A DNA stretch of 64,000 nt. It comes from an uncultured Bacilli bacterium. GTDB taxonomy: Bacteria > Bacillota_I > Bacilli_A > RF39 > UBA660. The DNA lies in NCBI GenBank assembly GCA_947589735.1, contig CANQCR010000001.1, positions 1 through 64,000 of the forward strand. Direction: 5' to 3'. The position numbers were made by a program, and so were the translations under genes. The notes below the pieces were generated by a model, which was not told the DNA's origin, made no database searches, and saw nothing but the letters and a program-made list of their open reading frames with translations. This document shows positions 1 through 64,000 of this stretch, one piece after another. Numbering within the stretch: the first letter of the stretch is position 1; each line of letters opens with the position of its first letter.

Positions 1-18
1 TCCTTTCTTATTTAATTA

Positions 19-67
19 TAACAAAATAAAAGTAGATCACATTCTTTTTATGTGTCTACTTTTACTT
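19..67 (-). terminator. Intrinsic terminator after the acyltransferase gene
   Basis: The arms at 31-41 and 50-60 pair over 11 bp with a one-base bulge (AGTAGA and CACAT blocks). A T-rich run follows on the minus strand. The plus-strand side is also followed by T's, so it could work in both directions. Confidence 0.75.
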
Positions 68-77
68 TATCACTTCA

Positions 78-1139
78 TTAGGCTTTTTCTAACTTTCTTT
101 TTTTAATATAATTAATTATCCATAATTCAATCATCGATACTACTAAAGTTAAACCAATATTAATAAGAATTACGACTAAATAAGGCATTGTATGTGTCTT
201 TAAATAATAGTTAAAGAAATTAACAAAAATGATGTGGTTAGCAAATATTGGCAAAGATAATTCTTCTAGATAATAGATAACGTTATTAGAAAATAATTTA
301 ATCGTATAACTTCGCTCCGATAAAGTAATGAATATAGCGGCAATGATAAGTAATAAAATCGTAAAATCTAAGGCTTCGCGTTGTGGATAGAAAAGTAAGG
401 CAGCAAATATAGCTAAATATAGAACAACTTCAACACCAGTTAGTAAAATATTTAAATATTTTACTTTAGTATCTAATTTATTTAGATACTTTTGCGTCGC
501 TTCTTTTAAAGCAGCAATAATAATACCAATATTTATTTCAGCAAAAGAACGTAATAAGCCTGGTGTGAAAACCCCATTCCAAAATCCGGTATGGACATCC
601 AAATGATGATAGGTTCTAAATAAATATCCCGTACCAAATAAAGCGATTAATGGTGCTGCATAATAAACATAATTATTTTTGTATTTACGAACAAACGGAT
701 ATAAAATAAACATGGTAACTAACATCGTTGATATATACCAAAGTGGTCCTGAATCAACACCAAAGCCAGTAGCACCTAAAAATAACATATCATAGATGTA
801 TCCAAATACTCTTGAAATCCGCATATCAAAGCAAAAATATGATATCATCGCACAACAAATGAAAGTAAAAATAGAATATGGCAAGAATTTCTTAATCTTT
901 TTCCAAATTAATTTAAGATTATCAAGATAAATATTACTTCGTTTATTCCAAGCTTTAATTATTTCAAGGCCAAAATAATAGCCAGATACAATAAAGTAGA
1001 ACTCGACAGCTAAATAACCAATTCTAATAACGTAGTTTCCATCGCATACTCTAACAAAACGGATGGTAATATGATAAAGCATAATAACTAATGCAAATAA
1101 AAACTTTAATAAAGAAATCATCCCATTACGTTTTTTCAC
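78..1139 (-). CDS. Membrane acyltransferase, acyltransferase-3 (OafA/YrhL-like) family
   Basis: Predicted integral membrane protein of 353 residues with about ten hydrophobic segments. The N-terminus (basic KKRNG, then a hydrophobic helix ending in LYH) fits the start of acyltransferase-3 proteins, where an early His is part of the active site. The family moves acyl groups onto extracellular sugars, peptidoglycan or polysaccharide; the acceptor here cannot be told. The GTG start is preferred over an internal ATG at 1121 because the family-typical basic motif lies between them and GGGGAT sits just upstream. The gene is monocistronic, with a near-canonical promoter at 1164-1192 just past the 6S RNA end and a terminator at 19-67. 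It could serve a glycopolymer pathway lying outside the window. Confidence 0.8.
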   Translation of the reverse strand: MKKRNGMISLLKFLFALVIMLYHITIRFVRVCDGNYVIRIGYLAVEFYFIVSGYYFGLEIIKAWNKRSNIYLDNLKLIWKKIKKFLPYSIFTFICCAMISYFCFDMRISRVFGYIYDMLFLGATGFGVDSGPLWYISTMLVTMFILYPFVRKYKNNYVYYAAPLIALFGTGYLFRTYHHLDVHTGFWNGVFTPGLLRSFAEINIGIIIAALKEATQKYLNKLDTKVKYLNILLTGVEVVLYLAIFAALLFYPQREALDFTILLLIIAAIFITLSERSYTIKLFSNNVIYYLEELSLPIFANHIIFVNFFNYYLKTHTMPYLVVILINIGLTLVVSMIELWIINYIKKRKLEKA

Positions 1140-1163
1140 TACATCATCCCCAAACTGCCAACT

Positions 1164-1192
1164 ATTATAGCCGATAATATAAAAAAAGGCAA
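1164..1192 (-). promoter_or_regulatory. SigA-type promoter of the acyltransferase gene
   Basis: On the minus strand TTGCCT (1187-1192), a 17-base spacer and TATAAT (1164-1169). It begins directly downstream of the T-tract that ends the 6S RNA gene. Confidence 0.7.
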
Positions 1193-1193
1193 T

Positions 1194-1383
1194 AAAAAAA
1201 GTGCCAAAAGACCGGCGCCATCTAACGATTAAAACCTGTTCTACCAGGTGGGTGTCAAGCTATAAGCATTAGGATCTTTTAGATTAACTAAAATCTTCAA
1301 CACCGCCTATATTACTTTAACTCCCAATTCGTTAATTAGTAGGTTTTTCAGTATATTAGCAAACCATATCTTCTAGCACTTTT
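1194..1383 (-). ncRNA. ssrS: 6S RNA (RNA polymerase-binding regulatory RNA)
   Basis: This 277-base gap has its own promoter and no convincing ORF. The transcript would start near 1380 and end in a T7 run at 1194-1200. Its ends pair perfectly over 12 bp (AGUGCUAGAAGA at 1369-1380 with UCUUUUGGCACU at 1200-1211, G-U pairs allowed), giving a closed rod of about 185 nt, the usual size of 6S RNA. The 3' portion (CACCUGG, AACAGG, then a GGCGCC block) resembles the 3' strand of known 6S RNAs such as the E. coli one. 6S RNA mimics an open promoter and sequesters housekeeping RNA polymerase in slow growth. Identification rests on size, closing stem, promoter and recalled similarity, not on a covariance search. 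SRP RNA and tmRNA were considered and do not fit. Confidence 0.75.
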
Positions 1384-1413
1384 AGTGTATCATTTTTTAT
1401 TATACCTTGTCAA
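1384..1413 (-). promoter_or_regulatory. Promoter of the 6S RNA gene
   Basis: Minus strand: consensus TTGACA (1408-1413), an 18-base spacer and TACACT (1384-1389), placing the start at about 1380-1383, exactly at the closing stem. The promoter begins only a few bases after the stop of the PstS-like gene. Confidence 0.75.
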
Positions 1414-1416
1414 TAG

Positions 1417-2361
1417 TTAAGAATTAGAAGGAACATAACCTGCCTTCTTAGCTACCATTTGCCCACGTCTTGATAACATAGCATCCTTTAATTTTAAAAC
1501 ATTTTCGTTGGTTTCCCCTTTTCTAGTAACAATATAATAAGCTGTTAAAAGTGGATAAGTACCATTTTGAATCGTTTCATATTCTGGTTTAACACCGTTA
1601 ATACCTAAATATTTTAAGTTATCATTTTTATACATAACATTAGCATAGTAATAATATGAATAGCCGACAGCATCAATGCCATTATCATAGTCAGAGACAA
1701 TATCAATAATGCCGCCCATTGTTTCAATTTGTTCAGTAGTAGTAGGTATTTTGACGGCTTTATCTTTCATTACTAAACTAAGAAGTCCCGTTTGACTACC
1801 CGAATTGACCGGTCTTTGATATGCGATAATTCTTTTATCATTACCACCTAATTCTTTCCAATTAGTTATCTCACCAGCATATATTTTTCTTACTTCATCA
1901 AGGGTAACACTATCAACCGGATTATCTTTATTGACAAAGAAAACAAATCCTTCGTTAACAACTTTCGTCGTTTCTAATTCAATCCCCTTTTCTTTAGCTA
2001 AGATAAGTTCTTCCTTGCTAGGTTCTGTTACAACAATAAGATCAGCTTCGTTATTGATTAATTTAACATAGCCAGGATGTGTATTACTATAAGTTATGCC
2101 CACTTCATCAGTCGTTTTACCAGTAAAGTCTTTGATGAAGGCATCCGTTAAAGGTTGTGTAGCTAAAGAAGCATCAATCCTAGGTAAGGTGTCTTTTGTA
2201 AACAAAATGCTAGTATCATCATCAATAGTGTCTTTTTGATAAAGCTTATCGGTTAAAAAATAGACACTGGCGATACTGATAAGCATTAATAAAATGATAA
2301 GTATCCAAATTAATATTTTCTTTCTTTTAGATTTTTTCACATCTTTTTTTACTTCTTCCAT
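1417..2361 (-). CDS. Membrane-anchored PstS-like substrate-binding protein
   Basis: This 314-residue protein has a short basic cytoplasmic tail, one transmembrane helix (about 17-37) and an extracellular periplasmic-binding fold. Motifs typical of phosphate-binding PstS proteins are present: RIDASLATQPL near the start of the domain, GEITNWKELGG, and the NSGSQTGLL loop that in the family touches the phosphate. There is no lipobox Cys, so the anchor is a helix rather than a lipid. No pstC, pstA or pstB lies next to it. The strong ribosome site AGGAGG overlaps the stop of the upstream gene (8-base gap), so the two are co-transcribed. It may deliver phosphate to a transporter encoded elsewhere or act as a sensor. 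The family call is good; the ligand is inferred. Confidence 0.8.
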   Translation of the reverse strand: MEEVKKDVKKSKRKKILIWILIILLMLISIASVYFLTDKLYQKDTIDDDTSILFTKDTLPRIDASLATQPLTDAFIKDFTGKTTDEVGITYSNTHPGYVKLINNEADLIVVTEPSKEELILAKEKGIELETTKVVNEGFVFFVNKDNPVDSVTLDEVRKIYAGEITNWKELGGNDKRIIAYQRPVNSGSQTGLLSLVMKDKAVKIPTTTEQIETMGGIIDIVSDYDNGIDAVGYSYYYYANVMYKNDNLKYLGINGVKPEYETIQNGTYPLLTAYYIVTRKGETNENVLKLKDAMLSRRGQMVAKKAGYVPSNS

Positions 2362-2369
2362 AATTCCTC

Positions 2370-3863
2370 CTACACGTTTAATCCGTTAGGATCAAACTCT
2401 TCATAATCAATTGAAAACTCGATATCACCAGCAGCATATGAGCAATTAACACCAAAAATATCAAAGTCACAAACAAGTTTATCTTTAACGGAATCAAATA
2501 GTAAATCATCACCTAATTCTTCTTTAAAGTATTCATCAATTACACTTTGATAATCGTAATTAGATTTAAATAGGTCTTTTAAACTACTGATCCTATTAAA
2601 CTTTTTATCATATAACATTGTCTTTTCTTCTTCCGTACATTTGACATTTTTATCCTCATCACCAACACTAGAAACGTTAAGATATTGATCAAAAGAGGCT
2701 CTAAAATATGTTTTTTCAATATATAATTTTTCTTTTAGATTATTTTCAAAATAACTATTGGACATACTGCAGCCTCTAATAATATAACTATATTCTATTA
2801 GATTTTCACTTTCATCAACCATACCACTTAAATTAACGTAACGATAATTATTCGCGCCTAAACTAGCAAGTCTATCATTAACTATTTTAGCAAAATTAAC
2901 CGTTTTAGATAGCTTTGTAACATCAAACTTCTTATCATAATCATTAGAAGTACCATTATAAACAATAGCATCAACGAAAGTATTATCATCTTCTTCTCCA
3001 AACTTATAGTATATCCATTCATCAGGTTCAATGACATAGCTAAAAACTTCGTCACTAATATTTTCTTTATATAGAGATTCTTTTTCTTTGTAACGCACGG
3101 GATAAGCTAAATAATCGTGATACTTCGTAAAATCAATATTAGCATAATACTTATCATAGAATAGATAAATGCCATCATTAGATACATAGTATCCACCTTT
3201 ACCATTATCATACGCTAAAACAATTTTATAAACTTCATCTTCAATAGCTGCTAGTTTATCAGCGTCTATTGCATAGTTATCCTCATCAGCATCAATACCT
3301 GTTGCTAAATCATATGAAATGCTATAACTAAATTCTTTTGTTAAAATACTATTTATTATATCTTTTTTAGTAAATAGTTCTTCAAAAGGGATATCCTTAC
3401 CATCCCTCAAGCTAAGATTCATTGCATCTTCAACTAATACTTTATATCCGTCGTATTCATCACCATCGTTAACAACGGTAAAGCTAACTGATAAAATATC
3501 ACCAAAATTAGCTTTTAACAAGGCTTCTATTTTAATGTCTTTTTGATTTCCATAAGTTTTTTTATACTCATCATATTTTTCCTTAAGACGGCTATTAATA
3601 AGTTCCTCAACTTTCGTATCTTTAAGACCCGATATTTGAAGATATTGATTTTCTTTTTGGTCTTTAACATAATTAACATTTATATCATTAAGGGTATAAG
3701 TGTCATATAGACTTAATCCTTGGATATCTGAAGAGTTTTTTAATGGCTCTTTAGAAGTCTGATTATCTTTGTTAGGTTTATTTTTAACTAAAACAAAGGT
3801 AATGGTTAGAATAATTAACAAAACCCAAACAATACTTACAATAATTATTTCTTTCTTCTTCAT
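2370..3863 (-). CDS. Anchored extracellular protein, DUF3298/RsiV-like segments
   Basis: This 497-residue protein has one N-terminal transmembrane helix (about 7-27) and a large acidic extracellular part rich in Asp, Tyr and Lys. Two stretches read like the RsiV/DUF3298 pattern, in which a strand is followed by a turn and an E/D-LF box: LRDGKDIPFEELF, and later a KFNRISSLKDLF segment. The family includes extracellular sensor or anti-sigma ectodomains. No catalytic motif was seen. It is the first gene of a pair with the PstS-like protein, which suggests a shared extracellular role. The ribosome site AGGTGA is well placed for the ATG at 3863. Function unknown; the domain resemblance is weak. 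Confidence 0.6.
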   Translation of the reverse strand: MKKKEIIIVSIVWVLLIILTITFVLVKNKPNKDNQTSKEPLKNSSDIQGLSLYDTYTLNDINVNYVKDQKENQYLQISGLKDTKVEELINSRLKEKYDEYKKTYGNQKDIKIEALLKANFGDILSVSFTVVNDGDEYDGYKVLVEDAMNLSLRDGKDIPFEELFTKKDIINSILTKEFSYSISYDLATGIDADEDNYAIDADKLAAIEDEVYKIVLAYDNGKGGYYVSNDGIYLFYDKYYANIDFTKYHDYLAYPVRYKEKESLYKENISDEVFSYVIEPDEWIYYKFGEEDDNTFVDAIVYNGTSNDYDKKFDVTKLSKTVNFAKIVNDRLASLGANNYRYVNLSGMVDESENLIEYSYIIRGCSMSNSYFENNLKEKLYIEKTYFRASFDQYLNVSSVGDEDKNVKCTEEEKTMLYDKKFNRISSLKDLFKSNYDYQSVIDEYFKEELGDDLLFDSVKDKLVCDFDIFGVNCSYAAGDIEFSIDYEEFDPNGLNV

Positions 3864-3912
3864 ACTTCACCTACTCTACTTATCATTATAGCATATATTA
3901 TTCTAATAGAAT

Positions 3913-3940
3913 AAAAAAAGAAGCTACTTAATAGCTTCTT
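3913..3940 (-). terminator. Terminator embedded in the 3' end of pnp
   Basis: A 9-bp stem (3918-3926 with 3932-3940), a five-base loop and a T7 run on the minus strand. The last codons and the TAG stop of pnp form the stem itself. Confidence 0.85.
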
Positions 3941-6056
3941 TACGTGAAAAGTTAAGACGACCTTTGGCATCATAACCAAGACATTTAACAAGAATTTCAT
4001 CGCCTTCTTTAACAACATCTTCAACCTTGTTAACGCGGTCCATCGCCAGTTGACTGATATGAACCATACCTTCACAGCCTGGCCATATTTCAACAAAGCA
4101 TCCTTTATCACTTAAAATCTTAACAACTTTGGCTGTATATATCTTATCTTTTTCTGGCTCTCTTACGATATCTTTAATCATATTAGCGGTCTTATCAATA
4201 ATCTCTTGATCGGTATGATAGATAACGACTCTACCATCATCTTCTAGATCAACTTTAACAGCATTAACATCATTAACACTCTTAACATTACTACACTCTA
4301 AGATAATCTTAGTAATAGTTTCGCCACCTTTACCAATAACTTCTTTAATCTTATCTGGATTAATCATAAATGTTACCGTCTTTGGCGCATATTTACTAAC
4401 TTCTTTACGAGGGAGAGCAATTTCTTTAGCAATAACATCTAAGATTTGCATTCTAGCGACTTTAGCTTGAGCTAAAGCTTCTTTTAGTATCTCTTTCGTA
4501 ATACCCTTAATCTTAATATCCATTTGAAGAGCACAAATACCATCTTTAGTACCCGCCACTTTAAAGTCCATATCGCCTAAATGATCTTCCATACCTTGAA
4601 TATCAGTTAAGATTTGATATGAATCACCATAAGTAATTAAACCCATAGCAATACCCGCAACGGGCGCTTTAATTGGAACACCAGCAGCCATTAAACTCAT
4701 ACATCCAGCACAAATACTAGCTTGACTAGATGAACCATTACTTTCTAATATTTCACTTACCACTCTAATCGTATATGGGAAAGTATCTTCATCAGGAATA
4801 ACTTGCGCTAAAGCTCTTTCACCTAAAGCACCATGACCAATTTCTCTTCTTCCTGGAGCACCATAACGACCCGTCTCCCCAACACTAAACTGTGGAAAAT
4901 TATAGTGAAGCATAAATCTTTTTTCCGTTTCTAGATCAAGACCATCTAAGATTTGATGTTCTCCTAAAGCACCCAAAGTTGTAACACTTAAACTCTGCGT
5001 TTCACCTCTTGTAAATAAAGCGGAACCATGGGTTCTTGGAAGTAAATCAATCGCTGTTGATAATGGTCTAATCTCCGTCATTTCTCTTCCATCAGAACGG
5101 ATATGTTCTTTAACAACAATTGATCTAAATAAATCATATTCAATATCTTCAAGAACAAGTTTAACTTTGGTTAATAATTCATTTAGAGCATCTTCATCTA
5201 AATCTTTATTTTCTTCTTCATACTTAGCAACAACTTTTTCTTTACAAGCATCGATAGCGGCATACTTTTCAAGTTTTTCTTTAATTCTTAAAGCGCTATC
5301 TAATTCATCTTTGCATAAGGCTAGAACTTCATTCTTTAATTCATCGGTTATTTCAAGAACATCATATTCCATCTTTTCAACGCCGATTTCTTTGATGATT
5401 TCTTCTTCAAAAGCTACTAATTCTTTAATAGCTTCATGACCAAACATCAAAGCATCTAACATATCTTCTTCACTAACTTCTTTAGCACCAGCTTCAACCA
5501 TATTAATAGCATCCTTGGTACCAGCTACCGTAAGTTCAATATCCGATACTTCTGCCTCACTAGCCGTTGGATTAATAACAAACTCGCCATTTACCCGTCC
5601 AACTTTAACACCGGCAATTGGTCCATCAAATGGCACTTTCGAAATACATGTCGCAAGGGATGAACCAAACATAGCGGCCATCTCTGGTGAATTATCTGGA
5701 TCAACACTTAAAATGGTATTGACAATTTGAACCTCATTCCGGAAATTTTCTGGGAATAGTGGACGCATTGGTCGGTCAATCATCCTGGCTGCTAAAGTTG
5801 CGGCCTCGGTAGGACGTCCTTCCCTTTTAATGAAGCCACCGGGAATCTTACCAACGGAATATAATTTTTCTTGATATAAAACCATTAAAGGGAAAAAGTC
5901 GGATAAGATATTAGCATTTTTACTTACAACAACTGTACTTAAAACAACGGTATCACCATATCTTACTAAAACAGCTCCATGAGCTTGCTTAGCAAGTTCA
6001 CCCCATTCAACAACTAACTTTCTTCCTCTAAAATCTAATTCGTATACTTTTTTCAT
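3924..6056 (-). CDS. pnp: Polyribonucleotide nucleotidyltransferase (PNPase)
   Basis: Phosphorolytic 3'-5' exoribonuclease that degrades mRNA, releasing nucleoside diphosphates; it works in the cytoplasm as a trimer and in the degradosome. The 710-residue length is normal. Domain order is RNase PH 1 (about 10-145), alpha-helical linker, RNase PH 2 (about 310-540, with [10 protein letters not shown] carrying active-site Asp residues), KH (about 555-615, with IGKGGETI) and S1 (about 620-690). The conserved [14 protein letters not shown] block is intact. The ribosome site AGGAGGAAG precedes the ATG. It follows rpsO, the usual order in bacteria, but an intrinsic hairpin lies between them, so expression may depend on readthrough or on a promoter I did not resolve. 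Confidence 0.98.
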
Positions 6057-6074
6057 ACTTCCTCCTAACTTTTC

Positions 6075-6103
6075 AAATTAAAGACACTCAAAAAAGAGTG
6101 TCT
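6075..6103 (-). terminator. Hairpin between rpsO and pnp
   Basis: A perfect 8-bp stem (6082-6089 with 6096-6103) and a six-base loop. The following minus-strand run TTAATTT is only moderately T-rich, so this may be a partial terminator or an mRNA processing site between rpsO and pnp. Confidence 0.65.
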
Positions 6104-6120
6104 ATGTTTTTTCCTTATTT

Positions 6121-6390
6121 TTATTTTCTTAAACCTAATTCTTTAACAATAGCACGGTATCTTGTAACATCATTCTTAACTAAATAATTTAGTAAGTTTC
6201 TTCTTTTACCAACTTTTTGAAGTAAACCTCTTTTAGAATGATGATCTTGTGGATGTTCTTTAAAATGTTCAATTAAAGAATTAATTTCTTCAGTTAAGAT
6301 AGCTATTTGAACTTCAATAGCGCCAGTATCGTTTTCATCTTTACCAAATCTCTTAACTAATTCTGCTTTCTTTTCTTTATCTAAAGCCAT
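6121..6390 (-). CDS. rpsO: 30S ribosomal protein S15
   Basis: S15 binds 16S rRNA early in 30S assembly and forms a bridge to the 50S subunit. The 89-residue length is exactly typical. The conserved features are visible: [14 protein letters not shown] near residue 24, the HHSKRGLL loop and the [14 protein letters not shown] segment before the C-terminal LGLRK. The start is set by AAGGAG seven to eight bases before the ATG. The gene has its own promoter at 6468-6496 and a structured leader of about 70 bases, and is followed by pnp. Confidence 0.98.
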
Positions 6391-6462
6391 AATTTTCTCC
6401 TTTCATTATATTCGCTCATACCTAGATGGAGTTGGAGAATCTCACATCCAAGAATAAGTATA
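6391..6462 (-). promoter_or_regulatory. rpsO leader, possible S15 autoregulatory structure
   Basis: The transcribed leader can fold as TGGATG with CATCTA (one G-U pair) around a smaller GAG/CTC element, just before the ribosome site. S15 represses its own mRNA through leader structures in several bacteria. A match to a known S15 leader class was not shown. Confidence 0.35.
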
Positions 6463-6467
6463 TACAT

Positions 6468-6496
6468 AATATACACTATTTTATAAAGATAATCAA
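6468..6496 (-). promoter_or_regulatory. SigA-type promoter of rpsO
   Basis: Minus strand TTGATT (6491-6496), a 17-base spacer and TATATT (6468-6473). It lies between the stop of the upstream gene at 6500 and the rpsO leader. Confidence 0.7.
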
Positions 6497-6499
6497 GTG

Positions 6500-7264
6500 T
6501 TATTTCATTTGTCGCAAAATTATATCTAAATATTTTTCTTTAGGTTCCTTAGCACCGGCTTGTTTAAGCATCGTTTTAAAGTAATCATCAAACATTTTAT
6601 CATCCGAACTAATGAAACCTTTTTCTAGTAAAGTAATAGCACCATCTTTATTAAGTCCTAATATTCTAGCCCCAACTTCACAAGTAAGAGTACAGGTTGA
6701 TGTTTTTAAATAGCGAGTTTTAAAGTTTTGACCTAGTGTGAAGAATTGTTGATACGTACAATCAATTAAATAATAAGAATCATTTACTTGAACTAAAGTA
6801 ATATTATGCTTTTTTGGTATATTAAAGACTTCGCCAAGATCAAAACTATAATAACGTAAGCCTAAGCGTTTACACATATCTTGAACATAAGTATTAGCTT
6901 TCTCATCATATTTACGCAAATTATCAACATCAAAGGATACGGATTCTTTAACTAGTAATTGTTTTCTTGTAAAGTAGACGATTGTCTCTAGTAAATATTC
7001 ATCGCTATCTAACACTTCATTAGGGGCTTTTAGTTCAATTTTAAAAGGAACAATAAACTCTTTCAAAGTATTTTCCAAACTATAAATACGCGCTAAAGTC
7101 GTATCATCAATTTCATCTTCGTGATCTTTAGTGTAGCGATAAATACTATCAAAATATTCCCCTAAAACCCGGTAATAGGTAGAACGTTCTAATTTTCCTT
7201 TCTTAATGTTTTTTAATCCTTCACTGATAGCTATTTGCGTTTTTTCAATATACTCATTTATCAT
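6500..7264 (-). CDS. Uncharacterised protein, possible transglutaminase-like fold
   Basis: 254 residues, no signal peptide or membrane helix. The first 110 residues look helical. The second half holds a Cys (in DMCKRLGL), then about 25 residues on a KKHNI His, then YYLIDCTYQQFF, an arrangement like the Cys-His-Asp order of transglutaminase/protease folds, where the last element reads YLID-x-TY. The spacing is tighter than usual, so the match is tentative. It follows the FtsW/RodA-like gene after 9 bases with a good AGAGGTGA ribosome site, so the two form an operon and it may act in the envelope or in division. I do not recognise a named family. Confidence 0.6.
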   Translation of the reverse strand: MINEYIEKTQIAISEGLKNIKKGKLERSTYYRVLGEYFDSIYRYTKDHEDEIDDTTLARIYSLENTLKEFIVPFKIELKAPNEVLDSDEYLLETIVYFTRKQLLVKESVSFDVDNLRKYDEKANTYVQDMCKRLGLRYYSFDLGEVFNIPKKHNITLVQVNDSYYLIDCTYQQFFTLGQNFKTRYLKTSTCTLTCEVGARILGLNKDGAITLLEKGFISSDDKMFDDYFKTMLKQAGAKEPKEKYLDIILRQMK

Positions 7265-7273
7265 AATTCACCT

Positions 7274-8488
7274 CTAAAACTTAACCCGATAACTTTTTGT
7301 TTCAACATATATTCTTTGAACAATCGCTAAAGATAGTGTTAACATAATCGCAAAACTACCACCGTATGACATAAATGGAAGTGGAACACCGGTAAGTGGT
7401 AGAACCCCAAATAATCCGCCAAGATTAACTAAAATATGTAAAAAGATATAAGTAGCGACACCAAGGCATATAAACTTATTACTAATCGTGAGCGCTCGTG
7501 ATGAAAGTAGTAAAATTCTCGTGATTAAAATCATATATAAAACAATGATAGCAGCGCCTACAAAAAAGCCATCTTCTTCACTAATAATTGAAAAAATCAT
7601 ATCAGTATGGGGTTCAGGAATATAAGAGTATTTTTGGGTACTCTTACCAATTCCGACCCCGGTTGCGCCACCTAAGTTCATCGCGATATAAGCGTTACAA
7701 ATCTGATATCCTTCATCGTTTCTTCTTCTAATATCACATGGATCAGCGAAATTAGTTAATCTGGATTTTTGCTCTTCACTTAAAATATTAATATTAAATA
7801 GAAAGATAGTAATAAACATAACGATGACTAGTGAGACACCAGCGCCAATGGTCGCCCATTTTTCTTTTTTAACAATCGGGCTTGCTAAAAACATTACCCC
7901 AAAGATAGCAACATTAATTAAAGCCGTACCTAAGTCATTTTCAAGGAATATTAAAGCAGCCGTACTAAGACCTACCACTAAAAGGAGGATAATCCCCTTC
8001 CAATGTTTGATATGAGGATTACGAAAATATTTAGCTCTAGATTCAATTAAAAGAGCTGTCATAACGATTAAAATTGGTTTCGCAAGTTCACCAGGTTGAA
8101 GTTGAAAACCGATAATAGGTATTTTTATCCAGTTATTAGCGCCTCTGGTACTACTACCGCGAAAGACGAGATATGCATTTAAGCATAAAACGAAAAGCCA
8201 AGCTAAGAAAACAAGGAAGCGATTATAGTTTTTAGTTGGAATACATAAGACGATAACATAAATGACCGCACAGACCGATAAGATAAATATCTGTCTTCCA
8301 AAATAATAGTAAACAGATTGATTTAAATTATTAACAGCTTCTCTTGTAGATGCTGAAACAATACTAAATAAGCCAAAACCAAATAAGATAATCATCAAAA
8401 TGAGTGATACTTTATCCATATTGGCAATAAATTGTCGTAAACTTTTCATTTTTTTAGGCATACTATCACCATTCTTATTATCTTTCAT
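7274..8488 (-). CDS. ftsW: SEDS peptidoglycan glycosyltransferase (FtsW/RodA family)
   Basis: Polytopic membrane protein that polymerises lipid II into glycan strands together with a class B penicillin-binding protein. About ten transmembrane segments; family signatures GANNWI, QPGELAKP, ENDLGTAL, the IPEPHTDMIF loop and a C-terminal GVPLPFMSYGGS are all present. The PEPHTD loop and the setting favour FtsW over RodA, but SEDS paralogues are hard to separate by eye. Start: the first ATG at 8488 has no clear ribosome site, while an in-frame ATG at 8461 follows GGTGAT closely and may be the real one, giving 395 residues. Confidence 0.85.
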   Translation of the reverse strand: MKDNKNGDSMPKKMKSLRQFIANMDKVSLILMIILFGFGLFSIVSASTREAVNNLNQSVYYYFGRQIFILSVCAVIYVIVLCIPTKNYNRFLVFLAWLFVLCLNAYLVFRGSSTRGANNWIKIPIIGFQLQPGELAKPILIVMTALLIESRAKYFRNPHIKHWKGIILLLVVGLSTAALIFLENDLGTALINVAIFGVMFLASPIVKKEKWATIGAGVSLVIVMFITIFLFNINILSEEQKSRLTNFADPCDIRRRNDEGYQICNAYIAMNLGGATGVGIGKSTQKYSYIPEPHTDMIFSIISEEDGFFVGAAIIVLYMILITRILLLSSRALTISNKFICLGVATYIFLHILVNLGGLFGVLPLTGVPLPFMSYGGSFAIMLTLSLAIVQRIYVETKSYRVKF

Positions 8489-8550
8489 ATAATAAATATA
8501 CCATATTTATCATAATTTTTAAATATCTTATTTAATATAGTTATTTATAC

Positions 8551-8579
8551 TTAACAAATAACTTACTTAACAATATGAT
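8551..8579 (+). promoter_or_regulatory. Promoter of the YjcZ-like micropeptide gene
   Basis: TTAACA (8551-8556), a 17-base spacer and TATGAT (8574-8579). It looks SigA-like; no SigE or SigK type -10 was recognised. Confidence 0.6.
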
Positions 8580-8604
8580 ATATTGAATAGTTAGGAGGGA
8601 TTGT

Positions 8605-8775
8605 ATGTATTACTATGGTGGTTACCAAGGATATGGCGGATATCCTATGGGTGGATGTGGCAATTATGGAGGTAATAACACTGGATATGGAGCTGCTATC
8701 ATCTTGGTTTTATTCATCCTATTAGTTATTATAATTGGTGCTAGAGCCTTTGATGGCCCTAGTAATAGAAGATAA
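8605..8775 (+). CDS. YjcZ/SscA-type Gly/Tyr-rich membrane micropeptide
   Basis: A 56-residue ORF. The first 30 residues are almost only Gly, Tyr and Asn (YYYGGYQGYGGY and similar), followed by one hydrophobic helix, AIILVLFILLVIIIGA, and a short polar tail. That layout is diagnostic of the YjcZ/SscA family (TIGR01732), tiny proteins of Bacillus in which SscA has a role in spore coat assembly. A strong ribosome site, TTAGGAGGGA, lies 4 bases before the ATG, and it has a promoter upstream and a terminator immediately after, so it is a single-gene unit. A spore-related role fits the nearby sigE and spoIIGA but is inferred; the promoter looks vegetative. Confidence 0.8.
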   Translation: MYYYGGYQGYGGYPMGGCGNYGGNNTGYGAAIILVLFILLVIIIGARAFDGPSNRR

Positions 8776-8801
8776 AAACCGCTCATCGGTTTTTATTTTT
8801 T
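8775..8801 (+). terminator. Terminator after the YjcZ-like gene
   Basis: 7-bp stem AAAACCG/CGGTTTT (8775-8781 with 8787-8793), a five-base loop and a T-rich tail. It starts at the last base of the stop codon. Confidence 0.85.
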
Positions 8802-8804
8802 AGT

Positions 8805-8833
8805 TTGTATATTTAAAAAAAAATTGCTATAAT
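8805..8833 (+). promoter_or_regulatory. Promoter of def
   Basis: TTGTAT (8805-8810), a 17-base spacer and a consensus TATAAT (8828-8833), about 19 bases before the def ATG. Confidence 0.7.
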
Positions 8834-8852
8834 ACTTCTTGGAAGTGGTTTT

Positions 8853-9401
8853 ATGTTTGAAAAACTAAATATCCTTGATGAAAAAGATAAGCATTTGCGG
8901 ATGGTTAGTAAAGAAGCTACCTTACCCTTATCTAGTGAATATAAAGAATTAATTCAACGCATGATTGATGAATTAACCTATAGTCAAATTGAAGAATTGG
9001 CCGAAAAATATGATTTAAGACCTGGTATGGGTCTTGCTTTTCCGCAACTTGGCATTAATGAACGTATTATTGTTATCGTCCACGAAGTTGATGATGGCGT
9101 ATTCGATAATTATGTCGTTGTTAATCCTAAAATCGTTAGTACATCAGAAGAAATGATTGCTGCTGAAGCTGGTGAAGGTTGCCTTAGTGTAAATCGGGAA
9201 GTTGAAGGACACGTTAAACGTCATGCTAGAGTTACCGTTGAAGGATATGATATCGATGGTAATAAAATTCGCATTCGGGCTCGAGAAGAATTATCGCTTG
9301 CCTTTCAACACGAAATTGATCACTTAGATGGTATTTTATTCTATGATCGCATTGATCCTAAAAAACCATTCTATAATGAAAATGAATTAAGACTTATCTA
9401 G
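8853..9401 (+). CDS. def: Peptide deformylase
   Basis: Metal-dependent enzyme that removes the formyl group from the N-terminal Met of new proteins. 182 residues, the length of the longer type 2 enzymes of Gram-positive bacteria. Motif II EGCLSV (metal Cys) and motif III HEIDH (two metal His and the catalytic Glu) are intact. Motif I reads GMGLAFPQLG, with Phe where GLAAPQ is usual. The ribosome site is weak (GGAAGTGG). A 43-residue membrane peptide follows at once; its ribosome site overlaps the def stop. Confidence 0.96.
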   Translation: MFEKLNILDEKDKHLRMVSKEATLPLSSEYKELIQRMIDELTYSQIEELAEKYDLRPGMGLAFPQLGINERIIVIVHEVDDGVFDNYVVVNPKIVSTSEEMIAAEAGEGCLSVNREVEGHVKRHARVTVEGYDIDGNKIRIRAREELSLAFQHEIDHLDGILFYDRIDPKKPFYNENELRLI

Positions 9402-9409
9402 GAGGATTT

Positions 9410-9541
9410 ATGAAAGGATTTTTAAAATATCTATTACTGTTCATTATTGCCTGTATTGGCGCTATTTTAATCTACTATGCAACCGTACCAGAAAATCAAA
9501 GAATTCCTTTAAGTATTGAAATTAATAAAGAAGATGTTTAA
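9410..9541 (+). CDS. 43-residue single-pass membrane peptide
   Basis: Starts 8 bases after def with an ideal GGAGG that overlaps the def stop codon. The peptide is one hydrophobic helix (LLLFIIACIGAILIYYA) with a short charged outer tail (PENQ ... INKEDV). No family recognised. The strong translation start, in-frame coupling with def and the terminator beginning inside its last codons argue that it is real. Function unknown. Confidence 0.65.
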   Translation: MKGFLKYLLLFIIACIGAILIYYATVPENQRIPLSIEINKEDV

Positions 9542-9560
9542 AACAACATCTTCTTTTTAT
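9528..9560. terminator. Bidirectional terminator between the small peptide gene and ylmH
   Basis: An 11-bp perfect stem (9528-9538 with 9545-9555) and a six-base loop, with T-rich runs on both strands. It serves two converging genes, and the stop of the plus-strand peptide lies at the base of the loop. Confidence 0.85.
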
Positions 9561-10246
9561 TTATATTTAAGGATTTTAACAACATATTTTTTCTTAGTTA
9601 CATTTATAATACCCTTATAAATGTATTTACCATAATGCCTAATACTAATAATATCATTTTCTTTTAGTATATAAGTCTTTTTATTATTAACCGCATAATT
9701 TATTTGAACATCCTTATTATTTAAAAGTATCTCTGTTTTAGTTCTTGACAAATGTGTAATCGTCGCCACAACATTATCAAGTCTTAAACTGCTTATTAAA
9801 AAGATCAGTTCATCATAATTATAATGATAATCAATAATTTCGGTGATAGGAGATTCTTCCAAGGTTACTTTATGCCTACCAACGAGGTTAAAATTAAAAA
9901 TTAAATAATCCTTAAGAGAAGCTAGGATAATTATATAACAGTCATCTTTCACGATAATATCGCCATATTTATGAGGCATAATATTATGACTAAATAAGGT
10001 ACTTAGAATCTCTTTATGCGTAAGTTTTTCTTTAGATATTATTTTAAATAGGATAACGCTTGGTGGATTATTATTATAGATAATTACTTTTTCGGCATCA
10101 GGAAAAGGTCGAAATATTTGAAATGGTACATGCTCCCTTTTTAATATCTTAGTAATTAAAGATACTTCTTCTAGATTGACAAAATCAGTCGCTATACCCT
10201 TTTTCAAGCGTTCAATACTATTTTTGATTAAGAGATTTGTTTCCAT
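9557..10246 (-). CDS. ylmH: YlmH-family S4-domain RNA-binding protein
   Basis: 229 residues with the YlmH layout: an N-terminal helical/mixed domain and a C-terminal S4 RNA-binding domain from about 158, where SSLRLDNVVATI, the SRTK loop and ISIRHYGKYIYKG match the S4 pattern. In Gram-positive bacteria ylmH lies in the division cluster after ftsZ; its product (also called RqcP2) binds stalled 50S subunits in ribosome quality control. The place downstream of ftsAZ and sigE fits. It overlaps the ABC-F gene by 29 bases and so is co-expressed with another ribosome-linked protein. The divIVA and sepF genes that often accompany it are not here. Confidence 0.85.
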   Translation of the reverse strand: METNLLIKNSIERLKKGIATDFVNLEEVSLITKILKREHVPFQIFRPFPDAEKVIIYNNNPPSVILFKIISKEKLTHKEILSTLFSHNIMPHKYGDIIVKDDCYIIILASLKDYLIFNFNLVGRHKVTLEESPITEIIDYHYNYDELIFLISSLRLDNVVATITHLSRTKTEILLNNKDVQINYAVNNKKTYILKENDIISIRHYGKYIYKGIINVTKKKYVVKILKYK

Positions 10247-11825
10247 ATCTTTTTATATATTCCTCATAAGTAAGTTCTTTATCAATATAAGTGCCATCAT
10301 CTTTTATTTCAATAATCCGGTTAGCTAAAGTCTCAATTAATTGTTGATCATAACTTGTAAAAACAATCGCACCTGAAAATTTTTCCAAACCCTCATTTAA
10401 AGCTGAGATTGCTTCCATATCTAAATGGTTCGTCGGTTCATCTAAAAACAAAGTGTTAGCGTGTTCAAGCATTATTTTAGATAGCATACATCGAACTTTT
10501 TCCCCACCGGATAAGACACTAACTTTCTTTAGGGTCTCATCACCACTAAACAACATTCTACCTAAAAAACTACGGACGAAAGTCTCATCTTTATTTTCTG
10601 AATAATCCCTTAACCAATCAATCATATTGACATCTTTATTAAAGTAGGCATCATTATTTTTAGGATAGTATGATCTCGTTACTGTAACCCCTACCGTAAT
10701 CTTTCCACTATCAGGATCAATTTCACCCGATAAAAGACGAAGAAGGGTTGTTTTAGCTAATTCATTATTACCAATTAAAGCAATTTTATCGCCATTTTTT
10801 AAATTAAGACGCATATTATTAATAACAGTAACGCCATCAATCGCTTTACTAACGTGGTCTAAATAGATAACCTCTTTACCTAAAAAGCGTTCTGGTTCAA
10901 AACTGATATAAGGATACTTTCTACTACTAGGTTTAATTTCTTCTAACTGAATTTTTTCTAAAGATTTTTTTCTACTCGTTGCCTGTCTTGATTTTGAAGC
11001 ATTAGCGCTAAAACGATTGATGAAATCTTGTAATTCTTTAATTTTTTCTTCTTTCTTTTTATTTGACTCTTTCATTTGCCGTTGAATTAATTTACTTGAT
11101 TCATACCAAAAATCATAGTTACCAACAAACAAAGTAATCTTTTCATAGTCGATATCCACCATGTGGGTACAAACTTTATTTAGAAAATGGCGGTCATGGG
11201 AGATAACGATAATCGTGTTTTTAAACTCGATTAAGAACTCTTCTAACCAATTTTTACTATCAAGATCAAGACCGTTAGTCGGCTCATCTAAAAGAAGAAT
11301 ATCCGGTTCGCCAAATAAGGCTCGCGCTAACATTACCTTAACTTTATCAGCCTCTTTTAAATCACGCATCATCTTATTATGAAGTGTATAATCCACACCC
11401 AAACCACTTAAAAGAATCGCCGCATCACTTTCAGCTTGCCAACCATTTTTCTTTAAGAAGAGATCTTCTAAAATACCAGCTCGCATACCATCTTCAGTGG
11501 TAAAATCTTCTTTCATATATAACATTTCTTTTTCTGTTTTAATATCATATAGTTCTTTATCACCCATAATAACAGTATCTAAAACATTATAATCATCGTA
11601 GGCATTATGATTTTGCTCTAAAACAGATATTCTCTCACCCTTACCAATAATTACTTCCCCACTCGTTGAATCAATCTCACCGCTAAGAATTTTAAGAAAC
11701 GTTGATTTACCAGCTCCGTTAGCGCCAATAACACCGTAACAATTATTGCCTTCAAACTTGATATTAACATTTTCAAATAAGATTCTTTTTCCAAAACGTA
11801 ACCCGATATTATCTGCAATCAGCAT
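10218..11825 (-). CDS. ABC-F ATPase, YkpA/YbiT type
   Basis: Soluble protein of 535 residues with two nucleotide-binding domains and a charged linker (about 240-320), the ABC-F layout; ABC-F proteins act on the ribosome rather than in transport. NBD1 has Walker A GANGAGKS and Walker B ILLLDEPTN; its signature is degenerate (MRDLKEADKVKVM). NBD2 has a good signature (LSGGEKVR) and Walker B, but Walker A reads GNNELAKTT, with Ala in place of the last Gly, and the switch His is Tyr (FTSYDQQ). This mixture resembles the YkpA/YbiT branch. It has its own promoter (11847-11875) and is followed by ylmH with overlap. Antibiotic protection cannot be inferred. Confidence 0.88.
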   Translation of the reverse strand: MLIADNIGLRFGKRILFENVNIKFEGNNCYGVIGANGAGKSTFLKILSGEIDSTSGEVIIGKGERISVLEQNHNAYDDYNVLDTVIMGDKELYDIKTEKEMLYMKEDFTTEDGMRAGILEDLFLKKNGWQAESDAAILLSGLGVDYTLHNKMMRDLKEADKVKVMLARALFGEPDILLLDEPTNGLDLDSKNWLEEFLIEFKNTIIVISHDRHFLNKVCTHMVDIDYEKITLFVGNYDFWYESSKLIQRQMKESNKKKEEKIKELQDFINRFSANASKSRQATSRKKSLEKIQLEEIKPSSRKYPYISFEPERFLGKEVIYLDHVSKAIDGVTVINNMRLNLKNGDKIALIGNNELAKTTLLRLLSGEIDPDSGKITVGVTVTRSYYPKNNDAYFNKDVNMIDWLRDYSENKDETFVRSFLGRMLFSGDETLKKVSVLSGGEKVRCMLSKIMLEHANTLFLDEPTNHLDMEAISALNEGLEKFSGAIVFTSYDQQLIETLANRIIEIKDDGTYIDKELTYEEYIKRYGNKSLNQK

Positions 11826-11846
11826 CTTATCACCTACTTCTTTTAT

Positions 11847-11875
11847 AGTATATAATAACTAACTTTTATTTACAA
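11847..11875 (-). promoter_or_regulatory. Promoter of the ABC-F/ylmH operon
   Basis: Minus strand TTGTAA (11870-11875), a 17-base spacer and TATACT (11847-11852), directly after the sigE terminator. Confidence 0.65.
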
Positions 11876-11900
11876 GAAAAAAAAGATGAAAATCATCTTT
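11874..11900 (-). terminator. Terminator of spoIIGA-sigE
   Basis: 8-bp stem AAAGATGA/TCATCTTT (11882-11889 with 11893-11900), a three-base loop and a T-rich run. The sigE stop codon overlaps the first arm. Confidence 0.85.
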
Positions 11901-12576
11901 AGTATTTATTTAAAACCTGCAGGCGATTAATAACCTTTTTTTCAATTCGGGAAATATATGACTGACTGATACCTAATATGTGCGCTACTTCCTTTTGGGT
12001 TAGTTCTTTACCATTGTGTAAGCCGTAGCGCATAATCATAATTTCTTTATCCCGCTTATTTAATTTATCAATTTCTTCATATAATAATTTCTTTTCCGTT
12101 TCTCTTTCTAAATCGCGGGTTACAATGTCACTATCTGTTCCTAAAATATCTTCAAGATGTAATTCATTACCTTCCGCATCATAACTTAAACTATCCTCAA
12201 AGCTAACCTCACCCCGTCTTTTTTTATTCTTTCTTAAAAACATCAAGATTTCATTATCAATACAACGCGAAGCATAAGTAGCCAGTTTAATATTTTTATC
12301 TAAATTATAGGTATCAACGCCTTTAATTAATCCAATTGAGCCAATACTGACTAAATCTTCTAGATCAACACCCGTATTTTCATATTTTTTAGCTAAGAAA
12401 ACAACCAATCGTAAATTGTGTTCAATAAGTTTATTTTTAGCTTCTTTAGTACCCAATTTAACGTAATAAACTTCTTCTTCTTTCGTTAAGGGTTCCGGTA
12501 ATTTATCTAAACTACCAACAAAATAAAGATGTTTTAAACATAATGCTTTAAAAAAATTAATTAATTTTCTAATCAT
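11899..12576 (-). CDS. sigE: RNA polymerase sporulation sigma factor SigE (pro-SigE)
   Basis: Mother-cell sigma factor of early sporulation. 225 residues, closely like Bacillus SigE as recalled: region 2 motifs LRLVVFLAKKYENTG and DLVSIGSIGLIKGV, then LATYASRCIDNEILMFLR, then region 4 with GISQSYISRIEKKVI. The first 20 or so residues form an amphipathic, basic segment followed by LYFVGS, equivalent to the pro-sequence and cleavage region that SpoIIGA processes, though shorter than in Bacillus. The ATG overlaps the spoIIGA stop (ATGA) and a GGAGG site precedes it. Its partner sigG, usually next, is absent, replaced by the ABC-F gene. SigK is a possible alternative, but the SpoIIGA linkage settles on SigE. 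Confidence 0.93.
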   Translation of the reverse strand: MIRKLINFFKALCLKHLYFVGSLDKLPEPLTKEEEVYYVKLGTKEAKNKLIEHNLRLVVFLAKKYENTGVDLEDLVSIGSIGLIKGVDTYNLDKNIKLATYASRCIDNEILMFLRKNKKRRGEVSFEDSLSYDAEGNELHLEDILGTDSDIVTRDLERETEKKLLYEEIDKLNKRDKEIMIMRYGLHNGKELTQKEVAHILGISQSYISRIEKKVINRLQVLNKY

Positions 12577-13349
12577 ATTTCCTCCATTAAGCGATTATTT
12601 AATAAGATATCAACCCCATCAATATTAATTTCCTCGTTCATTAAACCAAGATAAATATTTTTTATTCTTTTATTATTGATGATTACTTCATCACATCTAT
12701 ATATTTTAAGTAGACTAACCCCACTTGCTACTTTAAAGGGAATAATGCGATATGCTTCATCTTTAAAGATATCTTTTCGTTTATCTAAAAGAATAATTGG
12801 ATGTCCTTTGAATGATAAATTATTCCCACTATCAATATATCCGATTCCGGTAATTATTTGGTTATTAATATTTATGCACACATCATAATAATTATTATAT
12901 TTACTTTTCATAAGCCGATGTTCTTTGGTATAAAAAAATAAGATTAAAGGTGTTAAAAAAAACATTAAAATAAAGTTAATACTAAGACCATCAGAAATAA
13001 AAACAAGTCCTATATGATGATACCCTAACTGAACTTTTAATAAATACAAAAATCCTCCTAAAAAGATACTGATTAAATAAAAGAAAAGAAGATTATATAA
13101 AAAATACTTTAATTCCCATCTTGGATAAGCAATTAAAAGCATTAATAGACTAATGGCTAATTTGATGAAGAATAATCCGAAAGAAGTTATATTGAAAAAA
13201 AGAAGAAGGACGCTTAAACTACCTATAAAAGCACTTAAAGTAATATTTTTAATTTTAATCTGCCTTTTTAAAAGAAGACCTAAAGTGATTAGTAAGGCAA
13301 AATCAAGAAAAAAATTAAGGATAAGAATAAGATCAAGATATACTTTCAT
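12573..13349 (-). CDS. spoIIGA: SpoIIGA, pro-SigE processing aspartic protease
   Basis: 258 residues: five predicted membrane helices in the first 145 residues, then a cytoplasmic protease domain with the single active-site motif YIDSGNNL (Asp173). SpoIIGA sits in the sporulation septum and, as a dimer, cleaves the SigE pro-sequence after a forespore signal. The ATG at 13349 follows GGTGA; a TTG one codon upstream is a less likely start. It is translationally coupled to sigE by a 4-base overlap, the canonical pair, and follows ftsZ as in Bacillus. No Spo0A box could be recognised in the 70 bases upstream, which hold two terminator-like hairpins. Confidence 0.92.
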   Translation of the reverse strand: MKVYLDLILILNFFLDFALLITLGLLLKRQIKIKNITLSAFIGSLSVLLLFFNITSFGLFFIKLAISLLMLLIAYPRWELKYFLYNLLFFYLISIFLGGFLYLLKVQLGYHHIGLVFISDGLSINFILMFFLTPLILFFYTKEHRLMKSKYNNYYDVCININNQIITGIGYIDSGNNLSFKGHPIILLDKRKDIFKDEAYRIIPFKVASGVSLLKIYRCDEVIINNKRIKNIYLGLMNEEINIDGVDILLNNRLMEEI

Positions 13350-13369
13350 CAAATCACCAAAAACATTAT

Positions 13370-13403
13370 AAAAAAAAGCGAGCAGTTTTTATGTCGCTTT
13401 TTT
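13370..13403 (-). terminator. Second hairpin between ftsZ and spoIIGA
   Basis: 10-bp stem AAAAAAGCGA/TCGCTTTTTT (13372-13381 with 13394-13403), a 12-base loop and a T-run. It lies about 20 bases before spoIIGA, after another terminator, and may be a back-up terminator or part of spoIIGA control. Confidence 0.65.
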
Positions 13404-13408
13404 GGTAA

Positions 13409-13432
13409 CAAAAAGAGGTTTTTAAAAACCTC
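13409..13432 (-). terminator. Terminator overlapping the ftsZ stop codon
   Basis: Palindrome GAGGTTTTT/AAAAACCTC (13415-13423 with 13424-13432) followed by T's on the minus strand. The last Gly-Gly-Phe codons and TAA of ftsZ form the stem. Confidence 0.75.
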
Positions 13433-14495
13433 CACGTTTTCTTAAGAATGTTGGAATACCTGTATCGTCATCGTCATCATCCGTACTTGGCGTTGGTGCC
13501 TTTTCTTCTTCCGTAGTATTTGTATAGGTATGATACAAAGGCTCACTCTTTTCATCAAAGCCCGTCGCAATAACGGTAACAATTATTTCATCATTCAAAT
13601 TCTCATTAATAACAGCACCAAAGATTGTATTCATATCCGTATTAGCGCTTGTTCTTACAACTTCATTAGCTTCTTCAACTTCAAATAATGTTAAGTTAGA
13701 TCCACCCGTAACGTTGATAATAGCATCGGTAGCTCCACCAATACTAGTTTCAAGTAAAGGACTAGATACAGCTTGACGAGCAGCTTCGGTTGCTCTATTT
13801 TCACCTGATCCAATACCAATACCGATTAAGGCACTACCACGTTTTTCCATAACGGTCTTAACATCGGCAAAGTCAAGGTTAATTAAACCAGCTACGGCAA
13901 TCAAATCGGAAATTGATTGAACACCACGGCGTAAGACATTATCAACTTCTCTAAATGATTCGACAAGGGTTGTTTTCTTATCGATAATCTCTCTTAAGCG
14001 ATCATTTGGAATAACGATTAAGGTGTCGACATTTTTCTTCAATTCCTCAAGGCCAGCAATGGCTTGTTCCATTCTTTTTTTACCTTCAAAAGAGAATGGC
14101 TTTGTTACGATACCAACTGTTAAGGCCCCTAATTCTTGAGCTATTTGCGCAATAACAGGAGCGGCACCTGTACCAGTTCCACCACCCATACCACAAGTGA
14201 TGAAAACCATATCAGCACCACTTAAAGCATCTTCAATTTCTTTTTTACTCTCCATAGCGGCTTCTCTTCCGACTTCTGGTTTAGCTCCAGCGCCACGGCC
14301 ACCAGTTAGAGATTCACCCATTTGAATCTTAACAGGAGCTTTAGAAACATTTAATACTTGTAAATCAGTATTAGCCGCAATAAACTCAACACCTTTAACA
14401 CCGGAATCAATCATACGGTTAATAGCATTATTACCGCCTCCACCGACACCGATGACTTTTATCTTAGCTATTTGATCCATTTCTAATCCAAACAT
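13422..14495 (-). CDS. ftsZ: Cell division protein FtsZ
   Basis: Tubulin-like GTPase that forms the division ring. 357 residues. The GTP-binding signature [11 protein letters not shown] is at about 104-114, with NTDLQ and the synergy-loop residues in place. The disordered linker is short and includes five consecutive Asp; the C-terminal peptide [11 protein letters not shown] fits the conserved IPxFLRxR tail that binds FtsA and other partners. It starts 2 bases after ftsA and the two are translationally coupled. A terminator begins at its stop. Confidence 0.98.
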
Positions 14496-14497
14496 AA

Positions 14498-15754
14498 TTA
14501 TATCCTCCTATTCGCTAAAAAATATTCCATCAATTTTCCTAGCATTTGATCATTGTGTATTTCTTGATAGCTTTTTCTAATACTAGCTAGTTTTGCTGCA
14601 TCTTCTTCACTAACCATTGATAAGTCTTGCCCCTTTAATTTCATTTTACTGATAAAATAAACGATGCTTCCAACCGCTGATGAATATTTATTATCGCGGA
14701 TACCAACTAATCGAATATTACCAATATTGACATTTCTTTTGAATACTTCATTAGCTGTGTATTCAATATCAGCCATATTGCTTGTACCCCCTGTTATAAT
14801 AATATAATCAATTTTCTTGCTTGTCAATATACTAATCTTATCTTTAGCAAGATTAAGTATCTCTTCTAAGCGTGATGCGACCACTTCCGATATTTCAAAT
14901 TGATTAATCCGAAGAGCGTTATCAACTTCGGTTTCAATCTCATGCATATCACTGGTACTAGCATTTCTTTTATTACCTAACGCAAAATGCCGTTTAAGAT
15001 CGCTAGAGACATCTAAACTTGTTTTATACATATACGAAATATCTTTATCGATATTAATTCCACCCATATTAATAATGGCGTTTTTAACAATAATGCCACG
15101 GTTATACAAAGAGACGGTCGTAGTATCACCACCGATATTAATAATAGCGCCAACAGCTTTTTCTATAGTCTTGTTTTTAAAAGCATATAAGTCACCAATA
15201 CCACTTAAAGAGATATCAATAACACTAATATTCATACTATCTAAAAGTTCCATAACGGAATAAGCACTTTTCTCTGGTACGGTAACTACAATGGCCCGGG
15301 CTTTTAAACTCTGGCCTGGGCAGTGTAATGGTTCTTTTTCATACGCTACCCCATCTAAAGTATAATCAACAGGAATAGCCGTAACAATTTCCCGACCTTT
15401 AAAATCTGCCTTAGATACAGCCATATCTAAAACTTTATAGATATCATCACGACTGACATTACCATCTTCTGTTTTTATTTCGACTTCGCCTTTTACAACT
15501 GTAAACTCTGCCTCATAACTAGGAACGGTGGCAATAACTTCATCAACTCTCATCCCTAGAATTTCTTCAACTTGATGAATGGCATTACTAATGCATTCTT
15601 TGGCGCTATCCGAATCAACAATCAAGCCACGACGAACGCCTTTGGATGGATATGAAGCTGAAGCTAGTAGATTAAGTTTATTTTGATAAAGTTCGCAAAC
15701 AACAACTTTTATACTATCTGAACCAATATCAAGACTAGTATAAATGTGCTTCAT
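14498..15754 (-). CDS. ftsA: Cell division protein FtsA
   Basis: Actin-like ATPase that ties FtsZ to the membrane and recruits the divisome. 418 residues. N-terminal phosphate loop [16 protein letters not shown]2/1C subdomain at about 85-165, second phosphate loop [16 protein letters not shown] and [13 protein letters not shown] are visible. The C-terminal end ([13 protein letters not shown]) could be the amphipathic membrane helix. An AATTGGGAG ribosome site precedes the ATG. The gene heads the ftsA-ftsZ-spoIIGA-sigE series. Confidence 0.96.
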
Positions 15755-15860
15755 ATCATCACTCCCAATTCTATTATAATTATACTATAAATTCCCTTAA
15801 AAGTAAAAGAAATGCATAAAATATTATCTTTTATTTGAAAAAATTAAATATTTTCACATT

Positions 15861-16553
15861 TTATTTTTCCACACCACTTTTAACCGCATCGACCCGATTT
15901 TGAATAGTATCTAAGCCGTTTTGGGCTAATTTTTCTTCCTCAAGCATTTGGCTTGATAAAATCATATCAACGAAAAGCATTTTATATTTAGGGCCTAATT
16001 CATCTAGCGTCTTTTTAAAATCATTGGTAAAATAACCTTTATAAATAGCATCCAATGATCCACCATTACTAATAAAATTAGCAATGCAAGCTGTTGCTTT
16101 AGGGTAAATAACATTCCGACTAATTGCTTCCGGAAGACGCTCACCATAAACTAACCGCATCGCCAAGTATTGGGTACACCCTTCATTTAAAGCAAGCAAA
16201 GTATCATCACCCATAAGAAAGCCCATAAACTTTTTATTCCGGTTAGCCGATAAAAAATGAATGAACTCGTGTAAAACAATAACCGTTAAATCATCATCAC
16301 TGATATCTTCTGGTATTTCAGTTATATCCACAATCATCTGATTAGCATTTGCGTAATAAAAGGCAAAAAGATTATTAATGCCTAGGCCATCATATACGAC
16401 CGCTTTCTCAAACGTAGGAAGATTATTTTTAAAATTAGTATCATCAAAATATGGCGCTTTCTCTATCACATTAAGAAAAATGTCATTAGCTCTTTTTGTC
16501 GCTTCTTCCAAACGTTTGATGCGCCGATTTACCTCTTCTTCTGTTAATGACAT
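15861..16553 (-). CDS. Uncharacterised zinc metallopeptidase-like protein
   Basis: 230 residues with no signal peptide or membrane segment. A HEFIH motif at 95-99 (HExxH: two zinc His and catalytic Glu) is followed after 25 residues by NEGCTQYLAMR, where Glu124 could be the third ligand, as in gluzincins. The N-terminal 35 residues are a charged helix. It is preceded by a good AGGTGA site and lies between ftsA and ftsQ without an overlap to either. The substrate is unknown; a cytosolic location is inferred from the absence of a signal. Confidence 0.7.
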   Translation of the reverse strand: MSLTEEEVNRRIKRLEEATKRANDIFLNVIEKAPYFDDTNFKNNLPTFEKAVVYDGLGINNLFAFYYANANQMIVDITEIPEDISDDDLTVIVLHEFIHFLSANRNKKFMGFLMGDDTLLALNEGCTQYLAMRLVYGERLPEAISRNVIYPKATACIANFISNGGSLDAIYKGYFTNDFKKTLDELGPKYKMLFVDMILSSQMLEEEKLAQNGLDTIQNRVDAVKSGVEK

Positions 16554-16605
16554 ATAATCACCTACTATCTAAATTATATCATAAGAAAATACTAAGAAAC
16601 AATCC

Positions 16606-17274
16606 TTAGTATTTTTCTAAATAATTACCAATATCTAGATGCAAGGTACCTTTATTTTTATCAAACTTTTGAACCATATCGATATAATCATTAAGTTTTG
16701 TAAAGTTCTTAAAATTGACATAGACATCATTGCCATCCGTCATAACGAGATGAAATAACTTAGGATCAACAGTCGGTTCATATTGAAGTTCTGATATCCG
16801 AATTAAAACATCATTATCTAATAAAGATAACTCTTCAAGTAATTCTTTTAAAATATCCTCAGGAACTTGGTTAATTAGGGTTGGTAAATCATACTTATCT
16901 TTAACCTCCGTTGCATCTTTTAGTAATGTTACATCATTATAAGCATAATAGACTAACGGAACATTTTCATTAACTGTTATCGTAATTTGTCTAAAGAAAT
17001 GACTTCTTTTAACATCCGCATAAGTAACATAAACGTTTTTTTCTAACTTCTTTTGAATATGTCTTGAACTAACTTCATATATTTTAGGATAATTTCTTAG
17101 ACCTGCTTCATCAATTATTTCTTGATCTGATAAAAAGGAATTACCTTCAATATATATATTTGTAATAGGTAAACTAGCAATGGTAAAAAGACCTACTACC
17201 ATTAAAATGATAAATAGAATAAAGAGAAAAACATTTTTATATTTAATTTTTCTTTTTTTTACCACTTTAGCCAT
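16606..17274 (-). CDS. ftsQ: Cell division protein FtsQ/DivIB
   Basis: Bitopic divisome protein that bridges inner and outer parts of the division machine. 222 residues: a very basic cytoplasmic start (KKRKIKYK), one membrane helix at about 14-33, then a POTRA domain (ITNIYIEGNSFLSDQEIIDEAGL, about 36-105) and the FtsQ-type beta domain with ITVNENVPLVYY. Shorter than Bacillus DivIB. It comes 8 bases after murB, the classic murG-murB-divIB order. An AGGTGA ribosome site precedes the ATG. Confidence 0.92.
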   Translation of the reverse strand: MAKVVKKRKIKYKNVFLFILFIILMVVGLFTIASLPITNIYIEGNSFLSDQEIIDEAGLRNYPKIYEVSSRHIQKKLEKNVYVTYADVKRSHFFRQITITVNENVPLVYYAYNDVTLLKDATEVKDKYDLPTLINQVPEDILKELLEELSLLDNDVLIRISELQYEPTVDPKLFHLVMTDGNDVYVNFKNFTKLNDYIDMVQKFDKNKGTLHLDIGNYLEKY

Positions 17275-17282
17275 AATATCAC

Positions 17283-18185
17283 CTATTCTACAAATTCTTG
17301 TTCAATTTTTAAATCGATATTGTATTTATCCTTAACGGCCCCTTTTATTTCTAAAATTAATTCTTTAATATCTTCACCTTTAGCGTGACCAACATTAATA
17401 ACAAAATTGGCGTGTTTCGTACTGACCATCGCATCACCAATTCGTTTCCCCTTATAGCCGGCTTCTTCGATTAAGCGTCCCGCAAAATCCCCTTCCGGAT
17501 TACGGAAAACGGATCCAGCTGAAGGATACTCTAAAGGTTGACTTTCAATTCTTCTTTTCTTACGATCTTCCACTAGTTGCATAATCGCATCAGGGTCACC
17601 TTGTTTTAAAATTAACGTTGCTTCTAAACAAATAAAATCGGGATTCTTTTGCAAGAAAGATGACCGATAATGAAAGTCCATATCATAATTGGTTAATTCT
17701 TCAACACGAAGGTCAGGTGTTAAAACCTTAACACTTTTAACGACATAGCCCATATCACTTTTATAGGCCCCCGCATTCATAAAGACTGCCCCACCGACAC
17801 TACCAGGAATGCCGGTTGCAAACTCTAATCCTTCATAACCAATTCTTGATAACCTAGTCGCTAGTTTAATTAGTTGAAATCCCGCTCCTACCGTTATTTC
17901 ATTGCCATCAATTTCTAAGTTATCAAACTTATCTAGTTTAATTAAAATGCCATTATATAAACCACTATTAAAAATAAGGTTTGATCCCCGACCTAAAACT
18001 TTATACTTAATATTTTCTTCTCGTAATAGTTTAATTAAATCGATAAGACCATATACATCCTCGGGATAAACCATTCCTAAAGCGGTTCCACCAGCTTTAT
18101 AAGTCGTATACTTTGTTAAGTCAACATTTTCTTTAACCTCACCGATATCTAACTCTTTTATCTTGTCAATTATCTCCATAATCAT
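17283..18185 (-). CDS. murB: UDP-N-acetylenolpyruvoylglucosamine reductase MurB
   Basis: FAD enzyme that reduces enolpyruvyl-UDP-GlcNAc to UDP-MurNAc with NADPH, the second committed step of peptidoglycan synthesis. 300 residues. FAD-binding part includes the VLGRGSNLIF loop and GIPGSVGGAVFMNAGAY; the C-terminal domain has YRSSFL and the active-site SAGSVFRNP, in the pattern of the shorter type II enzymes. The ATG overlaps the murG stop by 4 bases; the ribosome site is weak, so translation is probably coupled to murG. Confidence 0.97.
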   Translation of the reverse strand: MIMEIIDKIKELDIGEVKENVDLTKYTTYKAGGTALGMVYPEDVYGLIDLIKLLREENIKYKVLGRGSNLIFNSGLYNGILIKLDKFDNLEIDGNEITVGAGFQLIKLATRLSRIGYEGLEFATGIPGSVGGAVFMNAGAYKSDMGYVVKSVKVLTPDLRVEELTNYDMDFHYRSSFLQKNPDFICLEATLILKQGDPDAIMQLVEDRKKRRIESQPLEYPSAGSVFRNPEGDFAGRLIEEAGYKGKRIGDAMVSTKHANFVINVGHAKGEDIKELILEIKGAVKDKYNIDLKIEQEFVE

Positions 18186-19264
18186 TTTCTTTCTATTAAA
18201 TCTTGAAGGGCATCATAAATAATTTCCGCACTATTATTGACACCCAAAGTTTTTAAGTTATCCCGCATCATCGTTAAACGCGTATGATCATATAATAAAT
18301 CATTAATCTTACTAACTAATATATCCGTATTTAAGTTCTTCTCTTCAATAATATCAGCCGCATTAGCATTAACTAAATCCATCGCATTTAAATATTGATG
18401 GTTATTAGGAACATATGGGCTTGGTATTAAAATGGAAGGAACACCTAAAGCGATGATTTCACTTAAAGTTGAAGCCCCGGCTCTTGTTACCATTAAATCC
18501 GTCTTCTTCATTAAACCCGTCATTCCATCAATATAAGGAACAACCTTAACATTACTAGGAAACTTTAAACTAGCAATCTTTTCATAATCACCCTTACCCG
18601 TCACAAAAACAATCTCATATGATTCCTTGCTAAAACGGGGTAAAGAAGAAACAATTACCTCATTAACTGTACTAGCGCCAAGTGAACCCATTACCATTAA
18701 AACAAGTTTTTTATGTGGATTTAGTCCTAACTTTGTCTTATCCATCGCTTCTTTTTTTATAGCATCCTCACTACAAGGATTACCTGTGAATATTACTTTA
18801 TTTTTTGGAAAATAGGTTTCTGATGATTTCATTGAAATACCTATTTTATCAACTATTTTGGCTAAATATAAATTAGCCTTACCAGGAATACTATTTTGTT
18901 CATGAATAAAAGTTCTGTAACCTAAATGATGAGCCACACTAATAACAGGTACCGTTACATACCCGCCGACACCAATGACAACATCCGGTTTAAAATCTTT
19001 AATTAATTTTTTACATTTCTTACGGCTATGAAGTAAATGGTACATAACCTTAACATTGCGAAGTAAATGATGACGATCAAAGCCATAGATTTTTATCATC
19101 TCAAAAGGAATCCCCTTATTGGGAACAATATCTTTTTCCATTCGGTCATGGGTTCCAATATATAAAAACTCACTATTAGGTTCACGTTCTTTAATCTTGT
19201 TAATAATCGCTAAAGCAGGATATATATGACCACCAGTCCCACCGGCACTAATAATGACACGCAA
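18182..19264 (-). CDS. murG: Lipid II synthase MurG (GlcNAc transferase)
   Basis: Membrane-associated glycosyltransferase that adds GlcNAc to lipid I to give lipid II on the inner membrane face. GGTGGH near the start, the HEQNSIPGKAN loop and RAGASTLSEIIALG of the donor-binding C-domain are all intact. Start choice: a GTG at 19273 overlaps the AAGGAG site and cannot use it; the in-frame TTG at 19264 is 8 bases after AAGGAG and gives the family-typical beginning MRVIISAGGTGGH, so a 360-residue product from TTG is favoured. murB overlaps its end. Confidence 0.97.
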   Translation of the reverse strand: MRVIISAGGTGGHIYPALAIINKIKEREPNSEFLYIGTHDRMEKDIVPNKGIPFEMIKIYGFDRHHLLRNVKVMYHLLHSRKKCKKLIKDFKPDVVIGVGGYVTVPVISVAHHLGYRTFIHEQNSIPGKANLYLAKIVDKIGISMKSSETYFPKNKVIFTGNPCSEDAIKKEAMDKTKLGLNPHKKLVLMVMGSLGASTVNEVIVSSLPRFSKESYEIVFVTGKGDYEKIASLKFPSNVKVVPYIDGMTGLMKKTDLMVTRAGASTLSEIIALGVPSILIPSPYVPNNHQYLNAMDLVNANAADIIEEKNLNTDILVSKINDLLYDHTRLTMMRDNLKTLGVNNSAEIIYDALQDLIERK

Positions 19265-19369
19265 TGGAATCACTCCTTCTATGCATTATTATATCATAAT
19301 TATATTTAAAAAAGATAGAATTATGACCATATAAAACTATCTTAACACTTTATAAGTTGGTTTATGTCA

Positions 19370-19398
19370 AATGAATAGGTGCTTATCACCTATTCATT
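19370..19398 (-). other. Strong hairpin at the uvrC stop, without T-tract
   Basis: A perfect 12-bp stem (19370-19381 with 19387-19398) and a five-base loop, the longest perfect stem between genes here. The uvrC TAG is in the stem. The following bases (TTGACATAAA) are not a T-run, so it may protect mRNA ends or be a poor terminator. Confidence 0.6.
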
Positions 19399-21159
19399 AT
19401 TTAGATAACTATTTAAATAATCTTGTAAGTTAGAGGCAACGTTACTTGGTAAGATTTCTTCTAACTCGGCAATTGGGGCCTTATGCATCTTTCTTAGGGT
19501 ATGATATTTCTTTAGTAATTGCTTTTTTCTTTTAGCGCCGATACCTTCCACATTATCAAGGACACTAGCAAGAGAACCTTTACTTCTAATCTGTTTATGA
19601 TAACTGATTGTAAAATTATGAACTTCATCTTGCATACGCTCTAATAAATAAAATAAATTACTTTTACGATCGATATCATATTCTTTATCGCTTGTAAGAA
19701 GTTTATGGGTCGCATGGTGATCATCTTTAGCAAGACCCGCTACTAAAATATTAAGGCCTAAACTATCAACAACTTCTTTAGCGACATTAATTTGTCCTAA
19801 GCCACCATCGACAATAATTAAATCAGGACGCACCAAATTATCTTTTAAAACTCTAAAATAACGTCGGTATATAACTTCATGCATCGTTTTATAATCATCA
19901 TTTTTATCAATACTTATTTTGTATTTGCGATACTCATTTTTAGCAGGTTTACCATCGATAAACACAACCATACCGGAAACATTATAAGTTCCAAAAAGAT
20001 GAGCATTATCAAATATTTCAATGCGGTCTAATTTAGGTAAGTCAAGTAAAGAGCGTAACTCTTCATTAGCATCAAGCGTCTTGGCTTCATCTCTTTTTAT
20101 CAGTTCAAAGTTTTCTAATAAAGCTATTTGGGCATTATCATTGGCCATCGTTACCAATTTATGTTTATCCCCTTTTTGAGGAATATGAACCGTCGCCCCT
20201 AGATATTCACTTAAGACATCAGATGAGACAATGTCAGGAACAAGGATCTCTTTTGGAATTAAAATATTGTGATAAAAATCAGCTATATAACGCGTTAATT
20301 CAGCATCCACATCATCAATTAAAGGCATTATTTTAGAATATCTTTCAACAATTTTTGATCCTCTAATAAAGAAAACTTGAATACTAAGGTAGCCTTTATC
20401 GACATAATAACCAAAAACATCACGATCAACATTATCTTTAGTCTCAACTTGTTGATGCGTTAAAGTAATGTTAATATAATCAAGCATTTTCTTTAATTCT
20501 AAAGCTTTTTCAAATTCTAAATTATCACTATAAGACGCAATTTCCTTTTTTATTTTATCAGTGATAAGAGTATGGTCCCCTTTTAAGAAACGAATAATAT
20601 CATTTTTCATCGCTTCAATTTCTTCTTTAGGTACATTATTAGTACAATATCCTAAACACTGATGAATGTGATAATACAAGCAAGGTTTAGCTTGATAAGT
20701 ATTACACTTCCGAATGGGATACATTCGATTTAATAAGTTAACGACATTCCGAGCAGCGGTAACATTTGGATATGGCCCATATAAGTGTTTCTGCTGCTTG
20801 TTTCTTGTTAGTACCCGGACTACTTTAAGACGAGGAACATTTTCTCCTGTAAGCTCAATATAAGGATAACTTTTATCATCTTTAAGTAAAATATTATATT
20901 TAGGATTATGTTCTTTAATAAGATTAATTTCTAAAATAAGAGATTCAACTTCACTACCGACAGTAATATATTCAAAATCATCTATTTCACTAACTAATTT
21001 AGCTGTTTTACCCGTATGTGTTCCTCTAAAATAAGAACTGACCCGGTTTTTAAGTTTTTTAGCTTTACCAACATAAATAATATTGCCATCTTTATTTTTC
21101 ATAAGGTAGCAACCTGGTAACATCGGTAGTAGTGATAATTTCTCTTTAATCTTATCCAT
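19390..21159 (-). CDS. uvrC: Excinuclease ABC subunit C
   Basis: Nuclease of nucleotide excision repair that cuts on both sides of a UvrB-marked lesion. 589 residues. N-terminal GIY-YIG domain (GCYLMKNKDGNIIYVGKAK, residues 16-34), Cys-rich segment, UVR motif near 195-230, C-terminal RNase H-like nuclease (IEIFDNAHLFG, VSGMVVF, then IIVDGGLGQ) and final helix-hairpin-helix (VEGIGAKRKKQLL). It follows the serine hydrolase gene after 8 bases. No SOS-type operator was seen near it. Confidence 0.97.
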   Translation of the reverse strand: MDKIKEKLSLLPMLPGCYLMKNKDGNIIYVGKAKKLKNRVSSYFRGTHTGKTAKLVSEIDDFEYITVGSEVESLILEINLIKEHNPKYNILLKDDKSYPYIELTGENVPRLKVVRVLTRNKQQKHLYGPYPNVTAARNVVNLLNRMYPIRKCNTYQAKPCLYYHIHQCLGYCTNNVPKEEIEAMKNDIIRFLKGDHTLITDKIKKEIASYSDNLEFEKALELKKMLDYINITLTHQQVETKDNVDRDVFGYYVDKGYLSIQVFFIRGSKIVERYSKIMPLIDDVDAELTRYIADFYHNILIPKEILVPDIVSSDVLSEYLGATVHIPQKGDKHKLVTMANDNAQIALLENFELIKRDEAKTLDANEELRSLLDLPKLDRIEIFDNAHLFGTYNVSGMVVFIDGKPAKNEYRKYKISIDKNDDYKTMHEVIYRRYFRVLKDNLVRPDLIIVDGGLGQINVAKEVVDSLGLNILVAGLAKDDHHATHKLLTSDKEYDIDRKSNLFYLLERMQDEVHNFTISYHKQIRSKGSLASVLDNVEGIGAKRKKQLLKKYHTLRKMHKAPIAELEEILPSNVASNLQDYLNSYLNNE

Positions 21160-21167
21160 AAGTCCTC

Positions 21168-22208
21168 CTATATATAATCGTATTTACTAAGCAAGCGATA
21201 TATTTCATCGTTAATATCTTCTCTTTTAATAACTAATTCTTTATTATTTTCTCTTTTGGGATGAATACTATTTGATAACATTATAATAGCAATATCATTT
21301 CCCCGGTCAATTAGAATGTGATGGCCTGGAAATCCCGTATGAATAATCGCATCATCACTGCAGACTTTTTTCGCTAAACGACTCGTTTTCCCGTAGATCC
21401 ATCCAATCGTTCTTCTTAAGCCATCGTCATCCGTAAACAAAGGCCTAAACCACATATCAAGATAAGTCTGACTAATAAATTGTTTACCATTATAGTAGCC
21501 ATCATTTAAAACCATCTTAACAAAATGACTAACATCTGTAATTGTACTAAAAACCCCGGCATGACCCGCGATACCTCCTAAGAAAGCCGCCTTCTCATCG
21601 TGGACTTCCCCTTTAATAAGGCCTCGCTCATCCGTAAGTTCCGTTGGTACACACCTATTCTTATCACTTGGTAAAAAGGTTGTATCATACATTTCTAGAG
21701 GTTCAAAAATCAATTCTTTAGCTAAAACATCTAGAGGTTTGTCATATAATTTTTCAATGATAAAACCCATTAAAATAAAATTGTTATCGACATACAGCAT
21801 ATTTGTTCCCGGTTCAAACTTTAAAGCAATATTATTGATAAACTCATCTTTAGACTTAAGATGATACTTATCATATTTAGGAATAATACCTGATGAATGC
21901 GTTAATAAGTGAATAATTTTAACATTATCAAAAGGAAATGTCGGTAAATAATCTTTAACTAAGGCGTCTAATCTAAGTTTTCCTTCATCTATTAGAAAAG
22001 AAGCTAAAGTATTAGTTACAATCAATTTCGTAAGACTAGCTAAATCATATAAATTATTTATATCATTCTTTTCTTTTTTTGGAACTAATGATGCATAACC
22101 AACACTATCTATGAAAAGATCAGATGATGTGATAACACACCAGTTACACCCTGGCATAACTTTATTTTTAACTAATTTTTCTAAATAAGCATTTATTTCT
22201 TCTTTCAT
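21168..22208 (-). CDS. Serine hydrolase of the beta-lactamase/class C family
   Basis: 346 residues with penicillin-binding fold motifs in order: SLTK (SxxK, nucleophile Ser) near residue 57, YVDNN in the YxN position near 144, and HTG near 300 in place of KTG. This pattern is found in esterase, D-aminopeptidase or D,D-peptidase-like proteins. There is no signal peptide, so it may be cytoplasmic, which is unusual for a wall enzyme. It is the first gene of a unit with uvrC. Substrate unknown. Confidence 0.85.
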   Translation of the reverse strand: MKEEINAYLEKLVKNKVMPGCNWCVITSSDLFIDSVGYASLVPKKEKNDINNLYDLASLTKLIVTNTLASFLIDEGKLRLDALVKDYLPTFPFDNVKIIHLLTHSSGIIPKYDKYHLKSKDEFINNIALKFEPGTNMLYVDNNFILMGFIIEKLYDKPLDVLAKELIFEPLEMYDTTFLPSDKNRCVPTELTDERGLIKGEVHDEKAAFLGGIAGHAGVFSTITDVSHFVKMVLNDGYYNGKQFISQTYLDMWFRPLFTDDDGLRRTIGWIYGKTSRLAKKVCSDDAIIHTGFPGHHILIDRGNDIAIIMLSNSIHPKRENNKELVIKREDINDEIYRLLSKYDYI

Positions 22209-22236
22209 AAAACCACATCTTCATTTTAACATATAT

Positions 22237-22265
22237 TTGCTAAAATAAAAATATTAAGATATAAT
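22237..22265 (+). promoter_or_regulatory. Promoter of the yigZ-like gene
   Basis: TTGCTA (22237-22242), a 17-base spacer and consensus TATAAT (22260-22265), 15 bases before the ATG at 22281. Confidence 0.7.
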
Positions 22266-22280
22266 TTAAGCGGTGAGGAT

Positions 22281-22883
22281 ATGCAAACGATTAAAGAAAA
22301 TGTTCAAAGTGAATTAACTATTAAAAAGTCAAAGTTTATATGTCACTTATACTATGTTAATAGTCTAGATGAAATTAAATCCTTACTGGAACAAATAAAA
22401 AAGGAATACAAAGATGCAACCCATAATTGCTACGCCTATATTTTAGATAATGATCAAAAAATGTATGATGATGGTGAGCCTAGTGGAACAGCGGGAATGT
22501 CCATTTTAAATATATTGGTGTCTAATCATCTAAATCATATTCTCGCCGTTGTCACCCGTTACTTTGGTGGCATTAAATTAGGTGCAAGTGGTCTATTTAG
22601 AGCTTACGGGGATAGCGTTAAAGAAGCTTTAAATAAGACCCATATTACGAATATTGTAAAAGGCTATCTTCTTACACTTACCTTTTCTTATGATGTGATT
22701 AAACAGATTGATTATCTTATTAAAGACTATAATATTATAAATAAAGCTTTTGATGATGTCGTTACTTATGAATTAGAAGTTCCTTTAGAAGATGATATTA
22801 TAACGCATCTTGATAAATATATTATTACTTATCAAAAAGGTCCTCTTAAATATATTAATGCAATAGAAAACTCTACTAAGTAG
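22281..22883 (+). CDS. YigZ/IMPACT-family protein (UPF0029)
   Basis: 200 residues. N-terminal IMPACT domain with the signatures HNCYAY, DDGEPSGTAG and VVTRYFGGIKLGASGLFRAY, then the DUF1949 ferredoxin-like domain from about 135. The family is conserved in bacteria and eukaryotes; proposed roles are in RNA binding, translation or stress, and none is proved for bacteria. It is a single-gene unit, divergent from the serine hydrolase, with its own promoter and a bidirectional terminator that contains its TAG stop. Confidence 0.92.
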   Translation: MQTIKENVQSELTIKKSKFICHLYYVNSLDEIKSLLEQIKKEYKDATHNCYAYILDNDQKMYDDGEPSGTAGMSILNILVSNHLNHILAVVTRYFGGIKLGASGLFRAYGDSVKEALNKTHITNIVKGYLLTLTFSYDVIKQIDYLIKDYNIINKAFDDVVTYELEVPLEDDIITHLDKYIITYQKGPLKYINAIENSTK

Positions 22884-22895
22884 AGTTTTTATATT
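22867..22895. terminator. Bidirectional terminator between yigZ and the sortase-like gene
   Basis: 10-bp stem (22867-22876 with 22880-22889), a three-base loop, T's on both sides. The yigZ TAG is inside the 3' arm. Confidence 0.85.
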
Positions 22896-23683
22896 TCCTT
22901 TAAAAAGACAATGGTAACTTTCTTACCGTCTAATGAATTGCAAGTATACATTACTAACGAAGCCTTAACATCTTCGATGCGTCTTTTATCATTCGTTATT
23001 AAAGATACGCCGGTATTAGTTCCATTCGTTTTTTCGGTTACCTGATAAGCTTTAATAACGACTTTACCATTAACTTTAATTTTGATATAAACTTTAGAAC
23101 CAACTTTTAAACTTTTAATAATACTAAATCCTTGATTAGAATGATCACCAATAACATTAGCGCCATTAAAATCAAAGTTAGCGGCACTATCTTTTTTATC
23201 AACAATCTTTTGAATATTTTCATCATAGACACTCGTCTTATATAAAGCAAATGATGTCATTGATGGAAAATACAAGCGTCCACTCGTTCCTAATTTTTTC
23301 GTATCAGCGTTTATCTTTTCTTTAATCGTTAATTTTTTTACCGGCTTTGTCGTCTTTTTCTCTACTTTATTAGTAACTTTTTTCGTTTTCTTGGTAGCGA
23401 CTTCTTCTTTGACTACATTATCGCTAACTTCACTTGTCTTAGCTACAACCTCATTTACTTTAGTTTTTGATTCTAATTTAATATCACTACTAAAGTCAGT
23501 CAAATTATAACTATTAATATTTAGATTGTGTGGTAAAGACCTTGTATTATTGGCTAAAGCATTAATTTTAAAATCAATTAGGCCCGTTAGAAAACCTACT
23601 AAAATGACTAACTTCACCATCATAAAAAGTGTTAAAAAGATTTTTTTGTGACTTTTTATGAAACACCAAACCCCCTGTTTCAT
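22889..23683 (-). CDS. Sortase-like membrane protein
   Basis: 264 residues from the preferred ATG at 23683, which follows a G5 run by 8 bases; upstream ATGs lack a ribosome site. One N-terminal membrane helix (about 15-36), a Lys/Thr/Val-rich linker (about 65-125), then a sortase-type beta domain: GRLYFPSM, ANVIGDHSNQGFSIIKSL with His181 where sortases have GH, and LVMYTCNS with Cys248 where they have TC. The catalytic Arg expected shortly after Cys appears to be Lys (KKVTIVFL). Sortases join proteins to the wall or to pilins. No LPxTG substrate is in this window. Likely a divergent sortase; activity uncertain. Confidence 0.7.
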   Translation of the reverse strand: MKQGVWCFIKSHKKIFLTLFMMVKLVILVGFLTGLIDFKINALANNTRSLPHNLNINSYNLTDFSSDIKLESKTKVNEVVAKTSEVSDNVVKEEVATKKTKKVTNKVEKKTTKPVKKLTIKEKINADTKKLGTSGRLYFPSMTSFALYKTSVYDENIQKIVDKKDSAANFDFNGANVIGDHSNQGFSIIKSLKVGSKVYIKIKVNGKVVIKAYQVTEKTNGTNTGVSLITNDKRRIEDVKASLVMYTCNSLDGKKVTIVFLKEI

Positions 23684-23740
23684 AAGCATTTCCCCCATTG
23701 GTGGGTTATAATAACATAAAAGGTTTAGGGTGTCAAATTA

Positions 23741-23772
23741 ATAAAAAAAATAATCAATTTTAATTGATTATT
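23741..23772 (-). terminator. Terminator of tsf
   Basis: 10-bp stem AATAATCAAT/ATTGATTATT (23749-23758 with 23763-23772) and a T8 run on the minus strand. The tsf TAA is in the 5' arm. Confidence 0.85.
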
Positions 23773-24646
23773 TTCCTTGCGCTTGACGAGCAACTTCTTC
23801 AGCAAAGTTCTCTTCTCTTTTTTGCATACCTTCACCAACTTCATAGCGAATCATTGTAACGATTTCACCATTGTTGTTTTGAACGTATTTAGCAACTGTT
23901 TCTTTATTTTCAGCTTTAACAAAGATTTGATTTTCAAGACATACTTCTTCATAGTATTTATTTACTTTACCAATTAAGATTTGTTCAATCTTTTCAGCTG
24001 GTTTTCCTTCATTAAGAAGTTGTTCTCTCATAATACTTTTTTCTTTATCTAAAACGTCAGTTGGAACATCACTAGCTTTAACATAAGTTGGACGCATTGC
24101 CGCAGCGTGCATAGAAACATCTTTAGCTATTTCATAGCTAGCTCCCTTAATAACTGTTAATACAGCAATTTTACCACCCATATGGATGTAATCTCCGAAT
24201 ACTTCATCATCATTTTTAACGATGCGATCAAAACGTCTAAGGCTTAATTTTTCACCAATCGTTGCTGTCTTACTGATGATTAAGTCATTAACAGTCTCAT
24301 CACCAACAGATACATTTAGTAATTCTTCTACAGAATGTACATCATTTGCAATAATAGCATCTAGGATAGTGTTAACTAAACCTTGGAATTCACTATTTTT
24401 AGCAACGAAATCAGTTTCAGAGTTAACCTCAACGATACCAGCTACATTGCCATCAACTTTAATAGCAGCAAGGCCTTCAGCGGCAATTCGATCAGCTTTC
24501 TTAGCAGCTTTATAAATACCTTTTTCTCTTAACCAATCAATAGCAGCATCGATATTAGCATCTGTTGCCTCCAATGCTTTTTTACAGTCAAGCATTCCTG
24601 CTCCTGTCTTTTCTCTTAATTCTTTAACTAAACTTGCAGTTACCAT
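23768..24646 (-). CDS. tsf: Translation elongation factor Ts
   Basis: Guanine-nucleotide exchange factor for EF-Tu. The ATG at 24646 is chosen, since AAGGAGG lies 6 bases before it and the product starts MVTASLVKELREKTGAG like other EF-Ts proteins; the seven-codon extension upstream has no ribosome site. 292 residues. UBA-like N-terminus (GMLDCKKAL), the TDFVAKN motif that contacts EF-Tu, and dimerisation-type C-domain are visible. It follows rpsB, as in most bacteria, with a hairpin in between. Confidence 0.97.
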   Translation of the reverse strand: MVTASLVKELREKTGAGMLDCKKALEATDANIDAAIDWLREKGIYKAAKKADRIAAEGLAAIKVDGNVAGIVEVNSETDFVAKNSEFQGLVNTILDAIIANDVHSVEELLNVSVGDETVNDLIISKTATIGEKLSLRRFDRIVKNDDEVFGDYIHMGGKIAVLTVIKGASYEIAKDVSMHAAAMRPTYVKASDVPTDVLDKEKSIMREQLLNEGKPAEKIEQILIGKVNKYYEEVCLENQIFVKAENKETVAKYVQNNNGEIVTMIRYEVGEGMQKREENFAEEVARQAQGK

Positions 24647-24667
24647 AAATATCCTCCTTCTTATCAA

Positions 24668-24698
24668 TTAATAAAATAAGGATGATTTGATCATCCTT
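24668..24698 (-). terminator. Hairpin between rpsB and tsf
   Basis: 9-bp perfect stem (24678-24686 with 24690-24698), a three-base loop, and a moderately T-rich run ATTTTATT. It may limit tsf relative to rpsB expression. Confidence 0.65.
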
Positions 24699-24704
24699 AA
24701 GTTT

Positions 24705-25742
24705 TTATTTTAAAGCTTCGATTAAATCAGCTTTTTTCATTGTTGAATAACCTTTAACTTCTTTAGCCTTAGCCATTTCTCTTAATTCTGCAACAGTTTT
24801 AGATGTTAAATCTTCTTTAACTTCTACGGCTTTTTTAACTTCTGCAGGTTTTTCTTCCTTAGCTTCTTTTGGCTCTTCTGTTTTAGGCGTATCTTCTTTT
24901 ACTTCTTTTTCAACTTTAGGGAATGATTTTTTAAAATTCTTCTTTTCAAAAGGTTTCTTTTCAAAAGGTTTCTTTTCTTCTTTACGATGAACTGATTCAA
25001 CAGCTCTCTTCATAATATCGTTACCATTTTCATCAGCTTTACCACTATAATCTGTGATGCTGCCACCATTAGCTTCAATAATAGCGTTATTCATAACACC
25101 AATAATTAACTTAACAGCGCGAATAGCATCATCGTTAGCTGGAATAACATAATCAACCATATCAGGGTCACAGTTTGTATCAACAATACCAAAAACCGGA
25201 ATGTTTAACTTACGAGCTTCTCTGATAGCAATTTCTTCTTTAGATGGATCAACAATAAACATAGCTTGTGGTAATTTTTCCATACTGCGGATACCACATA
25301 AGATTTTGTTTAACTTGTCATATTCTTTCTTTAAACCAACTACTTCTTTCTTAGGTAAAACATCAAAAGTACCATCAGCTTCCATCTTTTCGATTTCTTC
25401 TAGACGTTTAACTCTTTTACGAATAGTACGGAAGTTTGTTAAAGTACCTCCTAACCATCTTTCTGTAACATAGTATGAATCACTCTTTAAAGCCTCTTCA
25501 CGAGTTGCTTCTTGAGCTTGTTTTCTCGTACCAACGAAAATAACCTTTCCACCATTTTTAGCTATTTCAGATAGAGCTGCATAAGCTTCCTCTATTTTCT
25601 TAGCTGTCTTTTGTAAATCGATAATATAAATATCATCTCTTGAAGTAAAAATATACTCTTTCATTTTTGGGTTCCATCTTTTTGTCTGATGACCAAAATG
25701 AACCCCAGCTTCTAACAATAAGTTCATTGAAACTACTGCCAT
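24705..25742 (-). CDS. rpsB: 30S ribosomal protein S2 with C-terminal Rho_N/SAP-like extension
   Basis: S2 joins the small subunit late in assembly. The ATG at 25742 is chosen (AAAGGAGG 6 bases upstream; product begins [20 protein letters not shown]). 345 residues, about 100 more than usual. Residues 1-235 are a normal S2 (signatures [32 protein letters not shown]). Residues 236-310 are a Lys/Glu/Pro-rich linker with repeated KPFEKK. Residues 310-345 read [29 protein letters not shown], split as a helix-extension-helix like Rho N-terminal or SAP nucleic-acid-binding motifs. The extension is in frame, has the same codon style and no internal start, so it is a true part of the protein. Confidence 0.95.
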
Positions 25743-25860
25743 AAATATCCTCCTTTTCGTTAATTCTTCCATTTATTTCAACTTTAAGCATCACCCTTGG
25801 GCACTAGACACTTAAATCCATAAATGTGTTTTTTAAAAAGCCATTAATATTATAACACAT
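25743..25860 (-). promoter_or_regulatory. rpsB promoter and structured leader
   Basis: A consensus TATAAT (minus strand, 25852-25857) with a poor -35, followed by a leader of about 100 bases. The leader contains a hairpin, AAGTGTC with GATGCTT around CCC/GGG (25784-25811), and ends in the strong rpsB ribosome site. Autoregulation by S2 is known in other bacteria; this exact structure is not one I can assign. Confidence 0.4.
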
Positions 25861-25911
25861 TCGTTAAAAATTGAAAGCCTTTTTTATTATTTTATTTTAA
25901 TTATCCTAAAT

Positions 25912-25943
25912 AATACAAAAAAGGAATATCTATTCCTTTTTTT
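25912..25943 (-). terminator. Terminator of the trmD-side operon
   Basis: 11-bp stem AAAAAGGAATA/TATTCCTTTTT with a two-base loop and flanking T-run; overlaps the stop of the 149-residue gene. Confidence 0.85.
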
Positions 25944-26391
25944 AACGACTCTTAGAGCCAATCGTTTCTTCATTAGTGTTTTCCATAATAGTATATTGTT
26001 TTACTTTTAATTCATATTCTAGAATATCAATTTTTTTAAGTAATAAATCAATATATTTATCACCTAAATATTTACGATATCGATAATTTAAAATATCGCG
26101 GTATCTTGTTACATCATTTAAAACCTCACTTAAAGCGCCACCATCTTCGCCATCGGAAGCAATAAAATCGAGTAGGAACTTCAAGTATAGTTCTAGTTTT
26201 CTTTGAATCTTTTTCTTTAAGATTCTTTCAATAAAAGAACGTTTAATAATAACTAATTTATTAACGATAATCCCACCATAATTACGCGTATTTTTAGGTG
26301 TTACGTCATAGCCTAAAAGTTTGTCGTAATCAAGGGACGCAATCGTATTCCAGCGATTAGTTTTATTAACTAAATAACGATTATTAGTCAT
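25942..26391 (-). CDS. Uncharacterised 149-residue protein after trmD
   Basis: Starts on the base after the trmD stop (TAGATG), so it is translationally coupled. Highly charged, mostly helical in appearance, rich in Lys, Arg, Tyr and Leu; no signal, membrane helix or Cys. No family recognised. Position as last gene of a tRNA/rRNA modification operon (TrmH-type, rimM, trmD) suggests a role with RNA or the ribosome, but this is by association only. Confidence 0.65.
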   Translation of the reverse strand: MTNNRYLVNKTNRWNTIASLDYDKLLGYDVTPKNTRNYGGIIVNKLVIIKRSFIERILKKKIQRKLELYLKFLLDFIASDGEDGGALSEVLNDVTRYRDILNYRYRKYLGDKYIDLLLKKIDILEYELKVKQYTIMENTNEETIGSKSR

Positions 26392-27063
26392 CTAATCATC
26401 TCTTTCTAATAAATCAGGTCTTCTTTCTTTAGTTCTTTTTATTTGTTCATCATGCCGCCACGCCATAATATTAGCGTGATGACCACTAAGTAAAACTTCC
26501 GGTACATCCATTCCTCGGTAACTAGCTGGGCGTGTATACACCGGATAATCTAATAAATTATTGTTAAATGATTCTTCCGTGCTGGAGTCTTTTTCAATCA
26601 CCCCATCTAAAAGGCGAATAATACTATCAGCGATAGCCATACTAGGAATTTCTCCACCCGTTAAGATGAAATCACCGATACTTATCTCTAGATCAGCTAA
26701 AGAGCGAATCCTCTCATCAAACCCCTCATAATGACCACAGATAAAAATCAAATGTTTTTCTTTTGATAAATCATAAGCCATCTTCTGATTATAGGTTACC
26801 CCTTGGGGTGTTAGTAAAATAATTTTACAATCATCGGTTTTAATGTCATCTATCGCATCAAAGATAGGCTGAGGCATCAAAACCATTCCTGGCCCCCCAC
26901 CAAAGCCATAATCGTCAACCTTTTGATGAGGATCTAAAGAATAATCTCGGAAATTATGAATATTCACTTCAACTTTACCCATCGTAATTGCGCGTTTGAT
27001 AATGGACTCATGTAAGAAACCATCAAACATACTTGGAAATAAAGATAAAATATCAATCTTCAT
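26392..27063 (-). CDS. trmD: tRNA (guanine-37-N1)-methyltransferase
   Basis: Uses S-adenosylmethionine to methylate G37 next to the anticodon, which prevents +1 frameshifts. 223 residues. SPOUT-fold trefoil-knot motifs: FICGHYEGFDERI, ISIGDFILTGGEIPSM and LSGHHANIMAWR; DDYGFGGGPGM near residue 51-61 is also conserved. It overlaps rimM by 11 bases, the usual gene pair. Confidence 0.98.
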   Translation of the reverse strand: MKIDILSLFPSMFDGFLHESIIKRAITMGKVEVNIHNFRDYSLDPHQKVDDYGFGGGPGMVLMPQPIFDAIDDIKTDDCKIILLTPQGVTYNQKMAYDLSKEKHLIFICGHYEGFDERIRSLADLEISIGDFILTGGEIPSMAIADSIIRLLDGVIEKDSSTEESFNNNLLDYPVYTRPASYRGMDVPEVLLSGHHANIMAWRHDEQIKRTKERRPDLLERDD

Positions 27064-27544
27064 TTAATAACCCCTTCATATAATTTACTTCCATTGTATG
27101 AGCTTTTAAATCGACACTTTTAATAAACTCATCAATATTAGGTATTAAATGTTTACTACCATTTTTAACAACTAATATTTCATGGGCATTAGTCTTTAAG
27201 ATAGAATTAACTTTACCGATGTTTTTACCATTACAATAGACATCTAAACCAATTAAGTCTTCATCTAAATAGCCGTCATAAGTAAAATCAGCTCGATTAA
27301 CATAAATAGGTTCACCCTTATAGATAATAACATCATCAATATAGTTTTTATCTTTAAAGGTTAGTAAATCATAATTTTTATGTGTCCGATGGGTCGCCAT
27401 AAGTTCCTTACGATGATCTTTACCAATATAAAAAGGCATATCCACATTAAAGATTTGATCTTTAAATTTGAAATCACTAAGAACGCGAACTTCACCTTTT
27501 AAGCCGTGTGTATTTACGACATCACCTACATATATTAAATCCAT
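27053..27544 (-). CDS. rimM: 16S rRNA processing protein RimM
   Basis: Assembly factor for the 30S head that binds S19. 163 residues; N-terminal RimM domain with VVNTHGLKGEVRVLSD and a C-terminal PRC-barrel (LIGLDVYC, HEILVVKNGSKHLIPNIDEF). Start fixed by AGGTGA before the ATG. Order rimM-trmD is standard. The TrmH-type gene ends 3 bases upstream. Confidence 0.96.
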   Translation of the reverse strand: MDLIYVGDVVNTHGLKGEVRVLSDFKFKDQIFNVDMPFYIGKDHRKELMATHRTHKNYDLLTFKDKNYIDDVIIYKGEPIYVNRADFTYDGYLDEDLIGLDVYCNGKNIGKVNSILKTNAHEILVVKNGSKHLIPNIDEFIKSVDLKAHTMEVNYMKGLLNED

Positions 27545-27547
27545 ACT

Positions 27548-28270
27548 TCACCTACTTAACTCATATAGTATAATGCCAGTTGCCACACCGACATTCAAAC
27601 TCTCGCATTTATCATTCATTGGAATATAAGCATATATATTACATAAATCTAATATGTGCTTACTAACGCCTGATCCTTCATTTCCCATAATAAGGGCATA
27701 AGATGATACCTCAATGTTTTTAATAGGAACCCCACCATCAACTTTTGTACCTAAAATGGTATAACCATCTTCTTTTAATTTTATGATAAGTTCTTCTAAA
27801 GGACTTACAATAATATTTGTGTGAAATAATAGTCCTTGGGTTGCCCTTACAACTTTAGGATTATATATATCAGCGCTTTTAGAACTGATAACGATTGTAT
27901 CAACATCAAAGGCGGCTGCACTTCTAATAATAGTCCCAAGGTTGCCCGGATCTTGGACATCATCTAAAAGAAGTAAATGTTGTCCTTTCAATGTATCATT
28001 TTTCTTTTTACAAACGCCCATCAAAGCGGGATAAGTATCCAAGCCAGATAGATATTTCATAACTTTATCTGTAACATAAACAGTATCTTTATCTATTAGG
28101 GGTGTGACGCCATCTAAAGCGATGGTGTAAAGTAAATAACCGGTATCATAGGCTTCTTTAACTAAGTGTTCCCCTTCAACTAAAAATAGTCCCACTTCGT
28201 CACGATACTTTTTTTCATTTAACTTTTTAATATCTTTAATTTTTTTATTATCAAGGGAACTATATATCAT
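27548..28270 (-). CDS. TrmH/SpoU-family RNA 2'-O-methyltransferase
   Basis: Predicted SPOUT methyltransferase for rRNA or tRNA ribose. Start placed at the ATG 28270 (AGGTGG upstream; the GTG at 28279 overlaps that site), giving 240 residues. N-terminal substrate-binding domain (LFLVEGEHLVKEAYD) and C-terminal knot with motif 1 DPGNLGTIIRSAAAF, motif 2 IMGNEGSGVS and motif 3 IPMNDKCESLNVGVA. RlmB or a close paralogue is likely; the exact target base cannot be set. It heads the rimM-trmD operon. Confidence 0.92.
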   Translation of the reverse strand: MIYSSLDNKKIKDIKKLNEKKYRDEVGLFLVEGEHLVKEAYDTGYLLYTIALDGVTPLIDKDTVYVTDKVMKYLSGLDTYPALMGVCKKKNDTLKGQHLLLLDDVQDPGNLGTIIRSAAAFDVDTIVISSKSADIYNPKVVRATQGLLFHTNIIVSPLEELIIKLKEDGYTILGTKVDGGVPIKNIEVSSYALIMGNEGSGVSKHILDLCNIYAYIPMNDKCESLNVGVATGIILYELSR

Positions 28271-28330
28271 AAAGGCCACCTAATTTTATTTTAACACATT
28301 TACTATAAAAGTTATTAATAAATTTAAGGA

Positions 28331-28361
28331 AAATGAAAAAAAGTTATGTAAACCATAACTT
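28331..28361 (-). terminator. Terminator of obg
   Basis: 8-bp stem AAGTTATG/CATAACTT (28341-28348 with 28354-28361), a five-base loop and T's. Begins inside the obg TAA stop. Confidence 0.85.
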
Positions 28362-29631
28362 ATTCTCGATATTCGAATTCATAGTCTAAAATACGAACGG
28401 TATCGCCATTTTGAATACCCATCTCTTTTAGTTTATCATCAATACCTAATTTTCTTAACTTATTAGAAAAACGTCTAAAGGCTTCATCAGATACAAACCA
28501 AGTCATTTTATAGATTTTTTCTATCTCTTCTCCTCTTACAACATAGACACCATCTTCAATTGTAACAGTAAACGGTTGTTCTGTCTTAAAGCGATATAGG
28601 ATATGACTTTCCATATGTTCTTCATCATATAAAGGGCTTTTAGGAATGGTATCTAATAAATCAGCTAACGCTAAAACAACTTTATCCAAACCAACATTTT
28701 GTTCAGCTGATACTTCATAAACCGGCAAGTTAACTTTTTCTTTAAAAGCTTTTAAGTTTTCTTTAGCGCCTTCGACATCCATTTTATTGGCAATGATAAT
28801 TTGCGGTTTATCTTTTAATTTTTCACTGAAATCTTCAAGTTCCTTATTGATAGTAACATAATCATCATATGGATCTCTTCCTTCGGTGCCTCCCATATCG
28901 ATGACATGCGCAATAACTCTTGTTCTTTCAATATGTTTTAAAAACTTATCACCTAACCCCTCACCCTTGGAAGCTCCTTTAATCAAACCCGGTAAGTCAG
29001 CAACAACAAAAGAACGATTTAAAGAATCTTTAACAACGCCTAGATTAGGTTTTAAAGTTGTAAAATGATAAGCGGCAATTTTAGGTTTAGCTGCCGATAT
29101 TTTACTAATGATGGTACTTTTACCAACACTAGGTAAACCGACTAAGCCTACATCAGCTAACAGTTTAAGTTCAACTTTAACCTTCTTTTCTTCACCCGGC
29201 TCACCATTTTCAGCATAACTAGGAGCCTTATTCGATTGGGTTGCAAAAGCCATATTACCACGACCACCCCGGCCACCATAGGCAACAATAACTTCCTCAT
29301 TGTGTTTGGTAATATCAGCTAGGACAAAGTTTGTCTCTAAATCAGTTACGACAGTTCCAAGAGGAACTTTAATAATAAGATCTGGTGCATTAGCGCCTTG
29401 TTTGGCTTTACCCTCACCATGAGCTCCGTTTTTAGCACGATATATTTTACTATAACGTAAATCAATTAACGTATTTAAGCCTTCATCACCTTTAAAGACG
29501 ATGTTTCCGCCCCGGCCACCATTTCCGCCATAAGGTCCACCCATCTCAAGATATTTTTCCCGGCGAAAGGCCATACAACCATTTCCGCCATTACCAGCTA
29601 TTAGACTAATTGTGACTTCATCAATAAACAT
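28360..29631 (-). CDS. obg: GTPase Obg
   Basis: Essential large GTPase for 50S assembly and stress/ppGpp response; needed for sporulation start in Bacillus. Start put at ATG 29631 (GAGGTG upstream; a GTG at 29640 overlaps it), 423 residues. Glycine-rich Obg fold (GGNGCMAFRREK, GGPYGGNGGRGG, about 10-155), G domain (GLPSVGKSTII, DLPGLIKGA, NKMD, about 160-325), and the C-terminal OCT domain found in Gram-positive Obg (about 345-423). A single-gene unit: TATAAT at 29652-29657 with a poor -35, and a terminator at the stop. Confidence 0.98.
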   Translation of the reverse strand: MFIDEVTISLIAGNGGNGCMAFRREKYLEMGGPYGGNGGRGGNIVFKGDEGLNTLIDLRYSKIYRAKNGAHGEGKAKQGANAPDLIIKVPLGTVVTDLETNFVLADITKHNEEVIVAYGGRGGRGNMAFATQSNKAPSYAENGEPGEEKKVKVELKLLADVGLVGLPSVGKSTIISKISAAKPKIAAYHFTTLKPNLGVVKDSLNRSFVVADLPGLIKGASKGEGLGDKFLKHIERTRVIAHVIDMGGTEGRDPYDDYVTINKELEDFSEKLKDKPQIIIANKMDVEGAKENLKAFKEKVNLPVYEVSAEQNVGLDKVVLALADLLDTIPKSPLYDEEHMESHILYRFKTEQPFTVTIEDGVYVVRGEEIEKIYKMTWFVSDEAFRRFSNKLRKLGIDDKLKEMGIQNGDTVRILDYEFEYRE

Positions 29632-29651
29632 AAATGTCACCTCACTTATTC

Positions 29652-29680
29652 ATTATATCAAATAATAATAACTTTAACTA
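29652..29680 (-). promoter_or_regulatory. Probable obg promoter
   Basis: Consensus TATAAT on the minus strand at 29652-29657; the -35 (TAGTTA, 17 bases upstream) is weak. Confidence 0.5.
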
Positions 29681-29707
29681 GACAAAAAGAACTCAAATGA
29701 GTTCTTT
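29678..29707 (-). terminator. Terminator of the response regulator/kinase operon
   Basis: 10-bp stem AAAGAACTCA/TGAGTTCTTT (29686-29695 with 29698-29707), a two-base nominal loop, T's following. Overlaps the regulator's stop. Confidence 0.85.
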
Positions 29708-30254
29708 ATTCTAAGACACGTTTTACTTTTTCTAAAAGAGTCCTTTCAGGAAAAGGTTTTTCAATCATATCGATGACATTATAAGTGAAAGCACGGTCAA
29801 TCGTTTCTTTAGTTGTATCACCACTGATGATAACCGTTGGAACATTACGATCTTCACTCTTAAGATAATCTAAAACAGAAAAACCATCTTTACCAGGCAT
29901 CATCAAATCTAATAGTAGTAAATTAACGTTTTTCTTGCTTAAGGCACTGATTGCTTCTTCGCCACCACTAGCAACCTCAACATCGTATTCCCCACCACAT
30001 ATTTTTTCAACATAGTTACGAATAACACTAGAATCATCAACAACTAAAATGCTCTTCTTATCATGAACTTCACTCTTAGTGGGTTCGTTATTCGTACTTT
30101 CAGGCACAAGAACCTCGATATCTTCAGCCATTGCTTGATTAAATAAAGTATTGATATTTCCTTTTAATATCTTTAATTGTAAAGCTACCTCATCATTACT
30201 ACTTTCGATACTCTGATCAAACGTAGCATTAATTTTTTCTAATAATTCGTTCAT
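29706..30254 (-). CDS. Stand-alone response regulator with helical N-terminus
   Basis: 182 residues from ATG 30254 (AAGGAG 6 bases upstream; a GTG at 30269 overlaps that site). Residues 1-60 form a charged helical/linker region of no known family; residues 68-182 are a receiver domain with acidic pocket VVDDSS, phospho-acceptor Asp116 in LLLLDLMMPG, Thr/Ser in VIISGD and Lys in EKPFPE. There is no DNA-binding output domain. It is encoded 11 bases after a hybrid kinase with its own receiver and HPt, so the phosphate may pass kinase - internal receiver - HPt - this protein. Confidence 0.88.
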   Translation of the reverse strand: MNELLEKINATFDQSIESSNDEVALQLKILKGNINTLFNQAMAEDIEVLVPESTNNEPTKSEVHDKKSILVVDDSSVIRNYVEKICGGEYDVEVASGGEEAISALSKKNVNLLLLDLMMPGKDGFSVLDYLKSEDRNVPTVIISGDTTKETIDRAFTYNVIDMIEKPFPERTLLEKVKRVLE

Positions 30255-30265
30255 AGTCTTCTCCT

Positions 30266-32524
30266 TCACTCTTCCGTATATTCTTTTAAAACACTAATAA
30301 TATGATTAGCTTCATTAACTAATTCATCATAATGTTCATCGACATATGCTTGATTATTTTCCTTACTAGCCATTTCGTGATCAAGTGATAATTCAGCTAA
30401 ATGTTTAATACCTAAATATTTAGCATCACTTTTCATCGCATGAACTAAAATAGCATAATTAGGCATATCACCTTTTTCTTTATACTCTTTAATAAGTGGT
30501 AAGCGTTTTTCGGATTCTGCTAGAAAATCTTTAATTGTCTCATTGACAGTATCCATATCTCCTAATAGTTCGACACTAGCATCAACATCGATACCATTAT
30601 TTACTAAAATATCGATATTCTTTAACTCATCCGGATTTACTTCCGTAACCTCTTTACTTACATAGTGGGGTGTGTCATCAACTTTAAGGAATTTTCTTAA
30701 AGTATTCTCTAATTCTAATTTATCAATAGGTTTAGAAATATAGCCATCAAAACCACTATCAAGGTATTTTTCTTTCATACCCGTAATAGCATTAGCCGTA
30801 AGTGCAACCGTTGGAGTATTAAAGCCAATTATCTTGCGAAGGTTATGTAATGTCTCAACCCCGGTCATTTTTGGCATCATATCATCAAGTAAAATTAATT
30901 CATACTTTGAGCCACCTAGGATTTTATCAATACATTCCTGTCCGCTATTAACTAACTCTACATCTATATTATACACTTTTAATAAGCGTTCGGCAACTTT
31001 TAAGTTAATCGCATTATCATCAACAACTAAGACCTTATTGCCACATCCCATAAATGGTTCCGCGTCACTAGGTTCCGCTAAAGCCTCTTCAAAGTCTTCC
31101 AAAGTTTTAGGAATAATACGCTGATCAATAGCAACCGTAAACTTTGATCCTTCACCATATTTGCTTTGAACAACGATGCGACCATTCATAAGTTCAACTA
31201 GCTTTTTTGTAATGGCAAGGCCTAAACCTGTACCTTCAATGGTAATATTATTTTCAAGATCAAAACGTTCAAACTTATCAAACAACTTATCAATATTTTC
31301 AGGTTTAATACCAATTCCGCTATCTTCAACCGATATAATTAAGCGACATACTTCATCTTTACATATGGAACTAACCGTAAAATTAACGTAACCAGTTTTC
31401 GTATATTTAACTGCATTCGTCAAAAGATTTAAAATAATCTGTTTAACTCTCACGTAATCGCCATATAAAACCGGAGGAATTGTCTCATCATAATTGTGTT
31501 TAAACTCGATTGGCTTATCCCCAATCCGTCCCTTCGTTAGAGAAACTAACTCTTTAAAGACTTTCTCAAAATTATATTCCGTATTGACAATTTCTAACTT
31601 ATTAGCTTCAATTTTAGAAATATCCAAAATACCATTAACAATTTGAAGTAAATTATCAGCAGCACTGATAATATCATTTATTTCATCATTCGTCTCGGCT
31701 GGAAGATTTTCTTCTAATAGTCCTTGACTAAAACCCATAATCGCATTTAGAGGTGTTCTTATTTCATGGGACATATTAGATAAGAACTCACTTTTAGCAA
31801 GATTAGCTCTTTCAGCTTGTTCCTTAGCTAAATTAAGAGTTTCAATAACTTGAACATCAGGGTTTTCAATCGTAAAGTACATTAGGAATGTAATAAAAGC
31901 ATCAACCGCTGAAATTAATAAAATATTAGGGTTACTCATTTGAATAGCTACCGCTATAACACCAACAACAACAAATAAAATAACGGGAACAATCTTCTTT
32001 CGCGGAATGGTTTTTCTTCTTCTTATAACCGTAATAACCATTATAACAATGAAAATGCCGGCGATAAGATAAGATAAATCAGCTGCAGGTCCTAAAGAAT
32101 AAATAGAACCATTATCATCAACAAATTTTAATTCTAAAATGACAAGTAAAGCAATATAGATAACATATACAATACCTAAAACTGTAGCTAATTTTCTTGT
32201 TTTTTTTGCTAAATCCTCTTGACTTACTTCTTTTTTGGTATGTTTATTCGCCAACATTAAAATGTATAAAGTGAAGAAAGACATCCAACTAATTAAAGCG
32301 GCTAAATAAGACTTAGCTACAATAAGATTTAAAATAGGAATCTCATCTTTATGTCTAATCGTTATAATACTAGCGACATCAAGAATTAGTTCAATAATAA
32401 CATTGACAATTAAACAAGTATAAATTTTATTTTCAATATTCTTAATCCGTTTTTTAGAAAAGTATTCATACATCAATAAGATGACATAGAAGATGCTACA
32501 AATTTGGAAAAAGGTACTTGTCAT
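30266..32524 (-). CDS. Hybrid sensor histidine kinase with receiver and HPt domains
   Basis: 752 residues. Seven or eight membrane helices (about 5-218) form a 7TM-type sensor; then HisKA ([10 protein letters not shown], His253), HATPase ([24 protein letters not shown], about 355-465), a receiver ([10 protein letters not shown], Asp547 in LLDDMMP, about 487-605) and a C-terminal HPt with His695 in [14 protein letters not shown] complete four-step phosphorelay thus lies in two genes with the downstream regulator. The membrane input resembles generic 7TM sensors; the signal is unknown. Hybrid kinases are uncommon in small-genome Bacilli. Confidence 0.93.
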
Positions 32525-32600
32525 AATATCACCTCGCCATATTCTGTATTATCTCCTAAAGTATACCACAAAATAGTAAAAAAATATAGATGGATATCAA

Positions 32601-33437
32601 TTATCGTCGATAATTTTCTAATAGTAAAGTTCTAACTTTTTGTTCTAATTTTTGATTAGCCCCGGTTAAGGTATCATCCCCTACTTTAAAAGGGTCACCA
32701 AAATTAACCATTAAATTATCATTAGTTATTTTATAATCACCCGTTACAGCAAAAGGAACAATCACAGCATCGGTTTCTTTAGCCATCGTTACGGCCCCTA
32801 ATTTAAAAGGTAATAGTAGTGATGCTTCATATTCTTCCCTAGTTATAATCCCTTTACTTGCCAAATCTTTTAAATAAGAGTCTGGCATAATAATATTAGG
32901 ATATAAAAGAGTCTCATCAATCACGCCTTCTTTTAATAAAGAAATAACTTTATTAACTTGTGACATTCGTGGGTGATAGAACTGAACATCTTTTTTAAAC
33001 TCTTCTAACGGGCGAATATCCTCATGATATTCCGTTAATAGTTGGTATACATCATCTACCCCTTGACCCTTTAAAGCATTACGTGTTCCTTCTGGGAATA
33101 AGCCAATATTACTTCCTAATTTTAAATAGGCAACAGCTTCCTCTAAAGAAGCATGGGGATTGTGCTGGCGATCAACACAGATACATCCCATAAAAGAGAA
33201 TATTGGTCCCATCTTGCCATCAAAATATTCTTTTTTAGCCATCCAATGAATTGTATGATGCGTCGCGCAAAGAACAGGATATTGATCCCACACATGTAAG
33301 TGATTGCCACAAAAGATAATTGGTCCTTCTTTAGGAACTTTATTTAGGGCATAGGTTCTTGGACGAAAAGCAGGATTAAAAACTAAAGAACTAACAATCC
33401 GGCCAAATTGATACTTTTTATCATTATATTTTTCCAT
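32601..33437 (-). CDS. PlsC-like 1-acylglycerol-3-phosphate acyltransferase with large insertion
   Basis: 278 residues. Block I NHLHVWD (HxxxxD, His46-Asp51) and block III FPEGTRN (about 113-119) are intact. Between block III and the final strand segment (PFKLGAVTMAKETDAVIVPFAV) there are about 85 extra, mostly helical residues not usual in PlsC. No membrane helix is obvious. It begins 1 base after the HAD-ligase fusion, so acyl transfer and fatty acid activation are encoded together. Acceptor could be lysophosphatidate or another lipid. Confidence 0.85.
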   Translation of the reverse strand: MEKYNDKKYQFGRIVSSLVFNPAFRPRTYALNKVPKEGPIIFCGNHLHVWDQYPVLCATHHTIHWMAKKEYFDGKMGPIFSFMGCICVDRQHNPHASLEEAVAYLKLGSNIGLFPEGTRNALKGQGVDDVYQLLTEYHEDIRPLEEFKKDVQFYHPRMSQVNKVISLLKEGVIDETLLYPNIIMPDSYLKDLASKGIITREEYEASLLLPFKLGAVTMAKETDAVIVPFAVTGDYKITNDNLMVNFGDPFKVGDDTLTGANQKLEQKVRTLLLENYRR

Positions 33438-33438
33438 T

Positions 33439-35901
33439 TTAACTTCCCATTTCTAACTTTTTAGTTTTAGCTTTTTCTTCTTCTTCAACGCGGCGAAAAT
33501 CTGGTTTATTATATAAAGTCTTTGGTAGCATATCTACTACCTCAATCGCTTTTGGAAGTGAATATCTAGCTAGATGTTTTTCACATAATGCGAATATTTC
33601 TTCTTTTACTTTATCAGCGTTAACACCAGGTTTTAAAACAACGAATGCTTTAGCTACCTGACCTTTTTTATCATCACTAACACCAATAGCTACCGTCTCT
33701 AAAACATCTGGATGAAGCATAATAGCTTTTTCAATCTGTTGTGGATAAACGTTATAACCATTGGAAATAAGCATTCTTTTAATGCGATCACTATAGTATA
33801 ACACGCCATCGTTATCAAAGTATCCGATATCCCCTGTATGAAGCCAAATATTGCCATCACGATGTCTTCTTAAAGCCTCATTAGTTTCAATAGGATCATT
33901 ATAATATCCCAACATAACGGTTGGTCCTTTAATACAGATTTCTCCTTGTTCATAAGGAGCAACTTCTTCTAGTGTGTCCGGATTAACAATCTTAATCGTA
34001 TTAAGAGGAAGCGGAATACCAACGCTTTCTAGTTTATTAGCCCCATCCATCGTAAATGTAAAGGCAGCTGTTGTCTCCGTCATGCCGCCGCCTTTACTAA
34101 TAGCGTATTGACCATTATGAAGACGGGCATATTCGTTAGCTTCTTCTTCTTTCTCTTTATATAAAGGTGCCCCACCAGAAATAAATAAGTCATAAGGTTG
34201 ATCAATATGTTGTAATTCCTTTAGATGAATCGTCGCATCTAATAAGCTTGGAACCCCAATAACCATAAAAGGATGTTTCAATAAAGCTTTTGTATAACTT
34301 TCAAGTTCAAATTGGGGAAGTAAAATAACCGACATATTAACAGCAAAAGCATTATGAATACAATCGACTAAACCAAAGCCATGAAAAATAGGAGTAACCG
34401 CTAAAATCTTATCGCCTTTTTTATATGGTGGCATTGAATACTTTAGCTGAATCGTATTGGCATTAACATTCTCATTAGAAAGCATTACTCCTTTAGAATC
34501 CCCTGTACTACCACCAGTATGAAGAATGAAGGCAAGTTCATTTTCGTCAAACTTGGCATATGTTTCACCTTCATAATCTTTACCACTAATCATAAAAGTT
34601 TGCCAACTGATAAATGTATCATCAAAATACGGAACAGAAACACTTTTCATCTGTTTCCTGATACTTCCTGGAACCAGCGTGAAGTTTTTTCTTTCTAAAT
34701 GGAGCGCTTTTACTAACCGGTTGGACATCTGATCAGCTAATTCTACCAATTTATGTTTTTTCATAAAAGCTAAAACTTTATAACCTTGTCTTTTTCCTAA
34801 AGGCATGTAATTACCAGGGGAAGCAACAATAACTTTTTTGATGTTCGTCGCCCTAATAATATTTTGTAATTTACTAACACTAGCATCAATTGCTAGAACA
34901 TATCTAGAATTAGTCTCATTTAAATAATGCTTAATTTCTTCTTCACTTGATAAAGGATGAATCATATTAGCAACAGCGCCAATCTTATTGATAGCATAAA
35001 GCATGATGACAGCTTCTGGTGTGTTTGGCATACAAATAGAAACAATCTCTTTTCTTTTAACACCATTTGCTTTTAGTGCTTTAGCACAATCATCAACCCG
35101 GCGAAAAAACTCTTTAAAAGTCATTTTATAATCAAAATAATCAATCGCCAAAGAAGACATATTATCAATGTTATTATTATAGATATACTCATAAATAGAT
35201 TCATTTGTTAAAAATAAATTAGCTTGTCTTTCATCATAAAAACGGCGATATGGTCGGTCAATAGACATCTTCCCACTTCTTGGAGTTATTGGATCAGTTA
35301 AGTCTTTTTTAATTTTTTCTTTTAAGGATTTGATAACTTCATATACTTCTTCAAAGTTATTAACTCGGTGGATATGTGGATTACTAATACCTTGATTGTA
35401 TTTAGCATTCATACAAATTACTTCAATATACTCACTTAAATCCTTGATATTTTTAGGACTATCTTCAACCATAACTTGAATTTGATACTTTTTAATAGCG
35501 TCAACTTTATCATCCGTTACAAAAACTAATTTTTCATAATCTAATCCTTCTTTTTTTAACCAATAACGAACGGCTTTACGCATAATAGCTCCTAAGGCAT
35601 TATCTTGATCCGCCAAAATACGAGCCGTTATAATATAGATAGTATCACCATCAGAAGCTAATTTTTTAAGGCATTCACTAGCGCCACTTTTAGCTAGTTC
35701 TCTTACCGCATAAGTAAAAATATGTTTAGCCCAAAAATCATGGAACTCTTTTTTACCCACTCCATATATTTCCATTAAATCATAACCTGCATCATTAACG
35801 ATATCTCGGTTATACTTCTTTTTAAAATAATGTTTGGCAACCTCTAATTGATATTCTTCATAATTGGTAAATACACCGTCAATATCAAATGCTATATTCA
35901 T
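33439..35901 (-). CDS. Fusion of a HAD-type phosphatase and an AMP-forming acyl-CoA/acyl-ACP ligase
   Basis: 820 residues. Residues 1-200 are a HAD phosphatase of the 5'-nucleotidase C kind: FDIDGVF (Asp6, Asp8), IITAR (Thr93), a Lys near 132 and MVEDSPKN (Asp147). After a linker, residues 230-820 are an adenylate-forming ligase: HTGGSTGDSKG (461-471), GGGMTETT, HTGDIGYF, SDRIKRMLISNGYNVYP and the C-terminal Lys in YNKPDFRR. The ligase activates fatty acids as acyl-AMP and passes them to CoA or a carrier. There is no stop or start at the joint. It is flanked by a PlsC-like gene (1 base) and a 272-residue unknown (12 bases). The function of the HAD half is unknown. Confidence 0.88.
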   Translation of the reverse strand: MNIAFDIDGVFTNYEEYQLEVAKHYFKKKYNRDIVNDAGYDLMEIYGVGKKEFHDFWAKHIFTYAVRELAKSGASECLKKLASDGDTIYIITARILADQDNALGAIMRKAVRYWLKKEGLDYEKLVFVTDDKVDAIKKYQIQVMVEDSPKNIKDLSEYIEVICMNAKYNQGISNPHIHRVNNFEEVYEVIKSLKEKIKKDLTDPITPRSGKMSIDRPYRRFYDERQANLFLTNESIYEYIYNNNIDNMSSLAIDYFDYKMTFKEFFRRVDDCAKALKANGVKRKEIVSICMPNTPEAVIMLYAINKIGAVANMIHPLSSEEEIKHYLNETNSRYVLAIDASVSKLQNIIRATNIKKVIVASPGNYMPLGKRQGYKVLAFMKKHKLVELADQMSNRLVKALHLERKNFTLVPGSIRKQMKSVSVPYFDDTFISWQTFMISGKDYEGETYAKFDENELAFILHTGGSTGDSKGVMLSNENVNANTIQLKYSMPPYKKGDKILAVTPIFHGFGLVDCIHNAFAVNMSVILLPQFELESYTKALLKHPFMVIGVPSLLDATIHLKELQHIDQPYDLFISGGAPLYKEKEEEANEYARLHNGQYAISKGGGMTETTAAFTFTMDGANKLESVGIPLPLNTIKIVNPDTLEEVAPYEQGEICIKGPTVMLGYYNDPIETNEALRRHRDGNIWLHTGDIGYFDNDGVLYYSDRIKRMLISNGYNVYPQQIEKAIMLHPDVLETVAIGVSDDKKGQVAKAFVVLKPGVNADKVKEEIFALCEKHLARYSLPKAIEVVDMLPKTLYNKPDFRRVEEEEKAKTKKLEMGS

Positions 35902-35913
35902 AAAAACGCCCTA

Positions 35914-36732
35914 CTATCTATTTTCTATTTTATATGTTTTTTGAAAAGACGCAAGTTTAATCTTTTCATCGCTTACTTTAGGTAAAAATATTGAGCCACC
36001 TAATGATGTAATCTTTGAAGCACTACTAGCATCAAAACTATCATCATCCATAATATGAAGATCGCCACCAATCTCTTCTAAAGCTAAATCAGGGCTGTAG
36101 TGACTAACATAGACATCCCCTAAAGCAATCTTATAATCGGGTAACATCTTTGGATCATTTAATTTCTTTAAATCAACATCCCCACCTGTTGCTCTAAGGT
36201 GAAGTGGTGATGTAAGATAGCCAACTCTTAAGTTACCCATAACATAACGCAAACGTTTTAGCGCACTTGGATGTAATAAAGAAGTAAGACTAGCGTCAGA
36301 AAAAACAACCTCTAAATTAGCTAACATTTCCGCTTTATAATAGGCGCGGTAATCAATAGGTCCAATTAAAACCCGAGCTTTACCCGTACCATCTAAAACC
36401 TCATTAATATCTAAAGCAATCTCATCCTCGCGATATAATCCTGTTTGAACTAATTCTTCTTTAATAGCGCGAAATAACCGCATTTCTTTGCGTTCACATT
36501 TTGAAGCTAATCGGTAAGCTCTAAACAAATTAAGAGCCGGTAAAACCCGATTATCAGCCACAAGATTATCGACATAGCTTCCCATCGCATCTTCCATCTT
36601 TTTATCAATCTCATCAACCTGAGCCATATAAGATGCGTATTTTTCTTTTATTACACATAAGGTTTGTAAAAGATATTGTTCCATTTCTTCATTTCTTTCA
36701 TCAATATTATTATTTTCATAAGTAGTACTCAT
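35914..36732 (-). CDS. Uncharacterised 272-residue protein of the lipid-type operon
   Basis: Soluble and acidic. The first 110 residues are helical, with many Glu, Lys and Arg; from about 120 on, short repeating strands (for example GNLRVGYL, GGDVDLKKL, LGDVYVSH, GGDLHIMD, LGGSIFLP) suggest a small right-handed or leucine-repeat-like solenoid with about 25-residue spacing. No named family. It is the first gene of the unit with the HAD-ligase and PlsC-like genes and has a good promoter, so it is expressed with them. An unknown scaffold or binding role is only a guess. Confidence 0.65.
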   Translation of the reverse strand: MSTTYENNNIDERNEEMEQYLLQTLCVIKEKYASYMAQVDEIDKKMEDAMGSYVDNLVADNRVLPALNLFRAYRLASKCERKEMRLFRAIKEELVQTGLYREDEIALDINEVLDGTGKARVLIGPIDYRAYYKAEMLANLEVVFSDASLTSLLHPSALKRLRYVMGNLRVGYLTSPLHLRATGGDVDLKKLNDPKMLPDYKIALGDVYVSHYSPDLALEEIGGDLHIMDDDSFDASSASKITSLGGSIFLPKVSDEKIKLASFQKTYKIENR

Positions 36733-36763
36733 ACTTTACCCCCTACCAAATCAATTAACATCT

Positions 36764-36792
36764 ATACTATCATTTTCAAAATTGAAAGTCAA
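36764..36792 (-). promoter_or_regulatory. Promoter of the HAD-ligase/PlsC operon
   Basis: Minus strand TTGACT (36787-36792), a 17-base spacer and TAGTAT (36764-36769), directly after the terminator of the ferritin-like gene. Confidence 0.7.
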
Positions 36793-36820
36793 TTAAAAAA
36801 GGTACATCTTGTACCTTTTT
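36789..36820 (-). terminator. Terminator of the symporter/ferritin-like operon
   Basis: 11-bp stem AAAAAGGTACA/TGTACCTTTTT (36796-36806 with 36810-36820), a three-base loop and T's; overlaps the stop of the ferritin-like gene. Confidence 0.9.
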
Positions 36821-37313
36821 ATACATATTTGTTATATAAGTATGTTAAAGCGTTAATATGACACTTCTCATCTTCAATAATGCGCTTTAATATTTCCTTA
36901 ATATCATCATCATTAATTTCAAAAATAGCTTCTTCATATCTTTTAATAGTTGCCTTCTCCATCATAATATCATTTAAAAGAAACTCTTTTAATCTAACTG
37001 TATAATTTAAGTAATCACTCGTCCAGGGAATAATCTTGTTACCCTTATCAATGCAAAAGTATGGCCGTGCACCTAACTTTGTAATTAAAGAAGCTAAAAT
37101 AGCCAAATGATGCATCTCAACTTGGGCAATCTCTTTTAGGGTTGATGAGACTTCATCATTAATAAAACTCTGAAATAAATACGTATGAATAGCGGTATCT
37201 TCCCCACCGCTTCCAGCATAACTTTCACTTAATATGGCGGCATACTTTAAGTTTTTTTCCTTAACTCTAATCGGTGGATATGGAGTATCAGCTTGACACT
37301 TTAATCTAACCAT
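36819..37313 (-). CDS. Ferritin-like di-metal protein (Mn-catalase/CotJC-like)
   Basis: 164 residues. A four-helix ferritin-like domain with metal-ligand patterns GGEDTAIHTY, VEMHHL (ExxH) and EDEKCH (ExxH). The N-terminus PYPPIRVKEKNLKYAAIL and the following YAG-GGE helix resemble short ferritin-like/manganese-catalase-like proteins of spore-forming Firmicutes, including CotJC-type coat proteins. It could handle peroxide or iron/manganese. The ATG overlaps the symporter stop by one base (TAATG) and there is no separate ribosome site. Confidence 0.78.
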   Translation of the reverse strand: MVRLKCQADTPYPPIRVKEKNLKYAAILSESYAGSGGEDTAIHTYLFQSFINDEVSSTLKEIAQVEMHHLAILASLITKLGARPYFCIDKGNKIIPWTSDYLNYTVRLKEFLLNDIMMEKATIKRYEEAIFEINDDDIKEILKRIIEDEKCHINALTYLYNKYV

Positions 37314-38515
37314 TAATAATCATCTTCAACCAATTTAGAAATTAACATCGTACTTGGAATATCCCCTACAACATTAAGACAAGTCGCTGGAGCATCAATA
37401 AGCCAACCGATTGTCGCAATAATTGGAAAAGCTAGAGCATCAAAACTATATAATGAGACAATTAACATCTCGCCAATTAAGCCCCCACCAGGAATACCTG
37501 ACATAACAACCCCACTTAAAACAGCAATAACTAAAGCAATAATAATATCAACAGGACTCGTAAAATTTCTTCCAAATAATGAAAATAAGAAAGCAATCTT
37601 TAAAATAGAAGCCATACTAGATCCTTCCATATGAATAGTAGCCCCAATCGGTAGTACTACTTCGCTCACATCTTTTGGTAAGTCCATCTCTTCACAAGTT
37701 TTAATATTAGCAGGTAAGCTTGCTAAAGAGGAACACGTTCCTAAGGAAGTAATGGTTGAAAGTAAAATATGGCGGTAAAAAACTTTAACACCTTTTTTCT
37801 TATAACTCATATAGGCATATAAAGAATAAAAGATAACATAATAAAGAAAAGCCATAACAAGATATAAGATAAAACTTTTCGCATAACTACCAATTAATTC
37901 AGGTCCATAAGTACCCACTAAGCTTGCAAAATAAGCGCATAAACCAATCGGTGCATAATACATAATAATCTTAATCATTTTAAGCATTACTTTAGATAAA
38001 CTTTTTAAACCTCTAGCTATTAAAGCGCCATCTTCATTACATAAACGAACACTAAAACCAAAAATAATGGAAAAAATAATCAAAGGTAACATATTACTTT
38101 TAGAAAGTAAATTACTAAAATCACTTACTGTTATCATCGCTACAATATTTTTACCTAAATCAATTGTCTCTTTACTATATTCTAAAGTACTATCAATAAC
38201 ACCCGTTGGTTTAAATATTAATACACCAATCATCATAAAAATAGCAGCAATAAAACTAGTTAGAGTAAAGATAATCAGCATATATTTAAATATTTTACCC
38301 AATCTTTTTAAACTACCCATATTAGCAATACTACCGGCAATAGTAGAAAAGACTAAAGGAATGACAATCACAAATAACATATTGATAAAAACTTCACCGA
38401 AAGGTTCTAATACTTTAGCCTTATCTTTAAAAATTAAACCAATAATACTACCTATAATAATTGAAATTAAAAGAATAATGGGAAACTGATAACGACGATA
38501 AAACTTCTTTAACAT
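37313..38515 (-). CDS. Dicarboxylate/amino acid:cation symporter (SLC1/DAACS family)
   Basis: 400 residues, eight membrane helices plus two re-entrant loops. HP1 serine-rich stretch TSLGTCSSLASLP, HP2 GIPGGGLIGEML and the substrate motif IDAPATCLNVVGD are clear. The usual NMDGT sodium-site motif in helix 7 reads HMEGSS (IGATIHMEGSS), a departure from typical glutamate/aspartate carriers. The Arg that binds the side-chain carboxylate of acidic substrates is not in IDAPAT, so a neutral or different substrate is possible. AGGAGG precedes the ATG. It shares a transcript with the ferritin-like gene. Confidence 0.92.
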   Translation of the reverse strand: MLKKFYRRYQFPIILLISIIIGSIIGLIFKDKAKVLEPFGEVFINMLFVIVIPLVFSTIAGSIANMGSLKRLGKIFKYMLIIFTLTSFIAAIFMMIGVLIFKPTGVIDSTLEYSKETIDLGKNIVAMITVSDFSNLLSKSNMLPLIIFSIIFGFSVRLCNEDGALIARGLKSLSKVMLKMIKIIMYYAPIGLCAYFASLVGTYGPELIGSYAKSFILYLVMAFLYYVIFYSLYAYMSYKKKGVKVFYRHILLSTITSLGTCSSLASLPANIKTCEEMDLPKDVSEVVLPIGATIHMEGSSMASILKIAFLFSLFGRNFTSPVDIIIALVIAVLSGVVMSGIPGGGLIGEMLIVSLYSFDALAFPIIATIGWLIDAPATCLNVVGDIPSTMLISKLVEDDY

Positions 38516-38540
38516 AATAACCTCCTAGTTAACTTTATGC

Positions 38541-38573
38541 ATAAAAAAAGAATTAATTATTAAATTAATTCTT
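38541..38573 (-). terminator. Terminator after the 267-residue anchored protein
   Basis: 11-bp stem AAGAATTAATT/AATTAATTCTT (38548-38558 with 38563-38573), a four-base loop and a T7 run. Confidence 0.85.
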
Positions 38574-39375
38574 ACTTAATCGTTATCTTTGTTAAATAGT
38601 AATTGCCTTCTTCTCTTTTAAACTCATATTCAAAATATTTAAGTTCATCAGTATGATCTTTAATATTATTTGAATCAACCTTTTCTTTTAATGGTGTCGT
38701 ATCACCAATCGTCCAACTTTTATCACGATCCGTATAAGCAACATATTCTTTAATAACTAATTTATCACTTAAATCCGTATTAACCGTATAAGTATACTTT
38801 TGATAATCATAACTATATTTACTTGTATCTTCCATTAAGTAATATTTTCTTGTTTCTTGATTATATGTATAGACATTATTACCATAGCTATAAGCTGCTT
38901 TATAGTAGACAATATCGCCAAAAATCTTTTTCATTGTCTCATCAATCCAAGACTCATTATAATAAACTTTGCCATCAACATTAACATGGCGTGTTAACCG
39001 ACTAGCTAATGATAATTTGGCATTGTTAGACAAGTTTTCAACATTAAGACCTGTCTTCATCGCCTCAAGATCTTCTTCGGAATAAAGATTTTCATCAATT
39101 AAAGGAATAGATACATAGCTGTAAGCTTCTTCTGGTGTCATTTCTTTAACTTCAACTTCCGGCTCTTTTTCCTCTTCAACCGGTTCTTTTTTAGCTGGAT
39201 GAATAAAGGTATACACGCCATATCCCACTAAAAATAAGCCTAATAGCGTTAGTAAAAAATCCATAAAAGTAAATCTTTTAGTTGGTAGTTTTTCTTCTTT
39301 GGCAGGTTTAGGTGCCGGACCCCCCATATCTAACTCGCCATTAACAAATTTTGGTTGTTCATCTTGATTATTCAT
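38572..39375 (-). CDS. Uncharacterised membrane-anchored extracellular protein
   Basis: 267 residues. Pro/Lys-rich cytoplasmic start (about 1-32), one membrane helix (MDFLLTLLGLFLVGYGVYTFI, given in two parts: MDFLLTLLGLF and LVGYGVYTFI), an acidic Glu/Pro/Lys spacer (about 62-82), then an extracellular domain rich in Tyr, Asp and Lys with a few repeated short strands (KYYLMED, KYSYDYQKYTY). No family recognised and no catalytic motif. AGGTGA before the ATG. It is alone between the symporter and the cysteine desulfurase. Confidence 0.65.
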   Translation of the reverse strand: MNNQDEQPKFVNGELDMGGPAPKPAKEEKLPTKRFTFMDFLLTLLGLFLVGYGVYTFIHPAKKEPVEEEKEPEVEVKEMTPEEAYSYVSIPLIDENLYSEEDLEAMKTGLNVENLSNNAKLSLASRLTRHVNVDGKVYYNESWIDETMKKIFGDIVYYKAAYSYGNNVYTYNQETRKYYLMEDTSKYSYDYQKYTYTVNTDLSDKLVIKEYVAYTDRDKSWTIGDTTPLKEKVDSNNIKDHTDELKYFEYEFKREEGNYYLTKITIK

Positions 39376-39433
39376 ATCTAATCACCTACTATAGATATAG
39401 TATCACAAAAAGGTTAAAAAGCCAATACTAGCT

Positions 39434-40555
39434 TTAGCGTAACTTCGTTAATTCATTATAACAACTATCAAAAACTTCTTTAAAATGAGTTATTTCCTCC
39501 TTGGTTGTTAGGTATGATAAACTAATCCTTAAACTAGATGAAGCCGCCTCTTTATTATGCGTAACGGCATAGACAGCTTCTGACATACTATGGGTATTAG
39601 CGCAGGCACTTTTAGTTGAAAGATAAACTTCACCCTCTTCTAAAGCATGTAAGAAGGATTCTGGTTTAACACCTAAAACACTAATATTTAAAATGTGAGG
39701 TAAAGCATTTTTAGGACTATTAATTACCACTTTATCATAGCCGTCAAAAAAGGTTCTTAAATCATCATTTAAACTTTTAACATAATCTTCTTTATTATTT
39801 TCTAAACAAAGTCTTAAAGCTTTAGCTAAAGAGATGATAAGGGGTAAAGATGGTGTCCCACTACGATAAATCGTCGTACTCTTACCACCATGAATTAAAG
39901 GCTCTAAAGCTATTTTCTTCTTTTTAGCTAAAACCCCAATGCCCTTTAAGCCATAAAACTTATGCGCTGAAAAACTAACTAAATCAACATTTTGATAATC
40001 AAGCTTAATCTTACCAATAGCTTGTGTTGCATCAACATGAAAATAACACTTGGGATAATCTTTTAGTAAATCACCAATTTCTTTAATAGGATTAATAATT
40101 CCTAGTTCACTATTAACTGCATTGACACTAACTAAAATCGTATCTTCTCGCATCAACTTTTTAATATCATTAACATCAACAGCGCCCTTTTCATCTAACT
40201 TAGCATAGCTAACTTCAAAGCCTAAAGTTTTAAGATAATCTAAAGGCCCATAAATAGATGAATGTTCTAAAGGTGTCGTTATAATATGTTTACCACGATT
40301 TTGATATTTAAAAGCTATCCCTTTAATAGCTAAATTATTGGCTTCACTAGATCCGCTTGTATAAATAATATCAGTATCATTAAAAGATAATAAAGAAGTA
40401 ATTTGATCAGTAGCCATTTGAATTAAGTGGTTGGCATCTACTCCTAATTTGTGCAAAGAATTAGGATTACCAATATATTCTTTATTAGCTTTAACAAAAC
40501 TATCTAAAACCTCATCATTAACAGGTGTGGTTGCACTGTAATCTAAATAAACCAT
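39434..40555 (-). CDS. Cysteine desulfurase (NifS/IscS family)
   Basis: PLP enzyme that takes sulfur from cysteine as a persulfide for thiolated tRNA, Fe-S clusters or cofactors. 373 residues. YLDYSATTPV at the start, HVDATQAIGK, the PLP Lys in FSAHKFYGLKG and active-site Cys in TKSACANTH are intact. No iscU, sufU, thiI or mnmA next to it in this window, so the sulfur acceptor is unknown. A near-canonical promoter precedes it. Confidence 0.95.
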   Translation of the reverse strand: MVYLDYSATTPVNDEVLDSFVKANKEYIGNPNSLHKLGVDANHLIQMATDQITSLLSFNDTDIIYTSGSSEANNLAIKGIAFKYQNRGKHIITTPLEHSSIYGPLDYLKTLGFEVSYAKLDEKGAVDVNDIKKLMREDTILVSVNAVNSELGIINPIKEIGDLLKDYPKCYFHVDATQAIGKIKLDYQNVDLVSFSAHKFYGLKGIGVLAKKKKIALEPLIHGGKSTTIYRSGTPSLPLIISLAKALRLCLENNKEDYVKSLNDDLRTFFDGYDKVVINSPKNALPHILNISVLGVKPESFLHALEEGEVYLSTKSACANTHSMSEAVYAVTHNKEAASSSLRISLSYLTTKEEITHFKEVFDSCYNELTKLR

Positions 40556-40570
40556 AAAATCACCATCATC

Positions 40571-40599
40571 ATTATATCAATTAAGTCTTTTTTTAACAA
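40571..40599 (-). promoter_or_regulatory. Promoter of the cysteine desulfurase gene
   Basis: Minus strand TTGTTA (40594-40599), a 17-base spacer and consensus TATAAT (40571-40576). It starts inside the T-run of the preceding terminator. Confidence 0.75.
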
Positions 40600-40632
40600 G
40601 AAAAAATAGTATGAGATTAATCATACTATTTT
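40594..40632 (-). terminator. Terminator of the 1171-residue surface protein gene
   Basis: 11-bp perfect stem AAATAGTATGA/TCATACTATTT (40604-40614 with 40621-40631), a six-base loop and T's. The TAG stop is in the stem. Confidence 0.9.
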
Positions 40633-43600
40633 TGAATTATCATATTAGCCCAATTCATAGCTTTGATACTAGCAGCCATAGGACCAGTTACCTCTTCATA
40701 ATATGTATAATAATTCTTGGTCGCAGTAACATTTTTAATATCAAGGTCATAATTCTTTGTTTTACCCCTGTCATCATCAGACCAGCCTTTTAACTCATAA
40801 GTTTTTTGACCTTCGTCTTTACCAAGCGTTCTAAACTTAGCGTAAGATTGGAATGGTTGCCAAACAAATGGTTCACCAGGTTCAACTGGATTACCACCAT
40901 ATAAAACATAACGGATAGTAAGGTCAGCTGATGGCGTGTCTCTAAAAATAACGGTGTAGTATTTAGAGTTTTGCTCTTTTAAATAATAGTGAGCCCATTC
41001 AGTACCTTGAAGTTGATCAGAAGTATTAATATTATCCTGACCGATTAATTGACTGTATTTTTCTTTCAATCTACCTTCGCCATCATCATACTCATCGCAA
41101 TACTCTTCACCAATTACCCAAGCATTAGTTTCCCAAGTATGTTCCTTAAAGTCATCATTTTCATACTTTTTACCACCAAATGGAACAATAATCTTATAAT
41201 CATATGTAGCATAACCACTATGAACTTCGATATTGCCAGTGGTCTTAGATGATGAAGCAAGTCCACCCGTAATAGCATTACTACGTCTCGTTCTAATAAA
41301 TGGATGATTATAATCTTCTTTATTGTAAGATAATTCTCCATCAGCATGAACTTTACCAGCTATGAACATAGCCATTTCACTATTATCTACAAACTTAACA
41401 TTCATTAGCGATAAAGATGTAGATGGCTCTGGAACATTAATACCTTTTTTAGTACCTTTTATAGTTAAATCTTTAATATTAACATCCGTCTTAGTTCCAC
41501 CAACACCACTATATCTAATATCTAAAACGGTATCAGCTTCTGGTTTGTTTAAAGTAATAGTGGTACTAGCATCTGCCCCAAAAATACTAACAGAACGATT
41601 AATCATAACCGGGTCATTTACATCAAAATTATTACCAATTTTAATTGACTCATAATTGCCCCTTATAGCATTTTTTAATTCTGTTTCATTAGTAACAGTA
41701 ATAATACTAGATGCAACTTTAACTTTATAAGTAGCTGGTGATTCTTGACCCTCAACTGTATCAGCCGTATCCTTTAAAGTAATAGTTAAAGTTAATGGAT
41801 TATCACTATAATTATTTTCAATTAATTCATTTAAAGTAGCAGTTTCATAGGTACTACTATTCTTAGTAGCTATAACTTCAAGCAATTCCTTTAATTTATT
41901 TTTAATTTCATCTTCATCATTAGTAAACTCATAATCTTGATTATCATAGCTCATCTTAACATTTTGAACATTTTCATTAGCAACTACTTCTTTAATAGCC
42001 TTAGCAATACCTGTATTTCCAGATTCTACTAAAGTTTTAATGCTATCATCATTATGAGCTGCAGAATGACTATCATCACCCTTAGAAACATCAATGGTTA
42101 TAGTATTACCAAGTTTTGATACAGTAAAACTTTCCGTCTCTACTTTTAAAGCCATATCGCTAACTATGTTATCAATATCAACTAATGGAATCATTTTAGC
42201 TTTTAAAGTAATGTTAGCAGTTACTGGCGTCGTAAGCTCATATTTAGTAGAGTCAGGACCTGACTCTAGATACCAATGTGAAAAGCGATGACTCTCTTTA
42301 TATGGTGATAAATTAGGGTTAGCTTTATCAATAGCTTGTTGAACTGTCGTTCCGTGTTCAACACCATTAATTGTATCTAGAACGTCTTCATCAAGTTTAA
42401 ACGTTATTGTATAAGTCTTCTTTTGCCATTTAGCAACTAAAGTTATATCATTTACAATATTAGTTTTATCAAACTCAAATGGAGCTTGATTAACAACAGG
42501 TCCTCTTTGTAAGTACCAGCCCATAAACTCATAACCTTCACGTTCTGGTTGTTCTGTTGGATTTGAAGCCTGTTTGTTATATTCAACTACTTGCGTTGTT
42601 GGTAATTTTGACACTTCACTATCAACACATTCTGAATCATTTGGATCGCAAGCCTTAAAGTTAACATTGAATTTTTTAATTTCAAATTTAGCCTTTAAGG
42701 TTGTATCTTCAGATACTTCTGCATCAAAATTAAAGGCTGTGTTGTCATCAGTACCCTCTTTATACCAATGTTTAAAATCATATCCAATTTTAACTGGTGT
42801 TTTTGATGGTTGTGTTGGATGCTCAGGATATGTTACTTGAATGTTTTCAGGTAAGCCTGTGCAATCATCACAAGTAAACTTAATCGTATATTTTCCTGGA
42901 TTCCATTTACCTGTAATTGTTACATCTTCAACATAATCGGTCTTACCAAAAGGAACTTCCTCATCACCAATGAACCAACCGGCAAAGCCATAACCAGATC
43001 GTTTAGGATCAGGAGTTGGTTTTGTTGGTTGATCAGGATAAGTTAATTTTTGTTCCGCTTCCGTTATATCATCGCCATCAAAAGAAACAGTGTAACTAAC
43101 TCCTGCCCATTCAGCAGTTACTTTAATATTTTCATCTATTCCCTCTTCAAAACGGAAATCTTCATCATCCTTTTTCCATCCTACAAGAGTATAACCTCTT
43201 TTCGTTGGCTTTGGAGGTTCAACCATCGTTCCCCAATTAACAGTACGTTTTTCATATAAGTGACCTGGTTCATCATAAAACTCAACATCAAACTTTTTAA
43301 TTTCAAAACGACCTTCAACTTCGGTATTTCCAGTTAATGGTTCATCAAATTGATATTCAGTATCCGTACCCTTTAGAAACCAACCTTTAAAATCGTATCC
43401 TTCTTTCGTTGGGTCATCTTGTGGTTTAGTTGGCGTAAATGGATATGCACCACTTTGAGGTTGTTCACTTATACCATCACCACTAAAAGTCAAAGTATAA
43501 GTCTTTCCCGTCCATTTTGCTTTAAGTGTTAAAGCTTCATTAATAGTAGTACCAAAGTCAAACTTGTCAGCACCACCATCTTTATACCAACCATCTAAAT

Positions 43601-44141
43601 CATAGTGTTCACGTGTAAAAGCAGGTTGTTCAACGGTTTTTCCTTTTTCAACAGATTTGACTAGGTTATCTGTTTTACCATCATTAAAATCAAATGTTAC
43701 TTTATATTCTTCATTAATTGGAACATAATTAACATAACGAATATTTATTTTAGACGTATCCGTAAGTTTTGAATCGCCTAAAAAGTTATTTCTTACAACC
43801 CATTTATTGGTTACATCACCATTTCCATCTTTTTCTCTTCTTATTTGGAAAATAGTCATTTCTCCAAAAATTTGGTCAGTATCTTTTTTACCACTTACAT
43901 CACTAGGTTTAATACTTTTAGCAGCTAACATAACATCTTGAATGGTTAATTTATGATTAGCTGTAAAAACATAATCACCAACAACATAGGCAGTATCAGA
44001 ATTACTATCAACTTTATTAATTATGTAGTTAACGCCGAAATCTTTATCATCTAAAGCTACTTCAAAAGCTAGTGTCGTAGATAAGGATAAGACAAAAGTT
44101 AATAGCGCTACAAATACATACTGACAATATTTCTTTATCAT
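40626..44141 (-). CDS. Secreted multi-domain surface protein with seven InlB-type repeats
   Basis: 1171 residues. Signal peptide 1-25 (ending TTLAFE). N-terminal module (about 26-140) shared with two other proteins here: AYVVGDYVFTANHKLTIQDV and then a FQIRREKDGNGD segment. Seven Listeria-Bacteroides (InlB B/Flg_new) repeats follow at about 147-670, recognised by their G-W-[YF] or H-W-Y cores (DLDGWY, DFKGWF, TLVGWK, GFAGWF, DFKHWY, EFMGWY, RFSHWY). Then a helical/acidic part and a strand-rich segment around 825-960 (VTNETELKNAI, SVSIFGADAST, VNIKDLTIKG) like the start of a pectate-lyase beta-helix. The last 200 residues are unknown. No LPxTG and no C-terminal anchor, so attachment is not covalent by sortase. 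It has its own promoter. Confidence 0.85.
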   Translation of the reverse strand: MIKKYCQYVFVALLTFVLSLSTTLAFEVALDDKDFGVNYIINKVDSNSDTAYVVGDYVFTANHKLTIQDVMLAAKSIKPSDVSGKKDTDQIFGEMTIFQIRREKDGNGDVTNKWVVRNNFLGDSKLTDTSKINIRYVNYVPINEEYKVTFDFNDGKTDNLVKSVEKGKTVEQPAFTREHYDLDGWYKDGGADKFDFGTTINEALTLKAKWTGKTYTLTFSGDGISEQPQSGAYPFTPTKPQDDPTKEGYDFKGWFLKGTDTEYQFDEPLTGNTEVEGRFEIKKFDVEFYDEPGHLYEKRTVNWGTMVEPPKPTKRGYTLVGWKKDDEDFRFEEGIDENIKVTAEWAGVSYTVSFDGDDITEAEQKLTYPDQPTKPTPDPKRSGYGFAGWFIGDEEVPFGKTDYVEDVTITGKWNPGKYTIKFTCDDCTGLPENIQVTYPEHPTQPSKTPVKIGYDFKHWYKEGTDDNTAFNFDAEVSEDTTLKAKFEIKKFNVNFKACDPNDSECVDSEVSKLPTTQVVEYNKQASNPTEQPEREGYEFMGWYLQRGPVVNQAPFEFDKTNIVNDITLVAKWQKKTYTITFKLDEDVLDTINGVEHGTTVQQAIDKANPNLSPYKESHRFSHWYLESGPDSTKYELTTPVTANITLKAKMIPLVDIDNIVSDMALKVETESFTVSKLGNTITIDVSKGDDSHSAAHNDDSIKTLVESGNTGIAKAIKEVVANENVQNVKMSYDNQDYEFTNDEDEIKNKLKELLEVIATKNSSTYETATLNELIENNYSDNPLTLTITLKDTADTVEGQESPATYKVKVASSIITVTNETELKNAIRGNYESIKIGNNFDVNDPVMINRSVSIFGADASTTITLNKPEADTVLDIRYSGVGGTKTDVNIKDLTIKGTKKGINVPEPSTSLSLMNVKFVDNSEMAMFIAGKVHADGELSYNKEDYNHPFIRTRRSNAITGGLASSSKTTGNIEVHSGYATYDYKIIVPFGGKKYENDDFKEHTWETNAWVIGEEYCDEYDDGEGRLKEKYSQLIGQDNINTSDQLQGTEWAHYYLKEQNSKYYTVIFRDTPSADLTIRYVLYGGNPVEPGEPFVWQPFQSYAKFRTLGKDEGQKTYELKGWSDDDRGKTKNYDLDIKNVTATKNYYTYYEEVTGPMAASIKAMNWANMIIQK

Positions 44142-44162
44142 CTTCTCATCTCCTATTTTTAA

Positions 44163-44191
44163 ATTATATCAAATATTAATTATCTAAACAA
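44163..44191 (-). promoter_or_regulatory. Promoter of the 1171-residue surface protein gene
   Basis: Minus strand TTGTTT (44186-44191), a 17-base spacer and TATAAT (44163-44168). Confidence 0.75.
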
Positions 44192-44229
44192 TTCATTTAT
44201 CTTGAGGTAACTATAACTTGACACTTTAT

Positions 44230-45933
44230 TTATCCTGTAAAACTAACTGAAGAATAATCGAATACGTAAGTATATGGAGCATATGCATCATCTTCACCAT
44301 CGACATCTACTTCAAATGTGAAGTTCTTTGTTCCAGCGCTTTCATCAAGTTTCTTTAAAAGTGATATAGTATCAGTTGTATCAAAAGCGTCATAAGTAAT
44401 AACTTTACCCGTTTTTGGATCTTTAATCGTCGTTTTACTATTAGCGCCATCGACTTTTAAAACAACAGCAAAGTAGTATCCTTCTACAGCTGGATTATTC
44501 ATACCATTGTATCTAACGTCACTTTTCTTAGTAATGGTACCAGTTATTTTATTTCCCTCTAATTTGGCTTCAGGATCATTACCACTATATCCAAGAACAT
44601 CACTTAAGTTCTTTTCGTAAGTGGCCTTATCAGGGGCACTAGATAAATCTAATGCCTCCGTTACTGTTATAGGTTGAAAAGTAATACCACTAAAGTCTAA
44701 ATTGATTGTAAACTCTTCATAAGCATCGCCATCAAATTTAACTTTAATTTCTTTATTTAAACTCTTCTTTGGATTTAGACTAAACAATACATCTAAGTCG
44801 TCATTAGCCACAACCTTAACTGTTTTGGTTCCACCCTCACAACTACCGCAAGGTAATGTTACAGTTGCTGCTTTATTATACTTTTTAAGTTCAATTCTAT
44901 AAGCAATATAATATCCCGTTGATTCTTCTTCATTAAAGATATTCTCTTTGGTTAAATCACCATGTTTTAAAGTTCCACTAAACTTACCATCTGTGTAAGT
45001 TACATCTTTTTGATTTGCTAAAGTATATCCCCAAGCAGTAGATGCGGTTGTTTGATTTTCAACTTCATTTGTTGCAAGAGGAGTTCCCTCAACTTTAGGA
45101 CTCTTAACAAAGTTCAAACCACTAAGATCAATTTCTAATTGATTAGGTTCGTATAAGTCTTCATCACCATCATAATCAACAACAACCGTTAATTTAGATG
45201 TAGCCTCACTTATACCAACAACATATAAAATAATACCATCTTCTAAGCTATCTTTATAGTTATATGGGCCATCGCCAGTTTCTTCAATTTTATAAGTAGC
45301 TTTATCTTGATACTCATCTGGTACTTCAATAACAAGTGAGACAAAGTAATGTGGTGTCTCTCCACTTGACCAATTTGGCATATGATCAACATAATATACA
45401 TCACCAGTTAAAACACCATCAACAAGCTCAATACTATCATCTTGTTCGTAGTCAGGTCCAAAGTATTTGCTAACTTGCTTACTAGCTGTTTCATCTAACG
45501 TAGATGAAACTTCAACTGTTGATTGTAAATGTAAATCACCTTCATAATCAACATAATCAATTTCAAATGTATCACCTAAAGAAGCTGATGCACTACCAAC
45601 AAAGTTATTTCTTTTAACCCATTTTCCAGTTGCCACACCCGTATCTTTATCTTTTTCACGTCTTATTTGATAAATAACCATATCATCAAGGCCTTCTTCG
45701 CCTTCTTTAGAGCTATCAATAGAACGAGCTGCTAACATAACATCTTGAACATTTAACTGATGATTAGCTGTAAAAACATATTTACCAACAACATAGGCAG
45801 TATCAACATCAGGAGCTACAGTATCAATTAAATCGCCAACATTATCTAAAGTTACTGTCATAGCTTTAGAACTCGTTACCATTCCAAAGAAAGCTACTAA
45901 GGCAACAACAAATAAACTTCCAATTTTTTTCAT
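44230..45933 (-). CDS. Secreted surface protein with shared N-terminal module and three long repeats
   Basis: 567 residues from ATG 45933 (AAGGGTGA upstream; a GTG at 45942 overlaps it). Signal peptide of about 24 residues ending SSKAM. The shared module follows: AYVVGKYVFTANHQLNVQDV and YQIRREKDKDTG. From about 150 to the end are three related segments of about 130 residues, each with a G-T/S-Ix or GDV strand, an ia/fa-V-xL strand and a closing pattern FDxS/LDLSG-hydrophobic-x-F (LEIDLSGLNF, INLDFSGITF, YVFDYSSVSF). One segment has CGSC. No InlB repeat, LPxTG or C-terminal helix. It lies 17 bases after a membrane-anchored Big_2 protein. Confidence 0.8.
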   Translation of the reverse strand: MKKIGSLFVVALVAFFGMVTSSKAMTVTLDNVGDLIDTVAPDVDTAYVVGKYVFTANHQLNVQDVMLAARSIDSSKEGEEGLDDMVIYQIRREKDKDTGVATGKWVKRNNFVGSASASLGDTFEIDYVDYEGDLHLQSTVEVSSTLDETASKQVSKYFGPDYEQDDSIELVDGVLTGDVYYVDHMPNWSSGETPHYFVSLVIEVPDEYQDKATYKIEETGDGPYNYKDSLEDGIILYVVGISEATSKLTVVVDYDGDEDLYEPNQLEIDLSGLNFVKSPKVEGTPLATNEVENQTTASTAWGYTLANQKDVTYTDGKFSGTLKHGDLTKENIFNEEESTGYYIAYRIELKKYNKAATVTLPCGSCEGGTKTVKVVANDDLDVLFSLNPKKSLNKEIKVKFDGDAYEEFTINLDFSGITFQPITVTEALDLSSAPDKATYEKNLSDVLGYSGNDPEAKLEGNKITGTITKKSDVRYNGMNNPAVEGYYFAVVLKVDGANSKTTIKDPKTGKVITYDAFDTTDTISLLKKLDESAGTKNFTFEVDVDGEDDAYAPYTYVFDYSSVSFTG

Positions 45934-45950
45934 TTTTATCACCCTTTCTT

Positions 45951-47453
45951 CTATTTTGCTTTAACAACTTTAACAGTCATACTATACATCTTGCCATCAT
46001 TTAATTTAATTTTTGTTCCACTAGCTTTAGTAGTTACTTGATCAGATGGAACAGTTAAATTAGCTGAACCATACCATTCATTATTGTAAAAGAATTGATC
46101 ATACTCATCAGAACTTAAAGTTTTGCCATTTTTTGTAACTTTAACAGAATATTGAAAAGTTAATAATTCTGTTTTTATCTCTGTTAAAGTTAAAACATAA
46201 TTATCAACAACTTTTACTTTATGAGTAGCCTCTTTACCATTACTAGCTTTAACGGTGATAGTAACATCTCCGGCTTTGACACCTTTGACTTTACCATTCT
46301 TATCAACAGTTGCTACTTTAGGATTACTACTTGTCCAAGTTAGTGTTTTATCAGCATTACTTGGTTTAATGGTAGCTTTTAAAGTAATGGTCTCACCAAC
46401 TTTTACCTCATCATCACCGGATAAACTAATATCCGTAACATTTCCACCACGAACACGAACGATTACAGAAGCAATATACTTACCATCTTTCGTCATTACT
46501 TTAACGATTGTTCTACCTGGAGCTTTTCCGGTAATCTTACCATCTTTATCAACGGATACAATATTTTTATCTTCAACGCTCCAAGTTACTTCCTTATTAG
46601 TCGCATTGCTAGGCTTAATTTCATAATCAAGATATAATTCCTGATTAATACTAATGGTTATATCATCTTTTTCTAAGGTAATTCCCTTAACTTTAACTGC
46701 TTCATCAGATACAGTAACTTCACAACTAGCTTCATACTTTCCATCTTTAGTTTTAACCGTTATTTTTGCCTTACCTTTTTTATGCGCTGTTAAATTACCA
46801 TCTTCGTCAACAGATACGATATCTTCATCACTACTTGACCAAACAAGTGAAACATCTTCAAAATCACGTGGATCTAGTTTAACTTCTAATTTAGATGTTC
46901 CATCAACCACTAGAGTAATTTCTTCATCAAGGCTAATTCCTTTAAGTCCTTCTTTTTCAATAGCTTTCCAACGAGCTTCTATTTTCATATCAGAAGTAAT
47001 CTCACGGTCAAAATCGAACTTTTCATCTTCACCGACAACATACCAACCCATAAACTCATAACCTTCTCGCACAGGATCAGCAGGCTTAAAAACTTTCCCT
47101 TTATCAATAATTTCTCTTTCAACAATATCGGTTCCATCATTAGCATCTAATGTAACCATATGGGTTTCTTCTTGCTTACTACATCTTAAGAATAATAGTA
47201 GACCAGCAAGACATATCATCAATACGAGAACAATAATACCGATAACTGAAGTTTTCTCATCTTCCTCTTGTTCTTCTACTAGCTCTACTTCTTCTACTAT
47301 TTTTTCTTCTTTAAGAGAAGTCTTAGCCTCTTTTGGTGGTTTATTATTAGTTTTTTTCGGTGCTTCTTTTTTAGGTGTTACTTTCTTTGTTGATTTTGTT
47401 TTACTAGAAGAACTAGTATTTTTCTTTGGCTTTTTAGCCGTCTTACTTTCCAT
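45951..47453 (-). CDS. Membrane-anchored protein with one InlB repeat and three Big_2 domains (copy A)
   Basis: 500 residues. Very Lys/Thr/Ser-rich then Glu-rich cytoplasmic part (1-67), one membrane helix (69-90), an InlB-type repeat (98-163, EFMGWY), three bacterial Ig-like Big_2 domains (about 170-248, 254-336, 340-416; each with a VxWSSSDExIVSVDxDG-like core) and a C-terminal module (418-500) that is shared with copy B: LTLTEIKTELLTFQYSVKV and EYDQFFYNNEWY. A long cytoplasmic tail and helix, not a cleaved signal, fix its topology. It precedes the gene for a secreted protein, mirroring copy B. Function unknown; adhesion or scaffold is inferred. Confidence 0.85.
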   Translation of the reverse strand: MESKTAKKPKKNTSSSSKTKSTKKVTPKKEAPKKTNNKPPKEAKTSLKEEKIVEEVELVEEQEEDEKTSVIGIIVLVLMICLAGLLLFLRCSKQEETHMVTLDANDGTDIVEREIIDKGKVFKPADPVREGYEFMGWYVVGEDEKFDFDREITSDMKIEARWKAIEKEGLKGISLDEEITLVVDGTSKLEVKLDPRDFEDVSLVWSSSDEDIVSVDEDGNLTAHKKGKAKITVKTKDGKYEASCEVTVSDEAVKVKGITLEKDDITISINQELYLDYEIKPSNATNKEVTWSVEDKNIVSVDKDGKITGKAPGRTIVKVMTKDGKYIASVIVRVRGGNVTDISLSGDDEVKVGETITLKATIKPSNADKTLTWTSSNPKVATVDKNGKVKGVKAGDVTITVKASNGKEATHKVKVVDNYVLTLTEIKTELLTFQYSVKVTKNGKTLSSDEYDQFFYNNEWYGSANLTVPSDQVTTKASGTKIKLNDGKMYSMTVKVVKAK

Positions 47454-47504
47454 ACTTACCTCTCCATTTTTCTATAATATCAACCCAATTATCCTTATAG
47501 CAAC

Positions 47505-47533
47505 ATTATATCAAACTAAAATACCTAAAGCAA
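47505..47533 (-). promoter_or_regulatory. Promoter of the copy-A surface cassette
   Basis: Minus strand TTGCTT (47528-47533), a 17-base spacer and consensus TATAAT (47505-47510), just after the copy-B terminator. So copies A and B are separate transcription units. Confidence 0.75.
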
Positions 47534-47537
47534 TAAA

Positions 47538-47576
47538 AAAGGTGGAAAAAGAGAAGTTTGTCACTTCTCTTACACC
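47538..47576 (-). terminator. Terminator of the copy-B surface cassette
   Basis: 8-bp stem AGAGAAGT/ACTTCTCT (47550-47557 with 47563-47570), possible outer GAGGTG/CACCTT pairing, T-rich tail; overlaps the stop codon. Confidence 0.8.
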
Positions 47577-48811
47577 TCAATTATATTATCTAAAACATCT
47601 CTTGGAATATCAAAGTCATCATTTTGATCGGCCTTAGATACTTCAACTGATTCTTCATATTTTGTATATAAAGGTTTTAAAGCATCTGTTAAAGCTGATA
47701 AATAATCGATTTTCATATTTGTAATATATCCATCTTTTATTTCAGCAATGACATCAACATCACCTTTGAAGTTATTAGGCTCATCAGTACTCATCTTACT
47801 GATTGGCAATCTTAATTTTAAAACACCATCTTCTTCACTAATAATTTCAACTTTCTTATATGGAATGTCAAACATTTCACCAATGGTACCAATTTCTAAC
47901 ATTTCTTCAGTATCACTTGAATGAGCCCACTGACCCGTGTCTTCATCTTTGATATATACATCAACTTTATTTCCTTCAATCTTTTGATAAGCTTCTACAT
48001 TAAAGTTAGCATCTTCATCATCTGGTGTTTCTTCTACTGAAGCAAGCATATAGATAACCTTAGTTGTTTTAGAGAAGAATAATTTTGAAAGTTCAACAAG
48101 AGATGTACCATCAGTTTTAGATATTTCAGCATGAACAATCAATTCCATACTATTAACATTAGCAGTCTTTAAAGCTGCTTTATCAAAAATACTAGCATAT
48201 GTCTCATAATGGGCTTCCAAAACAAGATCGTGAGTTACTTGTTCTTGAAAATTATATGGTGTATCTTTTCCTTCTTCAAACCATCCTAGGAATTTCTTTT
48301 CAGGGTCATTTGGTTTCTCTGGTTCTGGTAAGGTTTGTCCTTCTTCAACATGGCTTACCTTTAAATCTTTACCATCATTAAATGATACATAGAAATTATC
48401 ACTTACTTCATTATAATCAATAAAATCAATATCTATTTTATTGGTTGGAAAATCAGAATCACCAATAAAGTTTTTTCTTGTTCCCCATTTTCCAGTTGGA
48501 TTACCATTACTATCTTTTTCTCTTCTTATTTGAAAAATTGTCATCTTATTATAGGCCACAGTTCCGCTAGTTTCACCTTCAGATGGAACTGTATTAATTG
48601 AACGAGCAGCTAACATAACGTCTTGAACATTTAACTGATGATTAGCTGTAAAAACATAGTTTCCTATAACATAAGCGCTATCAATTTTAGAGTTAATTAA
48701 ATCAATTTCTCTTCCTAAGCCATCTAGGGTTACTTCTCTAGCAAAGCAAAAGGAAAAAGAAAAGAAGAAAGTGAAGAAAGCCATCAAAGACATTTTATAT
48801 AATTTCTTCAT
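47570..48811 (-). CDS. Secreted surface protein with shared N-terminal module and one InlB repeat
   Basis: 413 residues. Signal peptide 1-24 (ends SFCFARE). Shared module at about 25-125: AYVIGNYVFTANHQLNVQDV and FQIRREKDSNGN. One InlB-type repeat at about 143-202 (KFLGWF), then a C-terminal domain of about 210 residues rich in Asp, Glu and Lys with alternating strands (MELIVHAEISKTDG, KVDVYIKDEDTG), reminiscent of lipoprotein-type beta folds, family unknown. It starts 17 bases after the copy-B Big_2 protein. No wall-sorting motif. Confidence 0.8.
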   Translation of the reverse strand: MKKLYKMSLMAFFTFFFSFSFCFAREVTLDGLGREIDLINSKIDSAYVIGNYVFTANHQLNVQDVMLAARSINTVPSEGETSGTVAYNKMTIFQIRREKDSNGNPTGKWGTRKNFIGDSDFPTNKIDIDFIDYNEVSDNFYVSFNDGKDLKVSHVEEGQTLPEPEKPNDPEKKFLGWFEEGKDTPYNFQEQVTHDLVLEAHYETYASIFDKAALKTANVNSMELIVHAEISKTDGTSLVELSKLFFSKTTKVIYMLASVEETPDDEDANFNVEAYQKIEGNKVDVYIKDEDTGQWAHSSDTEEMLEIGTIGEMFDIPYKKVEIISEEDGVLKLRLPISKMSTDEPNNFKGDVDVIAEIKDGYITNMKIDYLSALTDALKPLYTKYEESVEVSKADQNDDFDIPRDVLDNIIEV

Positions 48812-48828
48812 TTTTTCTTCCTTCTTTC

Positions 48829-50388
48829 CTATCCAACAATCTTAACAGTTACATTTTCCACAAATGTTTTATCTTTTAATTTAATACGAGCTTTTAGCCC
48901 TGCTTTAACTTGATCAGCTGGCATCATTTGTGGTCCAGATTGATACCATTCACCATTGTAATAAATCTGATCATATTCAAAATCCGCACCATCTTTAGTT
49001 ACTTTAATAGAATATTGGAAAGTAGTTAATTCACTTTGAACTTTTGTTAAAGTAACTAAATAAACAGGAGCTGGCTTTGGTTTTTCTGTAATTATTATTT
49101 CTTTAGTTGCTGTCTTACCATTTTTCGTTGTTGCTGTTACTGTTACAGTTCCAGCTTTTTTAGCCGTTAATTTACCACTAGAATTAATCGTGGCTTGACC
49201 AGTTCCATTAGTAACTTTCCAAGTTACAGTCTTAACCGTTGTATCGGTTGGCAAGATAGTTGCAGATAGTGTAAGTGTTTTTCCTTCTTGAACAGTATTT
49301 TTACCATTAATAGTAATAGATTCAGCCATTACTTCTGGTTTAACAGTTACTTCTACTTTAGCCGTTTTACCATTAGATGTCTTAATAGTTATCGTTACTT
49401 TACCTTCTTTTAAGCCTTTAACGTTACCATTTTTATCAACAGTCGCAATCGTTGGATCACTACTTGTATACGTTACGGTTTTATCCGTTGCATCAGTTGG
49501 TGTTACTGATACTGTTATTTTAGCTGGAGAGCCATTAACGACAACCGTCGAACTTGATATTTTAGCCGTTACACCTTCAGCTGGAACAACACCCTTATCA
49601 ACTGTTAAGGTACAAGTTGCGGTAAACTTACCATCAGGTGTTGATACACTTATAGTAATAGTACCGGCTTTTAAAGCCTTAATATGACCATTACTATCGA
49701 CAGTAGCAACCGTCTCATTTGATGATGACCATACAAGGTCAACCTTTTTAGCATCTTCCGGTGATAAAGTCGCTACTAAATCAGCTTCGCCACCAACTTC
49801 AACAATTAATGTATCTCTATCTAAGCTAATACCCGTAATTTCTGCATTGTTAATAGCTTCCCAACGAGCTTCCAATGTTATATCACCAGTTATTTCGGTA
49901 TCAAAATCGAACTCTTCATCATTTAAATACCAGCCAACAAAGATATATCCTTCTTTCGTTGGATCAGCCGGTCTTTTAATTTTGCCGTTTTCATCAACTT
50001 TTAAGCTTCCAACCATGCTACCTTCATTGGTATCAAAACGAACTTCATATTTTTCTTTACTACAACCTTTCATAAAGAAGAACACACATAAAGCGATAAT
50101 AACTAAAATTGTGAAAATGATAAGGCCTAGATAACTTTTCTTATCTTCCTCTTCCTCCTCATCTTCAACAGCAAGATGATGGTCTTCATTCTTAGAAGTT
50201 TCTTTTAAAGCGCTATCATCATCAAAATGGTATTCGCTTTCAACACTTTCTTCTTTCGGTGCTTCCTCATAATCTTCATCAGTATCTGCTTTATTCACTT
50301 CGACGATATCATCGATATTATCATCATCGAAATCAAATTCTAAGTCATCTACTTCATCAGGTATGATATCTTTTTTATTATCTTCCAT
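48829..50388 (-). CDS. Membrane-anchored protein with one InlB repeat and three Big_2 domains (copy B)
   Basis: 519 residues; same design as copy A. The cytoplasmic part (1-85) is strongly acidic rather than basic, one membrane helix (86-106), an InlB-type repeat (113-178, FVGWY), three Big_2 domains (about 185-262, 268-352, 354-432) and the shared C-terminal module (440-519): LTKVQSELTTFQYSIKV, EYDQIYYNGEWY. The extracellular parts of A and B are clearly related, whereas the cytoplasmic tails are opposite in charge. It has a strong promoter upstream and is followed by a secreted protein gene. Confidence 0.85.
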   Translation of the reverse strand: MEDNKKDIIPDEVDDLEFDFDDDNIDDIVEVNKADTDEDYEEAPKEESVESEYHFDDDSALKETSKNEDHHLAVEDEEEEEDKKSYLGLIIFTILVIIALCVFFFMKGCSKEKYEVRFDTNEGSMVGSLKVDENGKIKRPADPTKEGYIFVGWYLNDEEFDFDTEITGDITLEARWEAINNAEITGISLDRDTLIVEVGGEADLVATLSPEDAKKVDLVWSSSNETVATVDSNGHIKALKAGTITISVSTPDGKFTATCTLTVDKGVVPAEGVTAKISSSTVVVNGSPAKITVSVTPTDATDKTVTYTSSDPTIATVDKNGNVKGLKEGKVTITIKTSNGKTAKVEVTVKPEVMAESITINGKNTVQEGKTLTLSATILPTDTTVKTVTWKVTNGTGQATINSSGKLTAKKAGTVTVTATTKNGKTATKEIIITEKPKPAPVYLVTLTKVQSELTTFQYSIKVTKDGADFEYDQIYYNGEWYQSGPQMMPADQVKAGLKARIKLKDKTFVENVTVKIVG

Positions 50389-50410
50389 ATTACTCCCTTT
50401 CTTTCTTAGT

Positions 50411-50424
50411 ACCGCCGTACTTTA
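50411..50424 (-). other. Small palindrome in the copy-B leader
   Basis: AGTAC/GTACT arms around a GC-rich loop, between promoter and ribosome site. It could be a short mRNA hairpin or a protein-binding site. Confidence 0.35.
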
Positions 50425-50446
50425 AATTACCTATTGTAACAAGTTA

Positions 50447-50475
50447 ATTGTACACTATCTATATTGTTTAGTCAA
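50447..50475 (-). promoter_or_regulatory. Promoter of the copy-B surface cassette
   Basis: Minus strand TTGACT (50470-50475), a 17-base spacer and TACAAT (50447-50452). Confidence 0.7.
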
Positions 50476-50494
50476 TATAAATAAATGCTAGTTG

Positions 50495-50528
50495 ACACTA
50501 AAAAATGACTAGTAAAAACTAATCATTT
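50495..50528 (-). terminator. Terminator of the small InlB-repeat gene
   Basis: 10-bp stem with one G-T pair (50504-50513 with 50518-50527), AAAA loop and T's. The TAG stop is in the stem. Confidence 0.8.
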
Positions 50529-50833
50529 TTGTGTTCTTTCCATCTAGCTTCAAGCGTTAGATCATGGGTTACCGGTTTTTTAAAATCATATTTTTCTTTT
50601 CCCTCATACCAACCTAAAAAATCATAATTATCACGTGCTGGTTCAAGAGGTTCTTTTAATAAAGCATTGGCTTTAACATATACACTATCAATATTAACAC
50701 TAGTATTAGTAATAAAAGTAACTTTATATTCTCTTTTATTACTATAAGATAACAGAACTAAAAAAAGAATTAGTAAGACAACTAAAAGAAGAATTAGTTC
50801 TAAAATTAAACCCCGTTTTTCTTTCATAAACAT
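50519..50833 (-). CDS. Small membrane protein with a single InlB-type repeat
   Basis: 104 residues: short basic start, one membrane helix (about 9-30), then one extracellular Listeria-Bacteroides repeat (about 36-98, with DFLGWYEG and LEARWKEH). It looks like the membrane plus first repeat of the Big_2 proteins without the rest, so it may be a minimal version or a remnant, although its own promoter, ribosome site (AGGA) and terminator suggest it is expressed. ATG 50827 (two codons in) has a more usual distance to AGGA than ATG 50833. Confidence 0.75.
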   Translation of the reverse strand: MFMKEKRGLILELILLLVVLLILFLVLLSYSNKREYKVTFITNTSVNIDSVYVKANALLKEPLEPARDNYDFLGWYEGKEKYDFKKPVTHDLTLEARWKEHKND

Positions 50834-50849
50834 CGATCCTAACTATCTC

Positions 50850-50878
50850 ATTTTACTATTTTATAATAATTTAGTCAA
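50850..50878 (-). promoter_or_regulatory. Promoter of the small InlB-repeat gene
   Basis: Minus strand TTGACT (50873-50878), a 17-base spacer and TAAAAT (50850-50855). Confidence 0.7.
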
Positions 50879-50906
50879 ATAGACATATATTTTATTAGGT
50901 GATGGT

Positions 50907-51265
50907 GTGAATTATTTAAAAAAGATTAGCAGGAGTATTTTAATTGGTATTGGTGTCTTTTTCATATTAGCTATTTTCTTTACTTTATTCAGTTATCTAA
51001 ATATTTTAAATGGTAACTTCAATATTATTATCAAAATGTTAATTCCCCTTTTAAGTTTTTTTATTGGTGGCGTAAGTATCGGCATAAAGACGCTTAAAAA
51101 AGGCTGGATGGAAGGATTAAAATTAGGTCTCATATTACTAGTTATAATAATTCTTTTAAATATCATTTTCTTTAGACATTTTGCTTTAAAGAATATCATC
51201 TATTATCTTTTACTTATTTTAAGTTCGACATTGGGTAGTATGGTCGGTATGTTAAAAAAGAAAGC

Positions 51266-51269
<4 letters not shown>
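50907..51269 (+). CDS. TIGR04086/YrzE-family membrane protein
   Basis: 120 residues with four hydrophobic helices and very basic loops (KTLKKGWMEG), ending GSMVGMLKKKA. Length, four-helix layout and a Gly-rich helix 3 region fit the TIGR04086 (YrzE) family, which in Bacilli is often near tgt and yajC; tgt is close by on the other strand. Starts with GTG after AGGTGATG. Converges on the metallophosphoesterase gene with a 4-base stop overlap. Function unknown. Confidence 0.75.
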
Positions 51270-53270
<2,001 letters not shown>

Positions 53271-53335
53271 TTAATTTAATTGCTATGTTTTTCAAAAATT
53301 ATTTTTCTTTTTTTACTATTTTTAAAAAATTGGCA

Positions 53336-54532
53336 TTAATGCGTTTTAATAATTTCTTCTAAAGGGGTAACTAATTTAAATAATTCCATCTTATGAGAAC
53401 CCTTTAAATAGATGACATCCCCTTTTAAAAAAGTAAAATTTTGAAAGTAAGCGATGATATCATCAAGAGTATTAAAATGTAATTTATTATTTAGTTTTTC
53501 AGTTTCAGGACCAATGGTTAAAAGGATGACATTAGATAACCCATTAATTTTTTGATAAATATCTTGATGAAGCTTTTCACTATATTTACCTAGTTCTAAC
53601 ATATCTCCTAAAACAATAATCTTCCGAGGATAATCTTTAATTGTATCAAGGCCACCTAAAACCGATTCAAAGGAAGCATTATAAGCATCATCAATAATAG
53701 TTATATCATCGATATTAATATAATTCATTCTAGATGATAAATTCGTAAAATCTTTAAGGTCCTCTTTTATTTCATCTGGATTAAAACCTAGAAAAGTACC
53801 AACTTCATAAACTAAAGCGGTATTCATCATATAAGGTGAACTTACAATATCATAATCATCCTTGTAAACTTTAATAGCGTCTAATTTATTTAATAGTTCA
53901 TCTTCGCCATTTACAAATAAAATTGTCGTTGGCGTTTTAATATTTAGTTTTTCTTCCAATATCTTCTTTTTATTACCAAAGTTTCCAATATGCGATGCCC
54001 CAATATTGGTAATAAGAGCAAGATCTGGTTTAACGATATCTGCTAGATACTTAATCTCCCCTGGGTGATTTGTTCCCAACTCTAAAACGACATAATCATA
54101 ACTATTGTCGATACCAAGTAAAGTATTAGGTACGCCAATATGATTATTCAAGCTACCATAATTAGATAATACTTTATATTTTTTGCTTAAAAGATGAGTA
54201 AGCATTTCTTTGGTTGTTGATTTACCAGTACTACCTGTAATAGCAATAACCATACCTTCATATTGTAATCTTAAATAGTGAGCTATTTTACCTAGAACTT
54301 TTACTGTATCATCTACTCTAAGAACAAAAGAAGACACGTCAATATCCTTTTCCGTGATGATAATGATAGCGCCTCTTTTAATTGCATCTAAAGCATATTT
54401 ATAACCATCATTAATCGCTATAAAGGCGTCTCCTGGTGTAATCTCACGGCTATCCGTCTTAAAATGGTTAATCCATAAATCATCAGCATCTAATTTCAAA
54501 TCTAATAAACTTAAAAGATCTGATAAAAGCAT
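53336..54532 (-). CDS. murF: UDP-MurNAc-tripeptide--D-Ala-D-Ala ligase MurF
   Basis: ATP-dependent ligase that adds D-Ala-D-Ala to complete the peptidoglycan precursor. 398 residues, on the short side for MurF (about 450). N-terminal UDP-binding domain with DSREITPGDAFIA, the central P-loop ITGSTGKSTTKEML, NNHIGVPNTLLG, and C-terminal DDAYNASFESV. AGGAGG precedes the ATG. It follows yneF; there is no ddl next to it. Confidence 0.95.
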   Translation of the reverse strand: MLLSDLLSLLDLKLDADDLWINHFKTDSREITPGDAFIAINDGYKYALDAIKRGAIIIITEKDIDVSSFVLRVDDTVKVLGKIAHYLRLQYEGMVIAITGSTGKSTTKEMLTHLLSKKYKVLSNYGSLNNHIGVPNTLLGIDNSYDYVVLELGTNHPGEIKYLADIVKPDLALITNIGASHIGNFGNKKKILEEKLNIKTPTTILFVNGEDELLNKLDAIKVYKDDYDIVSSPYMMNTALVYEVGTFLGFNPDEIKEDLKDFTNLSSRMNYINIDDITIIDDAYNASFESVLGGLDTIKDYPRKIIVLGDMLELGKYSEKLHQDIYQKINGLSNVILLTIGPETEKLNNKLHFNTLDDIIAYFQNFTFLKGDVIYLKGSHKMELFKLVTPLEEIIKTH

Positions 54533-54542
54533 TTAAACCTCC

Positions 54543-54576
54543 TAAAAAAAATGACTAGTCCATGTACTTAGTCATT
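54543..54576 (-). terminator. Hairpin at the yneF stop
   Basis: 8-bp stem AATGACTA/TAGTCATT (54550-54557 with 54569-54576), an eleven-base loop and a T8 run. The yneF TAG is in the stem. It lies between yneF and murF. Confidence 0.75.
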
Positions 54577-54776
54577 TGTTTCATCATTTGATTAACTTGT
54601 TTTTGGCTTGGGGTTCTTCCCATTTGCGTCATCATCGCTTTAATCATTTGTTCATTAATTGGTGGATTATTCTTAATCATCTTTTTCATATAATGCCGTG
54701 CGACAAAGAAACCGATAACAGCGCCAATAATAACCCCTAATAAAACTTGTAATATATCGACAACAATTGGTGGCAT
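54555..54776 (-). CDS. yneF: YneF-family membrane protein (UPF0154)
   Basis: 73 residues, one helix (about 5-25: [20 protein letters not shown]) then a basic helical tail with the conserved [13 protein letters not shown] and [13 protein letters not shown]. All of this is typical of UPF0154. In Bacillus yneF is near tkt and lexA, and here too it directly follows tkt, so the synteny supports the call. Function unknown. Confidence 0.93.
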
Positions 54777-54798
54777 AACATCCGTCCTTTCATATTTG

Positions 54799-54844
54799 AT
54801 ATTTTACTAAATAATGACTAAAAATACAAGACTTAGTAAAATAT
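54799..54844. repeat. 12-bp perfect inverted repeat between tkt and yneF
   Basis: ATATTTTACTAA (54799-54810) and TTAGTAAAATAT (54833-54844) around 22 bases. Without a T-run after it; may be a hairpin in the tkt-yneF mRNA or an operator. Confidence 0.5.
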
Positions 54845-54854
54845 ATGCTTTTAT

Positions 54855-56837
54855 TTAATGAATATCCATAATTTCAAAAACGCGAGCCTTAACCGTTTCA
54901 TAATCATAGTTCATATGTTTCAAAACTTCATCTTTACTTCCACTAGCGCCAAAATCATCAATTGTAATATAGTTCATATGATCATTGGAAAGACGATGCC
55001 ATCCAAATGATGAACCGGCTTCAATAACAATTTTAGTAACGCCATCGGGAATAACTTGTTTTTGATATTCTTTATTCGTAGCTAAGAATTGTTCAATTGA
55101 TGGCATACTGACAATGCGGAAATCTTGGTGTCCCATCGTTGCTAATTCATAACCAATATTACGAGCATAGACAAGTTCTGTACCACTAGCAATGATAACA
55201 GCTTTTAAAGGTTGTTGCTCCTTATAATATAAATATCCGCCGTAAGTCGCCATTTTAGCATTCGTGTTTTGATGGGTAGCTACTTCCGTCCTGCTTAAAA
55301 TAAGCGCACTAGGATTAGCATTAGTATTTAAAATAACTTGCCAACATCCAAGTAATTCTTTAACGTCAGCTGGTCTAAACACTTTCATATTAGGAGTTGA
55401 TCTTAACATTGCAAGTTGTTCTACCGGTTGATGCGTTGGTCCATCTGGTCCTACTAAAATAGAATCATGTGAAAAAATATAAGTAACTGGTAAATGCATT
55501 AAGGCAGACATCCTAATAGCTGGTTTCATATAATCAGCAAAACTTAAGAAAGTTGATCCATATGGCTTTAAATTAACTAGAGCTAAACCATTTAAAATGG
55601 CTCCCATTGCGTGTTCTCTTACACCAAACCAAATATTAGAGCCCGCATAATTAGAAGCGGTAACATCTGGTAAATCACTAACATAAGTTTTCGTTGAACT
55701 ACCTAAATCGGCACTACCGCCAACAAAGGTGTATAAGTTTTTACTTAGATATTTTAAAAACATCGTATTACTATCACGGGTAGCTTCCTTTTGATGAGCG
55801 TCCATTGGCCACTCTAAACTTAACAAGTCATAGTTAAACTTATTAGAAAATAAATAACTAGCTAAGGTCTTATCACCAGAACACTTCCGACCGACAAAGG
55901 CATTATATAAATTATTTGTATCCTTATATTTGTTATTAACCCGATCAGATATTTTACTCCTTAGGTATTGTAAAGCTTCCTCTTGATAGAAGAAGGGTTC
56001 TTTTGGCATACCTAATTTACCTTTTAATTGTTTAATATCATCATCATCTAAACATTTACCATGGACAGCATTTGTTCCTTCTAATAGTGATCCTTCACCA
56101 ATCTTCGTCTTAACTTCGATTAATACGGGTCCATGGGCATTATGAGCTTTATTTAAAACTTTATTAAGTTCCGTAACATTGTTACCATCTTTAACATGGT
56201 AAGTCGTCCAATTCAAAGCTTCAAAACGGCCCCGAACATTTTCCGTGAAAGCTTTATTCGTTGGTCCATCTAAAGAAACATCATTAGAATCATATAAAAC
56301 AATTAAGTTATTTAATTTTAAAGTTCCAGCCAAAGATGCTGCCTCATAAGAGATACCCTCCATAAGATCCCCATCACCAGCTAAAACATAAACTTTATAA
56401 TCAACTAAACTACTATGATCATCAATCTTATATTTCGTATTTAAGATTTTTTCACCTAAAGCCATACCGACAGCGGTAGCAAGACCTTGACCTAGTGGTC
56501 CGGTTGAACATTCAACACCTTCCGTTACCCTAACTTCAGGGTGTCCTGGTGTTTTAGAGCCAAGATGACGAAATTGTTTTAAATCGTCAAGTTTTAAGTT
56601 AAAGCCCGCTAAAAACAAAGTTGCATAAAGCATTGCCGAACCATGACCTGCCGATAAGACGAAACGATCTCGGTTAAACCAATGCGGGTCTGCAGCATTA
56701 ACATTTAAATGATACGCATATAAAGTATAAATAAGAGGCGCTGCTCCTAAAACAATACCAGAGTGTCCACTACCAGCATTTTTAATCATATCAATACTTA
56801 AACTTTTTATATTGTTAATTACTTCTAAATCGGTCAT
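54855..56837 (-). CDS. tkt: Transketolase
   Basis: Thiamine-diphosphate enzyme of the non-oxidative pentose phosphate pathway. 660 residues, normal length. Signature SAGHGSAMLYATL near 60, TPGHPE and TGPLGQGLATAVGMAL, the TPP motif GDGDLMEGISYEAASLAG and, in the pyrimidine domain, WFGVREHAMGAILNG and SFADYMKPAIR; PDGPTHQPVEQLA is also present. Divergent from lexA over a 117-base gap and followed by yneF. Confidence 0.98.
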   Translation of the reverse strand: MTDLEVINNIKSLSIDMIKNAGSGHSGIVLGAAPLIYTLYAYHLNVNAADPHWFNRDRFVLSAGHGSAMLYATLFLAGFNLKLDDLKQFRHLGSKTPGHPEVRVTEGVECSTGPLGQGLATAVGMALGEKILNTKYKIDDHSSLVDYKVYVLAGDGDLMEGISYEAASLAGTLKLNNLIVLYDSNDVSLDGPTNKAFTENVRGRFEALNWTTYHVKDGNNVTELNKVLNKAHNAHGPVLIEVKTKIGEGSLLEGTNAVHGKCLDDDDIKQLKGKLGMPKEPFFYQEEALQYLRSKISDRVNNKYKDTNNLYNAFVGRKCSGDKTLASYLFSNKFNYDLLSLEWPMDAHQKEATRDSNTMFLKYLSKNLYTFVGGSADLGSSTKTYVSDLPDVTASNYAGSNIWFGVREHAMGAILNGLALVNLKPYGSTFLSFADYMKPAIRMSALMHLPVTYIFSHDSILVGPDGPTHQPVEQLAMLRSTPNMKVFRPADVKELLGCWQVILNTNANPSALILSRTEVATHQNTNAKMATYGGYLYYKEQQPLKAVIIASGTELVYARNIGYELATMGHQDFRIVSMPSIEQFLATNKEYQKQVIPDGVTKIVIEAGSSFGWHRLSNDHMNYITIDDFGASGSKDEVLKHMNYDYETVKARVFEIMDIH

Positions 56838-56893
56838 TCAATCAACCCCTATCGTTACGAATATATTATAACAAATATTTAAACAAGGTTAAA

Positions 56894-56907
56894 CAAACAA
56901 ATGTTTG
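56894..56907. promoter_or_regulatory. Probable LexA operator (SOS box)
   Basis: Perfect 14-bp palindrome CAAACAAATGTTTG that resembles the Gram-positive SOS box (CGAAC N4 GTTCG, here CAAAC N4 GTTTG). It overlaps the -35 of lexA, so LexA would repress itself; tkt is on the other side. Confidence 0.65.
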
Positions 56908-56933
56908 ACATTTAAAAAATACTATGATAAACT
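56905..56933 (+). promoter_or_regulatory. lexA promoter
   Basis: Consensus TTGACA (56905-56910) inside the operator, a 17-base spacer and a weak -10 TAAACT (56928-56933), before the TAGGAGG ribosome site. Confidence 0.6.
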
Positions 56934-56954
56934 TAATATAGCTAGGAGGTAAAT

Positions 56955-57575
56955 ATGGAAAAGTTAACACACCGTCAAGAAGATACTTTAAAATATATTA
57001 AGGAATACATCGTATCGCACGGATATCCCCCTACGGTTCGGGAAATTGCTTCCGCCATTAATGTTTCATCACCAGCAACGGTTCAAGCCCATCTCGATCG
57101 TTTAGCTGACAAAGGTTATATTAAAAAGGGGTCAAATAAAAATAGGACGATTGAATTAATGGTCGAAAACGAATTTCAAAAGAAAAATGAGGAAATTATT
57201 GAGGTACCTCTTTTAGGTAAAATAACAGCAGGATCACCTATCGAGGCGATTGAAAATCCCAATGAATATTTTTCTTTACCGGCATTTTTAATTCCAAAAG
57301 ATAAAGAGGTTTTTACCCTTTTAGTTGAGGGTGAGAGTATGATTGATGCTGGTATCTATAATGGCGATATTATTGTTGTTGAAAGAAGAAATAATGCTCA
57401 TAATGGTGAGATTGTTGTAGCTATGACGGAAGAAAATGAAGTAACTCTAAAAAGATTTTATAAGGAAAAGGATCATTTCCGGTTACAACCCGAAAACAAA
57501 ACAATGGAACCGATTATCCTAGATAATGTCTTTATCCTAGGAAAAGCTATCGGGCTATATCGGCAAATAAAATAA
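56955..57575 (+). CDS. lexA: SOS repressor LexA
   Basis: Represses DNA-damage genes and cuts itself when RecA is active. 206 residues. N-terminal winged helix (HGYPPTVREIASAINVSSPATVQAHL, given as HGYPPTVREIAS and SSPATVQAHL), cleavage site TAGSP (Ala92-Gly93), nucleophile Ser128 in GESMIDAG and Lys166 in EVTLKRF. All active residues are intact. The start follows AGGAGG. An operator-like palindrome covers the -35. Confidence 0.98.
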   Translation: MEKLTHRQEDTLKYIKEYIVSHGYPPTVREIASAINVSSPATVQAHLDRLADKGYIKKGSNKNRTIELMVENEFQKKNEEIIEVPLLGKITAGSPIEAIENPNEYFSLPAFLIPKDKEVFTLLVEGESMIDAGIYNGDIIVVERRNNAHNGEIVVAMTEENEVTLKRFYKEKDHFRLQPENKTMEPIILDNVFILGKAIGLYRQIK

Positions 57576-57605
57576 AAATAGAAGTTAAAACTTCTATTTT
57601 TTTAT
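57575..57605. terminator. Bidirectional terminator between lexA and the 285-residue gene
   Basis: 12-bp stem AAAATAGAAGTT/AACTTCTATTTT (57575-57586 with 57589-57600) with T's on both sides. Confidence 0.9.
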
Positions 57606-58459
57606 TCCATAGGCGCTAAAAGATCATTAACGTCTTTTTTCGTTTCTTCTTTTTTAGGTAATCCTCCTAAATCCATTCCTTGACTAGCATTAGGATTTTT
57701 AGCTATTTCTTTCATTGCTTCTTTGTTTGTAACGGTTTCATCTTCAGCCATAAGATTACCACTACCAACACCAAAGATATCCGTACTAAAGAACTTACCA
57801 CCAACATCTTTAGCGTTAGTATCCATCATTTGTTTATATTCAGCATCACTAGTTACAACTTCATTAGCAACACTAGATCCAAAAATACCTAGGTTTGAAG
57901 CTTGGACTTCAGTGTTTTCTTGAACAATTGGTTGATTAGCATATGGATTATATTGGATTTCTTTTTCAGTCGCACTTGCTAAAACACCTTCCATTGGTGT
58001 ATTGGTAGGACTTACAAAACTACTACCAACCGGGTGTGAATGTTCTAGATATTTACTCTTTTCTGAGCTATCGTCATCCCCAACATATGTAAGAATAATT
58101 TCCGTTGCTAAATCAAGACGATGCCGGTCAAGTTCACTTATGGCATCCATATTAACGGAACTACGATAATTAGTAAGTTCACATTCAATCTCACCCTTGG
58201 TCTTCTTAACATTCGTCTCAATAACTCTAAATGCCGCATCATAGTCTTTACCAATTTTATAAACAGAAAAATGACAATGATATAAGGTATTAATAACATT
58301 TAAACAAGTAGGTAAATACTTCCTAATATCATCTCGGAATTTTGCTTGCATTTCCCGAGCTCGAATCTCTTTATCATCAAGAGTAGAAGCTTGTAAATCA
58401 ATCAATTTTTGTTCAAATTTTTGTTTTTCTTCTTTATATACTTCTAAATCTGTAAACAT
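57602..58459 (-). CDS. Uncharacterised 285-residue protein coupled to a nucleotidyltransferase
   Basis: Starts with one base after the stop of the nucleotidyltransferase gene (TAATATG) and has no separate ribosome site, so it is translationally coupled. Residues 1-130 are helical and charged, with a conserved-looking CHFSVYKIGKDYDAAFRV stretch; residues 135-285 are low-complexity Ser/Asn/Glu/Val with probable disorder, ending in DVNDLLAPME. No signal, helix or motif known to me. Function unknown. Confidence 0.65.
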   Translation of the reverse strand: MFTDLEVYKEEKQKFEQKLIDLQASTLDDKEIRAREMQAKFRDDIRKYLPTCLNVINTLYHCHFSVYKIGKDYDAAFRVIETNVKKTKGEIECELTNYRSSVNMDAISELDRHRLDLATEIILTYVGDDDSSEKSKYLEHSHPVGSSFVSPTNTPMEGVLASATEKEIQYNPYANQPIVQENTEVQASNLGIFGSSVANEVVTSDAEYKQMMDTNAKDVGGKFFSTDIFGVGSGNLMAEDETVTNKEAMKEIAKNPNASQGMDLGGLPKKEETKKDVNDLLAPME

Positions 58460-58460
58460 A

Positions 58461-59351
58461 TTACTTATACAAGTCTACCGGGTAGACTCCCCTTTCTATT
58501 TCTGCTTTAATATAGGCTTTAAAATCATCCAAATCCGTCGCATAGGTAATACCTTTCCACGTCGCCGTTGTATCTAAAACATCACAAGTAATATCGTTAG
58601 TATGAATATGATTAAAAATAACATTAGGAATATAAAACTCATCTTTTAAAAGATCAGCAGTTTTAAGGAAAACCTGAAAGTCTAACTTTAAATAATCAAA
58701 AAGATTAGGATAAAAGACAAACATATTCATTGAAACAGTAGCGCCCTTATCAACAACGAAAGAAGGTGAACCAGATATAGGACTCGCAACAATCTGATTA
58801 CCAAGGTGTTCAACACTAGATTCAATTAAGCGGACCAATTTATGATCTTGAACGGTACAAACGCCTCTTTTAACAGCTCCATTTTTAGTAAGCGTATTAG
58901 CTATATTATACCCAACGACAGCATAATTATGTTCATCAGTATTTTCTTTAATAAACTTGCTTGCGACTAAAAAGGCATCAGCGCCATAAAAATCATCAGC
59001 ATTAATGATAACGAATGGTTCATTAACAACATCTTTACAACATAAAATAGCATGTCCAGTTCCTAATGGTTTAACTCTTTCACTAGGAATTTCAACATCC
59101 TCTTTCACATCATCATTACTTTGAAAAACATAATCGACATCAATTTTATTTTCAATGCGATGACCAATCGTTGTCCTAAATAACTCATAATTTTCTTCTT
59201 TAATGATAAAAACAACTTTATTAAATCCGGCTTTTATCGCATCATAAATGGAATAGTCGATGATAAACTCACCATTAGGTCCGACGGGTGTTACTTGCTT
59301 TAACCCGCCAAAACGACTACCCATGCCAGCTGCCATTATAACTAGTGTCAT
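58461..59351 (-). CDS. Sugar nucleotidyltransferase-like protein
   Basis: 296 residues; Rossmann-like NTP-transferase fold. VIMAAGMGSRFGGLKQ at the start is the nucleotide-binding loop (GxGxR...K) and VIINADDFYGADA gives the metal Asp pair. The following ligand-binding portion and C-terminus (ITCDVLDTTATWKGITYATD) are seen in small UDP-sugar/UTP-hexose-1-phosphate-like enzymes, but neither substrate nor product can be set. Its ATG overlaps the truB stop by one base (TAATG), with AGGAGGG upstream in truB. Confidence 0.88.
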   Translation of the reverse strand: MTLVIMAAGMGSRFGGLKQVTPVGPNGEFIIDYSIYDAIKAGFNKVVFIIKEENYELFRTTIGHRIENKIDVDYVFQSNDDVKEDVEIPSERVKPLGTGHAILCCKDVVNEPFVIINADDFYGADAFLVASKFIKENTDEHNYAVVGYNIANTLTKNGAVKRGVCTVQDHKLVRLIESSVEHLGNQIVASPISGSPSFVVDKGATVSMNMFVFYPNLFDYLKLDFQVFLKTADLLKDEFYIPNVIFNHIHTNDITCDVLDTTATWKGITYATDLDDFKAYIKAEIERGVYPVDLYK

Positions 59352-60220
59352 TATATCCCTCCTAACATTACATCAGGTTTCATTTTTGTTATATCTTTTT
59401 CATACGTTTTATATATCGCTAAAACCTTACCATCTTTATCGGTGAAAACAACTTTATTTGTATTATATATACCATCTATAATTTTACCATTTAGAATATC
59501 TTTTTTCAATATATCATCAACTGTAACATGCTTTAAATCTTCTAGCAATAAAGAAGCTGAAGCTAAATCTTTTATCGTTATATCATCAATCATTTTACAT
59601 TTATCAATAGTTATATTACCAACACGAGTTCTTCTTAAAGAACTCATAACCCCAATTGTATTTAACCTTTTGGCGATATCATTAACTAAAGAGCGAATAT
59701 AAGTTCCTTTGCTAACAACCGTCCGTATTTTAAATGTTTCATGATTATTTATTATAACCGGATCCATGATAAGTTCTAATTCTTTAATCGTAACTTGTCT
59801 TTTGGGTAAAATTACCTTTTCATGATGGCGGGCATATTGATATAATCTTTTTCCGTTAACTTTAACAGCCGAATAAAGTGGCACTTCTTGAAGATAACTA
59901 CCAACAAAAGTTTTTAAGACCTTTATTATATCTTCCTTAGATACAAATACTTCTTCTTCTTTTAATACTTCCCCTGTTATATCATAAGTATCTGTAGCCA
60001 TACCAAGAGTAATTTCCGCTTCATACTCTTTTTCATCTAATGTTAGAGTATTAATAAGCTTAGTACATTTACCAACTACAACAATTAAAACCCCTGTCGC
60101 CATCGGGTCTAATGTCCCTGTATGCCCTACTTTAGGTGTTTCAACTTTTTTGATGATTTCATTAACAATATCCCGGCTTGTGCAACCACTTTCTTTGTCA
60201 ACGAAAAAAACTCCATTCAT
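59351..60220 (-). CDS. truB: tRNA pseudouridine-55 synthase
   Basis: Makes pseudouridine 55 in the T-loop of tRNAs. 289 residues. Typical start MNGVFFVDKESGCTSRDIV, catalytic motif HTGTLDPMATGVL, YSAVKVNGKRLYQYAR and GTYIRSLVNDIA, with a C-terminal PUA-like piece. rbfA and ribF, frequent neighbours, are not here; instead a nucleotidyltransferase overlaps its stop. Confidence 0.97.
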   Translation of the reverse strand: MNGVFFVDKESGCTSRDIVNEIIKKVETPKVGHTGTLDPMATGVLIVVVGKCTKLINTLTLDEKEYEAEITLGMATDTYDITGEVLKEEEVFVSKEDIIKVLKTFVGSYLQEVPLYSAVKVNGKRLYQYARHHEKVILPKRQVTIKELELIMDPVIINNHETFKIRTVVSKGTYIRSLVNDIAKRLNTIGVMSSLRRTRVGNITIDKCKMIDDITIKDLASASLLLEDLKHVTVDDILKKDILNGKIIDGIYNTNKVVFTDKDGKVLAIYKTYEKDITKMKPDVMLGGI

Positions 60221-60252
60221 ACCATCACCATATCTAAATTATATCATTTTTA

Positions 60253-60283
60253 TATACAAAAAACCACTTCCTTAGAAGTGGTT
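60253..60283 (-). terminator. Terminator of the zinc-ribbon gene cluster
   Basis: 9-bp stem AACCACTTC/GAAGTGGTT (60262-60270 with 60275-60283), a four-base loop and a T6 run on the minus strand. Confidence 0.88.
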
Positions 60284-60289
60284 AATAAA

Positions 60290-61468
60290 TTATTCTAAAG
60301 CTTCGCCACAATTTCCACAGAACTTAGCTTCAGCTGAAGCAGCTTCCGTTCCACATTTAGGGCATTTTTTTAATTGAGGTGCTTCGGTTTCTTCCTTTTT
60401 TTCTTCTACTTTTGTACCACAATTAGCACAGAACTTACCAGTTACAACCGCACCACAATTAGCACAGTGAACTTCATTAGCTTGACTAGTTGCTACAGGT
60501 GTAGCTTCCTCTGATGGTTTTGTATAAGCAATTGGTGATGTTCCACCCATCATATTACCAGCAGCCATATTCATCATACCTAAGCCCATAAAACCACTTG
60601 CAGCACCATTTTCATTGCTAGCTGCACTTTCCATAGCTGTAGCTGTAGCCGCAACCATTCGACCAGCCGCATTTTCTTGTTTACTATAGAACTTAGAATC
60701 AGCGAATGTTTCAATTCTTTCTTGAGATTTTTCATCTGGTACTGGAGTATCTAAGGCAACAGATACAACTTCCATACCTCTTAAATCGCGCCATTTTTCA
60801 TCTAAAGCGTCATTCATATAATCAGCAATTCTTTGTTGCTCATTTGTTAGATAACTATACTTAATACCATCAGATGCACACTTACCAATCGCCCCAGCGA
60901 TGCAAGTTAGAAACTCAGCATCAGCTTGTTCCATTAAAGTATCCTTCGTATATACATCGGTAACATTACCAACAACGTTTTGGAAGAAAACTAATGGATT
61001 AGAAATCTTAAATGTATATTGGCCATGATACTTAATTCTAATATCATGATATTCTGGATCATCGTATGGTATTGGTGATGATGAACCAAACTTATTATCA
61101 AATATTTCCTTAACATTGATGTAATAGATAGCTTGCTCTTTAGCTGGTGTACCATTATAAGTAAACCTTTGAACAGCTTCTTTAAATACATCACCAAATT
61201 GACCAGCAAATAGTGTTGGTGATGATGATGAATCAAAGGAATAAATACCTTCTTCAGCAGTAGCATCCAAGATTTTACCTGAATCAAAAATAATAGCTAC
61301 TTGTCCAGGGTTAACCTGAATTCTACTTTTAGAACTTATTTGTCCTGATTTTGTTGTCTTTTTAACAACTAGGGTGTTATTATCCATACTTTCGCAGTTG
61401 ATATAATCTTCCCATTGATCACCTAAAGTTGATCCAATAGCGCCAACGGCTGCTTTAATTAATCCCAT
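60290..61468 (-). CDS. SPFH-domain protein with two C-terminal zinc ribbons (YdjI-like)
   Basis: 392 residues. Residues 1-45 a short N-terminal segment, 45-265 an SPFH/band-7-like domain in the YdjI style (QVNPGQVAIIFDSGKI, YHGQYTFKISNPLVFF, RDLRGMEVVSVALDTPVP), 265-325 an Ala/Met/Gly-rich link (GMMNMAAGNMMGG), then two CxxC-CxxC zinc ribbons at about 333-352 (CANCGAVVTGKFCANCG) and 372-389 (CPKCG...FCGNCG). SPFH proteins assemble on membranes; B. subtilis YdjI is linked to the envelope-stress phage-shock-type system. Last of a three-gene cluster where all products end in, or contain, a zinc ribbon. Confidence 0.87.
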   Translation of the reverse strand: MGLIKAAVGAIGSTLGDQWEDYINCESMDNNTLVVKKTTKSGQISSKSRIQVNPGQVAIIFDSGKILDATAEEGIYSFDSSSSPTLFAGQFGDVFKEAVQRFTYNGTPAKEQAIYYINVKEIFDNKFGSSSPIPYDDPEYHDIRIKYHGQYTFKISNPLVFFQNVVGNVTDVYTKDTLMEQADAEFLTCIAGAIGKCASDGIKYSYLTNEQQRIADYMNDALDEKWRDLRGMEVVSVALDTPVPDEKSQERIETFADSKFYSKQENAAGRMVAATATAMESAASNENGAASGFMGLGMMNMAAGNMMGGTSPIAYTKPSEEATPVATSQANEVHCANCGAVVTGKFCANCGTKVEEKKEETEAPQLKKCPKCGTEAASAEAKFCGNCGEALE

Positions 61469-61483
61469 TTTTTAACCTTCTTT

Positions 61484-62236
61484 CTAATACTCTTTATAGG
61501 AACTAAAAGCCCAAGCTTTCAAATTGACTTCTTTAATAGCGGTACCACAATATTCACAATACTTATGGCCTAGGGATTTAATAACCGCTCCACAATTTGG
61601 GCAATTAGTTGCTAACACTTTTTCATAATCTTTAACTAAAGACTCATTATAAACATAGATAAACTCACACGCATAACGTGTCTGTCGTTTATATTTATCA
61701 TCAATTAAAATAGCTTCGTTTTTAGTTTTTCGATAATAATATTCTAAAGATACACTAACCGTTATCGTCGCAACACCATCAGCGCGATGATAATCCTTGA
61801 TAGCAAAATCATGGAAGACGATATCGCGATAGATATGAGCAATATCACTTCTCTTCATATCATCTAGCATCATCGTTATGTTATCTTTAAGAAGAGGAAC
61901 TTTTGTTAATTCATCGGTCCTTTTTTCCGTTAAAGCTCGAAAGATAACTCTTAAGCTTTCCTCGGTCATATTATATAAGCGATTTTCATTAAACTCTGGA
62001 AAATCTCTTCTAATAGTTGGTAAAAGAACTTTGGTCATACCAGAAGCGCTCCTAGCTCTTTTACTATCCTCTAATTTTAACGTATGCATTGTCTCCGATA
62101 AGTTTTTAATATCATCATCAAGCCCTAAAGAACGCAGCTTTCTTTTAATATGATACCATATCATAAGGCCAGTAAAAACAATTAAAAGAAACAAAAGGAT
62201 AACTACTAACAGTATAAAAATTATTGTCTTTGTCAT
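61484..62236 (-). CDS. TIM44-like membrane protein with zinc ribbon
   Basis: 250 residues. N-terminal helix (about 4-28), coiled stretch, then a TIM44/MPN-like domain of about 130 residues (FPEFNENRLYNMTEESLRVIF as FPEFNENRLYNM, and HRADGVATITVSVSLEYYY) with an added CPNCG...YCEYCG zinc ribbon at about 212-232. The start overlaps the stop of the upstream gene by ATGA and lacks its own ribosome site. The C-terminus is short and aromatic (WAFSSYKEY). Confidence 0.78.
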   Translation of the reverse strand: MTKTIIFILLVVILLFLLIVFTGLMIWYHIKRKLRSLGLDDDIKNLSETMHTLKLEDSKRARSASGMTKVLLPTIRRDFPEFNENRLYNMTEESLRVIFRALTEKRTDELTKVPLLKDNITMMLDDMKRSDIAHIYRDIVFHDFAIKDYHRADGVATITVSVSLEYYYRKTKNEAILIDDKYKRQTRYACEFIYVYNESLVKDYEKVLATNCPNCGAVIKSLGHKYCEYCGTAIKEVNLKAWAFSSYKEY

Positions 62237-63195
62237 TTAAAACGATACCCACATACAACACAAATTGGTTGGCCTTGCTTAACCGAAAAACCACAGTTTG
62301 GACATACCCCAATCCCATCACTCGGAGTTGGAGCTTGTCTAACATCGGTTGGAACTTGTCTAGTATCAGCCGGAGATTGTTCTCTTAAGGCTTCGCCTGC
62401 CGTTGGTCGAAGTCCAGATTGAACTCCAAAAATTGACATTGGATCAGCTACCAAGCCTTGATTAGACACAGGCGCAGGCGTTGGCGTTGGAGGCACTGGA
62501 GTTGGATTAGGATTCATATTAGGCATTGGGGTTGCCGCGTTCGGTGGACTTACTAATCCAGCATTTCCCATCCCACCATTATCTATGCGAGATGGCGCTA
62601 CATTATTCGCCATAAAAGGATTCATCTCACCAGCACTAACGGGATTATTAACAGATGGATGAGGTGTTGGTTGCTGCGTATTCCCTCCTAAAGGCGGATT
62701 ATTTACACTATTTGGTGGATACATACTATCCCTAACCGCATTTCCAACTGGAAGAGCTGATGGCTCGATAATATCGATACTAACCAAATCTTCCTTTTGA
62801 ACTTCTGGAATGACGGGAGTAATGACTTCTTCCTTATCATCATTTGGTAAATCAAAAGATGGTGGAGCAGCCATTTTAAGGCTTTCAAAAGAAGAGTCAA
62901 CATTATAATTTGCTGGTGTGACATTAGAAACACTCATCGGCGTTACCGGATTGGTATCAGATACAAAGTTGTTACTAAGAGGATTATATACTTCATCGCT
63001 AACCAAGCCGTTTCTTGTATTACTAGTAGAATTATTTTCACTAGGTATAGGATTTGATTCTACATTATAGACTTTATTGTAATCAAAAGTATAAGCATCG
63101 GCTGTCTTTGAAGGTGCTTGATACTCCGTAGGATAAACAGCTTTTGTCCCATCTGCATTAGGCATCGTATTCATATTGTTATTTTCTTGATTCAT
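62233..63195 (-). CDS. Pro/Asn-rich protein with C-terminal zinc ribbon
   Basis: 320 residues from ATG 63195 (AAAGGA is 6 bases before it; the ATG at 63204 overlaps the site). Low complexity rich in Asn, Pro, Ser, Thr and Val over about 1-295, without a signal or membrane helix and with many PxxP-like stretches (PNPTPVPPTPTPAP). The last 25 residues are a zinc ribbon CPNCGFSVKQGQPICVVCG. It heads the cluster with the TIM44-like and SPFH proteins. Could be a flexible partner. Family not recognised. Confidence 0.7.
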   Translation of the reverse strand: MNQENNNMNTMPNADGTKAVYPTEYQAPSKTADAYTFDYNKVYNVESNPIPSENNSTSNTRNGLVSDEVYNPLSNNFVSDTNPVTPMSVSNVTPANYNVDSSFESLKMAAPPSFDLPNDDKEEVITPVIPEVQKEDLVSIDIIEPSALPVGNAVRDSMYPPNSVNNPPLGGNTQQPTPHPSVNNPVSAGEMNPFMANNVAPSRIDNGGMGNAGLVSPPNAATPMPNMNPNPTPVPPTPTPAPVSNQGLVADPMSIFGVQSGLRPTAGEALREQSPADTRQVPTDVRQAPTPSDGIGVCPNCGFSVKQGQPICVVCGYRFK

Positions 63196-63310
63196 CTTAT
63201 ACATCCTTTTCTAATTTATTATTAAATCATAAATCTAAAACTAGAAAGCAAGTATGAAGCCCTACTTTTCATTCTATACTAAGATTAGTTTACCACAAAT
63301 CATTAACTAA

Positions 63311-63344
63311 TTCAACTAAAAAGATATGTTTAAAACATACCTTT
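63311..63344 (-). terminator. Terminator of aspS
   Basis: 12-bp stem with one G-T pair (63320-63331 with 63333-63344), a one-base nominal loop (opens to about five) and T's. Overlaps the aspS stop. Confidence 0.8.
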
Positions 63345-64000
63345 ACTTATCTAATTTAATATGTAATTCCTTTAGTTGAATATCAGATACAACATTTGGA
63401 GCTTCACTCATTAAGCAAGATGCTGAAGCTGTTTTTGGAAAAGCGATAACATCCCGAATATTTTCTGTACCAAGTAAAAGCATTACCAAACGATCAAGTC
63501 CAAAGGCAATACCGCCATGAGGTGGCGTTCCATACTTTAGGGCATCTACAAAGAAGCCAAACTTTTCCCTGATTTCTTCTTCTTTTAAACCTAGAGCTTC
63601 AAATACTTTCTCCTGAACCTCTTGATTATGTATTCTAATACTTCCCCCCCCGGCTTCATAACCATTAATAACGATATCATAAGCCTTGGAATAGCAATTA
63701 GCTTTATCCGTAAGAAGTTTATCCACATCACTATCTTTAGGTGATGTAAATGGATGATGACAAGATACGTACCGACCCTCTTCTTCACTATATTCGAAGG
63801 TTGGAAAATCAGTTACCCAAAGTAATTGATAATCGTCTTTGTCAATTAGATTTAAATCACGAGCTAATTTACATCTTAAAGCTCCTAAACTTACTTTAAC
63901 TGTTTTCTCATCGCCACAAATTATAAGAACTAAATCGTTGTTTTCTAGTGATAACGTTTCTTTTATAGTACTTATCTCACTAGCAGTTAAGTTTTTTACA
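63343..64000 (-). CDS. aspS: Aspartyl-tRNA synthetase, C-terminal part (cut by the window edge)
   Basis: The frame is open from the stop at 63343 to the right edge of the window: about 218 codons. It includes GAD-domain-like [30 protein letters not shown], the HHPFTSPK region, [20 protein letters not shown] and class II motif 3 [15 protein letters not shown], then a [16 protein letters not shown] tail. Bacterial-type AspRS with an insertion (GAD) domain. A GTG at 63726 is internal and must not be taken as a start. The codons for the Gly-Gly-Gly contain a G8 run at about 63646-63653, in a very AT-rich setting. Confidence 0.97.

Follow-up and report, generated by a model that had tools for sequence, protein, structure and literature searches.

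The locus described here raises the question of what holds a secreted protein that carries no anchor of its own at the cell surface, and whether a membrane-anchored protein encoded directly upstream could do so. It lies on the minus strand of the window, the whole stretch of 64,000 nucleotides that was analysed (positions 1 to 64,000 of contig CANQCR010000001.1, assembly GCA_947589735.1, from an uncultured Bacilli bacterium), and comprises three genes for secreted proteins, two for full stalks and one for a short stalk-like protein. These are ordered orphan TM-InlB gene (50833-50519; 104 aa), stalk B, secreted B, stalk A, secreted A and secreted C (44141-40626). A preliminary description had read the region as a plain duplication of a two-gene cassette; the two pairs stand, with all four open reading frames where it had placed them, but the third secreted gene and the orphan gene go beyond a two-pair duplication.

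The two anchored proteins, stalk B (48829..50388; 519 aa) and stalk A (45951..47453; 500 aa), have a cytoplasmic tail, a transmembrane (TM) helix near the N-terminus, identified by hydropathy, as the cell-surface anchor, an InlB repeat (PF09479), three Big_2 domains (PF02368) and a C-terminal module, the tip, an architecture that had been proposed earlier and that Pfam confirms in both. In stalk B the InlB repeat (residues 114-174) is at 49867..50049, the Big_2 domains at 49099..49839 and the tip, matched by profile A6, at 48832..49065; in stalk A the InlB repeat (residues 99-157) is at 46983..47159, the Big_2 domains at 46221..46931 and the tip, also a profile match, at 45954..46202. The stalks share 38% identity overall and 49% in the tip (78-83 aa), which is unannotated in Pfam in both. 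The tails had been described as oppositely charged; that of stalk B is acidic (39 D/E, 6 K/R), but that of stalk A (14 D/E, 18 K/R overall) is basic in its first 44 residues only and acidic beside the membrane.

The secreted proteins A (44230..45942, with a likely start at ATG 45933), B (47570..48811; 413 aa) and C (1171 aa) begin with a signal peptide and a common N-terminal module (the N-module), the latter 107-115 aa long and with approximately 50% identity, as the preliminary description had proposed for A and B. The N-modules lie at 45544..45864 (A) and 43725..44069 (C), both profile matches, and at 48413..48742 (B), where profiles A3 and A5 match. Behind the N-module, secreted A has beta-rich repeats, secreted B has a single InlB repeat plus an uncharacterized part, and secreted C has seven InlB repeats and a further C-terminal region, so that InlB repeats are common to B and C; A and B have no significant similarity to each other in this part, in agreement with the earlier account of their second halves as dissimilar. 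Relative to the near-identical genome L024, stalk B has eight amino-acid changes, of which five are within the 78-aa tip (L024:4800-5033; Fisher p 0.003), and N-module B has zero changes; the most changed stretch is residues 994-1125 of secreted C (within 40626-41200), with the rest of the locus approximately 98-99% identical.

The reported 17-base gap between stalk and partner genes is correct for pair B, but in pair A it is 17 bases only from ATG 45933 and eight from the listed GTG 45942. A promoter with a 17-base spacer can be read ahead of each pair, but this is weak evidence because the number of promoter-like sites in the region (56) is at the level that chance predicts (52), and promoters were discarded as a sign of duplication. 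Hairpins resembling terminators come after secreted B (47549..47571, minus strand; fold z -3.3) and the orphan TM-InlB gene (fold z -4.0), and folding identified none in the interval between secreted A and secreted C, the latter not being directly preceded by a stalk gene. Both G270 and G175 retain the succession of transketolase, MurF-like, TGT, metallophosphatase and InlB genes followed by stalk and partner, and the locus is therefore old in the genus; at the position of the orphan gene, G175 has a fuller relative with a TM helix, InlB repeat and two Big_2 domains and without a tip. Strong profile matches to the N-module and tip in the genome of the window are confined to this locus. Apart from it, a 900-aa protein (G000:C2:123375-124958; L149) carries six Big_2 repeats and is linked to neither domain.

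Profiles built from the window identified relatives in other genera of the family, and wider profiles were then run on 288 genomes of the order. The N-module is present in 50 of these, the tip in 40 and both in 38 (Fisher p 2e-34). The two genes are not carried independently, which the preliminary description had named as an outcome that would refute the pair: 52 of 56 tip matches lie immediately upstream of an N-module match and on its strand, and in the fetched loci an anchored InlB/Big_2 gene comes immediately before 61 of the 66 N-module genes that have 300 bp or more of upstream sequence, compared with 8 of 308 other open reading frames. The distance from tip to N-module is 82-258 bp, approximately what a short gap plus a signal peptide would occupy. 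One of the four unpaired tips (G289) is in a locus cut by a contig end, and the five N-module exceptions are a near-identical relative of gene C, L134 and a second copy in L039 (each with a tip right upstream and the remainder of the stalk gene cut or missing), G192 (L126), where there is no adjoining stalk, and L147, a weak match. The stalk and its secreted partner are thus kept adjacent across dozens of genera of one uncultured gut-associated group. No N-module was found outside the family in class-wide and phylum-wide samples; a rabbit-gut MAG labelled Clostridia (L026) carries the pair, and among named relatives the nearest is a rabbit-gut MAG assigned to an uncultured Bacilli bacterium, with an N-module that is 98% identical. 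A search for single chains holding both domains gave none. We note that partners in two genomes of the same genus have two tandem N-modules (L114:1-3390, L132:361-3387), and that TM-anchored proteins with multiple InlB-like repeats adjoin pairs in several genera (L100:8286-13094, L112:1-912, L120:1-1107, L127:4610-5500).

The tip and the N-module also diverge together. Across 46 pairs their trees correlate with a Pearson coefficient of 0.57, against 0.08-0.16 for the N-module and other stalk domains, 0.15 for the N-module and the region that follows it in the secreted protein, and 0.21-0.31 for the tip and its own stalk. Bootstrap intervals of the differences in Pearson coefficient between tip/N-module and these controls exclude zero, and the result persists when the most divergent fifth is removed. 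A rank correlation computed from percent identity is weaker, with bootstrap differences that span zero. Shuffling partners within two-pair genomes gives p 0.065, and the co-divergence can come partly from linkage and co-inheritance.

Neither domain matches a Pfam family, and sequence searches of the PDB with both returned nothing useful. AF2 with a shallow alignment confidently predicts the tip as a seven-strand beta-sandwich (tip B, pLDDT 91), for which a fold search gives generic Ig-like matches only (best Z 4.8 over 69 residues, 2.9 A), and predicts the N-module with moderate confidence as an alpha/beta domain (N-module B, pLDDT 80), for which it gives nothing above noise. A phage, plasmid or defence origin was considered and rejected, searches of viral contigs, plasmids, phages and PADLOC having returned no match; matches of the stalks to PHROGs lie on the Big_2 region. 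We found no description of the pair in open-licence papers.

What lies between the membrane and the tip varies considerably, with one to six Big_2 domains or InlB repeats alone (L143, L144, L146, L148), and the tip and N-module stay; the stalk is replaceable. Some stalks (L039, L097, L103, L113) have lipobox-like LTGC or TGC motifs at their N-termini, in a position at which many others (among them L028, L029 and L036) carry KGC behind a TM helix. From these motifs the mode of anchoring seems interchangeable as well. The secreted partners have neither an LPXTG-like signal nor an internal TM helix (scored as a hydrophobic stretch beyond residue 60) in any of 67 cases. That the pair makes up for absent sortases was ruled out, as sortase matches are present in 105 of 117 family genomes and number five in the genome of the window.

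A genome of the same genus, G135, has a first pair and then a second stalk gene (G135:C7:92103-94252) coding for a basic tail, TM helix, InlB repeat and three Big_2 domains (43% identity to stalk B and 40% to stalk A), in which the tip is missing and the reading frame continues into an InlB repeat and a Pectate_lyase_5 region up to the contig end. This head matches Pectate_lyase_5 ('putative pectate lyase-like adhesive domain') with an E value of 2.6e-10, above the curated cut-off, and the same head region sits behind the N-module in other partners, with E values down to 1e-44 (L114, L136, L109) and weaker matches across genera; the L136 and L114 heads pass the Pfam cut-off for Pectate_lyase_5. 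The same head is thus either peptide-bonded to a stalk or part of an N-module protein, and the simplest reading of these sequences is that tip and N-module would together form the joint between stalk and head. The fusion comes from a single contig of a single MAG, so it may reflect misassembly.

We therefore favor, with a probability of about two in three, the reading that the cassette codes for a fibrillar adhesin split in two, with a dedicated pair of domains by which the head docks non-covalently onto the tip of the stalk. The first gene would provide a stalk of InlB and Big_2 domains ending in the beta-sandwich tip and anchored in the membrane by a TM helix, with a lipid probably taking that place in some relatives; the second, translated right behind it, would provide an anchorless head, exported by its signal peptide and starting with the N-module. 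After export the N-module would dock on the tip and hold the variable head at the outer surface, where adhesion is its presumed role. Duplication of the pair and change behind the N-module would give several heads per cell, namely A, B and the extra C, which may use tip A or tip B. Several observations count against the split adhesin: tip B has five changes relative to L024 and its N-module none, the G192 N-module has no neighboring stalk, the partner swap reaches a p value of only 0.065, and heads A and B match no known adhesive domain, a Pfam search for such domains in all three heads having given none.

A different role for the same contact would make the anchored protein a helper that assists export or folding at the membrane, the tip meeting the N-module briefly and the partner then being released to the medium. 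The gene order, with the helper first and a tight gap, fits this, as do the size of the partners (up to 2317 aa) and a third gene directly 3' of many large ones (L028, L029, L032, L035, L037, L098, L103, L104, L111, L118). This third gene codes for a protein with a signal peptide, a weak thioredoxin/glutaredoxin match, CxxC in most cases and a C-terminal TM helix, and mainly follows partners longer than 1200 aa (21 loci; p 2.6e-7 by Mann-Whitney test). Other members of its family occur commonly elsewhere in these genomes. A disulfide link involving the thioredoxin-like protein was ruled out, as partner cysteine content is lower where the gene is present. Up to six Big_2 domains followed by a tip would be an odd shape for a helper, and the G135 stalk is fused to a head; we consider the helper rather unlikely.

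Neighboring surface genes are often co-expressed, and adjacency could reflect nothing more than this, the two products acting side by side at the surface and not binding each other. The N-modules of G192 and gene C, with no stalk gene directly upstream, are compatible with such co-regulation, but three things speak against it, namely the strict pairing of both domains across genera, a co-divergence exceeding the level among other linked domains, and the fusion, and we regard it as unlikely. The last possibility, that the anchored protein is a signaling receptor for a secreted ligand and relays the signal through its charged tail, draws on the long tails found mainly in the genus of the window but is highly improbable, with tails short or absent in most relatives, no known signaling domain, and some in which a lipobox-like motif stands where the TM helix would be. 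Signaling through the tail is accordingly unlikely as a shared function, and of the anchored presenter or receptor with a swappable partner first envisaged, the presenter is well supported by gene order, co-occurrence, co-divergence, the anchorless partners with their differing bodies and the one stalk-head fusion, but the receptor is not.

If the split-adhesin reading is correct, it explains how large anchorless secreted proteins are retained at the surface in a widespread uncultured gut-associated group, and gives two new domain families a testable role as a natural plug-and-socket pair. It is somewhat better than an even chance that the tip and N-module are two undescribed families forming a non-covalent docking pair distinct from cohesin-dockerin, that this pair lets a single family of gut-associated uncultured Bacilli display exchangeable heads on generic stalks without sortase, and that the one-chain form in G135 has lost the joint or the two-chain form has gained it.

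Among known systems, internalin-type and LPXTG surface proteins share with this locus the InlB B-repeats, and the genome has five sortase matches, but the partners here have no sorting signal and the stalk is anchored N-terminally; leucine-rich repeats, sought by Pfam in the locus proteins, were not found. The cohesin-dockerin arrangement of cellulosomes (PMC5817068) is similar in having an anchored receiver and a terminal docking module that displays different proteins, docking in our case being presumed, and differs in that here each stalk has a single receiver, encoded as a pair with the protein it would dock. By the Pfam comparison the pair is not a cohesin-dockerin system, 17 N-modules and 15 tips having given no cohesin or dockerin match at E values up to 1. 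The closest resemblance is in parts to fibrillar adhesins, as presented in the excerpts of PMC8286594 and PMC9210967 used here, with a surface anchor, a repeated Big_2/Flg_new stalk and, in several partners, a Pectate_lyase_5 head; the G135 fusion has anchor, stalk and head in one chain just as fibrillar adhesins do. In the window, separate genes code for stalk and head and each product has its own dedicated domain, a stalk/head domain pair that those excerpts do not describe. The pair also bears on a remark in the excerpted part of PMC9210967, that many stalk-ended adhesin-like proteins may act through other cell-surface proteins.
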